From contig JBBHKE010001925.1 of assembly GCA_037447655.1 (NCBI GenBank), positions 62,001 through 126,000 of the forward strand: a stretch of 64,000 bases of DNA. The letters are read 5' to 3'. Under the pieces are notes generated by a model. It was not told the DNA's origin. It made no database searches and saw only the letters and a program-made list of their open reading frames with translations. Every line of letters begins with the position of its first letter. Position 1 is the stretch's first letter. The translations under genes were made by a program, and so were the position numbers. Below, piece after piece: positions 1-64,000 of the stretch. This DNA comes from Zygnema cylindricum (taxonomy: Eukaryota; Streptophyta; Zygnematophyceae; Zygnematales; Zygnemataceae).

Positions 1-1090
1 AAAAATGTCACATTTCCAAAATGCACGACCGACCTTTGCGCTGCAGCTACAAGACAGAAACGACAAAATAGCAAGACAGATCTCCGATGTCGAGATATCG
101 CACACATGCAACTCTGAGAAACGCTCGGAGTCTCGGCAGAGAGACACCGACCTTGGGAGGCCTCGCGAGCAGCGAGAGAGGTTCCAAAGAGCTGACTAGC
201 GGGGAGAGTGACGGAGGCCATGGCTGCAGGATGAAGGTCTCGGCTTTACGTGAGAAAAGAAGAGAATTCGAACCGGAGGAGGAGGAGAGAGAGAGAGAGC
301 GAAGGGGGGACGGGAAGGTAGGAGTCCTTAGAAGCGTTGAGGAGCGAGGGAGCTGCGCCTGCAGATATCCTGCCGCTGCGCGTCTCGGCGTATAAATCGC
401 AGTTCGGACGCGAGGCAGCGCGCGGGCCGGAGGGCGGAGAGCAGCGGCAGGTCAATTCGCTCCGCCGTTCCCGAGGTTCACGTCTACGTGCAGACGCGAG
501 CTCGCACGTGTGGAACTGCCACGGTGTCGGCATTTCAAAGGAAGGTGCGTTTATGGATTTGGTTAAAATGCCGCGTGGCAATGTGGGACCGAGAATGTAG
601 CTGAAGTAAAGCTGTCCCGAGCCTAGTGGTCTTCATCTGGACGCCGGGCCTGACCTTGCACGCATCCAGGCCTTGGGGGGAGACGATTTGATTCGGTCTG
701 GGCGATACTGGGTATCTTTTTGCACCTGCTGTGGAGGACTTTAATTGGATTTGGCGAAAAGGTTAGAGTATCACGTGTCTGTGGCTATTTATAATTACAG
801 GGCCGTACTGGACTTGAAACCGGATAGATCGCGTAAGATGACTAGATGGAATTGCCACCTACGAATCTACAGGACTGTACAGTGCTTGCTTTGAGTTTTT
901 TATGCTTACGGTACAGTACAGTTTTCATGTGGGGGCGGCTATATGTACGGAATCGAATCTGTTATGTCAACGGAAGTTCATAAAAAAGCAAAAAACAAAC
1001 ATTCTTGACTTAACGACAAACGACATAGTCAAATACGTTTTACATTTGTCGTACAGACCTACACAATGATGATGCATGATAGAAATAACA
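1..1090. other. Unassigned region with GC-rich promoter-like segment
   Basis: I recognise no gene here. Bases about 200-560 are GC- and CpG-rich compared with the AT-rich flanks. They include a GA-rich run (about 280-310) and a TATA-like tataaat at about 390 on the plus strand. Open frames exist on both strands but overlap each other and show no known domain, so they are probably shadows of base composition. The segment could be a promoter or first exon of a gene outside or downstream. From about 600 to 1090 nothing is recognisable. Confidence 0.3.
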
Positions 1091-1103
1091 GCAAGTATCC
1101 TTA

Positions 1104-1867
1104 AGGTGCGTCTCCATGTACTTGAAACTTAGCGAAAAAACTGTGTTTTTTAGCGCAGATCCGGCGGACCCGAATTTCAGACGTCCCTATGTGTAACAAC
1201 GACATAGTTACTTAAGGGTGTGACGACTGTATACGCTGACAATGCCCGGGACGTCTGTCAACGTCTACAATCTTTGATGACGCGCATTATTTTTTGGAAC
1301 TGCTTGTGACGTCGCATGACTTTTTGTGACATTGTAGACGTGCCTGTGCCGTTTCACGGTTTGAAGAAGTTGCAATTTGCCTTTGCGTCGCTTTTCCGCT
1401 CGGCGTGAAATGGCATTGGAGTCTTGAGACCCCTGGCGGAATAAAATCCGTACCAAGCGCAAACGGGCAAAACCAAACAAACTGTGTACTTTGCCTCGTT
1501 GTACTTGGACGCAAACGGACAAAACATAGCGGATCGTGCACTTTTCGTCGTCGCTTGATATCTTTTGAAATTTTTGGAAATTTTTTTACACGTGCGACTA
1601 CGTGTTCCTATTTGTTTTTCAAAAATTCTTTGTTTTAAAACACCATCTTCCCTATGTTTTAAAGAAAAGTTTGAAGATGACGTTTTTTGGCGTGGCCGTT
1701 GGTCGAAGAACACAAGACGACAACATGTAGTACATCTTAAATTCGATGATGACGCAAAATGTACTTCTTATTTTTTGATTTTTTTTGTACGGTTGAAGCT
1801 TACGCGGTACCGCTCTAAGTTTTACAGGAAAACGAAAGAAAAAAACTAGGCACATGGAGACGCACCC
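1104..1867. mobile_element. TIR DNA element, copy 1 (PIF/Harbinger-like MITE)
   Basis: A 764-bp segment ends in near-perfect inverted repeats: the left end reads AGGTGCGTCTCCATGT and the right end is the complement of GGGTGCGTCTCCATGTG. TTA lies immediately outside both ends (1101-1103 and 1868-1870), as expected for a TTA target duplication. A second copy of almost the same length lies at 33244-34011. There is no transposase frame, so it is non-autonomous. TTA duplications with GG-starting TIRs are typical of PIF/Harbinger; that assignment is an inference. Confidence 0.8.
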
Positions 1868-2038
1868 TTAGTTCCTTACCAAGGTTGCATATCGTCCCAT
1901 ATCGGCAGGTGACATTGTCGGCACCCGATACGAGGCATAAATCCGCAACAACAGTCGACAACCGACAGGTGAAAGAAAAAAGAAATGCCACGGCAAACTT
2001 TTCGATACTGTAATAGTTTTTTTTTAGCATCATGGGCC

Positions 2039-3035
2039 AGAGGTCGCAAAGTCAAAATTTCAGATGACATTTTATTTTTTTCAAAATCTGAACACCCGAA
2101 ATCCGGGTGGGTTATGTCACGCTCCTAAATTGTTACCCGGCATCCGAAACGCGTTTACGAAAAAAAAAGTTAACCGAAACTCGATTTCTCGCGACTACCC
2201 GTACCCGCCAGTACCCAAACAAGTACAAAATCAGTGGTACATCTCCATTGTACCTTCCAGTCTTCCACGATACCAAGAGTACAAAGTACAATAACGTTGG
2301 ATAGTATGGACATTACAGTATGTAGTGTAACGTACCTACGAAACCTTCAAACTTTTTTCATTTTTTGCTTACCAGGCAGTAGCCGATTTTTTTTGTTTTC
2401 TTTTTGAATCACCCGGCCGAATCCGGCCGTTTTCCGACATTTGGCACCCGAACCCGTTCCGTCTCCCGACACTACACCGCGAATCGTAATTAGAGTAAAT
2501 AACGCTAATTCGGTCGCCCTAAATTTCGACTTCATCACGTTAAATAGAGTAAATGATTCTAAAATTTTCATTATACTATTTAAGGTAAGGTTTAATTAGC
2601 GTTTTATTAGCCTAATATCGGTTCATTTCATATCGGTCTGTTATATATCTCGGAGTACGGAAGACGTCCGACCGTGCAAAATTGTACTTTTATAAGTAAA
2701 AAGGTACAAATAATGATTTAATACATGCAATTATCATGTAACTGCGTTTTAACAAACCACGTAATACAAACGGCATAGTGACGATAAATTGTACGTTTTG
2801 TCAGATTCTGTACGAATACCTTGTTTACAATGGATAAACTAGCGTGCCAAATTAGAGTACTTAAATAAAATAGAGTAAATTCTTTTTTGAAAAAGTTATA
2901 TCACACAAATTAGAGTACATAACTCTAATTATTTTTTTCTCTTTTTTTCCTCTAATTTTTTCTTTACTTTAATAACGATTCGCGGTGTTTCCGGAACGGA
3001 CCGGGTACAAATTCGGGTACCCGATTGCTACCTCT
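2039..3035. mobile_element. Repeat family B, copy A (interrupted by a MITE)
   Basis: The segment starts AGAGGTCGCAAA and ends with the degenerate complement ATTGCTACCTCT. It matches 31785-32349 over several blocks. One block at about 2117-2220 contains GGGTTATGTCACGCTCC and GTTAACCGAAACTCGATTTC; another at about 2266-2470 begins CGATACCAA. The two copies align colinearly apart from a 515-bp insertion (2474-2988) here. No coding frame is seen. The short inverted ends suggest a non-autonomous DNA transposon; I could not define a target duplication. Confidence 0.6.
2474..2988. mobile_element. Nested TIR element inside repeat family B
   Basis: A 515-bp AT-rich insertion is bounded by inverted repeats. 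The left end begins ACACCGCGAATCGTAATTAG and the right end is the complement of ACACCGCGAATCGTTATTAA. The homologous copy at 31785-32349 lacks it. The interior repeats the words AATTAGAGTA and AGAGTAAAT many times. No reading frame is present, so it is a MITE-like element. No clear target duplication is seen. Confidence 0.7.
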
Positions 3036-3039
3036 GTCA

Positions 3040-3330
3040 TCAACCAACACCGGCCAACCGATGTGGGTAGGAAACCGCTGGACTCGCAAAAATTAAAAAA
3101 AAAATGTGTGCAATATCATAGAATTTGTCGTACTAAGGCTCGGCAAATATCGGCAAACTTGTTTAAGAATCGCTGAATATGGTAAACCTTACATCCCAAC
3201 TGTGGGAAATCTTTCTACTGATGATAAATTTTACTCGAAGTCTAGTCTTTGTTTCTTATTATACCTATAGCTACCCATCTTGCCTTACACCTTTAAAGGG
3301 TTTTACCTATATTAAACACCAACTTCCTTC
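3040..3330. other. Short spacer before the LINE remnant
   Basis: AT-rich sequence with no recognisable gene, repeat or signal. Confidence 0.3.
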
Positions 3331-3339
3331 AATGGTTTT

Positions 3340-5560
3340 GTTTGTTTGATGGAGGCTCCACCAAGTCTCAGGTTTGTACATCCACTGTGGACTTCATTTT
3401 ACCATCGACAACAAATATCTAATGCACCATTTTAGGAGATGTGCTTCTTGAATAGTTAAGAGCTCTCTTAAACTTGATGAGAGAGCTAGAACTACGCCTG
3501 ATTCTCTAAGTCTGGAACTTGTTGGTCGTCCTCTTGGAAAAGGTGAACGAAGGACATGCTTCTTCCCCTCGGAGTTGTTGGTTTGTCTCCTACACACTGC
3601 TAGCTCTTATCAAATTTGGTGTCATCCTCAGTTTGAGGTTCTCTTTTGATTCAAGAACTACGATCTTTATCTATAAGTATATATTTAGCCCCCTTATGAG
3701 TTGGTTGCAAATTTGTTTCGCGTTTGCTCGCCGCTTCCTGTCGACCGTCTTTCACCGAAGTGTCCCGTGTTTAATGCATCTTTCCAAGCATTCGCCAATA
3801 CATGCTACTTTTCTTTATGAAGTCCATTAACCTCTCCCTTTTCCAATGATGGTAATTTCGTTCCTTTTTCCTCTACACGGGCACTCGTCAAGGAGACCCT
3901 CTTGGGGCACCTTTGATAGCCCTTACTCATTAGCAGGCCCTCCGCGCTTCCGCTTTCCTTTTTTGCTCTTTCCTCTCGGTTGCAGATGATACACACATTA
4001 TTGGCCCTTTGACCAAGTCGTATCAGCCTATAACTTTTCTAAGGATCGTTTGACAGAACTCAACCTTTCAGTCCAACCCTCAAAGTATGTTGTTTGATCA
4101 CCTCATGGTATCCCTTATTCTTTTAGTCTCCTTCTTGCTTTTCAAACTCTTCCATCCAATGGCTTCCGTGTGATGGGTTGCCCGCTTGGTTCGATACTTT
4201 TGTGAGCCAATTTCTTGATTTTGCTCTTTAGACAAATTTGTCCCACGCGGAAGACCTTCCCAACCTTTATGATCCTCGTGTGGTTTTTGCTCTTTTGACA
4301 ATATGTTTCTCCCCATTCTCCCTCCTACCTTACTCGCACTTCCCCTCCCACCTCAACATTTGCCCATCTCTTTCCGCCTTTGATGGTCGCGTCATAGACG
4401 TCTTTCACACTTTGGTAGGTCGTTTTGCTTTTTATCGCGAGTCTTGGCGTACGGCCCGCCTTCAGGCTTCGTTTCTGGACTTTGTGAGGGGGTTGGTTTT
4501 TTTATCGACAACCTGTGTTGCTCCCGTTCCCTATTTGGGAAGTCGGTACCTTATTGCCGCCACTATTGTCTCTCGTTTTTCGTCTCCGTTGTCCCTCATG
4601 TTTCGGATGGTGTGTTCGCCTTCCAACTGTTCATTTTGAATGTATCATGTTCTCATCCTCCTATTGTTGTTGCGGATTTGCAGGATTTTCCACCCTTGTT
4701 ACAAAATCATTTGCTCGTGTCCAAGAATCAAATTGTCATCGAGTTGCCGCTGCGATTAAACCGAGATTCTTGAGGAGCTTCCCTCTAACTCTTCGCGTGC
4801 ACGTTTTCTCTCTTGTGGTAGACCTCTCCGGAGCTTGGCTATTAGCTACCCCTAATTTATTCACCCTTCGTCTCATGCCTGCTCAATTCACCACGGCCCT
4901 CCGCCTTCAACTTGGCCCCCCTCCTCCACCTTTGCTTGGTTCTCTTGATTGCTTGTGTCACCATCTCCTTGGGGCCGAGGGCATCCATTTGCTTTGTTGC
5001 TCCCACGAAGACGAGTTGATTCAAGTGCGACACCATGACATTATTTGCGACACCATTGCGACTATCGCTTATGAGGGGGGATTTTTCGTTCGTCGGGAGG
5101 TTTCCCATGTTACTCCTTCACGCCGGATTGATATTGTACTACTCGATGGTGCACGTCGCATATTTGGTGACATTGTTTTGGCGAACTCTACCTCGGATAC
5201 TGTCGTCGGTCAAGCGGCGGCTCAAGATGTTGGAGTGGTCTTGACGCGGCTAAGAAGTAGGGTGATTATGGGCTCCGAGATGTTATGAATGACTTAATTT
5301 CTATGGCGGTTGAGATATTTGGTTGTAATGGTGTTGCTTTGCACAACTGTCTCTGTGCTTGTGGACGGTGTTTGTTTTCGAGGTGTGCACCTGGCGTTTA
5401 TTAGAGGTTTTACAACAAGTACAAGTTTTTATCCTCTTTCGATGGGCTACTACAGCTATGGATCATCGGCGTGATTGCAACTTCCCTAACACGCTACCCT
5501 GGGGAGACTCACGAGGCTGCTATTTGAATAATTGTGTTGTAATGATGTTTGTTTGGGGAG
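3340..5560 (+). pseudogene. Decayed LINE (non-LTR retrotransposon), RT to C-terminal domain
   Basis: Scattered plus-strand frames read as a broken LINE polyprotein. Around 3880-3930 one frame gives GTRQGDPLG, a reverse transcriptase signature. Around 3983-4010 another gives ADDTHIIGP, with the catalytic DD of the FADD box. Near 4155-4180 SNGFRVMGCPLGS matches the region after that box. The longest frame (4515-5288) ends with a C-terminal domain containing a CCSHED-type Cys/His segment and SRRIDIVLL, followed after a frameshift by AVEIFGC. The same C-terminal domain recurs on the minus strand at 44540-45283. Many stops and frameshifts show it is dead. The first roughly 500 bases are too degraded to assign. 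Confidence 0.75.
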
Positions 5561-6505
5561 TGCTGATTTAAGCATGTTGATGTACACTTATATAAGCGGT
5601 TATTGTCCTTTAAGTGATTTTATCTCACATGTCATTTTTAAGTACGTTTGAATTTTTCACCTTCCTTTTCATTTTTGCCTATCGCCTCTTTTTTTTTCAG
5701 GTTTGGCATTGCAGCCTCTTTTACTTCCCCTGGACTCAAAGGGTATCATCACTCTTTTTCAATGCAATTTGTCTGCATATTAAAATGAAGAGTGCGGGTA
5801 CGGATTCGCACGTTTGTCGAAAACAACACTTCCCATAATATCATTCATGCAATGGTCATCAAAATTCGCATTTTAAAAGTATCGCATTGTCACATTGCAT
5901 CAGATGTACATGCGTAGCAGTTGGCCGCATTGTATCTGTAATGAAAGAAGTGTACGTAATCTCCTCAAAATTGGTCTTCTCAATTTTAAACCTCAATCAT
6001 TATTCATATCATCCTTCGGATGATGTTTTTAGTTCACAAATGTGCCTGATTGAGGCAAACCCTGGGGGCATTTTTTCTTGCTCCCATACCACCTGCCTAA
6101 CTTCTATTTCAAAATCTGACTGATATCGGTCTAATCTATATACATTGTACAAAACAAAACACAGGAAGCTCTTAAAAACCACGCTAGACACTCAAATCTG
6201 CAACTTAGTTTGCGACAACCTAATCCTAAAATCCTAATGAAACTCAAACCTGAAAAGCCTTCATCCAGACCACTGATAGATGATGTGATATCAGGACTGA
6301 AGATGGATGGACACTCTATTGATTTAAAAAACTCTTTTATTTAAGTCACAGTCCAGTTCACGCAACGCCTGGGCTGTAAATCAGACTGAACCTCGAATTC
6401 CATTTTTTCAACTTCCAAAAATCCGCATCTCAAGTATACTTGACCACTATTTTCCACCTATTTGAAAAATAAATTCTTGATTATCTCTCTACTCAAGAGA
6501 CAAAT
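5561..6505. other. Intergenic region between LINE and coiled-coil gene
   Basis: AT-rich sequence with no recognisable coding exon or repeat. It probably contains the 3' UTR of the minus-strand coiled-coil gene, whose stop codon is at 6506-6508. Confidence 0.3.
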
Positions 6506-9500
6506 TTATCCCCCGTACTTTTGATTTTCCACCAACAATACTTTCCCGGAATTCAACGATTTCTGCAAAAGAAAACAAAACCATCATTCAAACAGGTAAG
6601 AAACCATAGAATTACCGACATGCAACAAAGATAGAAAAAGAAACAAAATAAAGCATATGAGTGGACAACACACAAGCCGGAAAATAAAATTAACAGTCCA
6701 CATACAAAAATGATGGGAAAAAAAGAGGTGAAATCAGGGGAAAAGAAGAAAAAAGTTACCTGAAATTCCTCGTTCAAGACAATTCCACCGGGAAACTCCC
6801 TCGAAAACTTCCTCGGCATTTCCCATTCAATGAAAAAATCGCATCGCAAGGTTTTAGAGGGAGAGGAGTACGCCATGTGGATAGCATTTTGAAGTTTTTC
6901 AGACGACATCAACGTCTGCAGATATAAAATTCTCAATTGTCAAATTAAAATATCGTCCTTTTAAAAACGTTTTTCTGGTACTGCTTTTAAGACAATCGTA
7001 AAAAAATTACTTGAGACATTGATTATATCAGTAAAATTATTATAAAAAAATTGCAATGTTTCTCCGTACTATTTACTAAGTAATACCCCGAAAAACAACT
7101 ATTCAAACAAATTGCGGAAACAAAAACAAAAGGGCCAAAGATAATATAAAACTGTAACTGAAAGGGGAACTTACTCCTAGTGCCTCTTCGCCCACTCTCT
7201 CCAGGGAGTCCTCCAGGGAAGAAATATGTGAAATTGCGGTCTCTCTCTCTCTCTCCACCACTTCCAGTTCTCTTTCCAGCCTCTCCGCCTCCTGAGAATA
7301 CCTTCTTCTCTCCACTTCCAAAAGCGCCTGAACACAAAACCAGAACCCTGATTCTCATCAGAACCTTGTTGCTTTAAAAAGAGAGCTTCAAAAAGTGTGA
7401 ACCAGTTTCCAGTGAGATTTCACTTCCTGTAAATGTTCAAAATCCTATTTAGGTGGGTAACAAGATTAACAAAACAAAATGAAAAAAAAACATAAAAACG
7501 AATAACAAAATTAAAGCAGGTTCAGTTTTGACTCACCACCAGCTCATCATGGGAGGCTCCCTCTTTGCCTGACACTTCTCTGTCTCTCTCGCTTCGGAGC
7601 TCTTCCTCCACGAATCTCTCCGTCTGCAAAGGGAGAGAGAGAAAAAAAAAATTGTCAACCTTTGCTTAGGATGGAATAAGTTAGAAACTAAAACATTTAG
7701 ATATTCACAACGCAAGACATTACAAAACAAAAAATCACACTTTCCCTCTTCTCCCTCCCCCTCCTCCCCGCCCTCATCACTCACCTGCGCCTTGCGCCTC
7801 TGCAAGTCTTTCAAAGAGTTTTGAAGCCAGTTGATGTGCGTCTCCCTCTCCTCCATCTCCCCCACCGCCGTGGCCAGCTGCTCATCAAGCTTCCTGGCCA
7901 TGACCTCTGCCTTCTCCCTCTGAGTCTCTAGACCTTCCTGAAAAACAAAAAGTGTTTGCAGAAATGTTAGCTTTCAAATTCCTTCATAATGGTTTCCTGA
8001 AAACCAAAAATTCACGATTATTGTTGGCTCTACATTTGTTAGTGTTGTGCCATACCATCAAACAGACTCAAACAGTCAATAAACCAAACTAATTTGCAAT
8101 TAAACCCCAAAAAGTAGAAAAAGTCGTACCAAAGCAACTGCAATAGTCCGAGTGAGTGCCTCCTGCTGAATCGCCGCAGCAGAAAAGGTCGACTCCAAGT
8201 CATTTCCATCCTCTTTCAGAGAACCTTCCCTTGAAAGAGAAGCCTCTACGGCGGCCGCTGCTACCTCTCCCACATGACTCAGGTGTGACAAATGTCCCCT
8301 CAACACCTCGTTCTCACTCTCTGCTTCAAAGCAGCGAACCTCCAACTGCAACCAGCCGGTGAGAGACGACGCCGTTAACTCCAAAATCATCCATGGATTG
8401 TGAAACTACTAGGCCAGAAAACTGCCCAAGAACCTGAAGGGATCTTTCAGTGTCTACTACATCCAACCATTAAAAGAAACTTTTTCAGTACGAAAATTAC
8501 GTACTAACTACAGTTACACAGCTACATCTGCACAGTAAAAACAGTATTACACACTAAAAGATGACCGAGAACACCAGAACAGGGAATAACAGTACAAGGC
8601 CAAAGACAGCTTCGACAGTAACAAGACGGATCCGTCCCAAGAGTAGACAAAAACTGCAAATGACGGCATTGAAACAATACGAGCTGTTCAAACCGGCTGT
8701 GCCGTACAACCGCGCGCCAAAAACGTGTTCACACATGCGCATTTTCTGGACTCTAGAAAAATCTTAATGATCCAACGGTTTAGATTGGTTCGGCAGAATC
8801 CAAGTCAGTTTGGTTTTCAAAACTCAAATCGCGTTCCAAACAGAAAACCGAAACCAGCCGACAGACAATCAGAAGGCGAACCCAATCCGAACCCACGCCG
8901 AGCCTGTTTTTCGCAGCACTCACATGCGCGTTGAGGCGTCGCAGCGTGTTGCATTCGCGCATCGCCGCGTGCAGCCGCGCGTCTGAGGCGACACTGCGAG
9001 ATGCAGCCTCCTCTTTCTCAGCCTGCGCAGGGAAAACTGCACGACCGTTAGGCAAAAAGTCACGTGCAAAGGGAAGAAAAGAGGGAGGGGAGAAAACGTG
9101 AAAAATAAAGAGTCAAAAAATAAAGGGATAGGAAGAGAGGACGAGTGGCATCACCTTTAAAGCAGCACAGGAAGCCTTCAGCTTCGCAATCTCCTCCTCT
9201 TGCTCCCTCATCACCGAGTTTTGCTCCACCAATAGCTGCGAAGGACATGGATGGCGGGCCACCGTAAGTAGATGGAAGGAGGTGTAACTGGGTGTGAACC
9301 CTTAATTAAACATTAAATTAAACATCTTTATTTAACATTGAAAGTTAAAAAAAAAAGAGGGACCAAAAAATCTTTAAATGTGTGACGGCGACACTGTGAC
9401 ATGGTATCAAGGAATACCACAAATTCTTAAATACTGGAGACAAAATTTCAAGAAAGGAAACTTATTCTTTCAAATATGAGTTAGTGTGACTAAACTAATT

Positions 9501-11825
9501 CCTGCCATCATTTTACCTTTTCCAAGTGTTTGGAGTAGCCCGTGGCAGCTGCCGCCTCCTTCTGGACGGAAGAGATATGCTTCCAGGACTGAAAAAGGGC
9601 AAAGAGAGAAACACAACGACAACATCAGTATGTAGAAAAAACAAATATTAATTGAAGTAAACTCATGTCGAACAAGAAACAACAAAAACTCTAACTAAAG
9701 AAAGAATCTTCCACATAAAAAGGACACAGTATAAACCTAAAAAATGAATAACATTAAATAAATAAATAATAATAAGAAATGATTCTGTCAAAAATTAATC
9801 ATCCCGTGACGCTTGCAAAGACTGAGAACAAACACTAGGGCAATAAAGAAAGGAAATAGATAGATCTAGTCCAAAATCCCAAGAAAGATCTGTACCCATT
9901 TTCTCTAACGATTTTACTCAGCACATCACCCTACCTGAACTAGAACTTCAAATCTTGAGAACCAAGCACTCAGGAAGAAAGATATCTTCAACTCCCTAAT
10001 TTCTGGGAAATTTCTCCAAGAAAGTAAAGTGGAATCTCAATTTGTGAGGAGCAATGAAGTAAAAGCTTACCCGAGAGTCCCGCTGATTGACGAAATCTCT
10101 GACAGCTGTCACCAACTCAGCTGTGCTCAATACTACAGAGTCCTCGTCTCTCTCCTTCTCCCCCATTTTCTCACTCAGGAGCTTCTCTGTCAAATTCTGC
10201 AAAACCTTCCAAAAAAAAGGTAAGCACTAGGTACATTTCTGACATTTTTTGACATTTCCAGACATTACTATATACCTTCTTTTACATTTACAGTACCACC
10301 TTAACCGAAATCCTCTCCTCTTTGACCTTGAGAAAATAGCGACAATTTTATGCAATGCGAGCGCACATCAACTTTTGTTTCAAACTATGAAAATGTCTTT
10401 TCCATGTAAAAACAAAAAAATGATTGGAAAATGTGGGAATCTAGGAAGCTCACAATACTTTTACACTTAAAAAAAAAGCCAGATGTCATTAGTTCTATGG
10501 TATTTAAAAACCAAAACAATGAATTAATAAAGGTAAGAAACAATAAAGCAACAAGATCAGAAACATACATCTATCGAACTCAGTTCATCATCCAAAAGCA
10601 ATTCGAAGTCGTTAAAATCCACCTTCCCTGGGAAATATGGTTTGCTTCGAGGTCGACCTGTCATAAAAAGCAAACCGATATTATAAAACTATTTGACTAT
10701 GGAGAACAGAGCCGATTAAAATTCAGCTTCACCCTGTCGGTGACCTGTACAGATAAAGATTCAGAAAAGCAAAGTGAGGAAGGGTGTAAAACAAGAGTTA
10801 AAAAGTACCTAAAGGAGCATGGAGAAAGCTCCAAAATCAAAACCTCCACAAGTGTCAGGGATAAAGTTGAAGGTTTGGGGATTTCCCAAAAGATTAGCTT
10901 GAGTGTAGAGAGAGGCCGCATGCAGTGCCTGCAAAAAAGAGATGTCAAATTAGCACTGGTTATATTACTAGCAGAAGGTATTTAAGATACAAGAGACCGT
11001 ATTACTAGGAAGAAGACGAGAAAACAATTTGCTGTAGGATGTGCATTGAAGTCAAGGTGGTCTATTCGAAGACTATTCACCGTCCGAGATCTGATATAGT
11101 AAAATTCAAAAGGGAATGAAGAAAAGATCATCAAGGTCCAAGAGAGTTGTAGAACCATGTTAGGAATGAAGAAAGAAAGGTAAACCCCATACCTCATAGC
11201 GAGCTCTTTGGTGCTGCACCATCGCCATGGCCGGACAATCTTTCGGCTCCACGGCCGCCAGTCTCCGACTCTGCCACCGACATTTCCGAGTGAGAATTAG
11301 CCACAGATTGACTCCCTCTGGAAATGAACGCCATTGGTTTCTTGAATACCTCCAAGAAATTACCCTCCACTGTCACGTCTCGCGCAATTCCTAATGCAGA
11401 CAATGCTTTACCTGGCGTCTTAACATACGATACTGGAGATAAATGACAGACCAGAGACCAGTGTTGCCACTCAAATTTAACAAAATCGTTGAAATTGTTG
11501 TAACCAGGGGAAGTACTCGAGGCAGTAAAGTATCTCGAGGCTCACGGTTTGTTGTTTCAAAGAAAACCATATTTGCTACAACGAAAGAAATGTACACTGC
11601 AGTGGCTGCTAGAATGTTGACTTTGTATTCATGTGGTTGAATAATTGATCAAAATTCCCACCTAAAGCAATTTATGTAATCGAATAATTGCCACATTCTA
11701 CGTGAAGAGGGATGGAAATGGAGTCTTACCTCTCTCAGACTGAGCACCAATTTCATTTTGAGGGGGGTGGCGAGAGAGTACTTCGCTGCACCCCCCAGGG
11801 CACTTAGGACCGCACTCGTGGACAT
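6506..11825 (-). CDS. Coiled-coil protein, 14 exons, about 515 residues
   Basis: I do not recognise the family. Coding exons in transcription order: 11825-11730, 11270-11193 (start uncertain), 10928-10844, 10657-10569, 10196-10071, 9588-9517, 9235-9155, 9022-8924, 8345-8130, 7937-7785, 7623-7537, 7327-7175, 6915-6760, 6562-6506. All are bounded by AG and GT, and from the fifth exon on every intron is phase 0. The protein starts MSTSAVLSAL and ends VENQKYGG-stop. Residues about 170-440 are a long charged alpha-helical region with heptad-like runs (KLDEQLATAV, ERLERELEVV, SLEDSLERV), typical of a coiled-coil scaffold or cytoskeletal protein. The tail after exon 12 (RCDFFIEWEMPRKF) is non-coiled. 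An AG at 11842, just upstream of the start exon, suggests a 5'-UTR intron. Exon 2 could instead begin at 11369, and exon 3 has an alternative donor near 10850. Confidence 0.8.
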
Positions 11826-11842
11826 CTTCACTCGCGCGCCGC

Positions 11843-13060
11843 TGCAAAGAAACCAAAAAGAAAGAAACACATTTCGGACATTTCAGATTTCGTTCGCAAT
11901 CTCATACTGAACCTCGGATGAACTGAGTGTACGGCTATGAAACTTCCGTACGATGAGAACAGAAGGCCTCCAACAGAGTGTCTATGTACGGAAAGTACAG
12001 GACACAGTAGCTATTGAAAAAGATCTCCGGCTCGGTTTGCCATTGTTGTGCTAACATCATTCGATCTCTCTCCATTCCAGGACAATTTCTTTATGAGAGC
12101 CTATCTTTAACCTAAATGCTTCCGTACCAATGAATTGTTTTGAGCGGCAATTTCAAGTGCCAACGCATGCGGCCATGGCTTCAAGGCACCAGACGGCCAT
12201 GGGCATCGGAGCATTGGTGGAATTGCCAATGTTACCATGCTGCGAAGCCACACTGTTCACCGCATGCTTCATTCGGTGGACAGCTACATCACTAAAGAGT
12301 ACGGAAACGATCGATATAATAAAGAGTACAAATAGTTCGAAGCATGCTACATTCGAGGGCATCTGAAGCCGACCACAGCACAGAGACCGGTACTTGCGCT
12401 AGCATCCATTGGACGATACTGCAGCCACTGTAATTGTTGCGACTGCAGTCGCTACAGGATGTGACATTGCCTCACAGTGCCATCGTCTGCTCGTCGTACC
12501 TGTAGGTGGTGATCCACAGGAGCTCCAGCCATGGCACGCGCTGCTGGTTCATGTTGGAGTAGTTCATGGCGGCGAATGGCTAAGTCTTCACAGAGACGGA
12601 TGCTACTGCAGACTCGGAAGCCTACGTTGGATCCGCAGTTTCTTCTGCCGGCCGCGCTGCCTATATACGGGACGGCGGCGGTTAGGTACTGTAGTTGCGG
12701 CCTCCATCCGCCAGGTGGCGAGCGAGTGTCGGCGGACTGAATATGGCCCTCGCCTGTGGACAGAAAGTTTGAAATGATTGTCACGATATCCGCTGGCAAA
12801 TAGATTCACGGGAAAAAGATTGCCCCGGCTTCTTCCTATAAAGCAGAGCCACGTCGGCATAAAATAGACGGGAAACGGCACGAGATCTTCTCTCTGTGGT
12901 TCGGGGCGAGCGGTCTCTGCGGGAAAATCTCCCGCGGGCGCCTCTCGGCCACAGCTCGCGGCAAAAGATCTTCCCTCGTGGCCTGGCGCCCGCGCCGCGT
13001 CACCGATGTCATGCAGCGGTCGAGCGAAGGCATGGTGATGTGGGCCGCCGGCTTGTCACG
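11843..13060. promoter_or_regulatory. Probable 5' region of the coiled-coil gene
   Basis: GC content rises from about 12400 to 13060, directly upstream of the minus-strand coiled-coil gene. The start exon is preceded by a good acceptor (TTTCTTTGCAG on the minus strand, AG at 11842), so a non-coding first exon should lie here. Open frames occur on both strands but none has a recognisable domain. Promoter function is inferred from position and composition only. Confidence 0.35.
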
Positions 13061-14139
13061 TCATCATGATGATGTCAAAAAACCCTAAAAAACGCGATGG
13101 TACAGCACAGTACATCAGCACGAGTATAGTAATTAATGCACACTAATGTACAGATAAATTCAGTACGCCGCCCAGGGCTGTTAGAGTTAGGGAACTATAA
13201 GCGTTAACACGCTATTAACACTTTTTTATAATTTAGCTACAGTATTTTAAGTCTTGTCAATTGGCTTATCATGAGCCACTCAAATAACTAGAAAAAAGAC
13301 ATTAGACGTGATTCTGGGTCAGAAAATGACTCACTTGATTTATTTAGAATGTTACACTGCGATATCGATGGGAAGTGTACTGTACTGAACTGTACAGTAC
13401 AGTACTGCACTGTACTGTATAGTACAGTACTGCAGTTTTGTGACTTTTGTTTCGTATGATGTTTATTCACGCGGAGCTACAAGAATTGTTGAATAGAGTG
13501 ATGTCATAATTTGCTGCGTTGTGATGTCGAACAGGAGATGAAAGGACACAAGGTCACGCGGGAGGCGATGTACGGAGAGAACATCGCACGAGGGAGGGAT
13601 GCGCGGAGTGGCCGGGATCCAGTCACAGAATCAAGCCGAAGTTCATCGAAGGTGTATCATCCGTGGGAACTGATCCATAACGATTTCCCCAAGGCCGCAA
13701 AACCAGAAATAAAGTCGCATGAAAATGTCAATTGTACAATTCACACGTGTCAATGTGACAAAAAGGGGCATTCACAACCGACCACGTGCTGCATGTTTCA
13801 AATGCTTAGCTGTTGTCTGCATACGGATATGTCTTTACGGATATGTTTTTACCCGAACCATGCCATTGTGCCTACTGTACTTGTCGGGGGCCCAATGGTC
13901 CGTTGTAAAAATCTCGCTCGCCGGACAGCTTCCGAGTGCGGCAGCTGCGATCGAAAGTGACACGACGCCAACGACAAATATCTCGAGAGATCTGCATGCA
14001 ATGAACGCTCCAGATGTCAGTTGCAGCACGACGATGGATTTTGTCTCATCTCATCTCAGCTGGGGCAGCACCAGGTGCACGTCCGTACGACCAAATGACG
14101 ACAAAATGTCAGTACATAAAACAAGATCAACCCCGAACC
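13061..14139. other. Unassigned spacer with GTAC palindromes and an orphan ORF
   Basis: The stretch contains a GTAC-rich palindrome cluster (13376-13435, listed separately). A plus-strand frame of 149 codons at 13511-13960 is rich in Cys, Arg and Ser, has no recognisable motif and overlaps another open frame, so I do not call it a gene. Nothing else is recognised. Confidence 0.3.
13376..13435. repeat. GTAC/TGTAC palindromic cluster
   Basis: About sixty bases consist almost entirely of overlapping ACTGTAC and GTACAGTAC words, which are self-complementary and could fold into alternative hairpins. Shorter versions occur near 31135 and 31358-31380. Function unknown. Confidence 0.6.
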
Positions 14140-15080
14140 CTAAAAATTAGTGTTGTGTATCGGTAAAAAATTTATCGCGATAACACCGATACCGATAGTT
14201 ATCGGTTATCGAACGGTCAGAGGTCCCGATATATCGGTCTGAGACCAACAAATTCCATATCGGCGATAACTTAAAAAAATATAGTATGCATACAATAGTA
14301 CTTTATAACATACGGTATTATATTATTTACTTTATATAGCGTGGCATGCCACGTATAAGAATCTGTTCCGTCTCTGTTTAACTGCGCTTTCTTACGGACA
14401 GCGCAGCACATAAGCGTTGGCTGGTTAACTGAACAGGAATTTTACGGTAACTTACGGAATTGTATCGACAAACTGGTGAACATGGAACGGTAAAAGTACA
14501 ACGGACGCAAAATAACATTCTGCGCGCCCCAAGAATCGAACGGACAACTTGGAATGAGAAAATACGAGCAGACGGCCAGCGTGAGCGCCGGCATCCCAGA
14601 ATGGCTCTTTTGGCATCTTATGCCAAAATGCCAACAGATTGACACGTGACAGGTCCCTAGTGGATCCCAAGGAAGAAAGGGACAAAGCCATGGCGTCGGA
14701 TGTGAAAGGTACATCGTTCTTACTAGATCCGTACCAAAACCGTACAGATCTCATGGCGGCTACTGTAATTTCTGTGTACTTTCTGTGCGATCTGATTGGT
14801 AGGCACCTCAGTAGATAGGGGTTGTTAGAAGGGCGCGTCCGGGGTATCACACGTACAGTTGAGTGTACTGGCCGTACATTTATCTGTACGGTCCGTACAG
14901 ATATCGCCGATAGTTATCGATATCGGTGTTATCGCCAATAAAACCGATAAATATCGGGTATTTATCGTCGATAACACCGATAGCGATATATCGTACCAAT
15001 ATATCGATTATCGGGTACCCGAAAAAAGGTCCATATCGGTTATCGGCAAATCCTTACCGATACACAACACTACTAAAAAT
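14140..15080. mobile_element. hAT-type TIR element, copy 1, with 8-bp TSD
   Basis: The 925-bp element (14148-15072) starts TAGTGTTGTGTATCGGTAA and ends with the complement of that word. It is flanked by a perfect 8-bp direct repeat CTAAAAAT (14140-14147 and 15073-15080). The terminal regions, about 120 bases at each end, are packed with CGATA and TATCG words, so the inverted homology is longer than the terminal word. The interior has no transposase frame. A TAG-starting TIR with an 8-bp duplication is the hallmark of the hAT superfamily, so this is a non-autonomous hAT element. Confidence 0.9.
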
Positions 15081-15419
15081 AGCTGAGCTGAGGAGCGGGA
15101 GATGCGCTTTCATCCGCATCGGTGATCGATCCGAATAGCTGAACCGATGTTTTCTATTCTCCCAATGCGATGTGCCGGTATTGATGCACTTGTCCCAATC
15201 GCAGCGGAGGTGTTTGGCACTACGGACGATTCCTTTGACGATTTCCATGCAATTGCGCGAGAAAAACATTTGAATCCAAGCCTCCAAGGGTCGTAAGAAT
15301 CCTCCCTGTAGTAAAGGCAAGTTCCCATGTAACCGAAAATTAATCTTGCTCTGTTTTTTCAGGAAGATTTTTCGTACTATTTTTAGAGCGTTCCGATGTA
15401 ACGCACTAAAATCGTTACT

Positions 15420-16320
15420 TTAAATTGTAGTGTTGTGTATCGGTAATCATTTACCGATAACCGATATGGACCTTTTCTCAGGTTCCCGATAATTGATATA
15501 TTGGTTCGATATATCGCTATCGGTCTTATCGCCGATAAGTAACCGATAATACCGGGTACTTATCGGCGATAACACCGATAACGATAACTATCGGCGATAA
15601 ATGTTTAGGCCGTACAGATAAATGTACGGGACAAACAGATAAATGTATGGCATGTACATTCAGCTGTAAGTCTTATTCCCCGGACGCGCAAAAAGTACAG
15701 TAGCCGCCATGACGTCCGTACGATTTTGGTACGGATCCAATATAAACGATGTACCTTTCACATCCGACGCCATGGCTTTGTCCCTTAATTCCATGAGATC
15801 CACTGGACACCTGCCACGTGTGAATCTGTCAGCTTTTTTGGCATAAGCTGCCAAAAGAGCCATTCCGAGATGCCAGCGCTCACGCTGGTCGTCCGCTCGT
15901 ACTTTTTCATACCAAGTCGTCCGTTCGACTCCGGCTGCGCGCATAATATTATTTTGCGTCCGTTGTTCTGTGTGTTCGCCGTCCTTTTTCCGTTCCATGT
16001 TTAGTAGTTTGTCTGTAAAATCCGTACATCGCCGTAAAAAATGTTTGTTCAGTTAACCGGCCAACGTTTTCCGTGCTGTGTTTTCTTACGGAACATAATC
16101 GTACACGGGGCATGACACGCTATATAATGTAAATAACATAATACATTATTTAATAAGGTACTATAGTATGCGTACTACATGTTTTTATAGTTATCGCCGA
16201 TATGGAAATTGTTGGTGTCGGATCGATATATCGGTGCCTCTGACCGTTCTATAACTGATAACTATCGCTATTGGTGTTATCGCGATAAGTTTTATATCGA
16301 TACACAACACTATTAAATTG
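15420..16320. mobile_element. hAT-type TIR element, copy 2, inverted, with 8-bp TSD
   Basis: The 885-bp element (15428-16312) has the same TAGTGTTGTGTATCGGTAA terminus at its left end and TATCGATACACAACACTA at the right. It is flanked by a perfect 8-bp duplication TTAAATTG (15420-15427 and 16313-16320). Its interior matches copy 1 in reverse orientation, for example the segments around 14280-14350 and 16120-16190. It lies only 340 bases from copy 1. Different target duplications show two independent insertions. No transposase is encoded. Confidence 0.9.
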
Positions 16321-17660
16321 TGACGGATGTAGACGTGGGTGTCATATGTGACGGTTGTAGACGATTACATAACTTGCGATAGTTGATGACGTTTTACATA
16401 ATAGCGACAGTTGTGGGCGTCTACTGTATAGTGGTTTCTTGTGACATTGTAGTTGTTTAGGGTTTGTGACATTTTGGCGTCACGCTCATTTATGATAGAG
16501 TCGACGTCACAAATACTAAAACTTTCCGCCATGGTTTCTCTATTTTGTTTTTTCGTCCTTTCTCACTCTAATTGCCATCAAAATACGACATAAGGCATTC
16601 AAAAGTAAAATTTTCCAGATATCTTTCATTTGATACCATTCTTGCCGTTTTTCAATGCATAAATTGTGAAATAGACGCGGTATGGGAGAGTGAGGGAGAA
16701 GGAGGCGCCTTCATGGACTTCGCTTTTGACGAAATGGCGTCCGTTGGTCGAGACCCCTCCACGACCCCCGTACGGAAAAAAGTACGCACATGGTGCAAAC
16801 GTGCAGCTGAGTTTTTTTTGGGTACTCAGCGTATATAAGTTTCCAAAAACCCCAGACGCGCGCGACAACGTCTACCTATTCGTTCACATAATAAAACTTT
16901 AGTTAAAATCTCATGGCGAGGTAATTTCAGTAGAATTTTGAAGATGAGATGGAAGATCGCGAAAGTGGGTCGAAACGCGCTAAACGACAAACTGCAATTT
17001 ATCTAGGGTTTTTTAGGGGTTCGCAAATTGTATGTTGTAATTTCATTTTTTAGGACGGCTGCGGACTTTCTCGTTGCGGGCTAAGTTTTGAAACAAAACG
17101 ACGGAAAAAAATCCTTACTTTATCACATGGGAAAGTGCCCTAAGCCTTCTTGCATCTTTTAAACGTCAACGCGTCTCCATCGCCCTTCAACACGCGCAAT
17201 GTTTAATCGAACAAAAAACCACACCCGGTTTCCTATCCACACAAAGAGCTTGTCAACACTAATTATGGTAAAGTATATGACCAGAAGACTCTAAAACAAC
17301 AGCTGGTTATGCAAAGAGAATAAAAAGATATGTTGAGAAAATTAACATAGAGAGAAACATCTAAAGAGTGAACCCACCAAAAAAACAATGGAGTTCCTCA
17401 CCTACACCACGTAACCCGGTTAGCTCCAAAAGTGTCTACCAATTGTCGCACAATGGGCCACGTGTCAACATATGGAAAAAGTTATCGGGAAACACGGAAA
17501 AAGGCGTTTGTCGTCACGTAAATCTGGTTTTTTAACACATTTACTTTTAATTACTAGGTTTTGATCATCCATGCTTTGTGGTAAGATATGTTGCACAATA
17601 AAACTAAGCTTTACGGGATTTCTTCGGTTTCAATCCCCTACTGATGGTAAAATGCAATAA
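16321..17660. other. Unassigned region, no gene recognised
   Basis: Only short overlapping frames occur, for example both strands of 16570-16900, none with a recognisable domain. A slightly GC-richer part around 16680-16800 could hide an exon, but no splice-bounded conserved segment was found. I also looked here for the missing last exons of the mannosidase-like gene and saw none. Confidence 0.3.
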
Positions 17661-17667
17661 GGACAGG

Positions 17668-17870
17668 GTTTTTTTGGGTTTTTTTGGGTTTTTTTGGGTT
17701 TTTTGGGGTTTTTTGGGTTTTTTTTGGTTTTTTTTGGGTTTTTTAGGGTTTTTTAGGGTTTTTTAGGGTTTTTTAGGGTTTTTTAGGGTTTTTTAGGGTT
17801 TTTTAGGGTTTTTTAGGGTTTTTTAGGGTTTTTTAGGGTTTTTTAGGGTTTTTTAGGGTTTTTTAGGGGT
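17668..17870. repeat. TTTTAGGGTT decamer array ending at a gap
   Basis: A tandem array of ten-base units begins as degenerate TTTTTTGGGT units. From about 17740 it becomes thirteen near-perfect TTTTAGGGTT units and stops at the N run. The unit contains TTTAGGG, the common plant/algal telomere repeat, but the period is 10, not 7. Related words are scattered in a mannosidase-gene intron (23140-23460). Confidence 0.85.
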
Positions 17871-17880
17871 NNNNNNNNNN
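17871..17880. other. Assembly gap (10 N)
   Basis: Ten undetermined bases, probably a placeholder of unknown true length. The gap cuts off the 3' part of the minus-strand GH47-like gene and sits at the edge of the decamer array, which probably caused the assembly break. Confidence 0.95.
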
Positions 17881-18058
17881 TAGAGACGGAGGCTATAGGG
17901 AGGGAAGATAAATTGAGGGCGGATAGAGCGATGGAGGTTAGAGTGAGAGACAATAGTGTGCGAGGAGATAAGAGCAAGGTGGTGTAGACCGAGGGAGGGA
18001 GGGAGTGAGGCAGTGTCTCGTGCGGGGGGCCGTGCAGGGATAGGTTGCAGGTGGTTAC

Positions 18059-21000
18059 CCCTCGTCGCCTCCCATAGCGCCCACGTTGACTCCGCCAGCT
18101 CCGGCCTCAGGGGGTATCCCTTCTGCCCTGCCTGCCACGTCAGCATCCCAGCCCACACCTCTGCCACGTCAGCAGTGCCACGTCATCATTCAGAGTGCCA
18201 CGTCAGCGGGTGCATCTCTATCCCATCGACATAGGCGGCACATCAGCATAAATGCCACGTCAGCACGAGTGCCATATGTGCACATCTGCCACGTCAGCAC
18301 GGGCGACCCAGCAACACAAATGCACCATGACTGAGTGCCACGTCAGCAGGAGTCTCAAAAACGCATGCGTATACACGTGCCACGTCAGAATAAGTGCCAC
18401 ATCAGCATCGGTGCCACGTCAGCACATGCACACGGAACATGTCAGCATGGGTGCCAAATCAGCAAGAGTGCCGAAGGTGTCACGTCAGCACCAGTGCCAC
18501 ATCAACAAGGACGCCACATCAGCCAGAGTGCCACGCCAGCCAGTATGTGACGTCAGCCAGGGTGATGAAGAGTGCCACGTCATCCTCACCTGCACCTGGG
18601 AGGTAGCCAGGTTGAAGCCCTCGGGGGTGAAGCCGTAGCGCCGCCAGACGCGAAGGAAGGCAGAGAGGGTGAGGGAGGCGGGGGAGAGGTCGCCCAGGAG
18701 AGCCTGGGGGGGAGAGGGAGAGGGAGAGGGGGAGGGAGAGGGGGAGGAAGAAGGGGGAAAGGGAGGGTGGTTTAGGAAAAGGGAGGAAAGGTTTTTAAGT
18801 CAAAGGAGAGAAGGTGAGGCAGGGAGAGGGAGAGGGAGGAAAGAGAGAAAAAAGGGAAAGGGAGACAGCGGGAAAAGGACAGGACAGAGGGAGAGGCGGA
18901 AAATGAAAGAAGGGTGGGAGGGAGAGATAGCACCTGTAACCCGGGCCAGAATGCCTGCAGGGAGTTAAACAGCGGCCACACTACTGCCCCATTGTACATG
19001 TGCACTTCAACATACCTATTTGCACCCCAATGCCCACAACTCCCACAAATCACTACAAACAAACATACATATTATTCACTTTTGGGCATTTGTATGCATT
19101 GACATTCATAAACATGCACATATATAAATACAAACATGTACATATATGTATATTTGTGTATATATATGTATATATATATGTGTGTGTGTGTATATTTCTA
19201 TATAGGTATATATGTATAGAGTTATCTATAGAGTTATGTTTATATAATAATGGACATAATCTTTGTAAAACATGTGGGCCAAATAGTCAACACACAGTCC
19301 TAACCCAAATGCTTCCCAAACTACAAGAAAACATATCTTTTTCAAAGCTTTTCTTAGGTTTTTGTTTTTCAGGGTTTTTAAGGGCATTTTATAGGGTTTT
19401 GTTAGGTTTTAATACTCACCAGGGTTCATGATGGAGGTACTTCATGGCTGACTCGTAGGCGGTTTTGAAGATGTGGAGGTATTCCTCGTCCCCAAAAAGA
19501 ATATAGGCCTAAAAAAAAAAGAAAAAAAAATCAAAAACCTTATATTATTTTATCCGTTCCCTTTTGAACCCTTTTTGGGAAAAAAACGCTTTCGTTGTTC
19601 GAAGGAATGGGGCGAATGGCGAATTACAAAAAAAATTGGGTTCACAAACGTTTTCCGGAGTTTTTTTCTTTTTTCCGGAAAAGTCGTTTGTTTAGAAAGA
19701 TTTGGAAATAGAAAAAACATTTTTTTTACTACAATATTTTACTTTCACAAAAATAATCATTTTTTACTTTATCTTTTTTTCGCATTTTTTTTATTTGTAT
19801 TATTTTGGATTTTTTGTTAAAATTGTTTATTTTTTGATATAAAGGTGAAATTTCACCTTCAAAAGATATTCGTAAAAAGAATCGATACTTGTCCCGATAC
19901 CTGCATCCTGCACCAAAAATAGTGTGGATAAAGGGGCAGGGGAGGGAAAGCAAAAATAGGAATCTCTCTCCGTCTCCCTTGCCTCTCTCCCTCTCCCTCC
20001 TCCGGCACTCTCTCCCTTCTCCCTTCCCCTAAATCTTCACTCCCTCTCCCTGAATCCTAACCCTTTCTCCCTTTCTCTCTCTCTCCGGCTCTCTCTCTCC
20101 CCCTCTCCGTCCTCTCCCTCTCCCCTTCCCCCTCCCCCTCTTGTGAATAATTTTCTAGATAGTAAAACTCCGTCTAAAATCTTCTCCCAAAAAAAAAATC
20201 GTTTTTTTTAAAGAGGATTAAATCCTTCAAACAGGGTACATTAAAAACTAAAAGAAAATATTAAAAAAAAAAAAAAAATTGCTCGGTGGGTCCTCCCCCT
20301 GTATCCAAAAAAAACCCCCCCCAAAAAAAAACCAAAAAAAATAACAAAACAATTCCGAAAAAAATCCAAAAAAACCAGAAAAAAGCCAAAAAAAAAACAA
20401 AAAAATCCCTAAAAAAATCTAAAAGTAACCAAAAAAAAAAAAAAAAAAAAAAATCCAAAAAAAAAACTAGGTGAAAAAAACCCTTTAGAGAAAGTGAAAA
20501 AAAACTGACTTTATGGGTCCATTCCCCCGAAAAAACGTCGATATGGGCCCCCACAAGCCCCAAATGACTCCTTTGGGCCCAAAGTCCCCTCACCGCATTT
20601 CTTGCTACCTCTTCGTACACTGCAACCCCAGTTTTTTTTTTTTTTTTTTTTAGTTTTTTTTTTTTCCACTACATTTATATGTTTGCTATTGGCTATTTTT
20701 ACCATTTTTCATATCATTTTTTCCCTTTTTATTTTTTTACTTTATCGTTAATCGAGGTTTGAGTTTTTTTTCATTTTTTCTATTTTTTTATTTTTTTATT
20801 TGTGTGTAACTTAACTTTAACTTTTTTAAGGAAAGCAGGATAGTTAAAAAAAAAAAAAAAAAAAAAAATGAAATAAGATTATGTTAAAGACATTTATTTC
20901 CCAATTTTTCCTCTACAACTCCAAAAAAAAAAAAAAACATATAAACTTATATATATATGGCATCTCTTTTCCCTCCGAGATTTCCACACATATTCATCTG

Positions 21001-24000
21001 CCCAAAACAAGAGATTTTTTTTATGCTGACCGGGATTTCCGGTCAGACGACTCAAAATTCCGAATTCCAAAACGAGAGTTCCTCCTCCGGCCGTGGAAGC
21101 CACCTGCAATTTCCATGAACCTTTCCTTTAGAGGAAAAAAAAAAACAAAAAACTTCCAAGAACCTTCCTCGGAAAAAAAAAACAGAAAAGAAAAGAAATG
21201 AAAAAAAAATCCAGAAACCTTGTAAAAAAGAAAAAAACACTCCCAAGAACCTTGAAAAACAAAGAAAAAAAAATACGGAACAGACTCCGAAATAGAAAAC
21301 AGAAATAGAAAGGAGAAAAATGGAAAACGGAGCAGAAAAAAAGGGAAAAGGGGGAAATAGAAAACGGAAAACAGAGAACGGAAAAAGGAGAAAGGAAAAA
21401 GTATAAAAACAATAAACTTGAAAAAAGGAGAAAAAAGTTGTACTTTTATTTCTCCGGGAATGACTCCATACCGCAAATTCACGGATCCATAGGGAATGCC
21501 TGAAACATATATAGAGGGAGAGAGAGAGAGAGAGAGAATAAATAAGAAAGTGGGAGAGAGGAGGGGGAGGAGGAGAGAGAGGGAGGGAGAGGGATCGAGT
21601 ATGAAAGAAGAAAGAGATCCAATGAGAGCGAGAGCGAGAGAGAGCGAGAGAGAGGGAGAGGGAGAGAGCGAGAGCGAGGGAGAGCGAGCGAGAGCGAGGG
21701 AGAGCGAGGGAGAGCGAGCGAGAGAGAGGGAGAGAGAGAGCCACAGAGCGAGAGAGGGAGAGAGGGAGAAAGAGGTAGAGAGAGAGAGAGAGCGAGAGAG
21801 AGCGAGAGAGAGGGAGAGAGGGAGAGAGAGGAAGAGAGAGAGACCGGTAGGCGTATCAAAGGCCGGCAACATTCTTTTCACTAAGTCTTCCGCCAAGTGG
21901 AGGAGTTGCCCCCGGTATCCCTCCACTTGCATGCCCTGGGAAAAAGACAAAAAAAAAAGCAAAAAAATCCACATTTTACAAACGGACCAAAAATAAAAAT
22001 AAACAAAGAAATTTCAGAAAATAATGTCAGAGAAAAAAAAGTTCCTGCAAAAAAAGTAATAACAAATTAAAGAAAGTCTCTTTCAGATTATTTTAGATTA
22101 ATAATCTCTTTGAGGGTAATTTCTTTCCTTTGAAAAAAAAATGAAAAGAAAAGGCCTCAATTTTCCACTAAAGGACAAAAAATAGTGATAATCAGTTACC
22201 GGTTGAACCATCTTAATTTTTAGGTTTAAAGATTTAAAACAAAAAAATCATAAAAAAAAGAAAAAAATCATATAAAAAAAACAAAAAATCATAAAAAATA
22301 AAAAAACATAAATGAATTTATGCAGTTTATTATAGTTTCCACATTTGATTGTGGTCATTTGAAATGAATTTGTTTTTTTATTTTGTTTCTTTTCAAAAAA
22401 CATCTCTCGATGTCGGGTTCATTTTTGTTTTCGTTTCGTTTCCGTTTTCGATTTTGTCTTCAAAATGAAAAAAAAGGGAAAAAAAAGGGGGGGGGGGAGG
22501 AAAAAACGAGAAAAAAAAAAAAAAAGGAAAATGTACCGTATTGGGGTCACTAGCCAACAAATGAGCGGAAAGAAGTCCTCCCACCACTCGAATATTCGTC
22601 TCAAATAGGGAAACCGTCTTATTCTACGAAAAAGACAAAAAAAACCACCATTAGTATATAAAACCATCTTATTGTGAGGAAAAGGACCAAAAAAACTGTC
22701 AATAGTACATGAAATCGTCTTACTTTGAGGAAAAGGACAAAAACTGTCGTTAATTTACAAAAGCGTCTTATATAATAATAATAAACAAATAAATACTTTA
22801 ACATCTTGCTATTACTTTCTAACCGATCCACACTAATTATGGTGAGATAGCAATACAAAATTTTTTATTTACTTTCTTTCCGCGACTTTGACTACTTTTT
22901 ATTTCCCAAAATTTACCCAAAATCTATCCAAAATTTAACTCTCTTTTTCTCAAACCCATTTTACCCCATTTTACTCCATTTTTATCCCCAACTTTTCCCT
23001 CAAAAAAGTACGTCATTCGTCTTTTTTTTTACGTCTCCTTACTTTGTCAAAATTGGTGTGCTGTGACACGAGACGAACCGCTCGAGAAAATTCCGAGAAA
23101 TTTCCCATCAGGGCCAAGGAGTCCAAAGAATCGACCTGCCAGTTTTTTTAGGGTTTAGGATTTTACGATTTTAGGGTTTTAGGGTTTTTTATGTTTTTTG
23201 GGGTTTTTTAGAGTTTCTTTGAGTTTTTTGCGTTTTTTAGGATTTTTTAGGGTTTTGTAGGGATTTTCAGGGTCTCTTCAAGGTCTGTTCAGGAGATTGT
23301 TAGGGTTTTTTTATCAATTTAAAGAGTTTTTTTTTAGATTTTTTTGAGAAATTTCAGAGGGAAGTCTCGTCCGGGTCCTAAGGGGATATTTCAGGAGAGT
23401 TAGGGTTTTTAGAGTACTTAAGGGCTTTTAGGGATTTTTTAGGGTTCAGGGAGTGGTGTTGCCAGGGTGGGCGTCCAACTGCCAGAATTTGACCTTTTTC
23501 TGAATGAATCTACCAAAAGGGGAGGGAGTGGGAGAGAGAGAACGGGGGAGAGTGAGAGAGAGGGAGAGAGGGAGAGGGAGGGAGAGAGAGAGGGAGAGAG
23601 AGAGAGAGAGGGAGAGAGGGCGGGAGAGGGATAGAAAAAGCAATAAGAAGACGAAGAGCAAGTGAACGGCAACAGAACCAGTGACAGGGAGAGCGAGCAA
23701 GCGAGAGACAGATAGAGAAAGACAGATACACCGAGAGAGGAGAGAGAGAGAGAGAGAGAGAGAGATTCCTAGTCCCAACCAGTGTGAGGCTGTATCCCCC
23801 AAGCGAGTCCTCCCCCGAGCAGCTCTGTGGCAGCAGTTCGTCCAACGGAAACGCGTGCTCCATGTAACTGTCGTACGCGTGACGGAACATTCTGCGCACC
23901 TGTCACGTAGACGCACAGCTATTAGTGTGGAACGTTGCCAGGCCATGTTTTACCTACTCGATTTGATTCAATTTGGTTTGATTTGAGTCCATTTGATACA

Positions 24001-24897
24001 ATTTGATTCGATTTGATTCTATTTCATTCAATTTGATTCACTTTGATACATTTTTTTTCAATTTGATACAACTTGATTCAATTTAATTTGAAACAATTTG
24101 ATACAATTTAAGTCAATTTGGTACAATTTGATACAATCTGATTCAATTGAAAAAAAAAATGATTCGATTCAATTTGAGACAATTTGATTCAGTGTCCTTT
24201 TAAGTTACAGGCAGTAGAGAGGACTTTTTTTTTTCTTCTTTGGTTTTATTTTATTTTATTGTATTTAATTGCAGGGGCTTCTATTTTTTTTTTCGGCTGT
24301 CCACTTGTTTTCTGAATCAAATGTAAAACTTTGAGTCACGGCTATTAGTGTGGATTAAGTGTCCATTTTACTTATTTTTCATTGACTTTTAACCTAATTT
24401 TGGTTTCCAGGTATTAGGGTTGGCTTCTACAGCTGTCACGGGAATACAGCGTGCACACCACAATTAGTGTGGATAGAGACAAGTGTAAGAAGAGGGACTC
24501 GGGGGGAAATGCAACGATGATGGAGGAGGGGAACGGGAGAGAGAGGCGGAGAGAGAGAGGGGGAGAGGGAGGGGGAGAGGGAGAGAGAGAGGGGCAGAGA
24601 GAGCATAGCCGACATGGATTGGAACGGAATTTCAAATAATGGAATGGAGGGAAGGAGGGGGCGAGGGTGGAGGGTGGAAGGGAGGAATGGAAGAGATAAA
24701 AGGGGAGGGAATGAGAGGAAAGGGATTAAAGAGAGAGAGTCGCAGTCAGTCACCTCTTCTCTGAGCTCCAGAGCCTCTTCTCGATCCACGTGGTGTACGG
24801 ATTTTACGGATTGTACTGCGCGTACGGAGAGGAGAAACAAGGCAGTATACGCCAAAATACAGCGGACGAGGAAGGAGGAGACAGTAGGCCCCGCCAT
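18059..24897 (-). CDS. EDEM-like GH47 alpha-mannosidase family protein, 3' end missing
   Basis: Thirteen minus-strand exons join in phase: 24897-24754, 23899-23780, 23135-23043, 22623-22537, 21935-21845, 21499-21444, 21103-21031, 20619-20510, 19907-19857, 19508-19420, 19015-18934, 18703-18596, 18131-18059 (392 codons). Residues 1 to about 30 form a signal peptide or anchor (hydrophobic [17 protein letters not shown]). GH47 landmarks follow in order: [95 protein letters not shown]. The HAFP-x-DEL form is that of EDEM proteins, which act in the ER on misfolded glycoproteins for ERAD, rather than of ER mannosidase I. The acidic residues of DSFYEY and RPELAES are kept. The final GH47 segment is absent because exon 13 ends in phase 1 just before the gap; no continuation is found left of it. 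Confidence 0.9.
18133..18590. repeat. CCACGTCAGCA minisatellite in mannosidase intron 12
   Basis: More than twenty copies of TGCCACGTCAGCA or close variants are separated by 4-15 variable bases. The array fills the intron between exons 12 and 13 of the EDEM-like gene and provides the acceptor of exon 13 (minus-strand GACGTGGCAG, exon starting 18131). The core contains CACGT. Confidence 0.85.
19100..19215. repeat. TA/TG microsatellite in a mannosidase intron
   Basis: Alternating ATAT, GTAT and TGTG runs occur inside the intron between exons 10 and 11. No function is evident. Confidence 0.6.
20160..20480. repeat. A-rich intronic low-complexity tract
   Basis: Long A homopolymers interrupted by CC doublets (minus-strand T-rich) lie in the intron between exons 8 and 9. 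Further A or T homopolymers of more than 20 bases occur at about 20631-20650 and 20848-20868. Open frames here are composition artefacts. Confidence 0.6.
21515..21843. repeat. GA-rich microsatellite forming mannosidase intron 5
   Basis: GAGAGA, GAGCGA and GAGGGA units fill most of the intron between exon 5 (ends 21845) and exon 6 (starts 21499). On the transcribed strand this is an almost pure CT tract running from the donor. Long Ser/Leu frames across it are artefacts. Confidence 0.85.
23515..23765. repeat. GA-rich microsatellite in mannosidase intron 2
   Basis: GAGGGA and GAGAGA units, interrupted at 23640-23715, lie immediately 3' of the exon 2 donor (last exon base 23780). On the coding strand it is a pyrimidine tract. 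Confidence 0.8.
23950..24195. repeat. CAATTTGATT decamer minisatellite
   Basis: About two dozen units of CAATTTGATT or CAATTTGATA, with scattered changes, lie in the first intron of the EDEM-like gene. Confidence 0.8.
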
Positions 24898-25084
24898 GGC
24901 TGCCACGTGGCAGGGCTGGAATATGCAAAAGAAAAAGGTCTGAGACGTTTATCACTTTTCAATTTGTCTCGGGAAAGGCCGTACGTTCCGCCACTTCTCC
25001 GAAACTTCCCTCATGTGCACAGTCAGCCAAGTATCCGTACGGTTTTGGCGATTTGAAATTTTGAACCGATTTTTCATTTGAAGG

Positions 25085-25385
25085 CGTTCAGACATTTATA
25101 GACATTTGTGGACATTTATAAACATTTGTGGACATTTGACAAGATTAATTGACGTTTCTAGACATTTATAAGACATTTGTAAACATTCTTAAACATTCAG
25201 AAACAAATGTTGACATTTGTAGACATTCGGAGACATTTCTGAACATCTGTAAACATTTGTAGGGATTTGTTGGCATGCGGATTTGTAGATGCTTGTGAAC
25301 ATTTATGAACAATTGACGCATTTGTGAACGTTCATAGACATTTGTAAACATTTGTAGACACTTTGTGGACATTTGTAAATGTTTT
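25085..25385. repeat. GACATTTGTA minisatellite upstream of the mannosidase gene
   Basis: Repeated units of roughly 12 bases (GACATTTGTAA and GACATTTATAA variants) lie about 190 bases upstream of the mannosidase start codon. The same GACATTTGTAGACGCC word recurs at 34690-34860. Confidence 0.7.
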
Positions 25386-25399
25386 CATTCATAGTCATT

Positions 25400-26618
25400 G
25401 CTGTGCATTCATTCTGAATTATGTGCTGCACAATATTATGGTGCATTAAAAACAATCCTTCACCATCCACAGTTTCTATCATGAACTGTATATTTAACAT
25501 CGAATTCCTGCGATTATTTTTGTCGGTACACTCTCATAACCATTATATAGAATGTTGTCCATCTTATGGTCTTCACTATGTCACTCAACAGAAAGCCATT
25601 ATACATTTACTTGGCGTGGCTCAACCGTAGTAAGAAATCAAAGCTATTGGAAAACAAAAGAGTGATTTATGTGTTTATATATCACTCGTTTAAGAGGTAT
25701 TTTGAGGGACACGATAAGATTTGAGAGACATTGCACAAAAGTGAAGTTTACCATTTGCACATACATGTGTGAATTCATATTACTTACCATGTTGAGATAC
25801 AAACTGGCATCACCATAAAGGCAGTAACTAAAAACAATTTTATCTTTCCCCACAACCCTTCATCCTCCTCTCCCCTCTCCCCCTTATTCCTCTTTTTTTC
25901 CAAAGTTTTTCTATCAGTGTCACTGTCACAACGATATGACACACTAAAAGCGGTGAGCAGTTTCCGTGAATGACGAAATAAGAATATCATTTTTTTCAGA
26001 AAGGAAAATTTGTCAAACAACAAGACTAATGAAGAGAAAATTCAGCAAATTTAAAAGAAGAAAACAAACACGTGACTTATAATATAAAAACAAAAAAAAA
26101 GCAACTCGATGTTAGGCTCATAAAATAGGTAAAATAATAAACAGAGAATTGTCTCCACACAATTGACCAAAATTGAAAGGTAACTTATTTTCATATCAGA
26201 TTAATCAGTATCAAGCCTTTGAGATTTCTAAATTTATTAAACTTGCAGAGTTAGGAACTATTATATAGAAATTTGCCTTACTTATTTTCTGAGTAAATGG
26301 CCGAGGGAAGAAACTTTAGAAATATTTTATAAAACTTACAATTTATTGTCTAGAAACAAAAGTTGAAATTCTAAAAAAATCCTTCTAAAACCTCTTGACC
26401 TTATAATCCCATCGGTGCTAAAATTTCATTTCATTTGACGGTCATCATTATTTTCGCCGGAAAAAATAAGAATGATTGTAGCGATTTCTAAAGAAATTAG
26501 TTGCACCTTTCCATTTCAAACCTTGACAAGGGAATGCTACCAAGAATCTATACAATTTTTAGTCGACTAATTTCTCTATAACTCAATATGTTTTACAAAA
26601 TTCTTCCTCGAACAGAAT
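25400..26618. other. Intergenic region, no gene recognised
   Basis: AT-rich DNA between the minus-strand mannosidase-like gene and the 3' end of the minus-strand FAR1-domain gene. Only short frames without recognisable motifs are present. Confidence 0.35.
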
Positions 26619-29348
26619 TTATCTCCTACATGCCCTAAGCTTCTCCAACTCAATTTCTAAACGAAGTTTTTCGAGGGTATCCCCTCTCGCTTTCTCCTCC
26701 ATATCTCTCACCTCCTTTCTTTCTAAAAGCAACATTTTTTCCTTCTTCATCACAAATTCAAGCCTCGCTCGCTCAACATCCGCAACTTCCTTTTGAATTA
26801 TAAAAAAAGCCTCAAACATCTCCTTCCCCTTCGACATGTCTCTCGACAAAGCTTCCTTCATACTCACCATCATAGTGTTAAGAACATTCGGATTTTCCAG
26901 CATCACCTTCTCTCTCTCTCCCCCCTTCTCTTCACCTCCTTTGTCCTCAATTCTCTCCGCTTCAAATCTCGTCACCTCAAATCCCTTCTCTTCGAATCCC
27001 GTGTCTTCGAATCTCTTCCCTTCGGATCCCTTCCCTTCAGATCCCTTCTCATTGGATCCCTTCTCTTCGGATCCCTTCCCTTCGGATCCCTTCCCTTCGA
27101 ATCCATTCCCTTCCGATCCCTTCCCTTCAGATCCCTTCTCTTCCGATCCGTTCTCTTCAACTGTCATCTTCATCGGAATTTCTGTAACTATCGGTGCTTT
27201 AATCGCCTCTTCCATTGTCACCGAACTCATCGTATTCGATTTTGTGGCTCTCTCTTCTCGACGAATCGCGGATAAAGCATTATAAACATCTTGTCGGACC
27301 AACAACCTTGAATTTAAATTTAATCGTAAAGAAGCCAAAATTTCCCGCGGTTTCATTCCCGACTTTGCAAGGTTTCTCAACATCGCTCTCGTTTCGGGAT
27401 CGAGTTTTCTACAAATCGGATGTCGAGACATATCTTCCGATCTCTCGTGATTATGGCGTGAATCGATTGTTGTTAAGTACCACTTTCCTTTTCGTTGTCT
27501 TCCAATCAAGCGGAAAGGACAACCGATAAGTCGAGAACTTGTTGACCTTTGCCGCATCTCATTTGTGAGACCGGGAGGATTATTATGTCTTCCTCCTCGA
27601 TCGCATTTTAAAACGACTTGTTTTAAATTCGATCGAAGAATACTTAGTCCGTATCCGTGACAAAAGGCGAACTCTTTAGCATTCGAAATTAGGGTTTCGG
27701 AACTCGGAAATTCTCCTTCATCAGGAGGCGGCATTCCTGTACCCCGCGAGAACTTTTGATTATCGGCGTTTATTTTTTCTGAAGGCAAAACTTCTTTGTC
27801 TTCGGGAGATGGAATACGTTCCGTGTTTTGAACGTTTTGGGATGTCGAATTTTTGGAGAGAGAGTCGTTTTCAGTTTGGAGTAGATTTGGTTTCGGAGGA
27901 GACTCTCTAAACTGAAAAGTAGGTTTATGAGAGATAGAGGAAAGCTCTCCCTTTTGAGAGTGTGGTGTCATGGTGTAAGATGAGTGTTTTCCTGAGGGAG
28001 GGAGAGGATGGGAGGCAGGAGGAGGAAGAGAGACGTTGTGGAGGTAAGGAGAGTAGGCGTTTGGTGGGAGAGAGGTATGCGGAGCGGAGTGCGGAGAGGG
28101 AAAAGACGGTGGGAGAGACGGAGAAGGGTGAGAGGACGGAGGGAGAGATGAAGGAGAGGGAAACGGTGGAGGGAGAGATGGGGAAGGGTGAGAGGACGGA
28201 GGGAGAGAGGAAGGAGAGGGAAACGGTGGAGGGAGAGACGGAGAATGGTGAGAGGACGGAGGGAGAGAGGAAGGAGAGGGAAACGGTGGAGGGAGAGACG
28301 GAGAATGGTGAGAGGACGGAGGGAGAGAGGAAGGAGAGGGAAACGGTGGAGGGAGAGACGGAGTAGAGAGAGAGAGACAGCTCGGAGAGAGAGGAGAAAG
28401 AGAGGAAGGACGGGCAGGAGAGATAGAGGAAAGAGGGAGACAGGGCGGAGGGAACGACGGGGGAGGGAGAGAGAATGTTGGGAGAGAGGATGTTGAGAGA
28501 GTGGAAGGAGGAAGAGAGGAAGGCATTCTGTGACCGGGTGACTCTCGACTGTTTGGAGAAGATTCTTCGGGTGAGGTGGAAGATCTGTTTTCGGGCAGCA
28601 AAAAAAAACTCCGAGGTGATTCTTGAGACTTGGATATAGGAGTTTCTAAAAAAGAGGAGTTTCCATTTTCAGAAAGAGAGACATTTCCATTAGTAGAGTG
28701 TCTTTCTGAGAAAAGAAAAGAGACAGATTGGGCTTCCGAGAGGGAGAGAGAAGGGAGAGACCTGACAGGGAAAACCGCAGCTTTCCTGTGATGAGCAACA
28801 CGTCTATCGGAGGAAAGAGAACGAGAGGGAAGGGAAGAGGGAAAAGAGGGAGAGGGAAGAGAGGGAGAGGGACGAGTGGGAGAGGGACGAGAGGAAGAGG
28901 GAAGAGAGGGAGAGGGAAGAGAGGGAGAGGGAAGAGAGGGAGAGGGAAGAGAGGCAGAAGGCATTTTATGGATGGGATTGTGTTGCTCCGAAAGCGAAAG
29001 AGAGACAGAAAAAGGGGAAGAAACGGCGAGAGAGGAAAGAGAGGGACACGTTCGTTGTTGAATCGACTCTCGACTCTGCGAATTTGTCGGATCCCAAATC
29101 TCCGAAAACGGTCTCTCGTTCAAAGATAAACCATTTTGATGAAAACATTTCTGATTCTCCGAAACCTGTCCTTGGAAAAAAGAAAAATGTCCTTTATCGG
29201 GAAGAAAAATTCTCTCCCTCGGTGATTCGGGATTCTTGGACATCGAAATATCGTGGAGGGAGGAGTCTTCGTAGATCGAATAATCCTTCTTTTGAGAACT
29301 ATCCAATAGAAAGTTTCTCATGTTTGGGAAGGAAGGAAAAGGTAACAC
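26619..29348 (-). CDS. FAR1-type DNA-binding protein with disordered repeat arms
   Basis: A single uninterrupted frame of 909 codons, the only intronless gene here. Roughly the first 500 residues are Ser/Pro-rich and contain several near-identical copies of a unit starting PSLPPPFPSPSSLPPSS. Residues about 565-665 form a FAR1/WRKY-GCM1-like zinc domain: FCHGYGLSI, VVLKCDRGG, a GCPFRL block and WYLTTIDSRHNHE, giving a Cys-Cys-His-His set. A helical segment follows (LDPETRAMLRNLAKSGMKP), as in MULE-associated FAR1 proteins. Then comes an acidic array of five-residue KGSEG repeats and a C-terminal coiled coil (LEKLRLEIELEKLRA). FAR1 domains derive from Mutator-like transposases and often act as transcription factors, but no transposase or SWIM domain follows. 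It could be a domesticated regulator or a transposon relic; the long intact frame favours a live gene. An internal Met at residue 10 is an alternative start. Confidence 0.8.
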   Translation of the reverse strand: MLPFPSFPNMRNFLLDSSQKKDYSIYEDSSLHDISMSKNPESPRERIFLPDKGHFSFFQGQVSENQKCFHQNGLSLNERPFSEIWDPTNSQSRESIQQRTCPSLSSLAVSSPFSVSLSLSEQHNPIHKMPSASLPSPSLPSPSLPSPSLPSSSRPSPTRPSPSLPSPSFPSSLPSRSLSSDRRVAHHRKAAVFPVRSLPSLSLSEAQSVSFLFSERHSTNGNVSLSENGNSSFLETPISKSQESPRSFFLLPENRSSTSPEESSPNSRESPGHRMPSSLPPSTLSTSSLPTFSLPPPSFPPPCLPLSSISPARPSSLSPLSPSCLSLSTPSLPPPFPSPSSLPPSSHHSPSLPPPFPSPSSLPPSSHHSPSLPPPFPSPSSLPPSSHPSPSLPPPFPSPSSLPPSSHPSPSLPPSFPSPHSAPHTSLPPNAYSPYLHNVSLPPPASHPLPPSGKHSSYTMTPHSQKGELSSISHKPTFQFRESPPKPNLLQTENDSLSKNSTSQNVQNTERIPSPEDKEVLPSEKINADNQKFSRGTGMPPPDEGEFPSSETLISNAKEFAFCHGYGLSILRSNLKQVVLKCDRGGRHNNPPGLTNEMRQRSTSSRLIGCPFRLIGRQRKGKWYLTTIDSRHNHERSEDMSRHPICRKLDPETRAMLRNLAKSGMKPREILASLRLNLNSRLLVRQDVYNALSAIRREERATKSNTMSSVTMEEAIKAPIVTEIPMKMTVEENGSEEKGSEGKGSEGNGFEGKGSEGKGSEEKGSNEKGSEGKGSEGKRFEDTGFEEKGFEVTRFEAERIEDKGGEEKGGEREKVMLENPNVLNTMMVSMKEALSRDMSKGKEMFEAFFIIQKEVADVERARLEFVMKKEKMLLLERKEVRDMEEKARGDTLEKLRLEIELEKLRACRR

Positions 29349-29359
29349 AATGTGGGTTG

Positions 29360-29485
29360 CTGCAAGAGGGAGGGAGAGCGGGAGAGGGGGAGAGGGAGAG
29401 GGAGAGGGACTGAGAGAGAGAGGAGAGAGGGAGAGGGAGGGAGGGAGAGGGGGAGGGAGGGGAGGGGGGAGGGAGGGGGAGGGCA
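29360..29485. repeat. GA-rich tract upstream of the FAR1-domain gene
   Basis: GGGAGAGGGA units lie immediately upstream of the start codon on the minus strand, so the 5' UTR or promoter would be CT-rich. CT-rich elements can serve as initiator-like promoter sequence, but here that is inference. Confidence 0.6.
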
Positions 29486-31780
29486 GTCAGTACATTTTAC
29501 TTCATTGACTTTTAACAATACCATGGGGAAATGTTATTCGTGGAAAACATTAAAGTCCACACTAAATTATGTTTCAACATGGATATGAGGCATTTCCTGA
29601 CATTTCTTTGGTTTAAATGTAAAAAAAAATGGAAGATTTTAAAAATCTTACGTAGATCTTTTAGGGCTTGGGGAAAAGAAAAAAAAAAAAGTGTAAAACC
29701 CTTTTCCGGAAAATTGTGGCTTACAATACAAAAGAATAAAAAATGCACATTTTCATCTTTTTTTCTTTACCTGTTTAAGAAAACTTTGAAATTTTCTAAA
29801 GCTTGGTAACTTTACCACTTAAAAACCTAAAATTGCAAACCTTTCATTTTTCAAAAAAAAAAAAAAAAAAAAAAAACAGACAAAAAAAAAAAAACCGACT
29901 CAAAAAAATGCACTTTACAAACCAATGTAAAAAGCAAAACAGTCACAAACAAACCAAAAAGTCTCACATACATTGTCCACCCGACAACAATTTTTTTGTC
30001 GTTCACGTCACCCTCACTAAGCACATGGATAGGCACACGTGGCGCATCTAGAAGCTGCCACGTGGCAAAAAGGAAAAAAAACCGCTTACATTTCTCCTTA
30101 GATTATTTTGTTCGTACGGTTTCCAGAACTCTGAGAAGAGGGAAGAAAGAAGAGAGGGAAGGCGCTTGTATGATGCGAAAGTCCACATTGAATAACGACA
30201 AAAATCCTGCAGCGAAAGTCGAAGCTCGAAGGAAATCGTGGTACTGCACCGTCCTTTTCCATTAGTACATTGCCGTACAGTACCGTACACCGCGGCATCG
30301 CGCTTGGTGTCTTTTTCTCCACTGCAATCATCTTTTCAGTCTGCAGACGTGTCCGAAATTTCCGGTACGAAGATCGCCGTTCGGAAGCCGAGGGATCTTT
30401 CCTTTCGATCGCAGCCGTCAGATTAAAATTTTCGACAAGTGTGCACACATGAAAGGTGTTTTAAGTGGAGACAAAAAAAATTTAACGCTAACAGCGAATA
30501 GACGGGCTTGTATCGCCACGTGCTATTTTTTTCGCCGCCTAAAACATTTTTTTCTATATACCCGGTCCGATTTTGGGTGGCGACTGCCAATTGGAAGTTG
30601 AGAGTCATATAATTTAATCGCAACCGTCGGATTAATGTCTCGAGAAGGGTGCACGGGGAAAAAATGTTGTAGTGTGGCGAAAAATATTAGGATTAGGGGG
30701 CGGCGATACGCGTGTGGAGGATCAGAAACTATTTTGGATACATTTTATGGGCGGCATATCGCACGATTCTCACATTCAAAAAAAAAAACCTTGCAGGCTG
30801 CAATGCAATGCAATTATTACCAGGCTGAGAGTCGCTGACGATGTACTTTTTCTAAACGTCTGGATTCTGACACATTTGTCAATAAACTCGTTCTTATTGG
30901 TTGAATAAACTGTGGCAGAGCGGCACACGTGGATCAATGAACCTCGTTTGTTGATAAGGGTTTGTGTCTGGACACCTTTGACTTTCTCCAAGAGACAGAT
31001 ATGGTGAATCATATCCGTCAGCAATATATTTAAATTTTCCTCCGTTAACCGTTTTTTTTCCACTGGCCAAATTGAAATCTCGTGACTGTATCAGCAGATT
31101 TTGCGGCTCGCCAGTTGTCGATATAGGGAGAGTACACTGTACTGTAGTGTTCACACTTATGGCGACACACTCCGTACTATCACATGCTCAAATGGTCAGC
31201 CTGCTTCGCTTAAGCATGCCAAGGTTCCAAGTCAAAGTAAGATTGTTATTTTTTATTTTTTTTTTTAAGCATAGTTAGAATGTACAAGAATAATTGGAAA
31301 CACTATATGTAAATTTAGTACTACACGCGTATCAAGGGAATTTTTTTTGTTGTGTACCGGTACAGTACAGTACAGTACAGGTAAGTTTGTCAAAGCAGGT
31401 ATTAGATCCGTATGAGATTCGATCTCGATTGATCGACGCGAGATTGACTTTAGTGGTCACGCTGACGTATCTCCTGATCTGCAGATCCAGAAATCACTAA
31501 TTTTTTTGAGCTTTACTGCTAAAATCTGGACTGGAGTTTAATGAGTCTTGTCTTTTTGTACCTATGTGCGACTCTACTTGTACCCCGATTGTACCTAAAT
31601 GGTTTTTCCATCGCAAGATTTGCAGAAAATATTTCAAGTGTCCGTACATTTTTTCTACGAAGTACACTAGATATTTTTTTTTCTACGAAGTACCGGATAT
31701 TGTGGTTACACGAAAGAGATACTGTATATAGTATGCAGAATAGAAATGTACGGTATGAAGTACTACTGTACTGCAATCAA
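29486..31780. other. Unassigned region
   Basis: No exon or conserved frame is recognised. It contains A-rich homopolymers (29856-29895), short GTAC-rich palindromic words (about 31135, 31358-31380) and several stretches carrying CACGTG. Short frames on both strands overlap each other and show no motif. Confidence 0.3.
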
Positions 31781-31784
31781 TGCT

Positions 31785-32349
31785 ACACGGTCGCAAAAGT
31801 CAAAATTTTACATAACCAAAACCGACCGCTTTTTTTTTTTCAAAATCTGAGTAACCGTCGCCCGACCGGGTTATGTCACGCTCCAAAATTGTTAACCGTT
31901 AACCGACCGGCCTTTACGGAAACAAAAGTTAACCGAAACTCGATTTCTCGCGACTAGCCGTACCCGCCCGTAACTGAAAAATTACAAAAAAAATCTTAGT
32001 TTTTCACGACATATGAATAAGCCAATAATTACAATTTGTCGCGTTCCCTAAGATTTGCGAAATGAAGTGTTACTACCGTGTCAGATTTGCGAGGCTAATC
32101 ACGATGTCACGTACTTTTACGATACCAAAGAGTACAAAGAACAATAATGTTGGATTGTATGGACAGTACAAAATTTTCATTTTTTTTCGTTTTTTGCTTG
32201 ACCGACCGTAACCGATTTTTTTTTTCTGGTGAATCAACTGACCACGACATCCCGGTCCCCAAAATTTGGCAACCGAATCCGTTTCGGATCCGGCGCGAGG
32301 CGGTCAATTGACGGTCGGTCACGGTTTCGGATGACCGTTTGCGACCTCT
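31785..32349. mobile_element. Repeat family B, copy B (uninterrupted)
   Basis: A 565-bp copy of the element at 2039-3035 lacking the nested insertion. It begins ACACGGTCGCAAAAGTC and ends TTTGCGACCTCT, the complement of the AGAGGTCGCAAA start of copy A. Shared blocks include GGGTTATGTCACGCTCC, GTTAACCGAAACTCGATTTC and ACGATACCAA. No reading frame is present. Confidence 0.65.
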
Positions 32350-32384
32350 GACACGAGTATACATGTACAAATGCCACGCGATAT

Positions 32385-32461
32385 ACCGATACACTTGCCA
32401 CTAGATATCCATAATATCGGTTGCAAGGAATTATTGCGATAGGATATTATCGATACACAAC
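32385..32461. mobile_element. Fragment of hAT-type element end
   Basis: The segment ends TTATCGATACACAACA, matching the termini of the hAT-type elements at 14148-15072 and 15428-16312, and is preceded by ATATCGG-type words. The other end is not found, so it is a truncated remnant. Confidence 0.5.
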
Positions 32462-33240
32462 AGAAACAAATTTTATTGGGACACTAAATCAGGCTTTCCA
32501 ATAGCGAACAACGGCAAAAGTGAGGTTGTTGATTGAAATCCATACTATTTCGTAGCATTCCATAGCAATTTTTTTTTTGGGGTGGGGGGAACATCTTTTT
32601 TGTAGGTCTCTCTGGATTCTCCAAGGTTATGGGCGTAAATCTGGACCGTCGAAAATTTTGCTTTTCTAAATCTGAGACGCCATCGCTCAACCCCTTCAAG
32701 TGTGTGGCTAATGTTCTCAAATGGGACACTACGCACAGAGTGAAATGTGTATAATTGGTTTACGTGCAAAATAAAAAATATCCACAATGAACACGCGATC
32801 AGGTGCCTACACGTCGCGTAAGACATGTGCCTTTCGCCAAAGTGAGTCCACCAACATTATCCCGTCACGCTCCCACCTCCGAAATTTGCCACGCCGTTCC
32901 ATTTTGAAATTTCAGATAGTACGGTATAGTACTTCATAATGCACTCTGTACGATTCATTGATTAATGAAACTCCATTGGTACAGACTTTACCTTTAAAGA
33001 TTCTTTTTAGATTTTCAAAGGCAACCGAATAGTAACCTACACGGTACCGACCACTGACCACAATGAGCCACGCAAATAAAAGGTTGTTATTGGCCCGACA
33101 TAATGGAAAGTTTGGCAAGATACGAGAGCCAGTACACGTATCCGTAGGTTTACTGGGACCGCCTAATGGAAGAACGGCCTAATAAGACGCCAAAAGTGTA
33201 GCGTCCCGCTAGAAACGCTAAGCGTTTTTGCTTTGCCCTT
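32462..33240. other. Spacer, nothing recognised
   Basis: No coding region, conserved frame or known repeat end was recognised between the hAT fragment and the second TTA-flanked TIR element. Confidence 0.3.
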
Positions 33241-33243
33241 TTA

Positions 33244-34011
33244 GGGTGCGTCTCAATGTACTTCAAACTTAGAGAATTTATTTTGTTTTTTAGCGCAGAT
33301 CCGGCGGACCCGGATTTCACGTGTCCCTATGTGTTCCAAACGAAGTTGTCACTTAAGGGCGTGACGATTGTATACGTCGACAATGCCCGTGACGACTGTC
33401 AACAATGATTAATTTGTGATGACGCACCAAATTGTAGCCGCCTCGTGACAGGATGATGAATAGTGAAGTTTGCAAAGGCGTGAATGCGAGGCTGCGTGAG
33501 AGAGGCGGCGTGTGCGACTTGCAGGGGCGCCCTCAGAGATTTCTCAAGATTTCTTCAAATTGCGTCGGAATTTTCAGGCCTCTGGAATGGAAAAATCCGT
33601 ATCAAACGCAACGCGACAAAACAAAACAAATTGTCTACTTTGATGGACGCAAACGGACAAAACATAACGAATAGTGTACCTTTCGCCGTCGCTTGAATTC
33701 GTTTTAAATTTTTGCAAAAAAATTTACAGGTGCGAATACGTGTTATTATTTGTTTTTTGAAGATACTTTGTTTTAAAACACATAGGCCTTGTGTCTTAAA
33801 GAAAAGTTTGAAGATGTCGTTTTTTGGCGTGGCCGTGGGTCGAAGAACGCAAAACGGCAACATGTAGTACATCTTAAATTCGATGATGACACAAAATGTA
33901 CTTCTCTTTTTTTCTAATTTTTTATACGGTTAAAACTTACTCGGTACGGCTTTAAGATTTACAGGAAAACGACAAAAAAAAACCCTTCCTTTGGCACATA
34001 GAGACGCACTC
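33244..34011. mobile_element. TIR DNA element, copy 2 (PIF/Harbinger-like MITE)
   Basis: A 768-bp copy of the element at 1104-1867 with inverted ends GGGTGCGTCTC and GAGACGCACTC, and TTA on both sides (33241-33243 and 34012-34014). The interior matches copy 1 at TTTTTTAGCGCAGATCCGGC, GCGTGACGA-type words and the block about 33800-33900. Nothing is encoded. Confidence 0.85.
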
Positions 34012-34014
34012 TTA

Positions 34015-35050
34015 GATTATAAAAGGGAAAAGCATTTAGTCGCATTTGTCTCTGGTGACAACGATAATTGGTCGTCGATTGTTTTTGTGTAAGATCGTGA
34101 GCCGTTGAGTGATTTGAGTTTTGATTGGCTTTGTCATGTTCCAATTTTGATGTAATGAAAGAGACACATGGTAGAACCCTATTTGTTGTATTTGGCGTGG
34201 TTTTAATGGTGTGATAAACGGCCAGAAAAATTCGACGTCACGCCAAAATGTCGTGTTATCAATACCGGTAGAGTAACGTACAGTATCGTACTTTTCATTT
34301 TTGCGGGTGCGATCCCGTCACATCACGCCACGTTGTCGTGTTCTCAATATCGGTACACTACGGGAAACGGATTGCTACGTGGAGTACATGTAACTCCTAC
34401 CACAAATTGTGACGCTCCTATTGGTCCGCGTGTACAAAAACGATAGGCCCTTGGCAACCAAAGGGCAAAGCACCGAGTCGCCCGCGACTATTATTTGTTA
34501 CACGCCTCTAAGGGCGTGTCCCCGTGTAACCGATATTTTGAAACGTTATTTTGGAATTTAGCGCTGATTTTACGGTGTACTTTTCAAAGTGTGCCTATGT
34601 CAATCGTTACTTGCGCGTTCATTATTTTGAATATGTGGCAGTTGTACACGTCGCCAATACTTGGGACACCTGTAGACGCCAACAAACTGTTGACATTTGT
34701 AGACGCCAACGATCTCGGAACAGACTGCGGACATTTGTACGCCACAAAGAGCTCCTGACATACTGGGTCAATTGTCGATGCCAACTGTCATTTGTTGACG
34801 CCCACACGTGAACGACATAAGCAATCGCCTACGTCTACAAAATGACATTTGTAGACGCCCACAAGTGGACTACATAAGCAAACATACAATATGACCTTAA
34901 GACCCATATTGTATTGGTCGCAAAATGAAAAAAAATAGTAACAGGGTTGAGTTGCACATCGATCGATAGAGAATTAAACGTCATGTCTAAATTTTGAAAA
35001 ACATTCGGACTAAAAATTATTTTTCTGTGAGTTTTGAGGTATTTTTTATT
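34015..35050. other. Unassigned region with GTAGACGCC words
   Basis: No gene is recognised. The word GTAGACGCCAAC or close variants recurs between about 34670 and 34870, often preceded by GACATTT. A single TIR-like word CTAAGGGCGTGTCCCCGTGT at about 34507 resembles the PIF/Harbinger-like ends, but no partner was found. Confidence 0.3.
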
Positions 35051-35055
35051 TAAGC

Positions 35056-35237
35056 CGTCAGATTTGGACGATCGGACGGTCGCTGATAAAAGTAGCGATC
35101 TAAGAAGATCACATGAAAAGCCCATAACACAACTTACGATAGGACTATCGTCAGATTTTGACGATCGGACGGTCGCTGATCAAAGTAGCGATTTAAGAAG
35201 ATCACATGAAAAGCCCATAACACAACTTACGATATAG
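35056..35237. repeat. 93-bp tandem duplication
   Basis: Two near-identical units, starting CGTCAGATTT at 35056 and again at 35149, each contain GACGATCGGACGGTCGCTGA and AAGAAGATCACATGAAAAGC. They differ at only a few bases, so the duplication is recent. No gene is evident. Confidence 0.85.
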
Positions 35238-35879
35238 GCGCCTAGAGAAGGCCTACAATAGAAAACGCCTACTTTTGAACTATCTAAAGGTCCAATACAC
35301 CAATGGGAATTTCCCATCGCACTTGGAAAAAATCATAAATCAAAGCATATAGTACGACTCACATTTTTATTGAGTTTCCGATTGTTTTCGCACAATTGAA
35401 ATTTTGAGCTACAGTACGTTTAGTTCAAAGCGATGGCCCGATTTTGAGCCCTATTGGATGACGCCGGTCACGGGTTTATAATTGAAAATCTCATCAAGTC
35501 ACTGGGTGCTTGGCTTGTAGAGATACGTGTACTTTTCTCTAATTACAGTAATTCGTCGTATCGCAGACGCCCGCTTTTGACGCGTGGCCCGCTCCCAGCA
35601 AAATAGGTACAAATCGGCGCACGGAAATGTGAAACTGACGTCATGGTGTGTATCTAGGATTTACAAAAGAATCTTGAAAGAGATCCAGGTGGACTCGAGC
35701 AGCAATCGAGAAAACTGGCGTTCTATGCCACAGTTAGTTATTCGCACGTGCCAACTGTATAATTGTATAGCTTCAAGCTGTTCAACTTTCAAAACATTTA
35801 CGAGTTTGAACTTTTCGGTTACCAAAACCCAAAGTAGAATCGTCTCCACTCGTTCTGTTATAGCAAATTGCATTGTGCA

Positions 35880-35960
35880 GCCCTCCCTCCCTCCCTCCCT
35901 CCCTCCCTCCCTCCCTCTTTCACTTCCCTCCCTCCCTCCCTCCTTCCTTTCCTTCCTCCT
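35880..35960. repeat. CCCT microsatellite ending in a splice acceptor
   Basis: About 18 CCCT/CCTT units run directly into TCCTCCTGCAG, with the AG at 35963-35964. The tract looks like the polypyrimidine tract of a 5'-UTR intron whose downstream exon carries the Maf start codon 41 bases later. Confidence 0.75.
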
Positions 35961-36005
35961 GCAGACTAAGTCATAGTCATACTTGTATATTGACATATAG
36001 TGAGG

Positions 36006-39000
36006 ATGTTACTGCAACACCTGCCCCTCCTGGAGCCTTGTCGTCTAGTGCTGGCCTCGGCCTCCCCTCAACGCGCCCTACTTCTGCGCTCGCTGGTCAG
36101 TGCAGCCGCTTTTGTCGTATTCGCTCCAATTTTTTTAAATCTACTCTACACAGAAATCCGTTTAACGGACGTGCCATACAGTTCGATGATAATTACCGTA
36201 CCTGTACCTTTGCGTACTTCTGTACAAGACGTACCAAAGAACCGCATCAAGTCTTTTGTCTTATTGGCTCTGTAGTCCGTACACCAACCAAACAAGCAAA
36301 CAATCAATGAAACAAACAAACAGGAATCAAAAGAAACCAACAGACAAACAAATACACAAACAACTAAACAACCAAAAAAAAAAACAAACAAACAAACAAA
36401 AATGAATAAACAAACAAACAAACAAACAAAAATGAATAAACAAACAAACAAACAAAAAACCAAGCAACCAAACTAACGAACAAACAAACAAACAAAAAAA
36501 TTAAACAAGCAAACAAACAATAAATAATACTACCATGGCATTTTTCCCCGTATTGTTGTCATCTCACAGGGCCTGTCACCGGAAATAATGGTGAGCAACT
36601 TTGAGGAGGATCTTGACAAGGATACATTTGCAAATCCTGGTGGTAGGTTTTTCAACTTAAGTACACTGACTGCCGCTATTAAAACTTTTTTTGGAACCAG
36701 AATCATAAATTTATGTTAATAAACACTATTTGTTTCAAATGACACACAATGAGTCACGTGCCAAAACATAATTTAGTGTAGTCAATTCTAATAAATGTGT
36801 TAACTCTAATAATTCACTAACTCTTATAGCGACTGACTTTCTATTTCTAGAGAGAATTAAAAGACAAAAAAAAAAATGGCCACTGTGAATAATGAATTGT
36901 TTTTTTTTTAAAATTTGTCCTCATCCCCTCATGTTGGAGAAGCAAAATACCAAATGGAGACCTTTTCTGCTGACAAATGTAAAATATTTTCATTTATCTG
37001 CGCTTCCGTTTTGCTTGCTGTGTGACGTGATGTGACGTGACATGATTTTTTTTTCTGTGTTCTGGTTTTGCTTGCTGTATGACGTGACGTGATGTGACAT
37101 GGTGTGAAGTGATGTGGCGAGATGTAACGAGATGTGGCATGGAGTGTCATGATGTGATGTGACGTAAGCAGCTTATGCGGAAGCGACAGCAAAAAAGAAG
37201 GCTCTGGCCGTTTCTGCACGGGTCACCTCAGCTCAGGTAAGAGTTTTTCTGGTGCATTTTATAGGAGGAGGGAGTTTAGAGTTTTGCAGTGTTTTGTTGA
37301 TTTGTTTCGAAGTTTAGAGTGTTTGCAATGGATATGATCTGATGTTTGTGCATACATTGATTCAAAGCAGTACACGACCATGGCTATGAGATGAACTGAT
37401 CTTGTTAACAATTCCATCAGAACAAGAATTAATAGGTGCACTATTAGTGTTAATATTCATAAAGATAAATAGGTGAACTTCTAAATAGTAACACTTAATA
37501 AGAATTAATAGGCGAGCTAATAGTGTTAACACTTTATAAGAGTTAATTGGTTAACTGATAAAAGTAACACTTCATAAGAATTACTAGGTGAACTAATAGT
37601 GTTAACACTTTAAAAGGATTAATAGGTGAACTAATTTTATTAACACTTTATAGGAATTAATAGGTAATAGTGATAACACTTTATCAAAATTAACTACACT
37701 AAATTAGATTTGTTTAGATCATTAGAACTATTTTTTTTTTTTTTTTTTACTCTAGAGAGTGTTTGCAATACATATGTTTTGATGTATTTGTTGTATATTC
37801 ATTAAAAGGCAGAAGTCTTCTGTGGTTTATTTTTGAATGAAGTCTCACTCTTTTTCTCTCTCTTCCCTCCCTCCCTCACTCTACTCCTCCCTCCCTCTCT
37901 GAAAGAGCACACAAACAGTTCTTTTGAGTATTTGTCCTTACGGTTACTCATAAAACCGTATAATTCATTTTCAGTATGAGGTTACAGTTTTCTCTTGTAA
38001 TTACCCTATCATTGTCATCACCGGATCATCGGGAAATTTTATAAGGACTTCAAATTAGTCTAGGTTTGCTTTACATTTACCGCAGACTCATTTATCTCTG
38101 AATTGCTTTGACATTTATCTCAGAAAACTACTTTCTTTATTGAATTCATTGAGATCCATAAGAGACTGTCGAAAAGAGTTTTTTTTTATCACAACAAGTA
38201 AACTCAACCCAGCCTTAAAGTGACTTATTTGCTTATTATTGATTTAATTGACTGTTGAAAGAGGTTTTTTCTTATTTTTATAGCCAGTGAACTCAGTCCA
38301 GTCCTTAGAGTAACCAATTTAATTACTATTGACTTGATTGACCGTCGAAAGGGTTTTTTTGTTTTGTTTATTATTATAACAAGTGAACTCAATCCAATCC
38401 TCTGTTGCAGGTGCCCAGTCAAAAACTTCCGAAGCTCGTAGTCGCGGCTGATACCGTGGTAGAAATTGCGGTAAAAGAATCTTGCATTTAATCTTTTCTA
38501 ACTTTACAAAAACGACCCTATTAAACTTTTATTGTTCTATTATTCTGCTGCATAAAATAGTGGACGCCAAATTTTTGCCTCAGTCAAAAGAAGAATAAAA
38601 GAAGAAAAATGGAAAACAAAAAGACAAAAGACGAATGACAAAAAACAAATAACAAAAAATGAAAGTTCCTCTGGGCTTAGAAAGTCACTGCCTTAGAGAA
38701 AAGTCCTCTGGCCTTAGAAAAATATTTTTTGATACGTGTTTTGCTTCGTAATAAGACTCCATATTTGCCTCTCAGTCAATCAGGCCTTAGTAAGTCGTCT
38801 GAGGGTTGCAGGGACGCATCTTGGAGAAGCCTCAGGATGAAGACGACGCTTTTTCCATGCTGCGATGTCTCAGTGGTGCTACGCTCTTCTCCACAAGAAT
38901 TACCCTTGTTTTTTTTTCTTTCGTTCACTTTCCTCATGGAAGACAATCGAGCCAGTTTTTTGGAACGTTGATTTTCGACCAATCCGATTGTTGGTTTCTC

Positions 39001-39841
39001 TAAGCTAGTAGTTAAAATTCTGCGGCTCATCGTCCACAGTTCATATTTACGGTTTTTAAATCACGAGGATTGAATCATAATTCTTTGGTCTCTGGAGGGC
39101 AGGAAAACAGCACCGTGTGTACACGGGCGTTGTACTGGCTCTCCCACAAAGTTCAGGCAGGATTCAAAACTACCCAACCCATCTTGTTCTACTGTTATTT
39201 TTTAGTTTATAACATAGTGAGAGTCATCCACGCCACTCGTACCTAAACTGAAATAATGACACTATAAAAAACATTATGCAGGTGGTCCAGAGAGTGAATC
39301 TCGATTGAGCGCATCTGTTTTTAGAACCATGCTATATTAACGCTAATTGCGATTATTTTGCAACATTGCAGAATCTAAGGATACCATACCCAGTTTTTGA
39401 GCTTGTTAAAGACGTTCCTTTATCGGTGCTTTGCACCTTATTGTATACACCGCCCATCTCTATTATTGTTTGTGAATTGTTAGTGTTATCACGTTATTAC
39501 AATTAAGTACAGTACATGTTGTTTTGCAATATGGCTCGCCACTTAACTAAATAGTGTTGTTAACATTAATTTCTGATTTCAGAAAAACACTCAATCAAAA
39601 AAAGTGATTAACTCTAGTAGCGATGGGCACTGTACCCAGCCCATCTTACTTACTGCTATTTTGTAGTTCATAACACTAATTTGGTAAGTGGTAAAAAAAG
39701 TTGTCCATGCCACTCGTACCTAAACAGAAATTAATGCCATTAAAAATAAACTCAATGCAGGTCGTCTAGAGAGTGAACCTTGCATGCACATTTTTTTTTA
39801 GAGCCACTAATATATATGTATATATATATATATATATATAG

Positions 39842-39895
<54 letters not shown>

Positions 39896-42800
39896 ACACT
39901 AATATTTCTTCGCTATATATTTCTTATTAACACTCATAATCATTCATGTGCAACATCGCAGAATCTTAGAATTCCACACCCAGTTCTTTGACCTTGTTAG
40001 AAACGATATTTTCTTGGTCCTTTGCACCTTGTGCCCGTTGCTGTTCGTCTTATACATTCTCGGGGCAGTCAAAAGTACTTCTAAACACTGTGTGCTTTTC
40101 CAATTTTTAAATGTGACATCATTATCAAAAGGTAAGACTGTTAGCTTTCGATTGCTTTCCTTGAAAAGAAAACCCAATGTTTGAGCATAAAGTTAAACGC
40201 CTTCAACTGCCGAAAAATGTTTAACTCTAGTAGCGACCCGTAGCATAGTTTATCGCTTTTCTGTGACAGAGCTTTAAAATGACGCTCTTTTTTGCTTCCG
40301 ACGGTCGCGAGAGGTAATAACACCGAGGCTTTGGAAGTAGGACTACAATTTATACTCTGTTTGTAGTTTGAATGGTAAAAGGAACTGATTAGTCCGGAGC
40401 TTTAGACTGAGCTTTAACTCTATAACTCGCTAAACCCTACAAAACCCTAACATTTGCCTAACAAAAATTTAGCTTTTTTGGCTGCAGAATCTCAAGCGCC
40501 CTTTAAGTTACGGTCGTTCTATGAGCAGACAAAAGTAAGCAGTTCTTTGCACCCTTGATCTCATTTGGAACTCATACTGTGAACAGTGTGAACCATCTTT
40601 TCAGTTAATGCAAAAGTTAACATTCACATCAATTTTTTTAACTTTTGAAATGTTCAAATTGTGGTCAGGGCACAATAATTGAAATCTAATGCTGATAGAT
40701 TCCCGCTGCAGTATTTTAATTACAGACAACCAATAACAGTAATTAATTAATAACAGGGAACAAAATCATAATTGTCAATCCTTACATGCACGCTGATAAA
40801 ATTACCAGTGTGTTTGTTCTGTTGTGTGTATGACATAAGCTCGGTAATAATAACAAGAATGTTAGCAACCAGCAAATTTTTTGACGAACAATATTAGGAT
40901 GGAGAGAACTCGTTAAAAATTAGAGTTAATCATTCTAAATCACGAATGTTTTTTTGTCCCAAAATCATGTATTAGTGTGAATAACACTATTTAGTTAAAT
41001 GGGCATAACAAGCTATCTGGCAAGACAAATTCAGTTAGTTGATACTAAATTGGCTTTAACTCTAATAGTTCACCAACTCTGATGCACTACCCATCACTAT
41101 TAGTGCAAAGGAAACATCGATGCAAATGCGGAATTAGAATGTATAATTTTTAATTTACTATGAGGAAACGTGGCAGATTATAGTCTACTCCCGTAAAGTA
41201 ATGTTATTAAAACTATTTATTGATTTTTGGTTAATAAATGCTATTAACAGTAATAGCAGTGGTCACTGTAGTTTTGGGCCATCAGCATGACTAAGGTTTT
41301 GAACTGAGTTTCTATCAATGATTTTTAGGTTAAATCAAGTGGATTGACCTAGTGACAACTACTGCTTATTTGTAGATTGCACATAATCTTCTACATAAAT
41401 TGCTGTAGACAATCATCATTGCATTTAAATTCACGTAAAAGTAAGTAAAACTTTCGGTATTGGTGTTATTGTGTTCTACGCTATTGGTGGTAAACCGTTG
41501 TACTTTTTCCTTTTATTTTTTTCTTTATGCAGGTTAAGTTTGCTGAGCTAGAAGACCCAGAAATTTTGGCTTATATTGCTTCCGGAGAACCAATGGGCAA
41601 AGCGGGAGCTTATGGGATCCAGGTAAGCACCTTGCCTTCCCCCCTGTAATTAGTATGGGTCACTAATTTCCAACAGAATATTATTTCATAAGGGTTTATT
41701 GAATGGATCTGCTTATTCAAAATGGACTTGTCAAAACATGAGTCAATGCGATGCATAGCAACTGACCTTAGAGACATCACATGTGAAATAGTGTGGATTG
41801 GCGGATGTCCTTAGAAATGGTGAACTTGACAATCAGATACACACTAAAAAAGTAGAATGATTGGACCCATTTCTGAATGCGGAAGCCACATAGTGCCTCT
41901 AGAAGTGTAAATGTGAGAATGAGAATGACCTGTCATATCAGGTCTAGTCATTGTTTCTTTGTTTTGTTTTGATTAGAATACCAGAATGTGAAATCAAACC
42001 CCCTCGCAGGTTTTGATTAACGTAATTCAAGTAAAATCCAGGCGGTGTGGAACTCACTTCTCTGATTTTTTTCTTGATAACATAGTAGAAACGGAGAAAA
42101 GTAATATTTTGTAATGTCAGTAATTAAAAGTAATGCTACTCTGAAATCAGGAGTGTCTGGAAATGGAAATGACGAATACAGTTGGAGGGTAACGGAACCA
42201 AAATAATGGTTAACGTAGTAAAGGCTGAAATCTCATTGGTTAAAATTGGTGCAATATCGGGGTGTATTCCAGGGCAAAGCGAGCGCTTTTGTTCAGGGAA
42301 TTGAAGGCTGTTACTTCAACGTTATGGGCTTCCCTCTCCATCGGTGAGTGATTCGACTCAATATTGTGGGACAGTTGCAGTAAATTTGTTAATAGGAACT
42401 GTAAATCGACTTTGAACCTTGTCAATAATATTCAATAATATTTTGTTCTTCTGTAGCGCCGTCGTTATCGGACTTGCTCTTAGTACAGTAGTTAAGAATA
42501 AATTGGGAAAGATCTGGCCAGTTGCCCCTTGAAATTTGTATATTTTGTGTAGCTATCATGCTTGGAAATTTGTGGAAAAACTTGCGTGGTTTACACTAAT
42601 AACAGTACGAAGGTTCTTCCTGTGCATTGTGATCTTATGTTTGAAAAATACACACGTTTTTTACGGTAATTGCATGAAATTAACATAGTGTGGAACCTCC
42701 CATATCTCCCTCCCATATCTCTCCCATATTAACGTGGGGTTAATTTTTTTGTCGTCTCATAATATTTGCACTGTGAGAATTTTTTTTTCTTTGCCCGGAC

Positions 42801-43203
42801 TCTTCACAAAATTTCTGCAAGTTTCAAACTTCTGGATGTTGTGGCTCATTATGGTGTACTGTGTGTGAAAGACGAAGTTGATCCAGTGGATCCAAGTAAT
42901 ATAATGTTAAACAAGTAACTTTTTTACGCCTTTCAATCGTTGAAAGCGTAATAAAATATGATGCTGTTGGTTCAAATTCGAAAAGAAAAACAAAAAAAAA
43001 CTTGAACCGTGAGTAGCGGTTCATCTTTTTGGGTATCGGGGATATAGTACGCTTTTATTAAACACTTTTAAGTACGTGCACTTTGTTCTATGGATCAAAC
43101 ACAAATGGATGGTTTAATATTTGTTGTACTTTTTGTACTTTGTAGGTTTTCTGTGGAGGTGGATGACCTTATTCGTCGAGGTGATCTTGTCCTTACCTCT
43201 TAA
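36006..43203 (+). CDS. Maf-family nucleotide pyrophosphatase, 10 exons, 221 residues
   Basis: Ten exons join in phase to a complete 221-residue protein: 36006-36095, 36570-36642, 37172-37236, 38411-38470, 38812-38875, 39103-39150, 40488-40534, 41533-41622, 42273-42343, 43146-43203. Family landmarks appear in order: [10 protein letters not shown] (substrate loop; most members have SPRR), [20 protein letters not shown] (catalytic Asp), [40 protein letters not shown] and [14 protein letters not shown], ending [11 protein letters not shown]. Maf/Maf-like proteins (also the N-terminal half of human ASMTL) hydrolyse dTTP, UTP or modified nucleoside triphosphates to monophosphates, clearing them from the nucleotide pool. 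The length fits a free-standing Maf protein. An in-frame TGA at 35991 supports the ATG at 36006. The exon 6 donor (39151) is the least certain junction. Confidence 0.93.
36285..36530. repeat. AAAC microsatellite in Maf intron 1
   Basis: About 40 AACA/AAAC units, interrupted by AATGAATA, lie between exons 1 and 2. On the minus strand they read as a Phe/Val/Cys frame that is an artefact. Confidence 0.85.
37017..37171. repeat. GTGACGTGAT minisatellite ending at Maf exon 3
   Basis: GTGACGTGAT and GTGATGTGAC-type units are broken by a short T-rich insert and run straight into the acceptor TAAGCAG of exon 3. The usual pyrimidine tract is absent. Confidence 0.75.
37427..37690. repeat. Degenerate 48-50 bp tandem repeat in Maf intron 3
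   Basis: Five to six diverged units with the pattern AATTAATAGGTGAACTAA then TAGTGTTAACACTTTATAAG. The TAGTGTTAACACT core is palindromic. Confidence 0.7.
39168..40045. repeat. Diverged duplication in Maf intron 6
   Basis: Unit 1 (about 39168-39460) and unit 2 (about 39625-40045) share GCCACTCGTACCTAAAC, CCAGAGAGTGAA or TCTAGAGAGTGAA, and an acceptor-like GCAACATTGCAGAATCT or GCAACATCGCAGAATCT followed by CCCAGTTTTTGA or CCCAGTTCTTTGA. Unit 2 carries an extra TA/CA microsatellite at 39810-39893. The GCAGAATCT word also marks the true exon 7 acceptor at 40484-40492. Confidence 0.7.
39810..39893. repeat. TA/CA microsatellite
   Basis: A TATATA run, a CACACA run of about ten units and a second TATATA run, inside the intron between Maf exons 6 and 7. 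Confidence 0.9.
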
Positions 43204-44535
43204 TGCCACGGAGAAGAAACCAATATTTGAAGAAGCCATTCTTTCATGAAAACTGCAATCCTTTTTTTTTTTTTGCAAATTCATCTGGTCATAGAGGGAT
43301 TCCTTTATTAGAATAATGTTAGTTGTTTTGCTGATAAATGTGTTTTATTGATTTTGTCATTCGCAGTCCATTCTCCAACTTATTTTGTGGTTAGTGTAGT
43401 TGCAACAAACTCACAATGTCAATGAAAATTGGAGTAGTTTTAGGGCAATTTTTATCTTTTCATTAAAACAAAGTTTTTTTTTTTCGTTTTTTGCACTCGT
43501 TCTTGAAGAGAAATCAATCTAGGATTTTTTTTCTCATGTCAAGGGATGGTAGGGAAGTCAATTGTGAGCTTGTGGTAGAACTCCAGTGTAAAATGGAGAG
43601 GGAGCTTTTATTTTGACCTCATTTCCAAAAGATTGTAGCTAGGAAAAAAACGTTTGGAAACTCTTGTTTCCCATTTATTAGATTGTCGGGAATAAAAAAT
43701 AGAAATTTAGGTGGTTCTTCGGTCCATGATTAGGGAAACAATCTTATGTACTAGAATCTGCAAAATAAATCCTTGTTTCAAGCATGTGAAACGACAATAA
43801 AAAAAAAGCAAAAAAAAAAAAAAAAACAATCCTTTGTTTCATCCTGTCCTTGTTGCTTTTCTCCCAATCCTTTGTTTCATCCTTTTGTTTCCAATTGTTG
43901 TCATGTGACGGAATTGTTGCATGTATCTTGCTTTCTTATCGTGGAAAATTGAAACAAAATATAGTGTGGCTCTCCTGTCATAGTTAGGGAAACAAAACAG
44001 ACGAGTCTGTGTTTTGGAGTCCGTTAATTTAAATTGGATACTGTGAATCTCAATTTGCATTAATAACACCATTTTTTTTTTCCGTTTTCTTTTAGGCGTT
44101 GAAACACAAAATAGTGTTATGTATAATACAAACTGTTTCTAGATATTCACGGTGTAGCTTCAAACATTGCGATGGGAATTGATGGAGAATGTTGTATTTG
44201 TAAAATATCCTTTTCGCTAATTGTTTTCTCTCCTTCTATTGTAATAATGGTTTACAAGATTTGATAAGAGTACTACATTACGCATCACTAATTGAGGTAA
44301 AACACTCTAATTTGCGCGAGAGTTTCTATTTTACCAGTGTTAAAAACTTTACAAGGTGGCTCATAATGAGCCTTGTGACAATACACAATATAGTGTAATA
44401 ATGGTATTAAAATGTTGTCGCCAATAGTTCACTAAGTCTAATTGCAATAATAGCAATAGCCAGTGCAATTTATTTGTGAAATGTGTGCCAGTATTCAACA
44501 GACTAGTAAAGTACACAAGATAAATTAGAAAGCAC
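43204..44535. other. 3' flank of the Maf gene
   Basis: AT-rich sequence with no recognised gene. It should contain the Maf 3' UTR and polyadenylation site. AATAAA words occur at about 43690 and 43763 but cannot be assigned. Confidence 0.35.
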
Positions 44536-44539
44536 GATG

Positions 44540-45283
44540 GTAAACCATACGAGTCCGGGGGTACAAAAGGGGTGGCATGGCCAAAACTGAAAAACTGCAA
44601 GCAGGGCACTGAAAAACTACAAGCTGGGCAATAAAAAACAAAGAAGGAAACGTGAACACATAAAAATGCCAAGTAGAATAAAAGCACCCAAACTCAAAAT
44701 AAAAAGCACGACAACTCACTAAATCAAAACAACAACCCCAACCCCAACTCAATTAAATATCTACAAAAAGCAACCCCGTAAGTCACCCCAGCCTGGGGGA
44801 GCACGTTGAGGGAGTTCTGGAACCCGTCGATCCATAACCACAATAGTCGATCGAAGGAGAATAGAAGCCTCCACTCACTGTAAAGCCACAGATAAGCCAC
44901 AGATAACCGCTGGCAATAAAAAGATGTAAGGACAAAGGAGGAGGGCTCCCATGTCCTCGTCGCTCGAAAGCATGTCGAGCACAAGTATGGAGAAACTCGT
45001 CCAACGCAACACCCAAACAACCAAAGATCTCGACCGCCATCGGAATAAAGTCATCCATAGGGTCCCGGTGGGCATAATCACGCTCCTTCGCCTTAGCGGC
45101 ATCACGAGCCGCCACCCCAACATGTCGAGCAGCCTGACCAACGACTGTAACCCAAGTAGGCTTCGCCAAAACAAGATCACCAAAAATGCGAGCAAAACAA
45201 CATCAATCCGGCGCGAGGGAAGAATATGAGAAACCTCCCAACTCATAGAATACAACACATACCCAGAAGTGCATATTCTCATA
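44540..45283 (-). pseudogene. LINE 3' fragment (C-terminal domain)
   Basis: Two minus-strand frames related by a frameshift carry the C-terminal domain seen in the plus-strand LINE: WEVSHILPSRRIDVVLL, then VTVVGQAARHVGVAARDAAK and DDFIPMAVEIFGCLGVAL. The plus-strand copy has SRRIDIVLL and AVEIFGCNGVAL at the same places. The reverse transcriptase part is absent, as in 5'-truncated LINE insertions or as part of a LINE split by the adjacent Copia element. Confidence 0.75.
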
Positions 45284-45399
45284 GGTGCGTCCCCATAACT
45301 GGCATCTCTCTAAGTAGTGATGTCACTCTAAGTAGTGATGTCAGTGTGCTCCCCTCACAAGTGCAACCATAAATAATTGGTTCCCACCAGATATCTCAT

Positions 45400-45640
45400 G
45401 ACTCTCTTAGTTCCTAGGATTACTAAGACTTATACTGAAGATTCCAACTGCTGCTGCTATCTTTGGTCTAGTACAATTCATAAAGTAGACAAAGCTTCCT
45501 AAAACGTGCCTGTAAGGAATAAACTTCATAAATTGTCTTTCCTCTGGACTCATCTGATCATCTAAGACTATCACTTCTCCTTTTACACTCCCATCACTTA
45601 CTTTCTTCAAGTCCATGGGAGTGGTACAGCTGGTTGCCTT
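45400..45640 (-). pseudogene. Copia-1 RNase H region fragment
   Basis: The frame contains YRHVLGSFVYFMNCTRPKIA, the Copia segment linking reverse transcriptase to RNase H (usually YR-x3-GSLMYL-x3-TRPDIA). The catalytic RNase H domain beyond it is missing, so the element is 3'-truncated or diverged. Confidence 0.75.
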
Positions 45641-45789
45641 TTCCTTCTAGAATTTCTCAAGCTTATTGCCTATAGCTTCTTTCTGAGTAAGTCTGATAAT
45701 CCTTTTCCCCCCATCTCTTTCCATTTGAATTCCCAAAACGTATCTTGCCTCCCCTAAATCCTTCATGTCAAATATGCTTCTAAGATATT

Positions 45790-46420
45790 TCTTTAGCGTA
45801 TTGATCTTTTACATAGACTTACTTAACACAAGCAAATCATCCACATAAATTCCAATGAAAATAACACCATTCTCATCCTCAAAAATATAAATAGAATGGT
45901 CAGAACTGATCCGGATATATCCCAGAACGGTGAGAAACTCATCTAGTTTCTTATACTATTGTCTGGGAGCCTGCTTTGGTCTATATAAGGACTTTATGAG
46001 TCTGCAGTCTTTGCTCTCCTCACGTTCCTCTACAAACCCCTTACGTTCCTCTACAAACCCCTTTGGTTCTTCCTCTAGCTCTCCATTGAGGAAGGCGGTC
46101 TTAATATACATCTGGTGTATTTCCATGTCTTCCGCTACCGCTAGACAGAGGAGAATCCTTACTGATGGGAACCGAACTACCGGAGAAAAAGTCTCCTCAT
46201 AGTCTATCCCCTCTTTTTGGGTGAACCCCTTTGCCACCAACCAAGCCTTATATCTCTCAATGGTATTATCTGGGTTCAGTTTCATTTTAAACACCCATTT
46301 GCACCCAATTGGTTTTCTGTCCGGAGGACAATCCACCAGCTCCCAAGTATTCAATTCCATGATAGAGGCCATCTCATCATTTATGGCTCTAACCCATTTG
46401 TTTTTCTCCGGACTGTCCAT
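45790..46420 (-). pseudogene. Copia-1 reverse transcriptase (RVT_2)
   Basis: The frame 46420-45956 begins with the RVT_2 N-terminus (WVRAINDEMASIMELNTWEL, then GCKWVFKMKL and EGIDYEETFSPVVRF). After a stop near 45955 the continuation contains IYVDDLLVLSKS with the catalytic YVDD box (about 45835-45850). A small internal repeat duplicates the residues GFVEER (46030-46065). At least one in-frame stop separates the two parts, so no active enzyme can be made. Confidence 0.85.
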
Positions 46421-46614
46421 TGCCTCCGAGTATGACTGAGGCTCATCAGGGTGGGACGACTTAGTTACCTTGTGAGCGGCTTGTTTTTCTTCTAGCCTTT
46501 TGCTGCTTCTTTGTCAATTGCCTCCGAGTATGACTGAGGCTCATCAGGGTGGGACAACTTAGTTACCTTGTGAGCGGCTTGTTTTTCTTGTAGCCTTTTG
46601 CTGCTTCTTCGTCC
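46419..46614. repeat. 98-bp tandem duplication in Copia-1
   Basis: A unit beginning ATTGCCTCCGAGTATGACTG starts at 46419 and again at 46517, nearly identical. Since 98 is not a multiple of three, it shifts the frame between the integrase and reverse transcriptase parts. Confidence 0.9.
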
Positions 46615-47960
46615 TCCCTGAAAGTCTAAAGCTAAAATGGAGGGAAGTCTCAGGTTCCTCCTCACTATCTCATCGGCTCCCTTATCCATGGAAACCGGCT
46701 CCGACTCCTCCTCGTCTGTCTCCTCGGAGTGTATAGGGATATCGGGTGATTCCCGTATATCTCCCCCATCTTGTATCTCCCCTGAATCTGCAAAGATTTT
46801 TTCATTTATGTCCCTTCCGGGAAGTTTTGAGTCCTCCTCACTCTCGAACTCAAAATTGATTCGTATCTTCTTGGTATATTTAAAGGGATCAAATGACTTC
46901 CCTTTGTCCATAACAACTAGGTGCTTTACCTGAATGATATCTTGTTTTGCTAAGTCATAGACTTTATATCTCTTGACATCCTCATTATATCCCACAAAGT
47001 ATCCAAGTTTTTCCTTAGCATTTAGTTTCCAGTTTTTCTTATCAGTATCAAGACTGTAAACTTGAACACCGAATAATTTCAGGTGAGAAATATTTGGTTT
47101 CCTTCCCACACATCTCTCATAAGGTGTCATTCCTTTCACGGTTGAGGTAAGGACTCTATTCTTAATGTAGTTAGCAGAGTTCATGGCTTCTGCCCAAAAC
47201 CTTTTGCCTATCTTTTTGTCGGCCAACATACTACATACGCTATCTCGTAGAGTCCGGTTCAACCTCTCAGCTACCCCATTTGTTCTATATTATACGGTAC
47301 AGGTTTATGATGCTAAACTCCCTCATCCCTCAAGTATTCCTCAAACTGGTTAGAGGTATATTCTCCCCCATTATCACTCCTTATTCTCTTAATGGGGGTT
47401 TCGTGCAACTTCTCACTCCAAGCTTTATATTCTTTCAAGTAAGTTGGTGCTTCAGACTTTGTTTTTAGAAAGTATACTCTAGAGTATCTAGACCAGTCAT
47501 CAGTAATTGTCATGATGAACCTCTTACCTCCTACCGAAGGTACTTTTGTTGGTCCCCATATATCGTGTGGACCATATGTAGTACTTTCGCACCTCTATAT
47601 GTGGCAATTGTGGGAAAGGGGAGTCTGTGAGCCTTACCTTGGGCACAACCACTACAATCACCCACCATTACATTATCCCCAAATTGAATGCCTTCTACTA
47701 CACCAAGCCTCTTCATTTCCCTCGGCCTATCAAAATGCACATGCCCCAACCGCTTATGCCAAATCATCAAGTTTGAAATACCAACATAGTAAGTACTATT
47801 CTTTTCATTACTCATGTTAGGCCTAAACATTCCTTGGCTACCCTTATCTGCTGTGAAGTATGTAGAAATTAATGGTCCGTTTAAGTATTTTCTAGGTCTA
47901 AATAGAAATATAGAAAGAAGCCGAGGCAGTCTACCTCTAACTTCTCTCTCCAACTCTCAA
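46492..47960 (-). pseudogene. Copia-1 GAG-pre-integrase and integrase
   Basis: Three frames in order: a GAG-pre-integrase zinc segment (LMIWHKRLGHVHFD, DCSGCAQGKAHRLPFP), the integrase core (DDWSRYSRVYFLKTKSEAP, RSDNGGEYTS) and its C-terminal part (NRTLRDSVCSMLADKKIGKR, FWAEAMNSANYIKNR, GYNEDVKRYKVYD). The usual Asp of the first catalytic box (HTD-x-YGP) reads HTIYGD here, and stops separate the frames. The C-terminal linker ends inside a 98-bp tandem duplication. Confidence 0.85.
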
Positions 47961-48690
47961 ACTTGTCGCAGTCACTGAGAAATTGGAGAGGAAGCTAGAG
48001 CCATGGCTACCTAGGCTATCCAGAGGTTTACGGGAAATATATATTAGTTAGGGGTTTATTTACTAAAAAGATATGTGCCGGCCACAGGATTTGATCCTGG
48101 TACCTGCCGGACGGCAAGCAACCGGTAGCCGGTAGCCTTAGCCGTTAAGTCTTTAACTAGTGTTACGTACTATATGGTTTGATATTTAATTAAACATTAC
48201 TAAGTAGGATAATTCATTTAACTGTAATTGTTTACGGGATACATAGATCTAGTAATGTAAAAGTACGGATTACGGTACGGATAAGAAACCAATACCGCGC
48301 ATTTATTTCTTTAGCGAAATGAATACCGCGCATGTATTTATTACGGCTACGATTAAATGTGAATTTAATCGGACGGCCGGAATTAACGCCGAGATCGCGG
48401 AAGAGGATTTCGGCGGTTTTTGGTCATCGCCACATCCGATGACACGTGGCGGAAGCACATTGGATCACGACATCTCCGAGGATTAAGGGAGCGAATCCGG
48501 ATATATACCACGTGTCGACATTTAGGCCATGTCGTACAGTGTCAGTACAAAAAGTACACCGGCAGCTGTACTTTTGTGTACGGGAGAGTAATCTGATTGG
48601 TTCCGTACATTAGTAGATAGAGTCTGTGAGAGAGATAGGACTTAGAAAAAATTAGGAGATAGGATCCGCTCTCCCATAGAGCTTCTGTAC
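47887..48690. mobile_element. LTR-like repeat with tRNA-like segment, copy 1
   Basis: This segment is the reverse complement of the unit at 50520-51300 over its whole length, though diverged. Shared blocks include GACCTAGAAAATAC at one end, GCCATGGCTC, a region with AATGTACGGAACCAATC or ATGTACGAACCAATC, and CTCTCCCA at the other. On the minus strand, about 48145-48070 contains a tRNA-like T-arm, CAGGATCAAATCCTG, resembling a Pol III B box. On the plus strand a TATA-like ATATATA lies at about 48500. It interrupts Copia-1 between protease and integrase and could be a solo LTR or a composite SINE-like element. Confidence 0.55.
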
Positions 48691-48984
48691 AAAAGGTCAA
48701 CTTTGACCCTCCATAACTTACTGCTCAGGGGAACAAATTTAGAGATTCTTTTTGCTATCGACTCAGTGGAGACTTGCCTTTACAGGGGTGAAGGTGGTCA
48801 GAGTTATTGTTTGCCAGGGTGGCAGTTGTTCTTGTTGAAACACAAAGGGGTCAGGGTTATCCTAGAGGCTTCTTGGAAGCTGTCCACTCTGAGGACTTAT
48901 GGAGGTCTCAGAGTTTCAAAGTAGACATCATCCCCATACTTGGTTGTAAATCATCCCTTTTTAGTGAAGGTATCAAATTCCTTA
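48691..48984. other. Remainder of the insertion in Copia-1
   Basis: Sequence between the LTR-like repeat and the Copia-1 protease frame. It reads neither as Copia coding sequence on the minus strand nor as a recognisable domain on the plus strand. It may belong to the inserted element or be decayed Copia sequence. Confidence 0.3.
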
Positions 48985-49302
48985 TCATCTAATACAGAGG
49001 TAGAGATTTTTTTTACTCAACTGAGGTATGTAGAGTACATCTGAGACGGTGAGTATAGAAGTCTTACCCTCCACTAAGACTTTCAGATCTACCAAACCCA
49101 CTAGATCTGTTGTAACTACTCTCCCATCCCCATACTCTATCTCTATAGTAGGGATTTTTCTTAGCTTGGTAAAGAGGTGTCTGTCACGACACATATGCAT
49201 GGATGCACCAGAGTCGATTATCCATCCTTCTTGTGGAGCCTCCTGAATGGCTTCAGGGCACCCTTCTGTTTCGAGGGATCTCCTTCTCCTCCAAATTCTC
49301 AT
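48985..49302 (-). pseudogene. Copia-1 aspartic protease
   Basis: The frame contains GWIIDSGASMHMCRDRHLF, with the DSGAS active site of retrotransposon proteases, followed by VVTTDLVGLVDLKVLVEGK and VSDVLYIPQLSKKNL. The start is not defined because the upstream gag frame is broken. The frame ends at the 1.1-kb insertion. Confidence 0.85.
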
Positions 49303-50310
49303 CTAGAAGGAGCTCCCCATCATCCTCCTTAGAGAACTCGTCCTCCTCGGTCTCTCCTTTCACTTGTGTGACCACAAGTGCCTTCTTTTTCCCTCCGGAA
49401 GAACCCCCTCCACGGTTCTCTTGGAGCCTCTACTGCGCCAGCTTGTTACACTCCCCTATGAAGTATCTCGGTTTTTTGCAAAAATGACAAAAACCCTTTG
49501 GGGGCCTCAGTTCTCCAGACTGATCTCTTTCTCCTTTGAAGCTGCTGTACAGCTTCCTCGGATTCTTCCCCCACCGGTCCATTCCGGCAGCTAGCGCTTG
49601 AATGCTCTTTCCTCATCTCCGAACCTCAAAAGTGTTCTCTCCACTTCTTAGAACTGTCATCCATTTCTTGCACTCGGTACACTATTTTCCCAAAGTCATC
49701 AAGCAACTTCATGATGAGGGTGTTGACTTTCATCTTCATTGTACCAGTCCACCTGGCACTCTCCATCTCCATATACAAACACAAGAGATCATTTATAGTA
49801 ACAATTTCCCCCCTTTGTAAGTATACTCCTCTAACCTTTGCTTGGCCAACTGGAGCTTCTGAACAGTACTGGCTCTATAGATCTCCACTAAAGTCTCCCA
49901 CAACTCCTCGGCCTTGAGAATGTGAAGATGGGAGGTTGCCAAAGCTTGAGTAAAGTGCCTCAGAATGAAATGCCTGGCAACCATGTTTGTGTATTCTCAC
50001 GTTTGAATATCGTTTTCCTCGGTCTTTACGGGAGCCGCTCCTGGTGCCGTGGCGATAGGAGTGAAAGTTGTCTCCTTCCATTTCCCTTTTTCGGACATGC
50101 TGCTGGCCCGATCGTCTGCCTCCTACGTAGGGGCAGACGTTGCTGCAGAAAACCTTACTCCACTAAACCCTGGTGGGATTCCCTGAGATCGACGTTTCAC
50201 TTGTCCACTAACAATACTCCAGTATCGTTTTTCACACAAAGCCTCTGTCATCATGGCATCCCAATAAATGAATCCATGGCATCCCAATAAATGAATCCAG
50301 ATTCGTTGAA
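49303..50310 (-). pseudogene. Copia-1 gag with degenerate zinc knuckle
   Basis: Broken minus-strand frames give a Copia-type gag start (FIYWDAMMTEALCEKRYWSI, about 50280-50215), a UBN2-like helical part (ELWETLVEIYRASTVQKLQL, about 49900-49840) and a CCHC-like knuckle near 49440-49500. The knuckle reads CHFCKKPRYFIGEC: Tyr replaces the zinc-binding His of the C-x2-C-x4-H-x4-C pattern. A 23-bp direct repeat (CATGGCATCCCAATAAATGA) at about 50252-50297 duplicates the start region. Confidence 0.75.
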
Positions 50311-50519
50311 GTTGGGCACCCTAGAGGGTGGGCCCATAACCTGTAATTCTTTGTCACCCATTGGGCTACAGAATTCAGGAAGCCTCTAGGTAGTTTTTGA
50401 CGAACCCCCTTTCAACTAGAACCACTGTTATTCAAAAAGGCAAACAGATAATCTAACTACACCCCTGTGCAGTCTGGACTCCCTTGAGAAACGCCCAACC
50501 ATTGGGTAAATTATATAGC

Positions 50520-51300
50520 GGCAAAGATGCCAATATGTATACAAGCTTATTGGGAGAGAGGCGGCTACCTCTTCAATCCTCTAAGTCCTAAATCCCTCTC
50601 ATAACCCGTATCTATTGATGTACGAACCAATCAAAAAACTGTACATACAGAAAGGTACTATGGTCGATGTCCTTTCTTTACGACTTGTGTACGATAACGC
50701 CATAGAGTGGATGTGTGTCTCTTTTGGACTTGTCCTCATGCTCTTCGGGATTCCCGCTTCCCAATCCTATCTCGCGACGTGGCGCCACGTCATATCACTC
50801 CCAAAAACCGCCAAAGCGGCCATTTCCGGATCTCGGCGATGATGTGTGCCGTCTGATCCAAACTGGCTTTTAGTACTAGCTGTTAAAATAATGTCTGGTA
50901 CATTTGTTTCGTGCGGGTTTTTGTTCGCACCATATTCCAACTAGTCTCTATGTTCTTTATCTGTAATTCCGTTAATCGGATTAAAGTCCCTAAGCAATGT
51001 TTAAATACCATTCAAACCCTGTGTAGTCTAATGAACTCCTACGACAGACCGGTTAGAGCTGACGGCTACTCCTCGCTCTGCCGGTCGGAGGTTCAAGTCT
51101 TGCCGTACTCCACCTTTTTGTTAAAGAGTGACTTATGTCACTCTTTAGCCCTGCCTATGGAGCTGAGGCAGCCATGGCTCCACCTCCCTCACTTTCTTTC
51201 AGTGACTACAACAATATGGGGACTAGGGGGAGGAGGTGGAGGCAGGCTGCCTGTGCTTTCTTTTTACTTTTAAATTTATTAAGACCTAGAAAATACCTCT
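50520..51300. mobile_element. LTR-like repeat with tRNA-like segment, copy 2
   Basis: A unit from about CTTATTGGGAGAGAG to GACCTAGAAAATAC, matched in inverted orientation by 47887-48690. At about 51047-51115 on the plus strand there is a tRNA-like stretch with GGTTAGAGCTGACGGC and a B-box-like GGTTCAAGTCT. If read on the minus strand it lies where the 5' LTR of Copia-1 should be. Whether it is an LTR containing a tRNA-derived segment or a SINE family joined to a promoter-like head cannot be settled here. Confidence 0.5.
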
Positions 51301-51780
51301 TAAATCTAGTGATTTTAACAACGTCGACATGAAAAACCAACCAATCCGGATGTACATCCAACAAAGGCCGAACCGGTGGACCACAACCTCACAACCACTT
51401 GTTGTAGCCACTCCAAACTGATGAGGAGAGAAATAATCATCAAATGCTGGTTGGAACTGGAGACATATCGCACGAGGCACCAAGTTGTATAAATCCTCTC
51501 CCACGACAATAGGGCGGATCCCTCCATTACGTTTGGCCACCGCCGCAAGGCGGGATGCCGTGAGAAGATCACAAATTCGAAGGGGAACATCCCCACTAGC
51601 AATAAGAGAACATACTCAAAAAAACACATCGAACCCCCGTGCACCCAATTCAAGGGGCAAAACATCGCGAAACAACTCATACACTGTTTCCTTGGGCCCC
51701 CCCGCTGAAAGGTGAGGAGAAGAGCTAAGGGCCTTAATGAAAACCTCCCGATCTAAAGTAAAACACTTAAAAGGCTTGTT
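51300..51780 (-). pseudogene. LINE reverse transcriptase N-terminal fragment
   Basis: The minus-strand frames give AKRNGGIRPIVVGEDLYNLV, then SPHQFGVATTSGCEVVVH and WLVFHVDV. These are the first reverse transcriptase blocks of LINE-type enzymes (K-x-GG-x-RPI, QFGV, catalytic Asp of the first motif in FHVDV). The frame breaks off at the edge of the LTR-like unit at about 51300. It belongs to the same LINE group as the other two fragments and may be the upstream half of the one at 44540-45283, although about 1.5 kb of the gene is missing. Confidence 0.7.
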
Positions 51781-51784
51781 AAGG

Positions 51785-52230
51785 GTAATTTCCGGTCAGT
51801 TTTCGTACGTTCAACCTTAGTCTAATTTCGTCTTAGGTCAAACGAGACCGTACTCCACTTATTCAAGTACGGTCTCGTCCACTTAGTCTTTTGTCCTACG
51901 AGAACAAAGACCGTACTCCACTTATTCAAGTGCGGTCTCGTCCACTTTAGTCTCATTTGTCCTATGTGAACAAAACCGTACTCCACTTATTCAAGTGCGG
52001 TCTTGTAATTGTACTTTTGGTCTTATTCTTTCCTTTTCTTTTCGTCGGTCAACTTTGTCTAATAGATTTGGTCTTTGTGTAGCCGCCCAAATCTACTTTG
52101 TGTAGCGTAGTCCAGTACTATCCTCAGTAATTAGGATTTTGTAACTTTGTATAAAAGAATCTCATTTCATAATGAAATTATCAATCTCGATCACACAATT
52201 CAAATGTTTTGACTCTCTCTATCTTTTATC
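51785..52230 (+). promoter_or_regulatory. Probable Copia-2 5' LTR with triplicated U3 unit
   Basis: Three copies of a unit containing CCGTACTCCACTTATTCAAG followed by GCGGTCT or ACGGTCT lie at about 51850-52010. A TATA-like GTATAAAAG follows at about 52149, and a gag-like ATG (52231, translating to MASNNPTPISLPSV) comes shortly after. Tandem U3 repeats upstream of a TATA box suggest enhancer-like promoter elements. The LTR borders were not defined. Confidence 0.55.
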
Positions 52231-53950
52231 ATGGCGTCCAATAATCCTACTCCTATATCTCTCCCTTCTGTCCGACAGCGAAGGTGAATATATTTCTAAT
52301 GTATTTTCATATTATTTAAAAGAAAACGGCATCTCTCGTCAATTTACAGTTCCCTATACTCTAGAGAAAAACGGAGTATCAAAAAGACTTAACCGAACTT
52401 TAACGGAAAGTGCAAAATCCATGATGTTAGATAAAGGGATATATTTTAAATTTTGGAGTGAGGCTTTCTCTTGTGCTTCGTATATTAGGAATAGAATAGA
52501 AACTAGAGCCGTAAAAGGGAAAACACCCTATAAAGTGTGGACCGGTAGAAAACCTAATGTTAGTCACTTCCGGGTTTTTGCTAGTTAATGTTTTATTTTG
52601 GATAATCTTCCTATTTCTAAGCTTAGTCCGAAATCTGTTCCCGAGATTTCTATGGGATAAGATGATGAGTCCGTAGGCTATAGAGTATACATTACGGGTA
52701 GAAAAACTCTTCAAGTTTCAAGAAATATTCTGGTTAAGGAAGAGAGTCAATCATTTGATGTTTTTGGCGTGACAGATTTTCAGAAAAATGCCAAAATTTA
52801 AAAATATGTAAATTTGGAAAAGGTTCCTTTTTCTTCTTCCACCCATTCTTCCTCCTCTGTCAGTGGAGGATCATCTCCTATTCCTACTCAGGACCCTCCG
52901 GTTATTCAACCTGTACAGCCTACTCGGCCTCCTCATCCTCCTCCTCCTCCTCCTCCTCCTCGGCGGACACAAACGGCTCCAACTCTTCTAGCTTCATATT
53001 TTCCGAGGGAAGAAGGCAAAGTGGCAGGCTGCGTGGTAAACAGGTGGAGCATGCTCTATTTTTGTCATCACGATGGAATCGGTCACCATACAGGAGGCTT
53101 TTTCAACTCCGGAAAAGGATCAATGGATCTCCGCGGTGAACGACGAAATGCGATCGATAATGGAGGCTCAAAGTTTGGAGCTTGTGGAGCTTCCGCCAGA
53201 TCGAAAGGCAATCGGTTGTAAGTGGGTCTTTAAAGTTAAGTTGAATCTGGATAATTCCATTGAAAGATATAAGGCTCAACTTGTTGCAAAAGGCTATAAT
53301 TAAAACGAGGGAATTGACTATGAAGAGACTTTCTCTCCAATTATATGATTTCCAACTATTATAATTTTGTTATCTTTAGCAGCCATTGAGGATATGGAAT
53401 TACATCAAATGGATGTTAAGATGGCTTTCTAGGATGGAGATTTAGAGGAAGTGATTTATATGAAGCAGCTTGAAATGTATGCAAAGACCGGAAAGGAAAA
53501 TCTAGTCAGTAAGCTGTTGAAATCCTTGTACGGTCTGAAGCAGGCTCCACGTCAGTGGAATATGAAACTAGATGAGTTTATAACTGGTCTCAGTTTTTTG
53601 AGGATTAGTTCGGATCACTCAGTCTATGTTACGGAAGGGGATGATCGGATTATTTACGTTGGGGTGTATGTAGATGATTTGCTGCTACTAAGTAAGTCAT
53701 TAAATGAGATTGATGAAATAAAGGCAACCTTGAATTCTTGATTTGAGATGAAATATTTTAAGGAGGCACAGTATATTCTTGGAATTCAAGTAAAAAGGGA
53801 TAGAGATAGGAGAAAAATCTATCTAATATAGCGAGAAACGATTGGGAATATACTTGAAAAGTTTGGCATGCTTGAGGCAAAGGGAAGTGCCACTCCATGG
53901 AATTTAAGCAAAAGGTGGAAGGCATGGAGACCAATGGATGAGTGTCGAGC
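52231..53950 (+). pseudogene. Copia-type retrotransposon 2, internally deleted
   Basis: The gag start (52231-52272) is joined directly to the integrase core at SEGEYISNVFS. Most of gag, the protease and the first half of the integrase are therefore deleted. The integrase C-terminus continues (NRTLTESAKSMMLDKGIYFK, NRIETRAVKGKTPYKVWTGR). A Pro-rich linker (about 52900-52970) leads into reverse transcriptase (NDEMRSIMEAQSLELVELPP, GCKWVFKVKL, SLYGLKQAPRQW, then GVYVDDLLLLSKS with the YVDD box at about 53670). Stops replace codons at about 53300, 53347, 53430 and 53739. The closest relative in the window is Copia-3. Confidence 0.88.
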
Positions 53951-54232
53951 GTGCCTAAGTAACGTAAGGGAAGGGCCCACAGCTCGGAGTTGTCGGCATC
54001 GGAGTCTTGCAAATTATCCCTAAAATGCGAATGCTCCCCAGAATGATGAACATGCCCACTGCTGCCCACATCCCTCCCATAGATATGCATGCAAAATAGG
54101 AGAGACGCTCGGACTGGGAATAAGGAAAAGTGCAAGGGAAAGCGAAAGTGATCCCCTCCCCTTTCTTTCCCCCCCCCTTGATCGGGGAAAGGGATTTGGG
54201 TCTCGGTAATCAGGCTGATATCCCAATTTTGT
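53941..54232. repeat. Direct repeat of Gypsy LTR-like sequence, copy 1
   Basis: About 290 bases matching 55501-55787 in the same orientation. Shared blocks include AACGTAAGGGAAGGGCCCA, ATAGATATGCATGCAAAATA and GGGATTTGGGTCTCGGTAAT. Copy 2 abuts the polypurine end of the Gypsy element, so this is probably a further partial LTR. Confidence 0.75.
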
Positions 54233-55500
54233 GCTTTCCCTACGGGAAGTCTATAGCACTTGTTCCCTCAAAACCCGTTGTCTCGATTTATGGGATTCCA
54301 GTTTACTCCGGAATGGTCACTCCCAAAGCAAGATAGAACTCTAGAACGAAGACACAAATGCACTACCACGTAGATATATATATATATAAATATATATAAA
54401 TAATTATGATTGGCTTTCCTGATTTAACAATATCACCTTGCCCCAGAAAAGAGAATAAAAGATAGAAAATGTGAAATATAACAAAACGAGTTTAACATAC
54501 CACAGCAATTAACGATGACAATTAGAAAGAGGCGACCCCTCCCTCGATAGTATAGTCAAAAGGTATGGTACTCCTGCAACCTTCGGTGTCCGCTGCTCGG
54601 AATAGACCAAACTCTTCTCGGTTGAAAACAACAAAAAGTCCAAAATTACCCAAAAGGAAGATAGTGCAAACTACCCGCCCGGACAGTGATTTCCACAAAA
54701 GACAGATTCAAAACCAAGATGGCAATAGAGTCGAAAACAAGACAAAGATTCTCCAAAAGAAGGTTTGTTTGGAATTTTTGAGGGTTTTCATAGGAGACAG
54801 TACTAAAAAGCAACCTGTCTCCTTCGACCCCAAGTGCCTTATACATCAAAGTGCCTTATACATCAAAGTTTGTCAAATTGCAGGTTCAAAAGTCAAAGCT
54901 ACGCTATTAACCAAATCAAAGTTTGTCAAATTGCAGGTTCAAAAGTCAAAGCTACGCTATTAACCAATGAGCGGCAAGCAAATGTAATTGAACTAACATA
55001 AGACAAAATTGTCCGTACTACACTCGGGGCTAAAAGTTTTGCTCCGGACTGCGGCTGGATCCGCGACCGGAAGTAATTTTTTGTTCCACTATGATAAGAC
55101 AAAGTCTTGAAAATGCTACGAAAGCGACAGACATTGACCTAAGGTAATTAACGAACCAATTGTCAGCTGAGCCTGAACAAAATTCCTATTGACTTCTAAG
55201 AGCATAATCAAGATGCAAATCCGGAAAGTTACATGGCAATCCAGAATGTACCCCTCCAAGGGGCTGTTGGAAACTGGTCCAATGTAATGGAATTGCGATC
55301 TTTGAGACGGTAGAACTTTGTTGTCCGGCCTCCGTTATGCGCGAAATAAAGTGCGTTCCGCTCAATTTAGGAAATACAAGGATCTCGTCTGGTTTGGGGC
55401 ACTCCCTCCTCCGTACTATGAAGACCATACAGTTTAACAAGAGCCCGAAAATCCTTGGTGATATAAAGGTATGCCTGGAAAGCACACGAGCTTGACAGCT
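54233..55500. other. Non-coding stretch between the direct repeats
   Basis: No frame with recognisable motifs. It holds a short TA microsatellite (about 54377-54400) and a tandem duplication (54863-54964). It may be the rest of the Gypsy 3' LTR or an unrelated remnant. Confidence 0.4.
54863..54964. repeat. About 50-bp tandem duplication
   Basis: Two adjacent copies of a unit containing AAAGTTTGTCAAATTGCAGG and AAAAGTCAAAGCTACGCTAT, essentially identical. A shorter duplication of GTGCCTTATACATCAAA precedes it at 54834-54867. Confidence 0.85.
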
Positions 55501-55800
55501 GTCGAGCTTGCTTGAGTAACGTAAGGGAAGGGCCCATAGCCTAGAGTTTTCGGCATTCGATTCTTGCAAATAAACCCCAAAATGCGAATGCTCCCCAAAT
55601 GATGAACATACAAACTATTGCCCACATCCCTCCTATAGATATGCATGCAAAATAGGAGAGACGCTCGGACTACGAATAAGGAAGAGTGCAGGGGAAAGCG
55701 AAAGTGATCCCTTTCCCCTTCCTTTCCCCCCCCTTGACCAGGGAAAGGGATTTGGGTCTCGGTAATCAGGATGATATCCCAATTTTCCCCCCTCTTAGTC
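55501..55800 (-). promoter_or_regulatory. Gypsy polypurine tract and start of the 3' LTR
   Basis: Read on the minus strand, the purine tract AAGAGGGGGGAAAA (about 55800-55787) is followed by TTGGGATATCATCCTGATTA. This arrangement marks the junction of internal region and 3' LTR, where plus-strand DNA synthesis is primed. The following 290 bases recur at 53941-54232. The exact LTR ends were not determined. Confidence 0.55.
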
Positions 55801-55808
55801 AACTGTGA

Positions 55809-57279
55809 CTAAGAAAATAATATAATATAATTACCCGCTCCATTCGGAGTTCCCACAAAACCAGGTGCTAAAGGGTAGAGGGTGTTTCTCCCAAAAGGAA
55901 GGGAGACAGGCTGAATGCCAACACTGACCACACTGATTGCAGACCAATATGCCGTGCAAGGGTGTTTCTCCCAAAAGGAAGGGAGACAGGCTGAATGCCA
56001 ACACTGACCACACTGATTGCAGACCAATATGTCGTGCAGCTGGGAGGACGGATGGCAAGTGGATGAACAGGAAGGAGGATCGACAAAGTAATTCAAATGG
56101 AAAGTCGGTTCGTCTTCCAATCCCCGAAGATGGCAAGGGGCCACATTGATCTGATTCTCTTTAATTTTTCGACCATCTTTTCCCTCCAATGTAAGAACCC
56201 CTTTGTTGGAAACTTCGACTACTTTCAAAATTACTCTCCCGGCAGAAATATCCAGCGTGTCCTTCTTCTGTTGCATCCGATATACAAAGTCCTCAGGCAC
56301 AAATCGTGACTGTTGAGGCACATAATTCCCGCTCCGGCGTTGAGAATACCACAACTGATCTCGGTGTTGAGCCGCTTGCAAATTTCCCATAGCGAGAGGC
56401 TTCTCTCGGTGGAATATCTTAGCTCTGTCGGCGATCAGTTATTTGACTGTCCCCTTATCATCCATCTCTAGAAGACCACTGCTTGGGCCGATGCCGCCCC
56501 GGCCAAGATGGGATGCCGTCCAAATAGAATGAAATAAGGGCTGTAGGAGTGGAGAGAAGCCTGCCTGCTGAATCGGTAGCCCAAAGGAATCCAAGGCACT
56601 CCCCTGTCCCACTCCCCCAAATCTTCTTGAACCGCATATTTTCGTAGTGACCGCTTCACTGTTTGTAAGCACGTTCCAGCGAAGCCATCGGCTTGAGGGT
56701 GGTCACGGCTGGAAAGCCGATGGTCAACCAAACATTTTTCCAAGAGGTTGGAAAATTCTCCAGCGAATTCAGTGCCTTGGTCGGTTAGAACTTCCGCAGG
56801 CGCCCCGAATTGGGCTAAAACCCGCTACAAAAAGGCATCCGCAATGGCCTTGGACTCCTTCCGGGGCAAAACCACCAACTCGATCCACTTAGAAAAATGT
56901 TTTATCATGACCAGCACGAATCGGTTCCCCCACACGCTGGTCTGAAGAGGTCCCAAAAGGTCTAGCGACCAGAGATAAAACATTTCCCCGGATAGGAAGA
57001 GAATGAAGCTCAGTCCAGCCCTTTTTTTCAAAAGCTGCCTTAACTCGATCGCATGAGGAGCAAGTCTGCACAATTCGGTTGACTCGGGTCCGCAACTTGT
57101 GCCACCAATAAGAGCCCGTAACTAGAGAAGTGGTATGTTTTTGCCCGAAGTGTCCACATTGTTGATGGAGATTGGAAATCAGAGTTTCTCGGTCTGAGGG
57201 AGGATAAATCACTTTCCTCATGTCGTCCAACCATTTCCGGAGGAGAACACCTCTGTCCCAATCGTACGCCGCCATTCAC
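55809..57279 (-). pseudogene. Gypsy integrase with C-terminal PHD-like zinc finger
   Basis: Minus-strand frames in order: integrase zinc domain (HQQCGHFGQKHTT, QTCSSCDRVKAAF), core with first Asp (LWSLDLLGPLQTS) and second Asp (EVLTDQGTEF, about 56790), then DHPQADGFAGTCLQTVKRSL. Relatives have an acidic catalytic residue where GFAG stands, so the third catalytic Glu appears lost. A chromodomain-like linker region (ISAGRVILKVVEV) is followed by a Cys/His finger (PSCSSTCHP, LVCNQCGQCWHSACL) resembling a PHD finger, a domain that reads histone tails. An 80-bp tandem duplication (55881-56040) repeats the finger in a shifted frame. Confidence 0.8.
55881..56040. repeat. 80-bp tandem duplication within the PHD-like finger
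   Basis: The unit beginning GGTGTTTCTCCCAAAAGGAA starts at 55881 and again at 55961, differing by about one base. Because 80 is not divisible by three, the second copy on the minus strand is translated in another frame. Confidence 0.92.
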
Positions 57280-58440
57280 GTCCGCACTCGCGATAATTGA
57301 ATTCTGGTCAAGTGGGGAAGAGGCACCCCCTGTTGGTTAGATTGGAGAGCATCGGGACCGTTCCACAAATCCTTACGTCCGACCCCTATAAGCGCCTGCC
57401 CTTCTATGGCTGCGGAGAAAGTTGAGAGTTCCCCCCCAGATTGGGGAAGCCAGATAAAGGCGGAGGATGCTTGGATGATCCCCAAACTGATTTTCGGACT
57501 CTCATCATGCCGAGCTCCAGTCCAAACCATGGTGGAGGGGTCGGGATTCCGGCTAAGTCCGTCGACATTTCCATGGATTTCCCTTGCCCGGTGAACAATG
57601 TTGAAATCATATTCCTGCAGTATAAGAACCCATCTGGCGAGCTTGCCGGTCAACTTACTATTTTCCATAATCCATTTCAGGGGTTTGTGATCGGTGATCA
57701 GGGTGAAATTGTAACAGGGACAAATATGCAACACAATACACCAAAATGCACAGAGGAAAGCTCCAAGGATCTTCCCGTAGGAAAAGCAAGAAGACAGAGC
57801 AGGGACAAACAAAGGTTGCGCTTTATTACTCGGGAGAAGATTACAAGATTTAGGGCTCGTTGCGAAGGTCTATTCAAGAGTGTTACTGACTAGGCCTACT
57901 TCACTATTTAAACTAACTTGCTGGTAGTCAACCTAATACTGTACAATTATACACGTGGACTTTTCACGGTCAGCCAGGATAAATCCGTAATATCCTTCTA
58001 GAACTATACCGTTCTATCTAAATTCCGCGGCGTTGCTTTTTTTCTGCTATGTTACGCTGGTACACTGCGCTGCTATGCTGCTACGCTACTAACTTGCTAC
58101 GATGCTATGCTGCGTTGGTCAGGAATCGCAGCAGCGCTGCTCTCACATCGCAACTATAGCGCCTAGTTGCTAGCTACTAAGTACACAACTCTGTAACCCT
58201 GTTACAGAAATGGACCCCGTACAAATAAGGCCGGAAATGTTGAATTGTCCAGACCGCTGCGAGTAGCTCTCCGTGGTAACTACTATAATTCCCCTCTACT
58301 CTGTTGTTGCTCCGGCTGGCGTAGGCCACCACATATTCAGCTCTTGCATCATCAACTTGAGCCAAAACCGCTCCTAATCCAAATCTGCTCCAATCACTGT
58401 AAAGGAGGAAAGGCCTCTGGTGATTAGGCATGCGGAGCAC
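57276..58440 (-). pseudogene. Gypsy RNase H, split by an insertion
   Basis: The first half (58440 to 58212) has LLYSDWSRFGLGAVLAQ with the catalytic Asp and YHGELLAAVWTIQHFRPYLY with the Glu. The second half (57709 to about 57540) has FTLITDHKPLKWIMENS with the next Asp and VHRAREIHGNVDGLSRNPD. The two halves join exactly when the 497-bp insertion at 57710-58206 and one 5-bp duplication are removed, so the domain was intact before that insertion. Confidence 0.88.
57705..58211. mobile_element. 497-bp solo-LTR-like insertion with 5-bp TSD
   Basis: The insertion 57710-58206 begins TGTAACAGGG and ends CCCTGTTACA. It is flanked by the 5-bp direct repeat GAAAT (57705-57709 and 58207-58211) and sits inside the Gypsy RNase H domain. 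TG...CA ends, a 5-bp duplication and the size fit a solo LTR. The 10-bp perfect inverted ends are longer than most LTR ends, so a small TIR element is the alternative. About 58060-58115 has repeated GCTATGCTGC-type words. Confidence 0.88.
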
Positions 58441-58463
58441 GGGGTGTTGCTTCAGAGCATCTT

Positions 58464-59819
58464 TTAAGAACTGGAAGGAGATCTATTGTTCTTCGGCCCA
58501 CTACCACTCTTGGTCCTTCCGCTATAGCTGGTTGAGGGGCTGAGCGTGACTACTGAACTCGAGAATAAACCGCTGATAGTAGTTGGCCAGACCCAGAAAG
58601 GTGCGAAAGGCAGAGATGTCCTGCTGTGGGGGAAGAGTGTCAAATGCTGCCACCTTGACCATGTGGGGACCCACTGTCCCGGGAGTAACCTCATGTCGGA
58701 GGTAAAGTATTTTCTATACCCCAAAAATACCTTTGCCCGGGTGACATATGAAGCCCACTGCTTGGAGTGCCCGGAGAACGATCTGGACATGCTCCAAGTG
58801 TTCCACAAAAGTCTTCGAGAATTAAATAACATCATCAATATAGCACTGGGCAAAATCGATTCCTCGGAAATCTTTGTCCATTGCCCGTTGTAATTTGGCC
58901 GGTGCATTCTTGAGTCTGAATGGCATGTAAATCCATTCATACAGTCTGGAACCGTCCCAAAATGCGGTTCTTTCCCTGTGCTTTGGTTCCATGGCAATTT
59001 GGTGGAAACCATTCTTCATGTCCAAGGTGGAGTATATGGTGGCGCCAGCAAGGGAGTCGAATATCTCTTCCGGGGTCAACATCGGATACAGGTCAAAGAT
59101 GGTGGCCGTGTTCAGCATGCGATAGTCTCCACACATCCAGAAGTCTACAGTCTTCCCAGACGAGTCCTTCTTGGGCGGGAGACCTGTCGGGGAAGCGAAC
59201 CTGTGAAGTCTTGTACTTTCTTGAACCAATCCGGCTTCCACCAAGTTTTGACTTAAACCGTGATGAATTCCTTCTCTTTGAAGCTGAGAGGATAGTGCTT
59301 TTGCCAAACAGTCGTCGTCACGTCGATCAAATCGATTCGGAAAGGGGTTCCTTTGTAAATACCGACATCTGTTTTTGACCATCAGAACACTTGTTTGTTT
59401 TTGGCCAATAACTCGGAGAGCCGCGCCTTATGTTGAGGATCCAGTTGTTTCCCAAGGGTCCAATCCATTTTCCCAGTCTCTACGGCAGCCCAAGCCTCCC
59501 GCGGTCTACCCCAGAGGTTAATGACGAATTCTAATCCTACCGGTGGATCTTCCTCGACCCCTTCGGCTAGGACGCGAATGCTGACAACTTCCGCTAAGCT
59601 GTAGCCATCTGAGCCGCCGCCCCCCCCTACTGGGAAAACCTGCAGTGGTGAAATGTGAATTCTACTTCTTCTCCTTTCTCTCCCCCCCTCAAGCTGTAAA
59701 GTTGCCTGCATTGCTAACAACTGAGGAGCTTGAAGGTTAATGGCCCGCGATTCTGGGGACTCGAGACTGGAAAAGGCGAGTGCATACTTGAGCACCCATG
59801 TAATTGAATTCAAATCCAT
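58464..59819 (-). pseudogene. Gypsy reverse transcriptase
   Basis: An N-terminal linker (LDPQHKARLSELLAKNKQVF) is followed by broken frames with Gypsy RT blocks: MCGDYRMLNTAT, YSTLDMKNGFHQIAMEPKHR (catalytic Asp), TAFWDGSRLYEWIYMPFRLK and QCYIDDVI (the YIDD box at about 58840-58825), directly followed by a stop. The thumb region continues in another frame to 58464. No aspartic protease was recognised between the methyltransferase-like segment and this domain. Confidence 0.85.
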
Positions 59820-60720
59820 ACTTTGCCCAATTAGGTTTCACCTTTGAAGGTCTCATATACCTGGTGCTGCCGTGGTGCCTTTATGAAATCCCATTGCTTC
59901 TTACCGTTCCGCAATCGTTGGTGTTGTCCAGATTCTTGCCTTCCAGTCAAAAATCCTTCCCGCAACTCCTTTCCGATAAGCGTGACTGTGAGGGGAGAAA
60001 CTAAAGTAAGGAGTGCTTTCCGTGGTATTCTCGGTTTGTTGCACCGAAAGAAAGGGGAGCGATCGAGTCGCATCACAGGGGTGGCCATCTTGCCTTCCAC
60101 AAGAATTTATTGCACGTAATTCTGCAGATCTGGCATTTGCTTGTCTAACAGTTGCCGGAGGACTGAAAACGTGATCATATTGGTCCAATATGCCCTTACT
60201 CGGTGTGCCCGGGATCCCATCTGTACGGCGTCGAAAACCACTGGAGCTCCTATAATCCAGGTTACATGATTCCAGCTGTCAGCAACCTGTTTTCTTTTAT
60301 CATCTCCCGGGTGGACATTTTCCGGAACGTATCCCACCGGTGTGTCTTGGAGCTGTTTAAGTCACGTGACCAATATGATCATCTAGTAAAATGATCCACT
60401 TTTGCGGAATTGATGCCCTTTTCCTTGTCTTGCTAGGGAGTATCCCTAATAAGGCCAGCCTGCTAACACCAAATCCACTCTTCCCAAACTGGCTAGATGG
60501 GGCGCCATGATGTTTTCAACATTTAAGAGGAGACTCCGGTGAGCTTTGGAAAAGGCTATAACTAAAAGCTGTTGTGGATATAGGTGATGAAACTGGTAGT
60601 AGTTATGAATGATTCAGGAGCCTTAGAGATAGGGTAAGCATTTCTCCCAAGGGGCAACCGTCGTACTAGCTGTTTTCCGAAAAGATTTTGGTTATATCCT
60701 CCATCATTAGTAAGGAAACG
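59730..60720 (-). pseudogene. DNA cytosine-5 methyltransferase domain carried by the Gypsy element
   Basis: Minus-strand frames read as a decayed C5-methyltransferase. LGRVDLVLAGWP is followed by Tyr-stop where motif IV has Pro-Cys-Gln (60446-60454). GYVPENVHPGDDKRK carries the ENV of motif VI (about 60314-60322). PVVFDAVQMGSRAHRVRAYW matches motif VIII of DNMT3-type enzymes. GKMATPVMRLDRSPFF and GRIFDWKARIWTTPTIAER, then AMGFHKGTT and IGQSMDLN, fit motifs IX and X. The enzyme class transfers methyl groups from S-adenosylmethionine to cytosine C5. Frameshifts near 60180 and 60000, several stops and loss of the catalytic Cys show it is inactive. The N-terminal motif I region, near the gap, is not readable. 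It lies upstream of and in the same orientation as the reverse transcriptase. Confidence 0.8.
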
Positions 60721-60790
60721 GAGTGGGAGCTCCAATACCGAACGAGTTTCGCTTACATGGAAGCTATAATACCTGATAACGGGTGCCTCA

Positions 60791-60853
60791 TTTCCCTCCC
60801 TCCTCTCTCTCTCTCCCTCCTCTCTCTCTCTCCCTCTCTCTCTCTCCCTCCTC
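60791..60853. repeat. CT-rich microsatellite at a gap
   Basis: CTCTCTCCCTCC units run into the N gap. The 5' end of the Gypsy element (gag and 5' LTR) would be expected beyond. Confidence 0.85.
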
Positions 60854-60863
60854 NNNNNNNNNN
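60854..60863. other. Assembly gap (10 N)
   Basis: Ten undetermined bases of unknown true length next to a CT microsatellite. The start of the Gypsy element is probably lost here. Confidence 0.95.
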
Positions 60864-61820
60864 CATTTTACATGCTTGTAAACGTAATGCATGATCCTGC
60901 TACGTGTGCCACTTTTTACTTTGTCAAGGTACTCAAACTATTGACGGATGCAAAAGTTAAAAAGTGGGAATCCTTTCTCTTAAAACTCATCAGTGGAGCA
61001 TCAGCCCCTCATATCTTTTAGGCCGCGTCTAAGCAGGCGCGCACGAGTAAGCACTTCAAACCGCTTTTACGCCCTCCAATACTCATGCCACTCATGACAT
61101 CAATAATATAACAATAGTATGAAATTTTATCTCAAGCTTTTCTTATTAAATCCTCTGTTTATAGCTTGATTTGTTACCTCACGTCATTAAAGTGTGGAGC
61201 ATGTTAAACAAGATATAAAAAAAAACGCCTACTTTTGAACTATGATCTCGGAACAGAGAAAATATAGAACAAATTGTACGAGGTGTGAAATTACTGCACT
61301 CCATTGTTTAGTTCGATATTTGTCTCCTAAATTATTCTTTTCGAACTCTATTTTAAAGTATGATAACAATATAATAACTACAGTACTCACCGTACTCATA
61401 ACCTCCCGCATTTTCGCCAAACTTCACGAATGAGCACGCGCGGACGAATCTGCGCCGGATTTTCTATACTCCCCGACTACGAGGTGACTACTCAAAATTC
61501 TCTTTCCTAAGGGTGAAAAATTGAAAACGTAGGCAGTTATCAAACTCATGGAACTGTTTCATTTTTCACCGTGTGCATCGTCCTAGTACGTAATGCAAAT
61601 GTTCGTACATTTTACACACTGTGTTGGTCTTAGTTTTAGTGTTGTGTATCCTTAAATTTCCTATCGTGCGATGACCGATATTTATGGATATCAAGGTGGA
61701 GAGTTGTGATATTTCGCTCTGTGGCGATTAAATTTCTCGTAATACTATATAAGGTTTACTGTATACAGTGTGTACTGTAGTAGGTCATATCCAAGTATTA
61801 CAATCGATTCCGTACTTTCT
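60864..61820. other. Spacer with a hAT-like terminus
   Basis: No gene recognised. At about 61638 the word TAGTGTTGTGTATC matches the termini of the hAT-type elements at 14-16 kb, followed by ATCG-rich words, but no second end is found before the Copia element. AAAACGCCTACTTTTGAACT at about 61223 is shared with 35268. Confidence 0.35.
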
Positions 61821-61852
61821 AACATTTTACTAACTTTTTCATCACTCCAGGA

Positions 61853-63836
61853 CGAGACTCTGACAGTTTCTGAGGAGGATGACACGGATCTATTCGCTAT
61901 GGCGGCAGCAATGGAGGGCGCAAAGGACCCTGGATGGATACTGGATACAGGAGCGTCAGCCCACATGTGCTAGAACAAGGCCATCTTCAACAATCTAAAA
62001 GCAACGCCGGAGAAAAATATTTATTATGCTTGTGGAATGAGTGTCCAGACTCGTGCTGTGGGTGATGTGTCCTTACTAGTTGATGTAGAAGGAAAAGTAA
62101 TTGAAAGGACTCTTCACAATGTCTTATTTGTGCCTGACTTTAAGAAAAATATGTTTTCTACGTCGTTGGTAGAGAGTAAAGGCTTTGAGGTTAATTTAAA
62201 AAATGGTCGGCAGGTTGTTAGCAAAAACGGCAAGGTTGCGGTTACAGGTACTAGAGATATTAGCAAGATGTACCGTATGGATATGGCTAATACCAAGGAG
62301 AATGATGTTCTGTACTCCGGTGTTTTGCACTCAGATGAGTTGTGGCATAAAAGAATAGGCGATTTACACTATGATAGTTTAAGAAAAATGGTCCTTGTTG
62401 GCAAAATAGAGGGTGCATCAATCACAGATCAGCCGGTCAAAACATGTGATGGTTGCGCTCTAGGCAAAATCCACAGACTGCCATTTCCTAAAGAGTCTGA
62501 CCATCGGTCAACAAAACTTTTACAACAAATTCATTCGGATGTTTTTGGTCCTGCGAAGGTTCCATCTGCCGGGGGGATGAAATATATGGTCACATTTACA
62601 GATGATTTCTCCAGGTTTACAAAATTTTACTTCATGAAGGAAAAGAGCGAAGTGTTTGGTCGCTTCAAACACTATAAAGCATGGGTTGAAAAACTTCATA
62701 ATTTACCTATTTTGCAGCTCAGATCGGACAATGGTGGTGAATATACATCAAAGGAATTTGAAACCTCTTTACTCGAGGAGGGAATAAGTCATCTATTGAC
62801 TGTTATATATTCACCGGAACAAAATGGTGTGTCGAACAGATTAAATAGAACTCTCACGGAGAGCTCTAGGTCGATGCTTGCGGATAAAAATGTGGATCCG
62901 AAATTCTGGGCTAAGGCTCTCAATTGTGCAGTTTATATTAATAATAGGATAGGATCAAAATCGGTAAAAACTACTCCTTACGAGATCTAGACAGGTACCA
63001 AACCAGATGTTAACCATTTCAAGGTCTTTGGTAGTCAATGCTTTATCTTGGATACGTCTACAGATAGATGGAAAATAGAACCAAAGGGATTAATGGGTAT
63101 TCTGTTAGGATATGATGATCACTCAAAAAGTTATAGTGTTTTTGTGTTTGAGAGGCATAAAATAGTTGTAGCACGGAATATTATTATAAAAGATGAGCTT
63201 GAATCCATAGATTTATTTCAAATGACAGAGCAACAAAAGCAGCAAAAAGTACAGGAATATGTCATTTTAGATTGCATGCAAGAAATTATCCCGCAATATG
63301 TCATTTTAGATTGCATGCAAGAAATTGTCCCGCAGATGCAAAATTCTCGAGTAGTGACTCCGAAGTCCGCCTCTCTACAAGTTCCTCAACATGTTCAGTT
63401 CCAACCGGAAAAGCAGCGGTCAATACACACAGATCGCAACCAGCGGAATCAACGCAATGTGCGACATCCAACGATCTCAGCCTCACAATTTTCGGGGGGA
63501 AGAAGATTTAGCAGCTGCTTACAAGCAAGCTCTCACTTTGCCTACTCGGCAACCTCATGGGAGCCCTTGACCTTCCAAGAGGCCATCTCACCACCGAAGC
63601 AGAATCACTGGATTGAGGAAGCAAATGACGAAATGAAGTCTATCATGGAGGCTCAAACATGGGAGCTTGTGGACCTTCCTCCGGACCAAAAAGCGATCGG
63701 CATCAAATGGGTATTCAAGGTGAATTTAAATCGCGATAACACCATTGAACACTATAAGGCTAGACTTGTGGCAAAGGGCTACAATCAAAAGGAAGGAATC
63801 GATTTTGAAGAAACATTTTACCTATTACCATTTTAG
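61853..63836 (+). pseudogene. Copia-type retrotransposon 3, 5' and 3' truncated
   Basis: A plus-strand polyprotein. It starts in the gag-protease region (DPGWILDTGASAHMC, protease DTGAS) and has a stop at 61971. Integrase follows (ELWHKRIGDLHYD, CDGCALGKIHRLPFP, HSDVFGP with the first catalytic Asp, RSDNGGEYTS with the second, NRLNRTLTESSRSMLADKN), then a stop at 62988 and the integrase C-terminal part (GILLGYDDHSKSYSVF). The reverse transcriptase N-terminus (EANDEMKSIMEAQTWELVDL, GIKWVFKVNL, QKEGIDFEETF) ends abruptly at about 63820. The sequence beyond is unrelated, so the YVDD box and RNase H are missing. A 39-bp tandem duplication (about 63260-63337) repeats YVILDCMQEI. Only two stops interrupt about 2 kb, so it is the youngest-looking coding copy here. 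Confidence 0.88.
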
Positions 63837-64000
63837 GGCCTATGTCAATCACCTCCAAGCCGTACAAGCCGCAGAACCTGCCACTCGGATGATTGCCAAC
63901 CCCACACCCTGCACGACTCTCCTGGACGCCTAAGACTCCTTTATACCGAAAGGAACAAAACAGCCATCAAGGAGTTCACCGACTTTCGATGATTGAAGAA
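63837..64000. other. Sequence beyond the Copia-3 break
   Basis: The 164 bases after the reverse transcriptase break do not read as Copia sequence in any frame I checked. They run to the window edge and nothing is recognised. Confidence 0.3.

Follow-up and report, generated by a model that had tools for sequence, protein, structure and literature searches.

A dead Gypsy-type retrotransposon copy with a DNMT3-type cytosine methyltransferase preceding its reverse transcriptase, and the relatives of the element

The minus strand of the window, the whole stretch of 64,000 nucleotides of Zygnema cylindricum DNA that was analysed, carries a decayed, 5′-truncated Gypsy-type pol at 60613-55834. We hold it as close to certain that this is a dead copy of a retrotransposon in which a DNMT3-type cytosine methyltransferase (MTase) precedes the reverse transcriptase (RT) in the Pol polyprotein. 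The MTase lies directly before RT and is part of the Gypsy-type element, the two forming one module. An element of this kind, KnitGypsy-Dnmt3, was already described from an alga in 2018. Beyond what the available parts of that report (PMC5890265) contain, we find relatives in the protein sets of Marchantia, Calypogeia and Closterium, an alternative placing of the MTase, where it follows RNase H and precedes integrase, and integrase-type ends on permuted repeats. The window copy is made up of the following parts.

59775..60613, minus strand: DNMT3-derived C5 methyltransferase, decayed and without motif I, in two frames with a shift near 60056-59996 (phmmer; alignments to P0001 and L013)
59254..59774, minus strand: linker between MTase and RT, common to P0001 (60080-59205) and a genomic 1520-aa ORF (60056-59244)
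58723..59253, minus strand: reverse transcriptase, Gypsy type, YIDD kept (Pfam RVT_1, E 2.4e-10)
58207..58413, minus strand: RNase H, first part
57710..58206, minus strand: solo LTR insert of 497 bp, TGTAACAGGG...CCCTGTTACA, with an ATTTC target duplication; a 78% copy is present in L032
57495..57709, minus strand: RNase H, second part; the match, 57495-57764, extends into the insert
56498..57155, minus strand: integrase, H2C2 zinc-binding domain and DDE-type (rve) core, in pieces (Integrase_H2C2, E 2.9e-15)
55834..56114, minus strand: C-terminal Cys-rich, PHD-like end (PHD at E 0.28, below the Pfam cut-off), with an 80-bp tandem duplication at 55879-56038
55500..55786, minus strand: repeat B, first copy (B1)
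54231..55499, minus strand: repeat A, corresponding to the second of the two A copies in a complete element, with the 5′ one lost; 55035-54388 is 72-80% identical to the 5′ A of L013, L012 and L026
53943..54230, minus strand: repeat B, second copy (B2), 88.5% identical to B1 and ending in CTCGACA, the 3′ end of the element

The Pol order RT, RNase H, integrase is present in the window, and the integrase is of the DDE (rve) type with an H2C2 zinc domain (Integrase_H2C2 in the window, the D, D and E motifs in L013). Where DIRS elements have a tyrosine recombinase in place of a DDE integrase, the ORF here ends in the rve integrase. The layout is not that of whole LTRs at the two ends. Relatives have split repeats in the order A-coding-B-A-B, and the window copy lacks its 5′ end. 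Since there is no pair of whole LTRs we speak of a Gypsy-type pol and place the element with the KnitGypsy-Dnmt3 kind. The DNMT3 domain lies within the Pol ORF in relatives, and in broken frames in the window copy. Segments at 50506-51296 were considered as LTR parts and dropped; they resemble a dispersed repeat also nested in L026. Upstream of the element there is a run of N at 60854-60863. On the opposite strand, adjoining the Gypsy element, a Copia-type gag-pre-integrase and integrase (rve, E 9.2e-11) occupies 61974-63836 (plus), and at the edge of the window 63835-64000 (plus) shares 82% identity with the sequence preceding the L013 MTase and may be where a further related copy, or a common repeat, begins.

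The original prediction placed an MTase-like segment ahead of a Gypsy RT at 59730-60720, and a six-frame reading shows each of its motifs on the minus strand in the order given, in two frames of 60613-59775: GWPY*GYS (motif IV, the asterisk marking a stop), ENV, GSRAHRVRAYW, TTPTIAER and GFHKGTT. Its assignment to a DNMT3-like enzyme also stands. Searched with phmmer against 177,635 distinct PDB sequences, the window MTase piece, with X at stops, gave 31 matches up to E 10 (best E 0.0014), 29 of them to DNMT3A, 3B or 3C, and a profile of 22 MTase relatives scores 78 bits (6.7e-21) against DNMT3, 46 (4.1e-11) against DRM and 31 against HhaI. By these comparisons the nearest class of MTase is DNMT3. 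The motif IV codons in the window are TAT TAG, Tyr plus a stop where the catalytic Cys is expected, and with Pro-Tyr-stop at this position the window MTase is DNMT3-derived and not a working one. Motif I is not recognisable in the window, where homology begins only at 60595-60613, and there are frame shifts near 60000 and in later domains. Further disruptions are the solo LTR in RNase H and the tandem duplication in the PHD-like end. The copy is dead, as had been proposed from the loss of the motif IV Cys. A Pfam match had been expected as well; three decayed MTase pieces gave no PF00145 match at E 1, but most of the relatives listed carry PF00145 in precomputed annotation, which overrules the absence of a match in the decayed pieces. 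A homology search with a 224-aa query, under a limit on candidate length that excludes polyproteins, returned 113 candidates and none at E 1e-3. An AlphaFold model of P0007, a metagenomic relative, with alignment A1 has a mean pLDDT of 69.5 and a pTM of 0.63.

Of 257 candidates that the window MTase piece drew from 5.8 billion proteins, a single one reached E 1e-3 or better. This is P0001, a metagenomic protein of 685 aa that is 47% identical to the MTase piece (E 8.7e-36) and combines PF00145 with PF00078. It aligns to the window MTase at 60595-59996 with 45% identity (E 6e-43) and to the window RT at 59289-58804 with 69% identity, and a single-frame alignment over 60080-59205 leads from the MTase C-terminus through the linker to the start of RT (E 1e-37). 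The predicted arrangement, MTase before a Gypsy RT on the same strand, is confirmed by this alignment across the boundary, and because the linker is common to P0001 and the window a chance neighbour is ruled out. Searches of viral contigs with P0001 and A1 gave 5 and 30 pattern matches, respectively, none confirmed; of 131 pattern matches to A1 in genome contigs one was confirmed, in a contig resembling contamination.

Copies are numerous in the same genome, a 353-Mb assembly of 2689 contigs. PF00145 has at least 123 matches there (123 scored of 782 candidates, host DNMT genes included), with open frames up to 2395 aa. Twenty loci of 10 kb were fetched from the best matches and the longest frames, not as a random sample. 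RT lies downstream of the MTase on the same strand in 18 of them and RT, RNase H and integrase are all found in 17, L022 having RT and RNase H only, so that the anticipated order MTase, RT, integrase recurs elsewhere in the genome; the MTase stands alone in two (L023 and L024). A protease precedes the MTase in 13 of the 18 loci with RT (family A) and is absent from that position in five (L012, L013, L020, L022 and L026). With P0001 as query there are 71 matches at 65 places, from 3968 candidates, and both MTase and RT are present in all 65 scored places, a figure biased by a query that itself holds both domains. The alignment runs singly from MTase to RT at 59 places; the other six have one MTase row and one RT row each, with one RT row starting inside the MTase.

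The window element is 72-76% identical in DNA to L012, L013 and L026 over 60350-56044, the insert apart. Open frames had been anticipated among such relatives and are present: L013 has an ORF of 1520 aa without stops, residues 114-1520 of which match window 60595-55834, and it keeps MTase motifs I, IV, VI, VIII and X together with YIDD and three integrase motifs. Identity between the window and L013 is 62.5% in the MTase and 87% in RT; by this comparison the MTase part of the window has drifted more than RT. The catalytic Pro-Cys-Gln of motif IV is kept in all four uninterrupted family B copies.

A search with the MTase of P0001 found at least 64 proteins, P0001 included, a lower bound since the best 7995 candidates by common words were scored, with lengths up to about 1199 aa. 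Named sources among them are Marchantia polymorpha (4), Calypogeia fissa (1), Closterium (4) and Candidatus Obscuribacterales (1, P0004). The MTase follows a protease in 16, precedes RT in 9, lies on the RNase H-integrase side in 13 and is alone in 26, as judged with position profiles built from members of the same 64-protein set. P0045, a Marchantia gene model with the MTase after protease, also has RNase H and integrase pieces. The Marchantia relatives are gene models, which do not imply intact elements; through them, elements of this kind would be present in a plant that serves as a genetic model.

An MTase tree was built by a quick method with SH-aLRT support only. Its 74 rows are the window piece together with domain pieces at least about 230 residues long; shorter rows such as P0063 were excluded. 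The window groups with L012, L013, L022, L023 and L026 (99), and these with P0001, L020 and L024 (96). Family A forms its own clade (100), and the rows of known MTase position separate with one change. In an RT tree two Gypsy RTs that lack an MTase are set apart from the MTase-bearing rows (95/93); each of the two is a long branch, and one is only 31% filled. On these trees a single origin of the association between MTase and element is possible.

One further relative, L037 (CADCWO010000201.1), is a contig of 9285 nt in a cyanobacterial MAG of the GTDB set. Its first 127 nt are repeated exactly at its end and thus it closes on itself, whether as a real circle or as an assembly loop. Across the closure gag, protease and MTase lie in one frame, followed by TAG, then CAA TCA, then RT, RNase H, integrase and PHD (1047 codons). 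TAG with CAR-YYA is a known readthrough context, and if readthrough is used the MTase of L037 would be made at the level of Gag. The contig looks like a eukaryotic retrotransposon within a cyanobacterial MAG, and P0004 is likewise named a Candidatus Obscuribacterales protein; contigs of this sort can be mistaken for bacterial DNA methyltransferases.

How does the element compare with known systems? KnitGypsy-Dnmt3 of Klebsormidium nitens, as described in the available parts of De Mendoza et al. 2018 (PMC5890265), has a DNMT3 in the Gypsy Pol ORF, with Ka/Ks under 0.2 for the enzyme, and DIRS-like repeats. It shares with the element here a DNMT3-type enzyme in a Gypsy Pol ORF, DIRS-style repeats combined with Gypsy domains, and purifying selection on the enzyme. 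The host differs, and the likeness is one to the published description; the element here further comprises no fewer than two diverged families, its 4-bp duplications accompany integrase-type ends, and some relatives carry the MTase between RNase H and integrase. SymbioDIRS-Dnmt3 of Symbiodinium likewise has a DNMT3 domain in a retrotransposon Pol, split direct repeats and two domain orders, but carries a tyrosine recombinase where the ORF here ends in an rve (DDE) integrase. SymbioLINE-Dnmt, also of Symbiodinium, is likewise a retrotransposon in which a cytosine methyltransferase lies upstream of RT; it differs in being non-LTR, with the enzyme in ORF1 and from an orphan DNMT lineage, not DNMT3. 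As to host DNMT3 and plant DRM, the catalytic domain here is nearest DNMT3 by profile, but the MTase is part of Pol, and its motif order I to X is not rearranged, unlike that of DRM. The sections available of a 2025 paper (PMC12344493) mention such DNMT3s and label the LTR elements Copia, where PMC5890265 labels them Gypsy; those available of PMC6453930 and PMC10538959 hold nothing on such elements. In the open literature, elements of this sort did not turn up for liverworts, Closterium or Zygnema, an absence that proves little.

Transposons are usually the targets of DNA methylation. Why, then, should a parasite bring a silencing enzyme? A lineage with a predicted de novo MTase of its own at 65 scored places of one genome, with open frames and some recent-looking copies (L014 and L016), makes a question open since 2018 testable. 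In intact copies we infer that the MTase would be made and packaged with RT and integrase. Before integration it might then methylate the new cDNA at cytosines, by analogy those of CG. This would be the likeliest use of the enzyme, and we give it about an even chance. The SymbioDIRS DNMT3s methylate CG de novo in yeast according to the available text of PMC5890265, which also reports that the K. nitens Gypsy enzyme had no detectable activity in yeast, a result its authors term inconclusive. CG-specific decay, a possible trace of methylation, is not seen in the window copy, with transitions at 37 of 204 CG, 58 of 288 CHG, 138 of 851 CHH and 171 of 1261 A/T sites. CpG observed/expected is 1.04-1.07 in three 10-kb stretches of family A, which are not depleted; for family B, the coding parts of three copies give 0.59-0.62. 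Without CG-specific decay in the window or CpG depletion in the three family A stretches, heavy CG methylation is not supported, though the data are compatible with it.

The enzyme could instead serve a change in host chromatin or RNA, or temper the spread of the element. Such roles are discussed in the available parts of PMC5890265 (RNA methylation for the LINE type, chromatin effects, self-restraint) and we regard them as a substantial possibility, though short of probable; the placing of the MTase beside RT, and beside integrase in another group, would suit action on cDNA.

A less probable reading, which we consider rather unlikely, is that the MTase is catalytically idle and retained in Pol for a DNA-binding or structural role. 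In family A copies (n=6) Glu replaces Pro in motif IV (WECQ for PCQ), motif VIII has Leu and motif X is altered, and the motif IV pattern G[WF][PES]CQ is missing in 8 of the 64 relatives, some through truncation. In these family A copies, nevertheless, Cys-Gln of motif IV and Glu of motif VI are retained, and the pattern is kept in the other 56 relatives. Among uninterrupted copies dN/dS in the MTase is 0.146-0.151 in family A (2 pairs) and 0.132-0.247 in family B (5 pairs), all below 0.25, on the seven of 45 pairs that were usable, 35 being saturated and 3 too close, and from copies picked for open frames. Values for RT are 0.02-0.14 (8 of 66 pairs usable) and for integrase 0.09-0.53 (4 of 28). 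The RT pairs are lower than those of the MTase, which makes the MTase the less constrained domain, a point that would suit an idle enzyme.

The repeats bear on how an element of this kind would integrate. On the 3′ side of the coding part the window has B (55786-55500), A (55499-54231) and B (54230-53943), with the 5′ A absent. L026 is complete, with repeat A1 of 1510 bp, the coding part, B1 of 191 bp, A2 98.1% identical to A1, and B2 93.2% identical to B1. L014, of family A, is also complete at 11,109 bp, its A1 and A2 (1388 bp) being 99.64% and its B1 and B2 (190 bp) 99.5% identical. The outer ends of complete relatives are TGTC...GACA. The internal B-A junction reads GACA-GC-TGTC in six of nine family A loci (L014, L016, L027, L028, L011 and L019) and was not found in the fetched stretch of the other three (L010, L017 and L018); it is seen also in the window near 55500 and in L037, and with one change in L026 (AACA-GC-TGTC). 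Perfect 4-bp target duplications flank three of five complete relatives, L014 (AAGG), L026 (ACGT) and L016 (CCCT). That of L027 is imperfect (AAAG/AAGG), and L028, whose 3′ end is the least sure, has none. A purine-rich tract lies just 5′ of B1 in L026, L012, L013, L014 and the window, and no typical tRNA primer site was seen by eye after A1.

The permuted linear form equals a two-repeat circle opened at one B-A junction. The A-coding-B-A-B form might arise from circular or circle-like DNA with two repeat copies, and integrase would open the internal B-A junction (GACA-GC-TGTC) to give TG...CA ends and a 4-bp target duplication. We infer, in short, insertion of the integrase type, of linear DNA permuted with respect to the usual LTR form. 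That the layout is instead made of tandem or nested ordinary LTRs, and is not the element's own form, we think distinctly unlikely: L012 and L013 show only A-coding-B and no target duplication, but the same layout occurs in two diverged families, with A repeats 98-99.6% identical, and the common ends, the 4-bp duplications and the shared junction sequence all speak against it. Permuted repeats with integrase-type ends bear on the origin of DIRS-like repeats without a tyrosine recombinase.

The layout as the element's own form and the enzyme as a modifier of cDNA can be joined in one tentative proposal, which as a whole we think possible but doubtful. A deep, streptophyte-wide, Gypsy-type clade would keep a working DNMT3 that methylates nascent cDNA, and would integrate permuted DNA through an integrase cut at the pre-formed B-A junction. 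From an early branching of the clade onward the MTase would have held two positions in Pol, and one group would have it in a gag-protease ORF before a leaky stop.

That the MTase derives from the host, as a DNMT3 pseudogene or retrocopy that adjoins a Gypsy element without being related to it, as the decayed pieces without a PF00145 match and the two fetched loci without RT downstream (L023 and L024) might suggest, has almost no probability left, being already refuted at the level of sequence by the alignment running from MTase through linker to RT, with one-frame fusions in P0001 and genomic ORFs, a common linker and both domains in 18 of 20 fetched loci and 65 of 65 scored places.

Elsewhere in the window there was no Rfam match at gathering scores and ARAGORN detected no tRNA. 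Units of AGGGTTTTTT (TTTTTTAGGG) form a telomere-like array at 17665-17864, next to an N gap, and at 14148-16312 five pairs of nested inverted arms, 85-90% complementary, make up a long hairpin-like structure.
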